A stretch of DNA of 25,125 nucleotides from a virus, in IMG/VR virus record IMGVR_UViG_3300025093_000112, positions 1-25,125 of that record; one strand, written 5' to 3'. The notes beneath the pieces are model-generated. The model was not told the origin of the DNA, ran no database searches, and saw nothing but the letters and a program-made list of their open reading frames with translations. The translations under genes and the position numbers were made by a program. Below are positions 1 to 25,125 of this stretch, in pieces (positions within the stretch are counted from its first letter, which is position 1; each line of letters begins with the position of its first letter).

Positions 1-158
1 AATCCGTTGATGAAACAAAAACATTTGTAAAATGGGAAGGAGAAACAACACCAGCAAGTGTTGATTCATTAACAACTAAAGAAGGGCCTTATCATTATCA
101 AGATATGTTAACAATATTATCGGGTTCGGAATGGACACCTGAAGAAACACCTGAATAA
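1..158 (+). CDS. 3' end of a structural or fibre-type gene (partial)
   Basis: The reading frame that starts at base 3 stays open from the window edge to a TAA at 156-158 and encodes the last 51 residues of a protein. The visible tail is acidic and Thr-rich and ends in EETPE. It contains a segment reading PYHYQDMLTIL and shows no domain I recognise. The stop is followed after one base by the ATG of the LamG-like gene, so the two are probably co-transcribed and translationally coupled. By context it is likely another tail-fibre or surface protein, but the visible part does not prove that. Confidence 0.6.
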   Translation, partial: SVDETKTFVKWEGETTPASVDSLTTKEGPYHYQDMLTILSGSEWTPEETPE

Positions 159-159
159 T

Positions 160-933
160 ATGTCAGTTGTAGGAGGACCAAGATTATCAACAATACCTTT
201 CGATAAAACTTCACTTTTATACGACGGTACGGATGATTATGTAATAAATACAGTTGCATTTGATACAATAGCATCTGACCCTGGTTTTGGTGCTGACCGT
301 AAATGGTCAGTTGTGTTTTGGCTAAAAGTAGACAATCTTACTGCAACTCAACAAATATACTCAATAAATGATATTAGTGGAAATAATGTACAAGTTTTAT
401 CATTAGGTACTGATGGTAAATTACAAGCGTTTATGGCAGGCTCAGGATCGAATTGGACAAGAAGTCCAGTTGGTGCTATCGCTATAGGAAATTGGTATCT
501 TGTATCAATGGTTTATGATGGGACTCTAGGCAGGTATACAAGACAAAAAGTATATGTGGATGCTGATCGTACAGGTGCAACAAGTAATTTCTTTAATGGT
601 GTTTATTCACAAAGTAATACTATTACTTTAGGTGCAACCTTTGCCTTAAACAATAATTTAGGGGGTAATTTAAATGAGTTTGCGTTATGGTATGGAACTG
701 CATTAACACAAACTCAATTAGAAAGTATATATAATTCAGGAGGTCCCGCTTTAGACTTAACTACAATTTCCGGGCTACCCACCCCTACAAATTGGTTTAG
801 ATCAGAAAATGCAGTATGGTCTGGTCCAGACCCAGGAGGTGAACATTATCTTATAGATGATGAAATGGGAACTGGAAAGAAAATTAGAACTAATAATATG
901 TTAGAGTCATCTAGAGTTAATGATGTACCTTAA
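160..933 (+). CDS. LamG/concanavalin A-like domain protein (virion adhesin candidate)
   Basis: The 257-residue product looks like a single LamG-type (Laminin_G_3) beta-jellyroll. The family hallmarks visible in order are the opening strand SLLYDGTDDYV (about residues 18-28), the central strand KWSVVFWLKVDN (about 48-59), a WYLVSMVYDGT strand (about 112-122), QKVYVDADRTGAT (about 129-141), and the closing block GNLNEFALWYGTALTQTQLESIY. In the family this last block ends in an alpha turn just after the sheet. Such domains bind glycans or proteins and are common in phage fibres and decoration proteins. No signal peptide is seen, as expected for a virion protein made in the cytoplasm. It begins one base after the previous stop and has no Shine-Dalgarno sequence. 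A role in host-surface binding is inferred. Confidence 0.8.
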   Translation: MSVVGGPRLSTIPFDKTSLLYDGTDDYVINTVAFDTIASDPGFGADRKWSVVFWLKVDNLTATQQIYSINDISGNNVQVLSLGTDGKLQAFMAGSGSNWTRSPVGAIAIGNWYLVSMVYDGTLGRYTRQKVYVDADRTGATSNFFNGVYSQSNTITLGATFALNNNLGGNLNEFALWYGTALTQTQLESIYNSGGPALDLTTISGLPTPTNWFRSENAVWSGPDPGGEHYLIDDEMGTGKKIRTNNMLESSRVNDVP

Positions 934-935
934 TA

Positions 936-942
936 TATTTAT
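936..942 (+). promoter_or_regulatory. TATTTAT promoter-like motif upstream of the 974 gene
   Basis: TATTTAT is followed by ATATAAAATAAAA and lies 31 bases before the ATG at 974. It is one member of a strand-matched set of similar boxes found upstream of most transcription-unit starts here. Confidence 0.45.
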
Positions 943-973
943 ATATAAAATAAAAACTTATATAATATAAATT

Positions 974-1420
974 ATGGCAAATGAATTTGTAGTTAAAAAT
1001 GGTTTGATATCTCAAGGTAACGTACAAGTTGATAGTAACTTAAATGTTACAGGACAAATAGATGCCGGTTCTGGTACTATTCTAACTTTAGGTGCTGATG
1101 ATTTTGAAATTAGCGGTTATATTAAAAAAACAGGATCAGTTACTGTAAATACAACATCAGCTAGTACTGAAGGTGTTTCTATTTTGAAAGTATCAGGAAC
1201 AAGTAATCCTGAAAGTTTTAATTTAGCAGATGGGTTAGATGGTCAAAGATTGACAGTATATAGTAGTGAAGGTACGTTTGGTAGGACTACGATTAGACCA
1301 ATTAGTAGCTCAGGTTGGAGTTCATTTGAAATAACGGCAGTCGGAGACTGTATAGATTTAATTTATGACTCAACAGCAGGTTGGATTGTAACTGGAAATA
1401 GAGGAGGGACGGTTACATAA
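974..1420 (+). CDS. Fibre or decoration-type beta-rich structural protein
   Basis: This 148-residue protein begins MANEFVVKNGLISQGNV. That opening resembles the repeated 'shaft' start of phage fibre and head-fibre proteins, where a short strand is followed by Gly/Asn-rich beta repeats. Residues 1-50 look like triple-beta shaft material. The rest is a beta-rich Ser/Thr/Gly domain ending in DLIYDSTAGWIVTGNRGG, a terminal strand pattern (hydrophobic-D-x-W-x-V) common in trimeric phage fibre caps. No catalytic motif is present. It stands alone behind its own promoter-like box and is followed by the glycosyltransferases. The family is recalled rather than searched, so the exact role (short fibre, decoration or whisker) is open. 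Confidence 0.5.
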   Translation: MANEFVVKNGLISQGNVQVDSNLNVTGQIDAGSGTILTLGADDFEISGYIKKTGSVTVNTTSASTEGVSILKVSGTSNPESFNLADGLDGQRLTVYSSEGTFGRTTIRPISSSGWSSFEITAVGDCIDLIYDSTAGWIVTGNRGGTVT

Positions 1421-1458
1421 TTAGTTTATTTTTTCAAATTCATAATTAATATTTCTAT

Positions 1459-2706
1459 ATGAAAATTTTTATACAAATTGCGTCATATAGAGATCCACAA
1501 TTAGTACCAACAATAGAAAGTTGTATATCTAACGCAAAAAACCCAAATAATCTAGTTTTTGGAATATGTAGACAGTATCACCCAGAAGATGGTTTTGATG
1601 ATTTATCTAAATATAAAAATGATAATCGATTTAGAATTTTAGATGTTATATACACAGCAACAACTGGTGTGTGTTGGGCTAGAAATCAAGTACAACAACT
1701 ATATGAAAATGAAGAGTACACCTTACAAATAGACTCTCATATGCGATTTGAAAAAAATTGGGATGATACTCTTATTAATATGGTTATTGATTTACAAAAA
1801 CAAGGTTATAAAAAACCATTATTAACTGGATATGTTTCTTCTTTTGACCCAGAAAATGACCCAGAAGATAGAGTTACCGACCCTTGGAGGATGACGTTTG
1901 ATAGGTTTACACCAGAAGGTGTTGTATTCTTTTTGCCAGAAGTTATACCAGATTGGAAAAGTTTAAAGTCACCAATATCTGCTAGATTCTACTCGGCACA
2001 TTTTTGTTTTACTTTAGGACAATTTTCAAAAGAAGTACAACACGATCCCGACTATTATTTTCATGGTGAAGAAATATCAATAAGCGTTAGAGCTTTTACA
2101 CATGGTTATGATTTATTTCATCCACATAAAGTTGTTATTTGGCATGAATATACTAGAAAAAATAGAATAAAACAATGGGACGATAATAAAAGTTGGTGGA
2201 AAAAGAACGAATCTTCACACGAAAAAAATAGAAAAGTTCTTGGTGTAGATGGAGAATCTTTAGATGGTGATCTTGGTATTTATGGTTTTGGTAGTGAAAG
2301 AACAATTAAGGATTATGAAAAATACGCAGGAATTAAATTTTCTAATAGGTCTGTACAACAATATACCTTAGATAAAAAATACCCACCAAACCCATATAGT
2401 TTTAAAAACGAAAAAGAATGGGAAGATAGTTTTTTATCAATTTTTAAACACTGTATTGATATCTCTTTTGATTTGGTACCTGAAGATGATTATGATTTTT
2501 GGGTTGTCGCTTTTCATAACGAAAAGGACGAAACAATATATAGACAAGACGCAGATATTAATGAGATAAATAATGTTAAAAAAGATAAGGATGGTTATTG
2601 TAAACTATGGAGAGAGTTTACAACTGGTGAAAAACCAAAATATTGGATTGTTTGGCCACACTCAAAATCAAAAGGATGGCATGATAGAATACGAGGTGAA
2701 TTATGA
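1459..2706 (+). CDS. GlcNAc-transferase-like glycosyltransferase (PF11397 type)
   Basis: The 415-residue product matches the Glyco_tranf_GlcNAc family, whose members transfer GlcNAc from UDP-GlcNAc onto hydroxyl groups of proteins. Visible landmarks are the start FIQIASYRDPQLVPTI (about residues 4-19), ARNQVQQLY (about 74-82), LQIDSHMRF (about 89-97, with D92 and H94 in the place of the metal-binding DXD), and the acceptor-side block HFCFTLGQF ... YFHGEEISISVRAFTHGYD, with the GEE triplet near 203-205 and WHEYTR near 228-233. Residues from about 310 on form an extra C-terminal domain of unknown role. There is no signal or membrane segment, so it should act in the host cytoplasm. Its stop overlaps the next ATG (ATGA). 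Likely targets are phage surface proteins, but that is inference. Confidence 0.85.
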   Translation: MKIFIQIASYRDPQLVPTIESCISNAKNPNNLVFGICRQYHPEDGFDDLSKYKNDNRFRILDVIYTATTGVCWARNQVQQLYENEEYTLQIDSHMRFEKNWDDTLINMVIDLQKQGYKKPLLTGYVSSFDPENDPEDRVTDPWRMTFDRFTPEGVVFFLPEVIPDWKSLKSPISARFYSAHFCFTLGQFSKEVQHDPDYYFHGEEISISVRAFTHGYDLFHPHKVVIWHEYTRKNRIKQWDDNKSWWKKNESSHEKNRKVLGVDGESLDGDLGIYGFGSERTIKDYEKYAGIKFSNRSVQQYTLDKKYPPNPYSFKNEKEWEDSFLSIFKHCIDISFDLVPEDDYDFWVVAFHNEKDETIYRQDADINEINNVKKDKDGYCKLWREFTTGEKPKYWIVWPHSKSKGWHDRIRGEL

Positions 2707-4376
2707 TTACATTAGTAACTGGTTTATGGGATATTGGTAGAGGTGATTTAAACGAGGGTTGGTCTAGATCATTCAACCACTATTTAGAAAAATTTTTAGA
2801 TTTATTAAAAGTTAAAAACAATATGATAATTTTTGGTGATCAAGAATTAAAAGATTTTGTTTTTAAATATCGTGACAAAAAAACAACACAATTTATATTA
2901 AGAGACATTAATTGGTTTAAAAATAATGAGTTCTATGACAAAATTCAAAAAATTAGAACTAACCCTTCTTGGTATAATCAAGTTGGGTGGCTAGGCGAAT
3001 CAACTCAGGCAAAATTAGAACTATACAATCCGCTTGTTATGTCTAAAATGTTCTTACTAAATGACGCAAAACTTTTAGATAAATTTGATTCAGACTTAAT
3101 GTATTGGATTGATGGTGGTATTACAAACACTGTAAATATTGGTTATTTTACAAATGATAATGTTTTAGATAAATTACCAAAATTATTAAATAATTTTTCA
3201 TTTATATGTTTTCCATATAAAGCGGAGAAAGAAGTTCATGGGTTTAACTATAAAAAAATGTGTGAACTATCTAACACAAAAACAAATATAGTTGCTAGAG
3301 GTGGTTTTTTTGGTGGTAATAAGGAATCGATTTCAGAAATGAACAACCTTTATTATAGCCTTATGTTAGAAACACTAAGTCAAGGTTATATGGGAACAGA
3401 AGAGTCTTTATTTACAATTTTATTACATTTATACCCAGAAATAATTAATTATTGTGAAATAGAATCAAATGGTTTAGTTTATAAATTTTTTGAAGATGTT
3501 AAAAACAATAAGTTAATAGTTAAAAACATTAATCAAAAAAAAATAGATTTTAAAAATCAAAATGGTGATGTTGGATTATATGTAATAACATTTAATTCAC
3601 CAAAACAATTTGAAACCCTAGTAAATTCTATGTTAGAATATGACTCAAATTTTTTAACTAATACAAAAAAGTTTTTACTAGACAACTCAACAGATTTAAG
3701 TACAACACCAAAATACAAAAGTCTTTGTGAAAAATATGATTTTAAACATATAAAAAAAGATAATATTGGTATAACAGGTGGTAGACAATTTATTGCAGAA
3801 CATTTTCACAATGAAGAAAATTTATCTTACTATTATTTCTTTGAAGACGATATGTTTTTTATTAAAAAAGAAAATCAAAGTACTTGTAAAAATGGTTTTA
3901 ATCGAAACGTAAAAGATTTATTTAAAAAATCTTTAAAGATAATAAAAAAAGAAAATTTTGATTTTTTAAAATTAAACTTTACTGAATTTTTTGGCTGCCA
4001 TACAACACAATGGGCGTGGTATAACACACCTCAAAATTTTAGAAAAAAACACTGGGTTAAAAAACCAAACTTACCAAAAACTGGATATGATCCAAATGCA
4101 CCAAACCTAGAGTTTAAAAATATAAAATCTTTAGATGGTATTGCTTATGCTAGTGGTGAGATTTATTTATCTAATTGGCCAATAGTTTTAAGTAAATTAG
4201 GTAACTATAATTGTTATATTAAAACAAAATTTAAAAATCCATATGAGCAGACACTAATGAGTCATTGTTTCCAAGAAACAATCAAGGGAAATATTAAACC
4301 AGGTTTATTATTATTAACGCCAACAGAACATACTAGATTTGATTTTTATCCATCTGAATTAAGAAAAGAATGTTAA
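2703..4376 (+). CDS. Two-domain glycosyltransferase (HtrL/YibB-like plus GT-A-like)
   Basis: This 557-residue protein appears to hold two catalytic modules. Residues 1 to about 270 resemble the HtrL/YibB (WlaTC) family: the start is TLVTGLWDIGRGD, then comes the signature KLELYNPLVMSKMFLL (about 104-119), YWIDGGI (about 134-140), RGGFFGG, and MGTEESLFTILLHLYP. Residues from about 285 to the end look like a second GT-A fold: a first strand GLYVITFNSP, then FLLDNSTD, GITGGRQFIAEHF, and YYFFEDDMFF, whose EDD is a plausible metal-binding site. The gene overlaps its upstream partner by four bases (ATGA), so the pair is co-translated. The two genes could build a two- or three-sugar chain. Sugar specificity cannot be read from the sequence. 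The N-terminal assignment is firmer than the C-terminal one. Confidence 0.75.
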   Translation: MITLVTGLWDIGRGDLNEGWSRSFNHYLEKFLDLLKVKNNMIIFGDQELKDFVFKYRDKKTTQFILRDINWFKNNEFYDKIQKIRTNPSWYNQVGWLGESTQAKLELYNPLVMSKMFLLNDAKLLDKFDSDLMYWIDGGITNTVNIGYFTNDNVLDKLPKLLNNFSFICFPYKAEKEVHGFNYKKMCELSNTKTNIVARGGFFGGNKESISEMNNLYYSLMLETLSQGYMGTEESLFTILLHLYPEIINYCEIESNGLVYKFFEDVKNNKLIVKNINQKKIDFKNQNGDVGLYVITFNSPKQFETLVNSMLEYDSNFLTNTKKFLLDNSTDLSTTPKYKSLCEKYDFKHIKKDNIGITGGRQFIAEHFHNEENLSYYYFFEDDMFFIKKENQSTCKNGFNRNVKDLFKKSLKIIKKENFDFLKLNFTEFFGCHTTQWAWYNTPQNFRKKHWVKKPNLPKTGYDPNAPNLEFKNIKSLDGIAYASGEIYLSNWPIVLSKLGNYNCYIKTKFKNPYEQTLMSHCFQETIKGNIKPGLLLLTPTEHTRFDFYPSELRKEC

Positions 4377-4382
4377 TTAATA

Positions 4383-4389
4383 TATTTAT
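4383..4389 (+). promoter_or_regulatory. TATTTAT promoter-like motif upstream of the 4403 start
   Basis: TATTTATATTAAAAACATTA sits immediately before ATG 4403, 13 bases from the box. It falls inside the extra codons that would be translated from ATG 4370, which favours 4403 as the true start. Confidence 0.45.
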
Positions 4390-4402
4390 ATTAAAAACAT
4401 TA

Positions 4403-4876
4403 ATGGAATTCTTTATCAAAAAAAACGCAACATTACCACTACTTAAAATGCAAGTTGTTAAAGATGGTAGAAGCACATATAATAATATGATGAATTTAAT
4501 TGAGTCTTCTGCAATATTTTTTTCTATGATTGATACTGAGACTGGTGTACCAAAAATAAACACTAGACCTGCTGGGATAACAAAAAAAACAATGATTGAC
4601 CCAGAAGCTAAAGACGAATATTATGTCTATTATCAGTTTACAAATACAGATACAAAAAAACCAGGAAGATATGAAGGACAATTTTTATTTAGAAGTGATG
4701 AAGGAACTTTAATTCTACCAATAAGAGAAAGTTTGTTTATTAATATTCAAGAAAGTTTTGTCGCAAACAATTTAGATTATGATAGTTGTTATACAATAGA
4801 ATTCCCTTGTTGTGTTACAACACCATCAAATTTTGTAACAACAACTACAACAACAATATGTTATCCTATAATATAA
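4403..4876 (+). CDS. BppU-like structural protein with a C-terminal Thr run
   Basis: The frame is open from ATG 4370 (168 residues). I prefer ATG 4403 (157 residues), because the first 11 codons are A/T-rich leader holding the promoter-like box and the product then starts MEFFIKKNATLPLL. The core resembles the Ig-like N-terminal domain of baseplate upper proteins (BppU): a hydrophobic strand, IFFSMIDTETGVPKIN, then EYYVYYQFTNTDT, PGRYEGQFLF, and a final strand LPIRESLFINIQ. The C-terminus carries six Thr residues in a row (DNA 4838-4855) between VTTPSNFV and ICYPII, close to Cys residues. The same Thr-run/CY pattern occurs in the tail sheath. Its role is probably virion surface or baseplate. 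The fold call is from memory. Confidence 0.5.
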   Translation: MEFFIKKNATLPLLKMQVVKDGRSTYNNMMNLIESSAIFFSMIDTETGVPKINTRPAGITKKTMIDPEAKDEYYVYYQFTNTDTKKPGRYEGQFLFRSDEGTLILPIRESLFINIQESFVANNLDYDSCYTIEFPCCVTTPSNFVTTTTTTICYPII

Positions 4877-4902
4877 TTTGACAATTTAGAAATCATATAA
4901 TA

Positions 4903-4909
4903 TATTTAT
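4903..4909 (+). promoter_or_regulatory. TATTTAT promoter-like motif upstream of the polymerase leader
   Basis: ATATATTTATC lies 12 bases before the leader ATG at 4922 and just before the Shine-Dalgarno sequence. It would drive the leader ORF and the DNA polymerase. Confidence 0.4.
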
Positions 4910-4910
4910 C

Positions 4911-4918
4911 AAGGAAGG
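4911..4918 (+). promoter_or_regulatory. Strong Shine-Dalgarno AAGGAAGG
   Basis: AAGGAAGG ends 3 bases before ATG 4922. It is the only strong Shine-Dalgarno sequence I found before a start in this window. It serves the 16-codon leader rather than the polymerase ATG at 4969, which has none of its own. Confidence 0.6.
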
Positions 4919-4921
4919 TAA

Positions 4922-4972
4922 ATGTCATCAAAAAGTGTGGCAGCAAATGGACCAAGAAAAATATATTTATGA
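4922..4972 (+). CDS. 16-codon leader ORF coupled to DNA polymerase
   Basis: ATG 4922 opens a frame encoding MSSKSVAANGPRKIYL and stops at TGA 4970-4972. That stop overlaps the polymerase ATG (4969-4971) as ATGA. The leader has a strong Shine-Dalgarno sequence, while the polymerase start has only A/T-rich leader codons in front of it. Ribosomes ending on the leader could re-initiate on the polymerase. A translated leader would be a way to set polymerase dosage. T4 gp43 is known to control its own translation through an operator next to its start, but I see no matching hairpin here. It could instead be the remnant of a longer gene. Coding by the leader is unproven. Confidence 0.4.
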   Translation: MSSKSVAANGPRKIYL

Positions 4973-7896
4973 TAACAAAAGAAGAAATTAAATCATTTCT
5001 AGAGGGAAATGATCCAGAAGAACACATAGTATCGGTAGAGTTCGATTATCAATCAGACCACATATATAAAATCAAAGAAATTCCAGGAAAAGGTAAAAGT
5101 ATTGTTAGAGATAGTCTAATAGCGTTTGCTTGGGTTGGTGACTTAAGGGGTCTCAACTTTTATCAAAATTCTAAAGCTTTACAAAAAGAAGCTATGTCAA
5201 AGTATGGAATTATGATAGAAAAATTAAGAACTGATGGTAATGAACAACTAGAAAATGGTTTAAAATTTATAGTTAAATCATTAAAAGGTTATAGAACATT
5301 AAATCAATTTTTTAAAGATGGTGGTATTGACCCTTGGGACAAAGAAGTTAGAAGTAGATTTTTAATGTTAACCCCAGTCGAACAATACCTAATGTCAAAA
5401 GAAAAAAGATTATTCAAAGGGTTTGATGAATATAATGATATTACAAGATTAGTATTTGACCTTGAAACTACATCACTAGAACCAAAAGATGGTAGGATTT
5501 TTATGATTGGTCTTAAAACAAATAAAGGATATAAAAAAGTAATTGAGTGTTCTAACGAAGACGAAGAGAGGAGAGGTCTTGCTGAGTTCTTTAATATAAT
5601 AGATGAACTCAAACCATCAATTATTTCAGGTTACAATTCAGCAAACTTCGACTGGTATTGGATTTATGAAAGATGTAAAATGTTAAATTTAGACATTAAA
5701 AAAATCGCAAAGACATTAAATCAAAAAAGAACAATATCACAAAGAGATTCAATCCTTAAGTTAGGAAATGAAATTGAAGATTACACCCAAACTAGAATGT
5801 GGGGTTATAATATTATAGATATTATACATTCAGTACGTAGAGCGCAAGCAATCGATTCAAGTATTAAGGAAGCGGGTCTTAAGTACATTACAAAATATAT
5901 TGGTGCTGAAGCTTCTGATCGAGTTTATATTGACCATAATAAAATTGGCTCAATGTATAAAGAAAAGGAAGATTATTGGTTAAACATAGAAAATGGAAAA
6001 TACAAATTAGTTGGTAGTGACACAAGAGTAGATGAGGTTTGTAATAGAAGAAACGATGTTTATATTAAAACAACAGGAGACGACATTGTTGAAAGGTATC
6101 TTGATGATGACCTTGAGGAAACCCTATTAGTTGATGAAGAATACAACCAAGGTTCATTCTTACTTGTTTCTTTAGTTCCAACAACATATGAAAGAGTTGC
6201 AACAATGGGAACTGCAACAATTTGGAAAATGGTAATGTTAGCTTGGTCATATAAAAATGGATTAGCAATTCCCGCAAGAAAAGAAAAAAGAAACTTTGTT
6301 GGGGGACTATCAAGACTATTAAAAACTGGATATTCAAAAGACGTTCTAAAATTAGATTACTCTTCTCTATACCCATCAATACAATTGGTTCACGATGTTT
6401 TTCCAGATTCAGACATTACAGGTGCGATGAAAGGTTTGTTATCTTACTTTAGAGATACCCGTATTACATATAAAAATCTAGCAGAAGAATATAAAAGTAT
6501 TGATAGTAAACAATCAAAATCTTTTGGTAGAAAACAATTACCTATTAAGATTTTTATTAACTCATTATTTGGTGCATTATCAGCGCCACAGGTATTTCCT
6601 TGGGGTGATATGAATATGGGAGAACAAATTACTTGTACTGGTAGACAATACTTAAGACAAATGTTAAAGTTTTTTAACAAAAAAGGTTATACACCACTTG
6701 TTTGTGATACAGATGGTATGAACTTTTCATTACCAGAAGGTGGTGTTGATGATAGAACTTATACTGGTAGAGGTTTAAATTGGTTAGTTAAAGAAGGTAA
6801 AGTTTATAATGGGTATGATGCGGATGTAGCAGAATTTAATGATATGTTTATGAGAGGGGCTATGGGTCTTGATTGTGATGGAACTTGGCAGTCTTGTATA
6901 AATCTAGCTAGAAAGAATTATGCAACATTAGAACATAATGGAAAAATGAAACTAACAGGAAATACTATTAAATCAAAAAGAATGCCAAAGTATATTGAGG
7001 TTTTTCTAGATAAGGGGGCTAAATTATTACTTAGTGGTAATGGACAAGGATTTATAGAATGGTATTATGAATACTTACAAAAGATTTTTGACCAAAAAAT
7101 ACCACTAATGGAAATTGCAAATAAAGCAAAAGTTAAACAATCAATAGAGGATTACATTAAAAGAAGTAAAACAAGAACAAAAGCAGGTTCTTTAATGTCA
7201 AGACAAGCACATATGGAATTAGCTATGAAAGAAGGTTTAAATGTTAATTTAGGTGATGTAATTTATTATGTTAATAATGGTACTAGAGCATCCCATGGTG
7301 ATGTACAAAAAGTTAATAGACCAAAAAAAGGATGGAATGATGATCAAATAAAACTATTTTTTTCTGAAAATGAAAAATCAGATTATAAGAATAAAGAAAA
7401 ATTTCTATTAGAAAATGGATGGGAAAAGTCTTGGTCAGAAGATAATTGGGTTCGTAGTGACGCTAAAAATAAAGAAGCTAATACTGGTATACCAACAGAT
7501 ATGGCATATAGACTCACTAGTACTGATTCAGTTGTAAAACTTAATTGTTATAGAATTGACCCATCACAATTAGAAAGTAATCCAAATATGACAGGTGAAT
7601 ACAATGTACCTAGAGCAATTGTTACTTTTAATAAAAGAGTAGAACCATTACTTGTTGTTTTTAAAGAAGAAATTAGAAATAGTATTTTAGTTAAAAACCC
7701 AGAAGAAAGACCATTCTTTACAAAACAACAATGTGAATTAATAAATGGACTTCCATTTAAACCAGGAGATCAAGATGATGTTGATAAAGATTTATTAACA
7801 ATGGAAAAGGGTGAAGTTGAATTTTGGAAAAACGTTGGTATAAATCCTGATTATATGTATGAGTTAGCAGATAGTGGATGGGAAACCCACGTTTAA
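4969..7896 (+). CDS. 43: Family B DNA polymerase (T4 gp43-like replicative polymerase)
   Basis: This is the phage replicative DNA polymerase with 3'-5' proofreading, 975 residues, near the usual size for gp43-like enzymes (T4 gp43 is 898). Exonuclease motifs: Exo I FDLETTSLEP (D164, E166), Exo II YNSANFD (about 222-228), and a probable Exo III around ERYLDDDLEET (about 375-385). Polymerase motifs: A, LKLDYSSLYPSI (about 460-471); B, KIFINSLFGALSA (about 527-539); C, VCDTDGMNF (about 578-586), with DTDG where DTDS is commonest. All catalytic Asp residues of motifs A and C are present, so the enzyme should be active. The start lacks a Shine-Dalgarno sequence and overlaps the leader stop. Its stop shares TTAA with the convergent gene at 7893. 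The N-terminal 150 residues are unlike T4 in detail. Confidence 0.97.
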   Translation: MITKEEIKSFLEGNDPEEHIVSVEFDYQSDHIYKIKEIPGKGKSIVRDSLIAFAWVGDLRGLNFYQNSKALQKEAMSKYGIMIEKLRTDGNEQLENGLKFIVKSLKGYRTLNQFFKDGGIDPWDKEVRSRFLMLTPVEQYLMSKEKRLFKGFDEYNDITRLVFDLETTSLEPKDGRIFMIGLKTNKGYKKVIECSNEDEERRGLAEFFNIIDELKPSIISGYNSANFDWYWIYERCKMLNLDIKKIAKTLNQKRTISQRDSILKLGNEIEDYTQTRMWGYNIIDIIHSVRRAQAIDSSIKEAGLKYITKYIGAEASDRVYIDHNKIGSMYKEKEDYWLNIENGKYKLVGSDTRVDEVCNRRNDVYIKTTGDDIVERYLDDDLEETLLVDEEYNQGSFLLVSLVPTTYERVATMGTATIWKMVMLAWSYKNGLAIPARKEKRNFVGGLSRLLKTGYSKDVLKLDYSSLYPSIQLVHDVFPDSDITGAMKGLLSYFRDTRITYKNLAEEYKSIDSKQSKSFGRKQLPIKIFINSLFGALSAPQVFPWGDMNMGEQITCTGRQYLRQMLKFFNKKGYTPLVCDTDGMNFSLPEGGVDDRTYTGRGLNWLVKEGKVYNGYDADVAEFNDMFMRGAMGLDCDGTWQSCINLARKNYATLEHNGKMKLTGNTIKSKRMPKYIEVFLDKGAKLLLSGNGQGFIEWYYEYLQKIFDQKIPLMEIANKAKVKQSIEDYIKRSKTRTKAGSLMSRQAHMELAMKEGLNVNLGDVIYYVNNGTRASHGDVQKVNRPKKGWNDDQIKLFFSENEKSDYKNKEKFLLENGWEKSWSEDNWVRSDAKNKEANTGIPTDMAYRLTSTDSVVKLNCYRIDPSQLESNPNMTGEYNVPRAIVTFNKRVEPLLVVFKEEIRNSILVKNPEERPFFTKQQCELINGLPFKPGDQDDVDKDLLTMEKGEVEFWKNVGINPDYMYELADSGWETHV

Positions 7897-8264
7897 GAAA
7901 ACTTTAAACCATCACTAGATAAGATATACCAATTACCTTCTAGAAATTGAAACTGTACACAAGAACCTTTTTCTAGAAGTAGTTCATCCCACTCTTCGTC
8001 AATTAAACCAGTATCAGACTTAACCAATGTTGTTGTTAGAGATTTAATTGTTATTTTTTCATTCTTTGTAGAATCTAGGGTTACTTCTGATGACTCAACA
8101 TCTTTTACAATGGCTAGAACTTCTTCACCTGTATTATATAAACTTTCTCTAACAATTTTTTTAATTTCTTTAGGTAGTTCTTTTGGTGGCTCTGTTGTTA
8201 CAATAGTTTTTGTTTGATATTTAACAACGTTTTTTCTTGGCGTTATGTTATCAACATTCATCAT
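7893..8264 (-). CDS. Hypothetical small beta-rich protein, distal gene of the neck operon
   Basis: I do not recognise a family for this 123-residue protein. Residues 1-40 are Lys/Pro/Thr-rich and probably flexible. The rest is acidic and beta-rich and ends SCVQFQFLEGNWYILSSDG. This final strand pattern (hydrophobic-x-x-G-N-W-Y-hydrophobic) resembles the cap strands of phage fibre or decoration proteins and the end of the 974 gene product. Its ATG overlaps the stop of the gp13-like gene (ATGA on the minus strand), so the two are co-translated and it may act in the neck or head-tail joint. A second ATG follows the first directly. Its stop overlaps the polymerase stop in the palindrome TTAA, with no terminator hairpin visible. 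Confidence 0.7.
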   Translation of the reverse strand: MMNVDNITPRKNVVKYQTKTIVTTEPPKELPKEIKKIVRESLYNTGEEVLAIVKDVESSEVTLDSTKNEKITIKSLTTTLVKSDTGLIDEEWDELLLEKGSCVQFQFLEGNWYILSSDGLKFS

Positions 8265-9385
8265 ATTACATAAATCTGTCTAGGCATCGCTCTAAACTTT
8301 AATTGTTTGTTTAAATTTTCAGCTAATAAAGCTTCTCTTTCCATTACTTTTTCAGGTTTTAATCTAGTAAGTCTTCCTTCAGCACCAGTTAAGTCCTCAA
8401 GTAATTTTGTCTTTTCATCTTTCGCTTCAGTAGCTAATGAAGTATAGTCCATTGTTAAGTCACCACCTTCACCAGTTTTTAAATTACCACTAAACTTACC
8501 TCTAACCTTAGATAGTGTTTCTTTACAATAAGCAATAAACCATTTTTTTACCCAGTTTTTTGCTGGATTATTTAAACTATACCAATCTAACTTATCATAA
8601 GGAACGTCAGATGGTAGTCTAATAATATCTGGATTGTCTGCTAAACATTTATCTCTATCGTCACCAGAATCGTAATACCAATACCAAACTCTACCTTGCA
8701 TTAATGTTGAGTTACCAAAATCAAATTTACCGCCAGGCGTGTTCATTAAGTGAATTGCTTTTTTACCTTCAGGTAATGCGGTAACTCTATATGTTAAATC
8801 TCCAGCAATTATCCTTCTTTGAATGTTTATCTCTTGCATTCTTAATAACATATCAAATGCGGGCATTAAAAAATAACTACCAGACAGGTTTCCCGTTTGA
8901 GCATAACCAGCTGGACCTGAAATCCCACCACCAGCAATACCACCAAAAGCCCAAGGGTCAAATAACATATTATTTAACTCTGCGGGTGTAAACCAAAGTA
9001 ATTCATTTAATTCTCGACCAGCAGGAATTTCATATATCTGTTGCCCAGGAACTAATTGAATATAGTCCTTTTTTAGTTCCCATTCACCTCCAGCTTGTAA
9101 CCCTACAATTTTTGAGTATGCATAAGTGTATCTATCTTCATAGTCTAAACTTCTTGTTGTAAAAGCTCTAGTTAAAGATTGTGTATCTAAATTTAAATTA
9201 TAAAGTGCTGTCCATTGTGACTCGGTTAACCAATCTTGTACGTGTTGTGAGTATTCGTCAATTGAAAATTCTAACAAAGTGTCCATTTGTTCTTCTTCCA
9301 ATTCAACACTTCTCAATGGAGCACCTAAAAGGTGTCTAACTTGTGTATATAACTTCGTTTTGTCTGGTTCATTTATAACTGGCAT
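8261..9385 (-). CDS. 13: Neck / head-completion protein, gp13-like
   Basis: The 374-residue product resembles the T4 gp13 neck protein family, which closes the filled head and joins it to the tail (T4 gp13 is 309 residues). Visible features are an acidic N-terminal helix set (residues 1-60), a beta section rich in aromatic residues, and the family-like C-terminal block: DWYSLNNPAKNWVKKWFIAYCKETL, then GKFSG, GDLTMDYTSLATEAKDEKTKLLEDL, and a final helix ENLNKQLKFRAMPRQIYVI. A Gly-rich insertion (AFGGIAGGGISGPAG, about 148-162) is not expected in T4. It is the first gene after a promoter-like box 14 bases upstream. The other neck genes (gp14/gp15-like) are about 4 kb away on the plus strand. 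The family call is from memory of the pattern. Confidence 0.7.
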   Translation of the reverse strand: MPVINEPDKTKLYTQVRHLLGAPLRSVELEEEQMDTLLEFSIDEYSQHVQDWLTESQWTALYNLNLDTQSLTRAFTTRSLDYEDRYTYAYSKIVGLQAGGEWELKKDYIQLVPGQQIYEIPAGRELNELLWFTPAELNNMLFDPWAFGGIAGGGISGPAGYAQTGNLSGSYFLMPAFDMLLRMQEINIQRRIIAGDLTYRVTALPEGKKAIHLMNTPGGKFDFGNSTLMQGRVWYWYYDSGDDRDKCLADNPDIIRLPSDVPYDKLDWYSLNNPAKNWVKKWFIAYCKETLSKVRGKFSGNLKTGEGGDLTMDYTSLATEAKDEKTKLLEDLTGAEGRLTRLKPEKVMEREALLAENLNKQLKFRAMPRQIYVI

Positions 9386-9399
9386 AGTGTTTTTATTAT

Positions 9400-9406
9400 A
9401 TAAATA
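9400..9406 (-). promoter_or_regulatory. TATTTAT promoter-like motif (minus) for the gp13-like gene
   Basis: Read on the minus strand, TATTTATATAATAAAAAC lies 14 bases before the ATG at 9385, the same spacing and flank as on plus-strand genes. Confidence 0.45.
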
Positions 9407-9415
9407 TCAAGAAAT

Positions 9416-11512
9416 CTATTTAAGTATTCTTTGAATATCTTTTTTAAACCTATAATTTTTTGATAAATTGCGAATAACATCTTGAGGTATATTACCTCCA
9501 AGACCCTCAACACCATATTTTGAACCTAATGAATTAAACAAATCTATAATCTCTTTAGTTTTATCATCACCAATTAAAAATTCAACATATTCATCATAGT
9601 TTATTTCTGGGAACTTTATACTTCCTTTAATTGGTCCAACATCACCACCTTCTAGCTTTAATATTTTTGTTGAGAACCTAATTTGCATAGAGCCTAAACT
9701 TCTAGACTTGTTTGTATAACCATCTAACTTTAATATATTTTTTAATTTTTCTTTATCGTAATAATAAAGATTTATTTTAAAATCATTATCTGGAAGACCA
9801 AGTAACATCCCATCAATACCCTCTAAAGATTTTTCAATAAGATCCTCACCAATATTTACCAAATCATTATTACCACTATTAATTAATTTATATATTAAAT
9901 CTTTACTGTCTTTTGAAAAATCAATTAATTTTTGTTTATTATCCTCATCACCACCATAGTCTTTAATGTATGTATCAACAACGTTTCTAATATTTTTAAG
10001 TGTTGGTGCTTGTGAAGAATCTCTAATAATTTTACAAGAAATAGACTCATTACTTGGTGTTATCACATCATATGGTGTATCCAAAGATTCTGATAACTGA
10101 CCACCTAATAAACCAGAAACTAAAGCTTCAAAATCAAAACCTCTAGTTCTGCTTTTTATAAATCTTTGATAATAATTGTTAAATCTAAATCTAGTTCTTT
10201 CAGATGTGTTAGATAAATCTAAGGACATAAGTCCTTGTATTGTTCTATTAAAATTTAAACCTCTATCAATTTCTGCGGTTATAATATTATTAATTGCCAC
10301 ACTAGCAGCTTCAGCGTCTAAAGGTATTAGTCTAATTTTTTGTAACTCTCTATCCATAGCTTTTTTTAAATCTGGTTGTATTTCTTGATTTTCCTTTAAA
10401 ATAGTTAGATATGACTCCTTTAATGTTTTTTTAGTTTTAGACACAAATAAATCATTCACAAAGTCCCAATTTATATGATTCCAGAATTTTTTAATATATT
10501 CATCCCTTTTATTACGATATTTTAAGTAGTAAGCATGTTCCCACAAGTCTAACCCTAACAATGGATAACCACCACTTTTAACAACATTCATCAATGGGTT
10601 GTCTTGGTTTGGTGTTGACATAATCTTTAATTTATTATTTTTTGTTAAAACTAACCAAACCCAACCAGAACCAAACCTCTGTTTAGCAATATCATTAAAC
10701 TCGTCTTTTAATTTTTTTATATTACCATAATCATTTTTTATTTTTTCAAAAATTTCACCTTTTGGGTTTTGTTTTTTTGGTGATAACATTTTCCAAAATA
10801 AAGCGTGATTAAATGCGCCTCCAGCATTGTTTCTAACCTTGTCGTCATACCTACTAATTGATTTAATAATTTGTTCTAAATCAATATATTTATATTTCTT
10901 GTTTTTTAATTGGTCATTTAATTTTTTAACATATCCTTTATAGTGTTTGTTATAATGAATATTCATAGTTTCAGGATCTACAAATTGTTTCATAGCTGAA
11001 TAGGCATATGGTAATTTGTCAATACCAATTTTTTTCATTTCTAAAATTAAATCTTTTTTTAGTTCTTTTTTTTCAGTAAGGACTATTTGTTCTTTTAAAA
11101 GATTTAATTTATTGTTAATACCTTCATACATCATTTCTTCTTTTTCTGGGAAATTTTTTTCGAATTTTTTTATTAAAGAACCGGCTTCAGCGTTTGCTTC
11201 ATCCTCATTCTTACCACCAATATTAGGACCATGTTCTCTATTTAACACATTTATTTGATATTCGTGTACCCATTCGTGAGCTAAAGTCCTAATAACATCT
11301 CTATTTAATCTACCATTGGTTAAAATCTTTAATTCAGAATCGTTAGTTCTACTACCACTAGACATCCCACCAAATCTTTTACCAGTAAATGTGATTTTAA
11401 CATCATTATTTAAAGGGTACTTTTTGTTTAAAAAAACAATAAATTTTTTCATTAGACTCTTATCCTTATTAGATAAATCACACCCATTAATATAATTAAG
11501 AGAAACTTTCAT
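9416..11512 (-). CDS. Fusion: HEXXH metallopeptidase-like + Mn-type superoxide dismutase + possible PD-(D/E)XK nuclease-like domain
   Basis: The 698-residue protein has three recognisable parts. Residues about 1-120: a zincin-like domain with HEWVH at 79-83 and, after it, DEANAEAG with E105 or E109 as a possible third zinc ligand. Residues about 163-356: a full Fe/Mn superoxide dismutase, with HYNKHYKGY (metal His186, gateway Tyr194), NNAGGAFNHALFW (His236), SGWVWLVL, STPNQDNPL (Gln303, typical of Mn enzymes), and LDLWEHAYY (Asp322, His326). All four metal ligands are kept, and NNAGG plus the Gln position match Mn-type SodA. Residues about 385-698 are of unknown family. There, GFDFEALVSGLL, YDVI and ISCKII (E462, D482, K494) fit a PD-(D/E)XK-like layout, but weakly. 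One ORF spans all parts with no break. It has its own promoter-like box and lies between helicase and neck genes. SOD activity is well supported; the role of the fusion is unknown. Confidence 0.93.
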   Translation of the reverse strand: MKVSLNYINGCDLSNKDKSLMKKFIVFLNKKYPLNNDVKITFTGKRFGGMSSGSRTNDSELKILTNGRLNRDVIRTLAHEWVHEYQINVLNREHGPNIGGKNEDEANAEAGSLIKKFEKNFPEKEEMMYEGINNKLNLLKEQIVLTEKKELKKDLILEMKKIGIDKLPYAYSAMKQFVDPETMNIHYNKHYKGYVKKLNDQLKNKKYKYIDLEQIIKSISRYDDKVRNNAGGAFNHALFWKMLSPKKQNPKGEIFEKIKNDYGNIKKLKDEFNDIAKQRFGSGWVWLVLTKNNKLKIMSTPNQDNPLMNVVKSGGYPLLGLDLWEHAYYLKYRNKRDEYIKKFWNHINWDFVNDLFVSKTKKTLKESYLTILKENQEIQPDLKKAMDRELQKIRLIPLDAEAASVAINNIITAEIDRGLNFNRTIQGLMSLDLSNTSERTRFRFNNYYQRFIKSRTRGFDFEALVSGLLGGQLSESLDTPYDVITPSNESISCKIIRDSSQAPTLKNIRNVVDTYIKDYGGDEDNKQKLIDFSKDSKDLIYKLINSGNNDLVNIGEDLIEKSLEGIDGMLLGLPDNDFKINLYYYDKEKLKNILKLDGYTNKSRSLGSMQIRFSTKILKLEGGDVGPIKGSIKFPEINYDEYVEFLIGDDKTKEIIDLFNSLGSKYGVEGLGGNIPQDVIRNLSKNYRFKKDIQRILK

Positions 11513-11517
11513 TTTAT

Positions 11518-11524
11518 ATAAATA
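11518..11524 (-). promoter_or_regulatory. TATTTAT promoter-like motif (minus) for the SOD-fusion gene
   Basis: On the minus strand AGTATTTATATAAA runs directly into the ATG at 11512, with only 5 bases between box and start. If it is a promoter, the transcript would be nearly leaderless or would start inside the gene. Confidence 0.4.
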
Positions 11525-11536
11525 CTTTATAAGATA

Positions 11537-13297
11537 TTATTGTGCGTTTATTAGTGATAAAATCTCTTCAACGACATCCGTTGAATTATTAACCTCGTCA
11601 CCCATAACTGTACCAATAACTTTTTTCTTATTATTTAGTATATCATAAACAACACCTTCTATTGTGTTTTCAAAAATTGGATAATATACCAACACATTGT
11701 TTTTCTGACCATATCTATATGCTCTATCTTCAGCTTGTGAGTGTTCAGCTGGCACAAATGACAAATCATTCATAATTACAGTTTCAGCTGAAGTTAAAGT
11801 TAAACCAACCCCTGCGGCTTTTAAATTACCAACAAAAACTTTTATTTTTTCGTTGTCTTGAAATTGGTCTACAGCATTTTGTCTTTGTATTTTATTACAA
11901 CTACCATCTAAATAGACGGCTTGTTTCCCAAAATGATTATATATTGTTTGTAGAGTATCAGTAAAGTTTGTAAAAATTATAACTTTTTTACCCTGATCAA
12001 TAATGTTTTCTACAAATTTTATTGTTTCTTTAACTTTTTCATTTGCAATTACTTTTCTAACTTTCATTAGTTTTGAGAATTGTATCGCTAAAGATGTCGA
12101 CTCTTCTTTTTTGTTTTTCAACCATTCATAGTATTCACCCATCAAGTCTTTATATTCTTTAGAATTTATTCTTAAATAAACAGGTGTTATTATTTTATCA
12201 GGTAAATCTAAAACATCTTCTTTTAATCTACGAAGAATTTGTTTTGAAGTTCTGTCTCTTAACTCTTCTAGGTTTGAAGCGCCAGTAACATTCCATATTT
12301 TTCTATTACCAGCCCTAAATTGGTATCCTTGACAATATCTAATAGCGTATGCCATCCAGTTTTGAGCAACAGGACTATCAATAATTTTTAATAAATTATA
12401 ATAGTTTATAGGTCTAGATGTCATTGGTGTACCAGTTAGTAACCAAACACGATTAATATTTTTTACAAAATCATTTACTATTTTTGTTCTTTGAGCTTGT
12501 GAATTTGAAATCATATGAGCTTCGTCTAGTATCACTAAATCAAATTTTGAATTTAATAAGTTTGAAGTATTTTTATCTTTTAAGTTGTGAAAGTTTTTTA
12601 GAATGTCATAATTTATTATTACAAAATCTTCATCATTTTCAGAATATTTTTTACCTTCACATATAAAACTAGGTCTATCAGTATAATTTTGAATCTCTCT
12701 TTGCCAGTTTATTTTAAGTGACGCTGGACAAATAATTAATATTTTTTTAGCGCCAGTTTCTAAAGCTGCAATAATTGTTGATGTTGTTTTACCAAGACCC
12801 ATATCATCGGCAAGTATAAACCTTTTAGAACCTGCCAACTTTTCAATGGACTCTATTTGATGTGATAGAGGAGGCCTATGGGAGTATTTAGAATAATCGA
12901 TATCAACCTTTTCTACTTTGTGTGTTTTAATTAAAGAAGATTTTGGAATCCAAAATTCAGACAAAACATCCTTATCAAAAAACTTACCCCATATGTGATA
13001 AGATTTTTCTCTTTCAACTAGTAACTTTTCAATATAAATTTTTTTAGGGGTTTCTAGAAGATACTTTTCTTTTGCAAATTTTTCACCAAAATAAGAATCT
13101 AAATCAACCCATTTACGAGCAACCTTTGGTTTTACATTATAATAATCAATAATATAGTTAGTTTGTGACCTAGTTGGATAGAAATTTTTATTTGAATCTT
13201 TTTTATTTTTAAGATATAGGATATAGTTATTAGCACCACTATAAGTGTCTAATAAATCTAATGCTTTGTGTTCTATTATTTTTTTTGGTTCTTCCAA
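11537..13297 (-). CDS. SNF2-family DNA helicase/translocase (SMARCAL1-like)
   Basis: This 586-residue superfamily 2 ATPase carries the SNF2 motifs in order: an HQ pair in PPLSHQIESIEKL (about 143-155), Walker A DDMGLGKT (164-171), motif Ia ILIICPASLKINWQREI, the DEAH box (258-261), motif III LTGTP (287-291), IIFTNFTDT (about 440-448), DGSCNKIQRQNAVDQF, GVGLTLT (496-502) and the arginine-finger motif QAEDRAYRYGQ (521-531). It therefore hydrolyses ATP to move on or remodel DNA. Compact SNF2 enzymes of this type rewind or regress forks, a job done in T4 by the unrelated-looking SF2 helicase UvsW. The first 140 residues are a phage-specific N-domain. The start is TTG (13295-13297): the three codons before it are not usable starts and a stop precedes them. 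Confidence 0.95.
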   Translation of the reverse strand: MEEPKKIIEHKALDLLDTYSGANNYILYLKNKKDSNKNFYPTRSQTNYIIDYYNVKPKVARKWVDLDSYFGEKFAKEKYLLETPKKIYIEKLLVEREKSYHIWGKFFDKDVLSEFWIPKSSLIKTHKVEKVDIDYSKYSHRPPLSHQIESIEKLAGSKRFILADDMGLGKTTSTIIAALETGAKKILIICPASLKINWQREIQNYTDRPSFICEGKKYSENDEDFVIINYDILKNFHNLKDKNTSNLLNSKFDLVILDEAHMISNSQAQRTKIVNDFVKNINRVWLLTGTPMTSRPINYYNLLKIIDSPVAQNWMAYAIRYCQGYQFRAGNRKIWNVTGASNLEELRDRTSKQILRRLKEDVLDLPDKIITPVYLRINSKEYKDLMGEYYEWLKNKKEESTSLAIQFSKLMKVRKVIANEKVKETIKFVENIIDQGKKVIIFTNFTDTLQTIYNHFGKQAVYLDGSCNKIQRQNAVDQFQDNEKIKVFVGNLKAAGVGLTLTSAETVIMNDLSFVPAEHSQAEDRAYRYGQKNNVLVYYPIFENTIEGVVYDILNNKKKVIGTVMGDEVNNSTDVVEEILSLINAQ

Positions 13298-13334
13298 TAT
13301 TAATAGTTATTAATAAAAATAACAATAAATTTGA

Positions 13335-13341
13335 TATTTAT
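13335..13341 (+). promoter_or_regulatory. TATTTAT promoter-like motif (plus half of a divergent pair)
   Basis: TATTTAT ends 14 bases before ATG 13356. It is the left arm of TATTTAT-CA-ATAAATA (13335-13350), an inverted repeat whose other arm faces the helicase gene. Confidence 0.45.
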
Positions 13342-13343
13342 CA

Positions 13344-13350
13344 ATAAATA
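13344..13350 (-). promoter_or_regulatory. TATTTAT promoter-like motif (minus half of a divergent pair)
   Basis: Read on the minus strand this arm is TATTTAT, 46 bases before the TTG start of the helicase. The back-to-back boxes could couple expression of helicase and tail operons. Confidence 0.4.
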
Positions 13351-13355
13351 ACGTT

Positions 13356-13868
13356 ATGATAAATAGAGTTCCAATATCTAGATTAGGTAAGTTTTTTGGT
13401 GAAAAGGATTTTAACCTTGAGGTTGAGATGGGTCAAGAGTGGTTAGATGGAGATATGAACTTCAAATGTGTTTTATATAAAGTAGATAAAACAAAAACAA
13501 AAACCGATGATGTTTATGGTGAAGCTGTTGAAGACGGTATAAAGTTTTTACCACCAATAGAGTTTAATGCTTTTGTTGGAATTGCGTCTCCAGAAAATAA
13601 AAATGTAGGAACAACTAAAAATGTTCAGTTAGAACCTGGAAATATAACCATATCAGTATATCTAAGAACTTTAGATAATTTAGGTATTGATATAGATTTA
13701 GGTGATTACGTTGGATATTATGATAATGAAGACTTTGTTAGATATTATACAGTTGTGAACGATGGTAGAGTTATATCAGATTTTAAACATACATATAAAG
13801 GTTATAAACCTTTTTATAAAACAATAATTGCGGCACCTGTTGGACCTAATGAATTTAAAGCACTATAA
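13356..13868 (+). CDS. Tail operon structural protein, possibly gp14-like neck protein
   Basis: This 170-residue protein is beta-rich and has no membrane or catalytic motif. It opens the plus-strand tail operon, two bases before the gp15-like gene. The middle reads VYGEAVEDGIKFLPPIEFNAFVGI, followed by a long strand run NITISVYLRTLDNLGIDIDLGDYVGY and ending FYKTIIAAPVGP. The order 'gene, gp15-like, sheath, tube' and the beta pattern (a GE-x-V segment, then 'GD-x-V' strand) would fit the neck protein gp14, but T4 gp14 is longer (256 residues) and I cannot confirm homology. Other head-tail connector or stopper proteins remain possible. It starts behind the divergent promoter-like box with no Shine-Dalgarno sequence. 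Confidence 0.65.
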   Translation: MINRVPISRLGKFFGEKDFNLEVEMGQEWLDGDMNFKCVLYKVDKTKTKTDDVYGEAVEDGIKFLPPIEFNAFVGIASPENKNVGTTKNVQLEPGNITISVYLRTLDNLGIDIDLGDYVGYYDNEDFVRYYTVVNDGRVISDFKHTYKGYKPFYKTIIAAPVGPNEFKAL

Positions 13869-13870
13869 AA

Positions 13871-14908
13871 ATGGCGTTACCAAAAAAAATAAAAAAATAT
13901 ATTCCATTAACAGAGTCTAAAATACTTCTACCTAGAAGAAGAGAAATCCGTGATCAAATAGAAGAAGATGGTACTTTTCTACCAAAATCTTTACTACACG
14001 CAGATTTAGATAGAGGATTTTTAGATTTTGTTAGAGATCAATTAACTTGTGTTGTTGAAGGTAAAACTATACCAATGATTGATATTTTATTAACAACACA
14101 AAACTGGTCTCAATTTACTGAAACCTGGGACTTTCAAAACATAGACAAAAATACAGAACCTCCATTTATAACTGTTATTAGAAATCCAGAAGTTAAATAT
14201 GGTAATAATCCTGCAATTGTTTATAACATACCAAATAGAAGATTATATACTTATGCGAAAGTACCAACTTGGGATGGTAGTAAAAATGGTTTTGATATTT
14301 ACAAAATACCACAACCAGTACCAATAGATTTAACATATACTGTGGCTATTATTTGTAATAGAATGAGAGAGGTTAATAAATTTAATCAAATCATAATGGA
14401 AAAATTCGCATCAATGCAGGCTTACCAAACAATAAAAGGACATTATATTCCAATAAAAAATACCGGTATGTCTGATGAATCAGTTATGGATGTTGAAAAA
14501 AGAAAATATTATATACAAAAATATGAATTCCTTTTATCTGGTTTTTTAATAGATGAGGATGAATTTGAGGTTAGTCCTGCAATAACTAGAACGTTCCAAC
14601 TATTTGAAACTGAAAGACCTTATAATAAAAATAAAAGAAGAAAACAAACCCCACCTGAACCAGCAACTTATGAATTTGTTTTTCCAGTAGGGACTAACGA
14701 GTCAGAAGAATTATTAAACTACACCTTTAATTTAAAACTATCATCAACTGAGAACGTTAGTTCATTTCAAGTATATATAAATGGTGATTATTATGGTCAA
14801 GATTTAGATAGTTTAGAAATAAACACTAATGACACTTTACTAATAATTGTAACAAAGGTTAACGCTACTGAGACTTCTAAAGTTACATACTTACAAGATA
14901 TACCTTAA
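13871..14908 (+). CDS. 15: Tail terminator / sheath stabiliser, gp15-like
   Basis: This 345-residue protein matches the layout of T4 gp15, which caps the tail tube and sheath and joins the tail to the neck (T4 gp15 is 272 residues). The N-terminal part has an LPRRREI segment and then DFVRDQLTCVVEGKTIPM. The diagnostic core is PIDLTYTVAIICNRMREVNKFNQIIMEKFAS (about 155-185), a strand followed by the long helix, then a DVEKRKYYIQKYEFLLSGFLID strand pair (about 202-223). T4 gp15 has the same order: a strand, R-x-x-D-x-x-x-Q-I-V-E-Q-I-L helix, then an RRRIEWSLTFEVNGW strand. A C-terminal add-on from about residue 265, beta-rich and possibly Ig-like, is extra. Its position just before the sheath is the T4 gene order. 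Confidence 0.7.
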   Translation: MALPKKIKKYIPLTESKILLPRRREIRDQIEEDGTFLPKSLLHADLDRGFLDFVRDQLTCVVEGKTIPMIDILLTTQNWSQFTETWDFQNIDKNTEPPFITVIRNPEVKYGNNPAIVYNIPNRRLYTYAKVPTWDGSKNGFDIYKIPQPVPIDLTYTVAIICNRMREVNKFNQIIMEKFASMQAYQTIKGHYIPIKNTGMSDESVMDVEKRKYYIQKYEFLLSGFLIDEDEFEVSPAITRTFQLFETERPYNKNKRRKQTPPEPATYEFVFPVGTNESEELLNYTFNLKLSSTENVSSFQVYINGDYYGQDLDSLEINTNDTLLIIVTKVNATETSKVTYLQDIP

Positions 14909-15069
14909 CCTTCACCATAGATATCCTTTTTATCTTTACAAGTTTCAAAAATTAGATTTTCTAAGAATCTATACATTTTTATACCTCTTTTATTACAATA
15001 CTTCTTAAGGGCTGCGTGAGCCTCAATAGATATTTTTAAATTTTTTATTTTTTTTTGTTCGTTTTTCAT
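14905..15069 (-). CDS. Small ribbon-helix-helix (Arc/MetJ-type) DNA-binding protein
   Basis: From ATG 15067-15069 the product has 54 residues; a TTG start at 15102 would give 65. The sequence reads as a ribbon-helix-helix unit: a basic N-arm KNEQKK, the DNA-binding strand IKNLKISIEAH, helix AALKKYCNKRG, then helix KMYRFLENLIFETCK. Such proteins dimerise and bind direct repeats through the strand, commonly as autorepressors. Its gene faces against the tail operon, between the gp15-like and sheath genes, and its stop overlaps the gp15-like stop in TTAA. An 11-base tandem repeat lies directly upstream of the ATG and a promoter-like box lies 36 bases upstream, so self-regulation is plausible. The ATG is preferred because the RHH unit starts there, and the TTG leader would translate the repeat. 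Confidence 0.6.
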   Translation of the reverse strand: MKNEQKKIKNLKISIEAHAALKKYCNKRGIKMYRFLENLIFETCKDKKDIYGEG

Positions 15070-15070
15070 A

Positions 15071-15092
15071 GGTAGAAAAAAGGTAGAAAAAA
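15071..15092. repeat. Tandem 11-base repeat (GGTAGAAAAAA x2)
   Basis: Two exact head-to-tail copies of GGTAGAAAAAA lie between the RHH gene's ATG and its promoter-like box. It is a candidate operator for that protein. A simple A-rich repeat by chance is the alternative. Confidence 0.5.
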
Positions 15093-15105
15093 ATCTTACC
15101 AAAAT

Positions 15106-15112
15106 ATAAATA
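15106..15112 (-). promoter_or_regulatory. TATTTAT promoter-like motif (minus) for the RHH gene
   Basis: On the minus strand CTATTTATATTTT lies 36 bases before ATG 15069 and only 3 bases before the alternative TTG at 15102, which favours the ATG. Confidence 0.4.
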
Positions 15113-15148
15113 GTTTTTAATAAGTAAAGTTTTTGGTAAAATCAATAA

Positions 15149-15155
15149 TATTTAT
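15149..15155 (+). promoter_or_regulatory. TATTTAT promoter-like motif for the tail sheath
   Basis: AATATTTATTATAAAAATAA starts two bases before the box. It is a full-length example of the motif and lies 34 bases before the sheath ATG. Confidence 0.5.
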
Positions 15156-15189
15156 TATAAAAATAAATTATTAAAATATAAAAAAAGAA

Positions 15190-18100
15190 ATGGCTACTAA
15201 TAGTAAAGTTTTTGTATCACCGGGTGTTTATACCTCAGAGGTTGATTTAAGCTTTGTTGCTCAGAGTGTTGGTGTTACAACATTAGGAATTGTAGGTGAA
15301 ACATTAAGAGGTCCAGCATTTGAACCTATTTTCATTAAGAATTTCGATGAGTTTCAAACTTATTTTGGAGGTACTTCGGTTGATAAATTTGTGAATACAC
15401 AAATTCCTAAATATGAGGCGGCATATATTGCTAAGTCTTATCTACAACAATCAAATCAATTGTTTGTAACTAGAGTTCTTGGTTTATCAGGTTACGATGC
15501 AGGACCATCTTGGTCAATTGTAACAAAAGCAAACTTAGATCCATCAACACTAAATTACAACTGTTTAAGTGGTATAACAGTTGACTGTGAACCAGTTTGT
15601 GTTGTTAAAAAAGAATTGTCTTTTAACGTACCATTTACAGCTTGTACTGACGACCCAACAAATGTAACATATTTAACTAACTTCCCTAGTGAAATTAATG
15701 ATATTAAAAATGCTGAATATGAAGAATTAGAAGGTGGTGTTAGCACACTTAATGACCAAATAAACGATATGGTTTCTGACGTGATAACAAGTTCTAACCC
15801 TAGTATGGCAGAAGATGAGGTTGTTTACTATTTTGGTGCAATACCACAAAGTGAATATACATATCTAAGTACTACTGGTTATACACAAGAAACCGATGTT
15901 TTTGGAATTCAAACAATTCCATTTGAAAGTTTAGACGTTGAGTCACCAAACAATGACGCTTGGTTTTATGCGTTATTTAATAATAATGGTGGTGGTTCTT
16001 ATAGTGGTTACTCATTCTTTACAACTGTAACTAGTTTAACAAATATAAACCCGGTAACCACAACTACAACAACTGTAGCACCAACAACAACTACTACAAC
16101 TACAGACCCTTGTGTTACACCAACTCCAACAACTACTACAACAACTACAGCACCTGTTGTCGTTGATTGTTATTCTGGAAATGTAACAGGTATCATATAT
16201 TACTATACCGGTACATCATACACACAGTTTGATGACTTAGTAGTAACAACATTAAGATCTAGAGGTATTTCAACTTATAGTAACGAAGTAAACCCATTAT
16301 TAGAAATAACAGGTGTAACTGATGTTACTTTAGATATGACAGGTCAATATGAAGATGCACTTAAAAATCCATTTGCAACATTTGGAATAAATGCGACAAA
16401 CACAAGTGGTACTGAATTTGACTTTGAAGTATCTTTAGGTTCAAATTCATCTAAGAGTGTTAATAAAGTATTTGGTAAGAGTAACTTTAGTAAACCTAGA
16501 TTAGAAAACCCATTAATGGTTGAAGAATCTTTCTTAACATTATTGAATTACGCTTGGAACAAAGGGTATATTAAAGGGTTAAGTTCTGAATTAGTAACAA
16601 CTGAAGGAGCTCAAGCTAATGATTCAAGTACTATAGGTTGGTATCTAGATAGATTCCAAACACCAGAAACACCATGGATTGTATCTGAAGTTAGAGGTAA
16701 TAAAGTATTTGATTTATTTAAAATATATAGTATATCTGATGGTAATTCAGCAAACACACAAATAAAAGTTTCTGTTGCAGATATATCATTTAATAATTTA
16801 ACATTTACATTATTAATTAGAGATTACTTTGATACTGACGCAAATCCAGTTGTACTTGAGAAATTCTCAAATTGTTCAATGGATCCACAAGAAAATAACT
16901 ATGTTGCTAAAAAAGTTGGAACATTAGATGGTGAATTTACAGTAAATTCTAAATTTATATTACTAGATGTTAACTACGAGGCACCAATAGACGCGTTACC
17001 TTGTGGATTTAAAGGTTACTCATTTAGAGAGTATCCAGGAAGTAGATCACCATTCCCAGTTTACAAAACTAAATATGATAGAGCTGGTGAAATTGTTTAT
17101 AACCCACCATTTGGTTTATCTAATGGTTTAGATGATGCGTTTACTAGTCCAGGTGATAATGTTAGAAAAACTTACCTTGGTATATCATCATTCTGGGGTT
17201 ACGATAGTGACTTCTTCCAATATAAAGGAAAAAGAAAACCATTAGACCTTTGTACAGGTGAAGGTTTTGTATGGGACTTTGTTACAAAAGGTTTCCATAT
17301 GGACCAAAACGCTAGTGGAATTACAATAAACGATGGTTACACATCATCAGGTGAAACAGCTTACGAAGTTGGTGACGCTAGCTTCTCATCAGAACCAACA
17401 AATCCAAGTAACCCATACTATAGATTAAATTCTAGAAAATTCAATGTTATGGTCTATGGTGGTTTTGATGGTTGGGACATCTACAGAGAGTATAGAACCA
17501 ATGGTGATAGATTTGCTTTAGGTAGATCAGGATTCTTAAATGGTGCTTGTCCTTCGACTAGATTCCCTAACGGAAAAGGAAATGGATTATTTAAACAAAT
17601 AGCTATTGGTGATGGAACTATAGAATATGGTAACACAGATTACTATGCTTATCTATTAGGTCAAAGAACATTTGACAACCCTGAGGCTGTTAATATTAAT
17701 GTTTTTGTAACACCAGGTATTGATTTAGTAAATAACTCAAACCTAGTTGAGTCTGCTATAGATATGGTAGAAACCGAAAGAGCGGATTCATTATATGTTG
17801 CAACAATACCAGATTATAACTTATTCTTACCAACAACAACAGGTCAAGATGGATTAATTTACCCACAAGAAGCTGTTGATAATTTAGAAGAAACTGGTAT
17901 TGACTCAAACTATACTGCGACTTACTACCCTTGGGTATTGACAAGAGATAGTGTTAATAATACACAAATTTATATTCCAGCGACAGCTGAAGTAACTAGA
18001 AACTTAGCCTTAACGGATAATGTTGCGTTCCCATGGTTTGCAGCGGCTGGTTATACTAGAGGTATTGTTAATTCAGTTAAAGCACGTAAGAAGTTAACAC

Positions 18101-18525
18101 AAGAAGATAGAGACGTTCTATATCTTGGTAGAATAAACCCAATTGCAACTTTTGCAGATGTAGGAACTGTAATCTGGGGTAATAAAACTCTACAAGTTAG
18201 AGAGTCAGCACTTGATAGAATCAATGTTAGAAGACTATTACTACAGGCACGTAAATTAATATCTGCGGTTTCTGTTAGGTTGTTATTCGATCAAAATGAT
18301 CAACAAGTTAGACAAGACTTCTTAAATGCAGTTAACCCAATATTAGACGCAATTAGAAGAGATAGAGGATTGATTGACTTTAGAGTAACGGTATCAAATG
18401 ATACAGAAGATTTGGATAAAAACCAGTTAGTTGGTAAAATTTATATAAAACCAACAAAATCACTAGAGTTTATTGATATAACATTCTTTATTACACCAAC
18501 AGGTGCGTCATTTGAGGATGTATAA
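15190..18525 (+). CDS. 18: Contractile tail sheath protein, gp18-like, with large Thr-run insertion
   Basis: This subunit forms the outer contractile tube that drives infection. The N-terminus VFVSPGVYTSEVDLSFVAQSVGVTTLGIVGETLRGPAFEP (split here only for reading) is classic sheath, giving strand swap, then the GxxGxxxxGP segment. The C-terminal domain is also classic: LLQARKLISAVSVRLLFDQND, then FLNAVNPILDAIRRDRGL, LVGKIYIKPTKSLEFIDITFFITPTG. At 1111 residues it is about 450 longer than T4 gp18 (659). The extra mass sits roughly between residues 120 and 700 and includes a linker with three Thr runs (residues 290-295, 299-305, 314-320) broken by Pro, Ala and Cys. The insertion domains should lie on the outer tail surface. 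It is led by its own promoter-like box and followed by a strong terminator, so it is probably a single-gene, high-level transcript. Confidence 0.97.
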   Translation: MATNSKVFVSPGVYTSEVDLSFVAQSVGVTTLGIVGETLRGPAFEPIFIKNFDEFQTYFGGTSVDKFVNTQIPKYEAAYIAKSYLQQSNQLFVTRVLGLSGYDAGPSWSIVTKANLDPSTLNYNCLSGITVDCEPVCVVKKELSFNVPFTACTDDPTNVTYLTNFPSEINDIKNAEYEELEGGVSTLNDQINDMVSDVITSSNPSMAEDEVVYYFGAIPQSEYTYLSTTGYTQETDVFGIQTIPFESLDVESPNNDAWFYALFNNNGGGSYSGYSFFTTVTSLTNINPVTTTTTTVAPTTTTTTTDPCVTPTPTTTTTTTAPVVVDCYSGNVTGIIYYYTGTSYTQFDDLVVTTLRSRGISTYSNEVNPLLEITGVTDVTLDMTGQYEDALKNPFATFGINATNTSGTEFDFEVSLGSNSSKSVNKVFGKSNFSKPRLENPLMVEESFLTLLNYAWNKGYIKGLSSELVTTEGAQANDSSTIGWYLDRFQTPETPWIVSEVRGNKVFDLFKIYSISDGNSANTQIKVSVADISFNNLTFTLLIRDYFDTDANPVVLEKFSNCSMDPQENNYVAKKVGTLDGEFTVNSKFILLDVNYEAPIDALPCGFKGYSFREYPGSRSPFPVYKTKYDRAGEIVYNPPFGLSNGLDDAFTSPGDNVRKTYLGISSFWGYDSDFFQYKGKRKPLDLCTGEGFVWDFVTKGFHMDQNASGITINDGYTSSGETAYEVGDASFSSEPTNPSNPYYRLNSRKFNVMVYGGFDGWDIYREYRTNGDRFALGRSGFLNGACPSTRFPNGKGNGLFKQIAIGDGTIEYGNTDYYAYLLGQRTFDNPEAVNINVFVTPGIDLVNNSNLVESAIDMVETERADSLYVATIPDYNLFLPTTTGQDGLIYPQEAVDNLEETGIDSNYTATYYPWVLTRDSVNNTQIYIPATAEVTRNLALTDNVAFPWFAAAGYTRGIVNSVKARKKLTQEDRDVLYLGRINPIATFADVGTVIWGNKTLQVRESALDRINVRRLLLQARKLISAVSVRLLFDQNDQQVRQDFLNAVNPILDAIRRDRGLIDFRVTVSNDTEDLDKNQLVGKIYIKPTKSLEFIDITFFITPTGASFEDV
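16057..16149 (+). repeat. ACA/ACT low-complexity tract encoding Thr runs in the sheath
   Basis: This stretch is built from ACA and ACT codons giving runs of 6, 7 and 7 Thr, separated by VAP and DPCVTPTP. It resembles an O-glycosylated mucin-like linker. Length may vary by slippage. Confidence 0.75.
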
Positions 18526-18542
18526 TTAATACATAACAATAT

Positions 18543-18573
18543 AAAATGGAGGTTAATAGCCTCCATTTTTTTT
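18543..18573 (+). terminator. Intrinsic terminator after the tail sheath gene
   Basis: A 10-bp perfect stem AAAATGGAGG / CCTCCATTTT (18543-18552 with 18560-18569) encloses a 7-base loop and is followed by T residues to 18573. It ends the sheath transcript just before the box of the next gene. Confidence 0.9.
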
Positions 18574-18584
18574 ATAATATATAA

Positions 18585-18591
18585 TATTTAT
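18585..18591 (+). promoter_or_regulatory. TATTTAT promoter-like motif for the HAD gene
   Basis: AATATTTATTAATATG: the box lies only 4 bases before ATG 18596, directly after the sheath terminator. Confidence 0.35.
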
Positions 18592-18595
18592 TAAT

Positions 18596-19444
18596 ATGAA
18601 CTACAAAAAAATAACAAGAGAAATAATCACAGAAATAATTAATGATAGTAGAACTCCTGTTATGAAGTACTATGCTTTTGATTGGGATGACAATCTAATG
18701 TTTATGCCAACTAAAATTTATTTAAAAGATGATGAAGGTAAAAGCGTAGGTATGTCAACTGAAGATTTCGCAGAATATAGAACTAAAATTGGTGAAGAAG
18801 ATTTTGAATATGAAGGACATAATATAGTAGGTTTTGACGATGACCCATTTAAAGATTTTAGAGTAACTGGTGATGACAAGTTTTTAAGAGACTCTATGAA
18901 AGCAAAGACTGGACCTGCATGGTCTGACTTTGTTGAAGCAATTAATAATGGTTCAATCTTCTCAATTATAACCGCTAGAGGCCACACACCATCAGTAATT
19001 AAAAAGGCGGTACATAATCTAATAAAGAAAAATATGCATGGTTTGGATTCAAATAAACTAGCGAAAAACCTTTTAAAATATAGAGAGTTAGCTGATGAAG
19101 ACAAATTAACTAAAGAGCAGTTAATTCAAAGTTATTTAGATATGTGTAGATTTTATCCTGTTTCATTTGGGGAAGGTTCCGCGACAAATCCAGAACAAGG
19201 CAAAATTGATGCTATGGAAGAGTTTATAAACTATGTTAAATTAATGTCAAATAATTTACAAAAGAAAGCATTTATGAAAAACAAAATAAGTAATTATTTT
19301 ACACCTTTTGTTGGATTTTCAGATGACGATATAAGAAATGTTGAAAAGATGAAATCACATTTTGAAAAGAAAGATGATAATATATTACAAACTTATTTAA
19401 CCGCAGGAGGTGAAAAGAAGTTATATGAATATATTTATAAGTAA
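18596..19444 (+). CDS. HAD-like hydrolase/phosphatase
   Basis: The 282-residue product shows the four landmarks of the haloacid dehalogenase superfamily. Motif I is FDWDDN (D29 nucleophile, D31 acid/base), motif II is IITARGH (T126), the motif III Lys is likely in EQGKIDAM (about K203), and motif IV is GFSDDDIRN (D243-D245). It is therefore probably an Mg-dependent phosphatase acting in the cytoplasm. The insert between motif I and II (about residues 40-115) is acidic and unlike T4 polynucleotide kinase-phosphatase. No kinase domain is present, so it is not a full Pnk homologue. It lies between sheath and tube genes with its own promoter-like box and a terminator before it. Substrate is not readable from the sequence. 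Nucleotide, sugar-phosphate and protein substrates are all possible. Confidence 0.78.
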   Translation: MNYKKITREIITEIINDSRTPVMKYYAFDWDDNLMFMPTKIYLKDDEGKSVGMSTEDFAEYRTKIGEEDFEYEGHNIVGFDDDPFKDFRVTGDDKFLRDSMKAKTGPAWSDFVEAINNGSIFSIITARGHTPSVIKKAVHNLIKKNMHGLDSNKLAKNLLKYRELADEDKLTKEQLIQSYLDMCRFYPVSFGEGSATNPEQGKIDAMEEFINYVKLMSNNLQKKAFMKNKISNYFTPFVGFSDDDIRNVEKMKSHFEKKDDNILQTYLTAGGEKKLYEYIYK

Positions 19445-19512
19445 ATAACTATTATATTATATTGTTTAATTAAAAAAAAACGAAAGTAAATAGAAAATTT
19501 TTTAAAACACAA

Positions 19513-19519
19513 TATTTAT
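19513..19519 (+). promoter_or_regulatory. TATTTAT promoter-like motif for the tail tube
   Basis: AATATTTATAAATAAAAATA starts two bases before the box, 32 bases before ATG 19552. It also contains TATAAATA, the classical T4 late promoter core, on the coding strand. Confidence 0.5.
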
Positions 19520-19551
19520 AAATAAAAATAAAAATTTAAAAAAAGATAACT

Positions 19552-20040
19552 ATGGCTGATTTATTAATGAAAATGCCTATACCGTATGAACCGAAAAGAC
19601 AGAATAGGTTTATATTGAGATTCCCTTCAAGTTTAGGGATAAACGAGTGGTATGTTGAAAGTGCTTCAAGACCTTCAATTAAGATAGGCTCGACTGAGAT
19701 TCAATTCTTAAATACTTCAACATATGTTGCTGGTAGATTTACTTGGGACGAAATACAAGTTAAGTTTAGAGACCCAATTGGACCTTCAGCATCACAAGCC
19801 TTAATGGAATGGGTTCGTTTATGTGCGGAATCTGTTACTGGTCGTATGGGTTATGCTGCTGGTTATAAAAAGAATGTAGACCTTGAAATGCTTGATCCAA
19901 CAGGTGTTGTTGTTGAAAAATGGATTTTAGAAGGAACATTCTTAACTGGTGCTAACTTTGGTTCACTTTCTTATTCACAAGACGCTATCGCAGATATTAC
20001 TTGTGGTTTAAGAATGGATCGTTGTATTCTTGTTTACTAA
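19552..20040 (+). CDS. 19: Tail tube protein, gp19-like
   Basis: This 162-residue protein is the inner tail tube subunit that stacks in rings around the tape measure. Its length equals T4 gp19 (163). Family marks are the start LMKMPIPYEPKRQNRFILRFPSSLGI, then WYVESASRPSI, TWDEIQVKFRDPIGPSASQALMEWVR, and the closing strand DITCGLRMDRCILVY. It follows the sheath as in T4, with only the HAD gene in between. It has its own promoter-like box upstream and a strong terminator downstream, matching the need for many copies. Confidence 0.95.
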   Translation: MADLLMKMPIPYEPKRQNRFILRFPSSLGINEWYVESASRPSIKIGSTEIQFLNTSTYVAGRFTWDEIQVKFRDPIGPSASQALMEWVRLCAESVTGRMGYAAGYKKNVDLEMLDPTGVVVEKWILEGTFLTGANFGSLSYSQDAIADITCGLRMDRCILVY

Positions 20041-20066
20041 GATAATATTTTATATAAAATATATTT

Positions 20067-20096
20067 AACCTATGTGGGAAACTACATAGGTTTTTT
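20067..20096 (+). terminator. Intrinsic terminator after the tail tube gene
   Basis: An 11-bp stem AACCTATGTGG / CTACATAGGTT with one G-T pair closes on a GAAA tetraloop (20078-20081) and is followed by a T run (20091-20096). It is a well-formed terminator ending the tube transcript. Confidence 0.92.
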
Positions 20097-20122
20097 ATTT
20101 ACTAAAAAAAACTAAAGTTTAT

Positions 20123-20129
20123 TATTTAT
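20123..20129 (+). promoter_or_regulatory. TATTTAT promoter-like motif for the gp26-like gene
   Basis: TATTTATTATAAAAGTAAAT starts at the box, 17 bases before ATG 20147, after the tube terminator. Confidence 0.5.
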
Positions 20130-20146
20130 TATAAAAGTAAATTTGT

Positions 20147-20917
20147 ATGGAAAATAATGTAAATGTTGGTGAATATGGTCAAATAGATTTTAATTTACCA
20201 CACGATGTAGTACCACTACCTTCTAAGGGTGTTTTTTATCCTTCTAAAAAGAAATCAGTTAAAGTTGGTTATTTAACAGCTGCTGACGAAAATGTTCTTT
20301 TAACTTTTGATGGTAACAAAACAATTAAAGAAACAATAATATTACCATTATTAAGAAATAAATTATATGAGCCTGATTTAAGACCAGAAGATTTATTAGA
20401 TGGTGATATTGAAGCGATTTTAATATTTTTAAGAAACACATCATTTGGTTCAACATATAACTTAACATTAATAGACCCAAAAACAAAAAATAACTTTGAA
20501 GCTAATATTGAATTAGACGAGTTAAATATTAAAAGGCCTGAAGTTTCACCAGATAACGATGGCACTTTTACAACTACTTTACCAAAAAGTGGTGCAACAG
20601 TTAAATTAAAACCATTAAATCTAAGAGATACTCTAGAAATTGAAAAAACTTTAGATTCATATCCAATGGGAAGAGTTGCACCAATTATAACCTTAAGACT
20701 TAATAAACAAATAGTTGAGTTAAATGGTTCACAAGATAGAAATGAAATTTCTAAATTTATTGAAACTATGCCAATAATGGATTCAAAACATGTTAGAAAC
20801 TTTTTATCAAAAAATGAACCTAGACTTGATTTACAAAAAGAAGTTATCGCCCCGTCAGGAGAAAGAGTTGGTGTCACAATCAGCTTTGGGGTGGAGTTTT
20901 TTCGGCCTTTCTTCTAA
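20147..20917 (+). CDS. 26: Baseplate hub chaperone, gp26-like (PF12322 type)
   Basis: The 256-residue product resembles the T4 gp26 baseplate family (T4 gp26 is 208 residues), which helps assemble the hub around the tape measure. Visible marks are VPLPSKGVFYPSKKKSVKVGYLTAADENVL (about 22-51), LLDGDIEAILIFLRNTSFGSTYNLTL (about 83-108), and VKLKPLNLRDTLEIEKTL. The C-terminus VTISFGVEFFRPFF has the family's final strand ending in FF-x-P. From about 20848 the codons change: GCC, CCG, GTC, ATC, AGC, GGG, GTG, GAG and CGG, rare elsewhere here, appear in a short stretch. This is expected where two frames or an RNA signal are under selection. It overlaps the next frame (gp51-like) and may be joined to it by a +1 frameshift. 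Confidence 0.7.
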   Translation: MENNVNVGEYGQIDFNLPHDVVPLPSKGVFYPSKKKSVKVGYLTAADENVLLTFDGNKTIKETIILPLLRNKLYEPDLRPEDLLDGDIEAILIFLRNTSFGSTYNLTLIDPKTKNNFEANIELDELNIKRPEVSPDNDGTFTTTLPKSGATVKLKPLNLRDTLEIEKTLDSYPMGRVAPIITLRLNKQIVELNGSQDRNEISKFIETMPIMDSKHVRNFLSKNEPRLDLQKEVIAPSGERVGVTISFGVEFFRPFF

Positions 20918-21062
20918 TTACAGACAATACCTACTAGATGAGTACATTTTCTTAGCTAAGATGTTACATCTATCCTATAGTGATTATTTTAAAATACCAA
21001 CTTATCAAAGAAAATACATTGTAGACAAGTTAGTTGAAACAAATACAAAAACTAACGACTAA
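20790..21062 (+). CDS. gp51-like frame, probably read by +1 frameshift from the gp26-like gene
   Basis: This frame is open from ATG 20790 to 21062 (90 residues), but its first 33 codons overlap the gp26-like gene and give an unlikely basic sequence with no start signal. The credible part begins at about 20898: FFGLSSNYRQYLLDEYIFLAKMLHLSYSDYFKIPTYQ (split at will), which resembles the small gp51-like hub-assembly proteins of T4-like phages (x-FFGLSP-x-YR, helix, MP-x-x-x-R). T4 has the order 26, 51. The most likely reading is a fusion: 252 codons of the gp26-like frame, a +1 shift, then 52 codons, about 304 residues. A TTG start at 20886 is an alternative but lacks a good Shine-Dalgarno spacing. 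Location directly before the tape measure matches known tail chaperone frameshift pairs. Confidence 0.5.
   Translation: MLETFYQKMNLDLIYKKKLSPRQEKELVSQSALGWSFFGLSSNYRQYLLDEYIFLAKMLHLSYSDYFKIPTYQRKYIVDKLVETNTKTND
20889..20906 (+). promoter_or_regulatory. Candidate +1 programmed frameshift site (prfB-like)
   Basis: GG GTG GAG TTT TTT CGG C: in the gp26-like frame the ribosome reads GAG TTT TTT, then meets CGG, a rare codon here. Slipping forward one base re-pairs tRNA-Phe from TTT to TTC and puts GGC in the A site, entering the gp51-like frame. GGTGGAG just upstream resembles a Shine-Dalgarno sequence with 3 bases to the slipping codon, as in the E. coli prfB site. Confidence 0.5.
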
Positions 21063-21064
21063 AC

Positions 21065-21071
21065 TATTTAT
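21065..21071 (+). promoter_or_regulatory. TATTTAT promoter-like motif for the tape measure
   Basis: CTATTTATATTAAAAATAT starts one base before the box; the box ends 17 bases before ATG 21089, the same spacing as before the gp26-like gene. Confidence 0.5.
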
Positions 21072-21088
21072 ATTAAAAATATCTAAAT

Positions 21089-23077
21089 ATGTTTATGTTT
21101 CAAAATACAGTTGGTGATTCAGGTGGTGGAGATGCTGCTGCAAGAAATGTAGATACTGGTGCCGTTGGATCTGCTTTTAGTGATACTTTTTATAAAAGTA
21201 TATTAGATGGTTCACAAGATTTTGGTACTAAACTAAAAGAAGAATTCGAAGCTATATTTTCATTAGAATCTTTATATACAAGAAGTGCGTTTTTAGATCA
21301 AGAACAAGCAGATTTAAGAGCCACACTAGGGTTAGGTTCACAAAAAGCAGATGAATTTAGAAAATTAGTTGCTGATGGTGCAGCAAACTTTGCTGAAATT
21401 GGTGTTTCAGTTGATAAAGTTGGTGAAACATATACAGATTTAGTAGGAGTATTTCAGACTAATATAGCAGTATCTGACCAAGATTTAGTTGAAATCGCAG
21501 CAACCGCTAAAGTTACTGGACAATCAGCTAAAGAATTAGCTGAAAATTTTAGAGGTGTTGGTATTAGCATACAAGAAATGGGTGAAAGGATGACTGAAGT
21601 AGCCCAAATAGCAAGAGAGGCTGGAGTATCAGTTGCTGCAGTATCCGCAGGTGTTATTAAAAATTTAGATAAAATGAATATCTATAATTTTGAAAATGGT
21701 ACCAAAGGGCTTGCTAAAATGGCAGCACAAGCATCAAGACTTGGTATTGATATGGATAAGATATTTGGTGTTGTTGATAAGGTATTTAACCCAGAAGGTG
21801 CTATTGAAATGGCTGCGGCAATGCAAAGATTAGGTGTTAGTACTAGTGCTTTATTAGACCCATTAAGATTAATGGATTTATCTCAAAACGACCCAACTGA
21901 ATTACAAAATCAAATTGTTAATATGACAAAAGACTTTGTTAGGTTTAACGAAGAATTAGGACAATTTGAAATTATGCCAGGTGAAAAAAGAAGGTTAAAT
22001 GAGATTGGTAAGGAGCTTGGAATGTCAAATGGGGAACTTCAAAAGATGGCATTAAATGCTGCAAGTCTTGAGATGAAAATGAAGCAAATTAGATTCCCAA
22101 GTAGTTTAGCGTCAAAAGAAGATAGAGAATTAATTGCAACATTAGCAACAGTTAACAAACAAGGTGTTGCGGAAATTAAAGTCGCAACACTTGATGAAAA
22201 AGGTGAAAGGACTGGCGAATATGAAATGGTTGAAGTTTCTGAACTTACAAATGAACAATTACAAGGTATTAAAAAAGATCAAGAACTTAGAGGTCAAACA
22301 ATGGAAGAAATCGCCTCAGACCAATTAAGTGAGTTAACAAAATTAAACACACAATTTGATGCCCTTAAAAAAGCTTTTGCTTATGGTTCAGCAACAACTG
22401 ATTTAACTAGTAATATATATGGTGGTATGACAACCGGATTAAGGACTGGTTTGTTTGGTGATAAAGTTGATGACGCTATAACTGGTAATAGACCACCAAT
22501 TGACGATTTCCTTCAAAAAACAGAAACATATAGAAGAGCTGGTAATGAGTTTGATTTAGATAAAATTTTAGAATTAGGTGGTGCAATAACTACTGACATT
22601 TCAAATTTTTATAGTACTGGTAAAGAAAAAATGTCTGAATTATTTTCAGAAGTAGATTTAACAGGACTTAAAACTAAAATTGAAGGTATATACGACACTA
22701 TAGCTGATAAAATATCAAATGTAAAAAGTAATATACCTATAATTGGCGGAATAGGTGGTGCAGACCCAAATACTTTAACACCTGTTGTTTCACCAGCAAC
22801 AACAAATGTAAATAACGCTATAACTAATACAAACCTAACGCAATCTGTTAACAAAATAGATTTTGATACTTTAGATATAAATCAAAATATGAATGTCACT
22901 ATAGATGTAAAATTAGACCCAAATGTACAAAATCAAGCTTTAAGTGAAATTATACATAGACAAGTTGAGGAATGGTTTAAAGGTGGTAATAGTAATAACA
23001 ATTTATCTATTGTTTATAATGAGTTACAAGAATATATGGACGACAATGGAATAAGAGGTAAGAGAAGGAGAATATAA
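21089..23077 (+). CDS. Tail tape measure protein candidate (gp29-like position)
   Basis: The 662-residue protein sits directly after the gp26/gp51-like chaperone pair and before another large tail gene, the position of the tape measure. It is Ala/Gly/Met-rich and strongly helical: IAATAKVTGQSAKELAENF, MGERMTEVAQIAREAGVSVAAVSAGVI, and LAKMAAQASRLGIDMDKIF are heptad-like. The C-terminal 100 residues turn Asn/Thr-rich (residues about 565-600) and end in a basic GKRRRI. The size is close to T4 gp29 (590). No strong transmembrane helix pair is obvious, and no lysin domain was seen. A second ATG lies two codons downstream (21095). The call rests on context and composition, not a domain match. Other hub proteins are possible but less likely. 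Confidence 0.65.
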   Translation: MFMFQNTVGDSGGGDAAARNVDTGAVGSAFSDTFYKSILDGSQDFGTKLKEEFEAIFSLESLYTRSAFLDQEQADLRATLGLGSQKADEFRKLVADGAANFAEIGVSVDKVGETYTDLVGVFQTNIAVSDQDLVEIAATAKVTGQSAKELAENFRGVGISIQEMGERMTEVAQIAREAGVSVAAVSAGVIKNLDKMNIYNFENGTKGLAKMAAQASRLGIDMDKIFGVVDKVFNPEGAIEMAAAMQRLGVSTSALLDPLRLMDLSQNDPTELQNQIVNMTKDFVRFNEELGQFEIMPGEKRRLNEIGKELGMSNGELQKMALNAASLEMKMKQIRFPSSLASKEDRELIATLATVNKQGVAEIKVATLDEKGERTGEYEMVEVSELTNEQLQGIKKDQELRGQTMEEIASDQLSELTKLNTQFDALKKAFAYGSATTDLTSNIYGGMTTGLRTGLFGDKVDDAITGNRPPIDDFLQKTETYRRAGNEFDLDKILELGGAITTDISNFYSTGKEKMSELFSEVDLTGLKTKIEGIYDTIADKISNVKSNIPIIGGIGGADPNTLTPVVSPATTNVNNAITNTNLTQSVNKIDFDTLDINQNMNVTIDVKLDPNVQNQALSEIIHRQVEEWFKGGNSNNNLSIVYNELQEYMDDNGIRGKRRRI

Positions 23078-23119
23078 TCATTTACTAATACAATATTAAC
23101 AAAAAAAATAATTCATATC

Positions 23120-23126
23120 TATTTAT
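23120..23126 (+). promoter_or_regulatory. TATTTAT promoter-like motif for the 23143 gene
   Basis: CTATTTATTATAAAAATAAA starts one base before the box and is nearly identical to the sheath gene's element. It ends 16 bases before ATG 23143. Confidence 0.5.
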
Positions 23127-23142
23127 TATAAAAATAAATTGA

Positions 23143-25125
23143 ATGTCTGAAACAACATTATCTTTTGACGCTTCATCTGCTTTTAGAGACGCTCTTATAT
23201 CTAGAAACCTACCACCATATAGTGTAGATGGCGCTTATTCACCACCACAAGGTGAACCAGTATACGAAGCGACACCATTATTAGATAGTAATGTAATAGA
23301 CTCACCAAATGATTTAGTAGGAACATCACAGCAAGCAAATCAATTATACCCATTAAATCAGTTTGGACCAGATGGTGGTTTTAATAACATTATTAGTACT
23401 GATGGACCACCACTACCCGTAGACTCAAACCAAGGAGAATATGGACCAAATGATGCAGACATTGATTTAGTAAATGAGTTTTATATTGATTCTGCGTATG
23501 TTAAAAATACTTTTGGCCCACAAGGTGGGTATAAAGACTTAACCATTGTTAGTGATTTAATACCAGGATACCAATACTTTTTACCATATTATGATTTAGA
23601 ACCATTAATATTTTTACCTTCTCAATACACACCATTGGACATTCTAACATCTGAAAATCCAACAGGTAATAATGGTTTATTATCACAAGATTCTTTTTTA
23701 GCTCAAATAGGTGCGGGTGAATTAAAGTTTGCTTTTAACGAAAGGGTAAAATTTGAAGAAGAACAAATATTATCTAGTATTGTTAATTTAGACTCACTAC
23801 AAGACCCATTTGAAGCTAGTTTAGTTGCTACTGGACAACAACCATTAATAGGTAAGAATTGGAAGATTACAGTACCAGAAAACCCATTATTAGCTGGTGT
23901 ATCATTTTTAAATAGAATTACAGGAACATATTTTCCAGTTTCTTTTATACCAGGTGATTACTTTAATGAAACAGAACAAGTATTGTCACCACAAACCGAA
24001 GACGCTTTAAATGTTGCAAACAACCTAACATTAGGTGCTCTAGGTCCTATACTAAACAAATATAGAAATCCATCTGAATTATTTTTAGCAAATACTGGAT
24101 ATGGGCAGAAATCAGTATTATTTAAAAGTTTAGACTATAACAAATATAGACCAAAATACAATAAAGGGTTATTACTTGGTGTAACTGATGCAATATCAAA
24201 TTTAGTAGGTGCAAATGAGGATCAAGGTGGTGGTTATTATGTTGGTAGTGACCAAGCTGAACCGTCTAGAATAACGTCACCAGACAATGAAATACCTGTT
24301 GATGCGTTTGGAAAACAACAACCATCCCCAGTATATGGACCATCAGAGTTAGGTAAATTATATGAGGGTAATATAGATAAAATTAGTTTTGGATTAGGTG
24401 GCAAATCGTATTCAAACCAAGGAGGTATTGCAGGTGAATTTGTTTGGACATCACCAAAATATAAAGATAATTTAGGTTTTAAAGTTGAACCAGGTGGAAA
24501 TCCAGTAGAGTTAGATGAGGAGTTTAATGTTATTAGTGATCAGTTTAATGCTGAAACACAATCAGATGATTTTGATTTTAAAGAAGGGTCAATACTTGAT
24601 AATACACAAAGACTAATAGAATCTGCAGATGGTTTAACAGGACAAAGAAGGTTACAACATGTTGGAAACGCTATAAACCAAATTTCAAAAGTATTCAATG
24701 ATGGATACAAAGAAATGACAAAAGGTTCACAAGTTATCGCATATTACGACAGTGTTACCGATAGTCAAGTAATTGGTGAAAGTGGTTTTGAAGTTGGAAG
24801 AGAGTATTGTAGAGTTTTCCAAAAAGACACCCCATATTTAACTTATGCTGATTTACAAAAAACAGATGGAATAACAAATAGTGGTAGAGGATTTACATAC
24901 TCCGTTCTTGATAACACATATAACTTAAATATTGCACCATTAAGAAACCCAGGTTCAACAAATATAATAGATGGAAAGGTTAAAAAATATATGTTCTCAA
25001 TTGAAAACTTAGCGTGGAGAACATCTGACAAACCAGGATATACATACGATGATTTACCGGCATGTGAAAGAGGTGCTAATGGTGGTAGAGTTATGTGGTT
25101 TCCACCATATAATTTGACATTTTCT
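23143..25125 (+). CDS. Large tail/baseplate structural protein (5' part, cut by window edge)
   Basis: ATG 23143 opens a frame that stays open through all 661 codons to the window end. The product begins MSETTLSFDASSAFRDALI and then has a long Pro/Gly/Asn-rich region (residues about 25-130) with several YxPPQGxP-like pieces, no hydrophobic membrane segment and no catalytic motif. Near the window end, a block KKYMFSIENLAWR (about 613-625) followed by LPACERGANGGRVMWFPPYNL (split at will) resembles a conserved C-terminal block I recall from T4-like tail or baseplate proteins, not checked. Because the gene is downstream of the tape measure, a hub or baseplate wedge role is likely. The ORF must continue beyond the window, so its length and C-terminus are unknown. 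Confidence 0.75.
   Translation, partial: MSETTLSFDASSAFRDALISRNLPPYSVDGAYSPPQGEPVYEATPLLDSNVIDSPNDLVGTSQQANQLYPLNQFGPDGGFNNIISTDGPPLPVDSNQGEYGPNDADIDLVNEFYIDSAYVKNTFGPQGGYKDLTIVSDLIPGYQYFLPYYDLEPLIFLPSQYTPLDILTSENPTGNNGLLSQDSFLAQIGAGELKFAFNERVKFEEEQILSSIVNLDSLQDPFEASLVATGQQPLIGKNWKITVPENPLLAGVSFLNRITGTYFPVSFIPGDYFNETEQVLSPQTEDALNVANNLTLGALGPILNKYRNPSELFLANTGYGQKSVLFKSLDYNKYRPKYNKGLLLGVTDAISNLVGANEDQGGGYYVGSDQAEPSRITSPDNEIPVDAFGKQQPSPVYGPSELGKLYEGNIDKISFGLGGKSYSNQGGIAGEFVWTSPKYKDNLGFKVEPGGNPVELDEEFNVISDQFNAETQSDDFDFKEGSILDNTQRLIESADGLTGQRRLQHVGNAINQISKVFNDGYKEMTKGSQVIAYYDSVTDSQVIGESGFEVGREYCRVFQKDTPYLTYADLQKTDGITNSGRGFTYSVLDNTYNLNIAPLRNPGSTNIIDGKVKKYMFSIENLAWRTSDKPGYTYDDLPACERGANGGRVMWFPPYNLTFS

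Follow-up and report, generated by a model that had tools for sequence, protein, structure and literature searches.

A phage gene joining zincin-fold, manganese-type superoxide dismutase and restriction-endonuclease-like domains: a probable cargo polyprotein of the phage head

The locus and its relatives

The window analysed here, a stretch of 25,125 nucleotides of viral DNA (positions 1 to 25,125 of IMG/VR record IMGVR_UViG_3300025093_000112), carries on its minus strand a gene whose product consists of three folded domains joined by two linkers (Table 1). The original prediction of a single unbroken reading frame of 698 codons is borne out, since no internal stop codon occurs between 11512 and 9416, and so is the placement of the gene between an SNF2 helicase gene and a neck gene, both of which also lie on the minus strand.

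Table 1. Positions in the window of the polyprotein gene, its parts and its two neighbours.
Feature	Position	Strand	Remarks
Complete cargo polyprotein ORF (putative)	9416..11512	minus	698 aa; stop codon 9416-9418
N-terminal zincin-fold domain (predicted)	11129..11512	minus	residues 1-128; HEWVH 79-83; candidate third ligand E103 or E105
Linker 1	11024..11128	minus	residues 129-163; tag-like helix; conserved [LI]xE at E141, E147, E158
Mn-type superoxide dismutase domain	10445..11023	minus	residues 164-356
Linker 2	10373..10444	minus	residues 357-380; [LI]xE at E366 and E374, spacing 8 residues
C-terminal restriction-endonuclease-like (PD-(D/E)XK-like) domain (predicted)	9419..10372	minus	residues 381-698; E462, D482, K494
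Head-tail adaptor / neck gene (PHROG 211)	8261..9385	minus	directly downstream, ~30 nt gap
SNF2-family helicase gene	11537..13297	minus	upstream of polyprotein ORF

As to a frameshift or chimeric join inside the frame, comparison with the relatives found the ORF intact. Relatives of the polyprotein are encoded on at least 243 viral-contig stretches (a profile of the N-terminal domain matches 396 stretches), and independent contigs carry full-length ORFs that are 62-71% identical to the window protein. At all 74 loci that could be tested the neck gene begins 21-58 nt downstream, and at 79 of 79 the SNF2 gene is found upstream in the same orientation (immediately upstream in 67). The polyprotein gene is under purifying selection, with a dN/dS of about 0.05 between the window gene and its nearest relative. 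Because relatives occur on this many stretches, with synteny kept, selection acting and the active-site residues of the superoxide dismutase invariant, an assembly artefact in the form of a chimera or frameshift is ruled out. No direct match to the same architecture was found in named phages. Elsewhere in the window, positions 15190-18525 code for a tail sheath protein of 1111 amino acids with threonine-rich low-complexity stretches (TTTTTTVAPTTTTTTT), and the ORF at 4370-4876 ends in a run similar to these stretches.

The three domains

The middle part of the protein had been described as a complete Mn-type superoxide dismutase (SOD), and this description holds in full. The Pfam pair PF00081/PF02777 exceeds its curated cut-offs by far, with Sod_Fe_N at residues 164-244 (E 1.6e-20) and Sod_Fe_C at residues 250-354 (E 2.7e-39), and among solved structures the domain comes nearest to MnSODs (6gsc, E 1e-59). 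The metal ligands His186, His236, Asp322 and His326, the gateway residue Tyr194 and Gln303 are all in place and, like the Glu and Tyr of the dimer interface (325, 329), conserved without exception in the 61 distinct relatives. As judged from the sequence, the domain is beyond doubt a member of the Fe/Mn superoxide dismutases and a predicted enzyme, which is assigned to the Mn type because of Gln303. In the phylogenetic tree the phage SODs form a single clade (support 100/100) among the MnSODs of Bacteroidota, to which the domain is 44-55% identical.

The N-terminal domain, originally called metallopeptidase-like, adopts a zincin fold in the predicted model of residues 1-165 (pLDDT 87.5), with HEWVH at residues 79-83 and linker 1 forming a single helix. 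The model matches M1 aminopeptidases, YbeY and Wss1 in VIA-align (Z up to 9.6), while Foldseek gives only weak matches (no E below 0.001), Pfam a sub-threshold SprT-like match and nothing confident, and a PDB sequence search with the N-domain profile no match. HExxH is invariant in 35 of 35 relatives, as are both E103 and E105, and the model supports a zincin with HExxH and a candidate third ligand.

The C-terminal domain (model of residues 381-698, pLDDT 78, with linker 2 at low confidence) was predicted to be nuclease-like, and its model indeed finds hardly any matches other than type II restriction endonucleases. These enzymes occupy ranks 1-10 in Foldseek, and all VIA rows are either restriction endonucleases or Holliday junction resolvases, the best match being 3ndh with a moderate Z of 8.4 over 163 residues, followed by NhoI, Eco15I, HinP1I, PvuII and others. 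A restriction-endonuclease-like core fold is therefore supported by the model, and Pfam gives no confident match for the nuclease domain. As to the proposed PD-(D/E)XK-like core, all of 15 sequences retain E462, D482 and K494, but the lysine stands in SCK instead of a (D/E)xK arrangement, the residue two positions before K494 being Ser and not Asp, Glu or Gln, so that the putative nuclease active site appears atypical.

A view on the first 80 relatives, whose loci include many near-copies and are not independent, shows that zincin and SOD are constant, and that the C-terminal part is of type a (the type of the window protein) at 19 loci, of type b at 18, of type c at 23 and of a short type d at 3, is absent at 16 and is cut by the contig end at one. 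Types b and c carry motifs of the PD-(D/E)XK type (GQD...QVKP and FEVKK, respectively) and may on this reading of the sequences be nucleases of that class; as the C-domains of types a, b and c were not unified by profile-profile comparison of shallow alignments, a nuclease nature common to the three rests, for b and c, on motifs, not on homology. A PDB sequence search with a type-b profile gave no match. All four types also occur as separate tagged ORFs (type d in the form of homologues): the standalone nucleases of types a, b and c consist of the core preceded by MENIYYTIAEQKMEKLSHVLNE, MKYIFTESQLDILKNKILINED and MKIIISESQ..., respectively, and the standalone homologues of type d begin with MKIIITEN... 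and MKELIRHIIKEE....

At two loci with a tagged standalone type-a nuclease (L256:2423-4547 and L254:2423-4954), a gene for an N6/N4 DNA methylase is located about 0.3-0.7 kb downstream, and each of these may possibly represent a packaged restriction-modification pair. Such a pairing was not seen at other standalone loci and is not claimed as a rule.

The linkers as probable capsid-targeting tags

Both linkers are marked by conserved [LI]xE sites. In a set of 32 relatives with less than 85% identity, the motif is found at E141 in 31, at E147 in 26, at E158 in 31, at E366 in 26 and at E374 in 18 sequences, and all five columns in which more than half of the sequences have it fall inside the two linkers. 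Its density per 100 residues is 8.4 and 5.7 in the linkers, compared to 0.6 in the two folded domains, which contain fewer sites than their composition predicts; a random draw of columns would place all five columns in the linkers with a chance of about 2e-4, the linker limits having been set after the alignment was seen. The motif is short and common; E325 in the active site of the SOD belongs to one further copy and the nuclease contains a few more, all of them presumably buried.

The linker sequences are also found as N-termini of other proteins. SOD proteins without zincin begin with MEKKLELLKETILIGESLLTEAKKIGIDKLPY, which is linker 1, and at L237, where a type b nuclease is joined to one of type a, the sequence at the join is ITENMNSTIIITKEQAQIMNFLISED, i.e., the whole tag including its start Met, in frame. 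A 304-kb relative (G001; L095-L110) contains 30 ORFs with an N-terminal tag in which two [LI]xE sites are 8 or 13 residues apart (e.g., MKKVIRLTESDLTRIVKRVINEN and MNLQESIRRILREE); for internal control windows of the same length the count averages 1.7 and does not exceed 5. A looser rule yields 49 ORFs, with scaffold and capsid proteins among them. The tagged ORFs, from the 30 strict to the 49 loose ones, lie mostly within the first 116 kb of G001, and a Pfam scan of 41 tagged proteins left almost all without a match, the few exceptions including DUF6576, RE_MjaI and EF-hand. No paper with these tag sequences was found in the open-licence literature.

Some further proteins show related features. 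A tagged protein of 536 amino acids in the same relative (G001:42375-43985; L097:4375-5985) contains two repeated units of about 150 amino acids, preceded by LKEESN and ITESTS, and is apparently another cargo polyprotein. In a zincin-SOD protein at L051:5995-7863, the C-terminus is made up of two small tandem units with ITES or ITEN before each. A conserved late-cluster protein, encoded at window positions 18596-19444 and at G001:214321-215220, starts with MNYKKITREIITE and MNYSVLTRQIIKEMVNE, respectively; the protein contains behind the tag what we read as a HAD-phosphatase-like motif (YYAFDWDDNL), has no Pfam match and is likely another tagged cargo enzyme.

In T4, the prohead protease gp21 cuts after L/I-X-E, and foreign proteins including EcoRI and staphylococcal nuclease have been packed via the T4 CTS (PMC9026906). 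The contigs of the relatives encode an S77 prohead protease in three cases and a gp23-type MCP in four, with G001 included. Neither gene was seen in the window contig, which at 25 kb is too short to tell. The MCP of the relatives contains a conserved LINE|AT in its N-terminal region, where the T4 propeptide ends. In G001, a short reverse-strand ORF, bS21-like by our own reading, is located just ahead of the prohead protease gene (G1_205), and such an order of bS21 and protease genes has been described for bS21 phages of freshwater Bacteroidetes (PMC9723584). The arrangement in G001 is that of the bS21 phages and the position of the SOD clade among Bacteroidota MnSODs fits the same host, which is probably a freshwater member of the Bacteroidota.

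Proposed route of the polyprotein and competing explanations

With the domains, their catalytic residues, the motifs, the protease and MCP of the relatives and the exchange between linkers and tags as the observed basis, the protein is probably a cargo polyprotein that is packed into the prohead and cleaved there, after which zincin, SOD and nuclease leave the head together with the DNA; we infer from this basis the packaging, the cleavage and the ejection as well as the activities of the enzymes and their role in infection. Tagged cargo genes would have been fused in frame with their tags included, and both linkers would be internal copies of capsid-targeting tags, which would co-assemble with the scaffold core and draw the polyprotein into the prohead of a large freshwater phage with a T4-type head. 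Inside the prohead, the S77 (gp21-type) protease would cut after [L/I]-x-E and generate a zincin of residues ~1-141, a dimeric Mn-SOD of residues ~159-366 and a restriction-endonuclease-like nuclease of residues ~375-698. The freed enzymes would stay packaged beside the DNA and be ejected with it into the host, where the SOD most likely serves to remove superoxide in the newly infected aerobic cell and may protect phage DNA and metalloenzymes during take-over, while the zincin may act on host proteins and the interchangeable nuclease probably on host or rival DNA.

The original view of one multidomain protein stands with regard to the three domains, but a chain of individual cargo enzymes that is meant to be cut apart is more likely than a single stable protein. 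Relatives may lack the zincin or the nuclease or have another domain in its place. The packaged and injected role that had also been suggested now has independent sequence support from the linker tags and their [LI]xE sites. Since the tags of the window protein are internal and the proven T4 CTS is N-terminal, the entry of the zincin into the head stays conjecture. Beyond the single protein, we lean towards a general loading of the head by tags, covering dozens of proteins and including cleavable polyproteins, by which a single virion would bring a redox enzyme into the host along with a protease and an interchangeable nuclease of the restriction type.

It is rather unlikely that the window protein is of the polyvalent type and is cut at its linkers by its own zincin in place of the prohead protease, be it ahead of packaging or once injected. 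No domain is more common in polyvalent proteins than the zincin, for which a part in their processing has been proposed (PMC5512222), and the relatives of the window protein all keep HExxH and both Glu candidates for the third ligand; however, the same linkers are kept in SOD proteins and nucleases that have no zincin, and the motif suits the S77 protease and the propeptide site of the MCP. An uncut three-domain late protein with plain flexible linkers and a function in the cell or the neck region, e.g., as a tethered antioxidant and nuclease that processes DNA during packaging, would fit the constant position of the gene directly before the head-tail adaptor gene and the single helix that linker 1 forms in the N-domain model. 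This explanation appears improbable, because plain linkers would neither match nor swap with the N-terminal tags of unrelated ORFs, and we know of no reason why they should. Furthermore, about one fifth of the first 80 relatives have no C-domain and others no zincin, so that a fixed three-part machine is not needed. An ordinary auxiliary metabolic gene, i.e., a host-derived SOD that limits oxidative stress in infection and is only incidentally fused, is very unlikely despite its kinship with the Bacteroidota MnSODs and the existence of standalone phage SODs, given the late-gene surroundings, the conserved tags, the single phage clade and the repeated fusion to different nucleases.

If the proposed delivery by the head is correct, it would be the first demonstrated case of a phage injecting a superoxide dismutase. 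Antioxidant enzymes would then reach bacteria at the first moment of infection, and the part that superoxide plays in phage attack and in defence would be open to direct tests. The tag rule may be employed as a simple predictor of head cargo in uncultured jumbo phages, with 30 to ~50 candidates in one genome, and most of the predicted head cargo in G001 consists of proteins without an assigned function. Natural polyproteins with exchangeable nucleases would also provide a ready design for placing several enzymes in one capsid.

Relation to known systems

Among isolated phages, a convincing SOD of their own was found only in PA5oct with its relatives and in Vibrio phage 2.275.O. Most "phage" records whose SOD exceeds 40% identity seem to be unannotated or bacterial sequence, and MW462191 was rejected as a phage SOD on account of its bacterial-type gene neighbourhood. 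The SODs of PA5oct and Vibrio phage 2.275.O resemble that of the window protein in belonging to the Fe/Mn-SOD family and in coming from jumbo phages with S77 protease and gp23-type MCP (both encoded in these two phages, which were the ones tested), but they are single-domain proteins of ~24-29% identity without zincin or nuclease. The PA5oct protein (EST35_0261) begins with MNDSIKKYISIAE|AASSVKKIPIPY, with AASS directly after the bar, and is annotated with ESI-MS/MS, a note that the record also gives to its portal, capsid, sheath and "structural" proteins. As metabolic enzymes such as thymidylate synthase also carry this note, the preparation may not have been pure virions, and the annotation is a hint and no proof that the PA5oct SOD is a virion protein. 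The SOD of Vibrio phage 2.275.O (NVP2275O_049; L083:4968-5537) ends in LDESVNIRHLINFISK, which is possibly a C-terminal cleavage tag.

Vaccinia A45 (PMC9282662) likewise represents an SOD-family protein in a virus particle, alongside redox effectors, but it is a Cu-Zn SOD homologue of an unrelated fold from an animal virus; related homologues of leporipoxviruses are reported as catalytically inert, according to a title cited in the same paper. The open-licence literature yielded no paper with three or more of the SOD-phage phrases searched for, and no report of an SOD among T4-type internal proteins or polyvalent proteins.

The polyvalent proteins (PMC5512222), such as P1 DdrB and the virion RNAP of N4, also combine unrelated enzymatic domains, often including a zincin, in one polypeptide, and their predicted route is by packaging and injection; superoxide and SOD are absent from the main text of that paper. 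Pfam found no ArdC-N, LPD, ParB or other polyvalent domain in the window protein, and its domains differ from those of polyvalent proteins in being separated by prohead-protease-like sites. In the ejection or inner-body proteins of the giant phages SPN3US and phiKZ (PMC5694885, PMC9026906), a gp21-like protease removes propeptides after Glu and a large protein cargo is ejected with the DNA, but the motif is A-X-E or S/A-X-E, the propeptides are mostly long, the phages belong to another lineage and the cargo is different, e.g., a virion RNA polymerase.

The internal head proteins of T4 (IPI-IPIII and Alt; PMC9026906) share with the window protein and its relatives the S77 protease family, the L/I-X-E motif, the type of capsid protein, a tag that precedes the cargo and the presence of several cargo proteins in each phage. 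Ahead of the SOD and again ahead of the nuclease, a short tag with L/I-X-E at its end is conserved. The T4 CTS is N-terminal, whereas the tag of the window protein is internal behind the zincin and becomes N-terminal in the relatives without zincin; the window protein would therefore work like a T4 internal head protein without being a standard member of the group. Further differences are that several enzymes are strung together, that the cargo consists of SOD, zincin and swappable restriction-endonuclease-like nucleases, and that relatives of the window phage tag dozens of genes.
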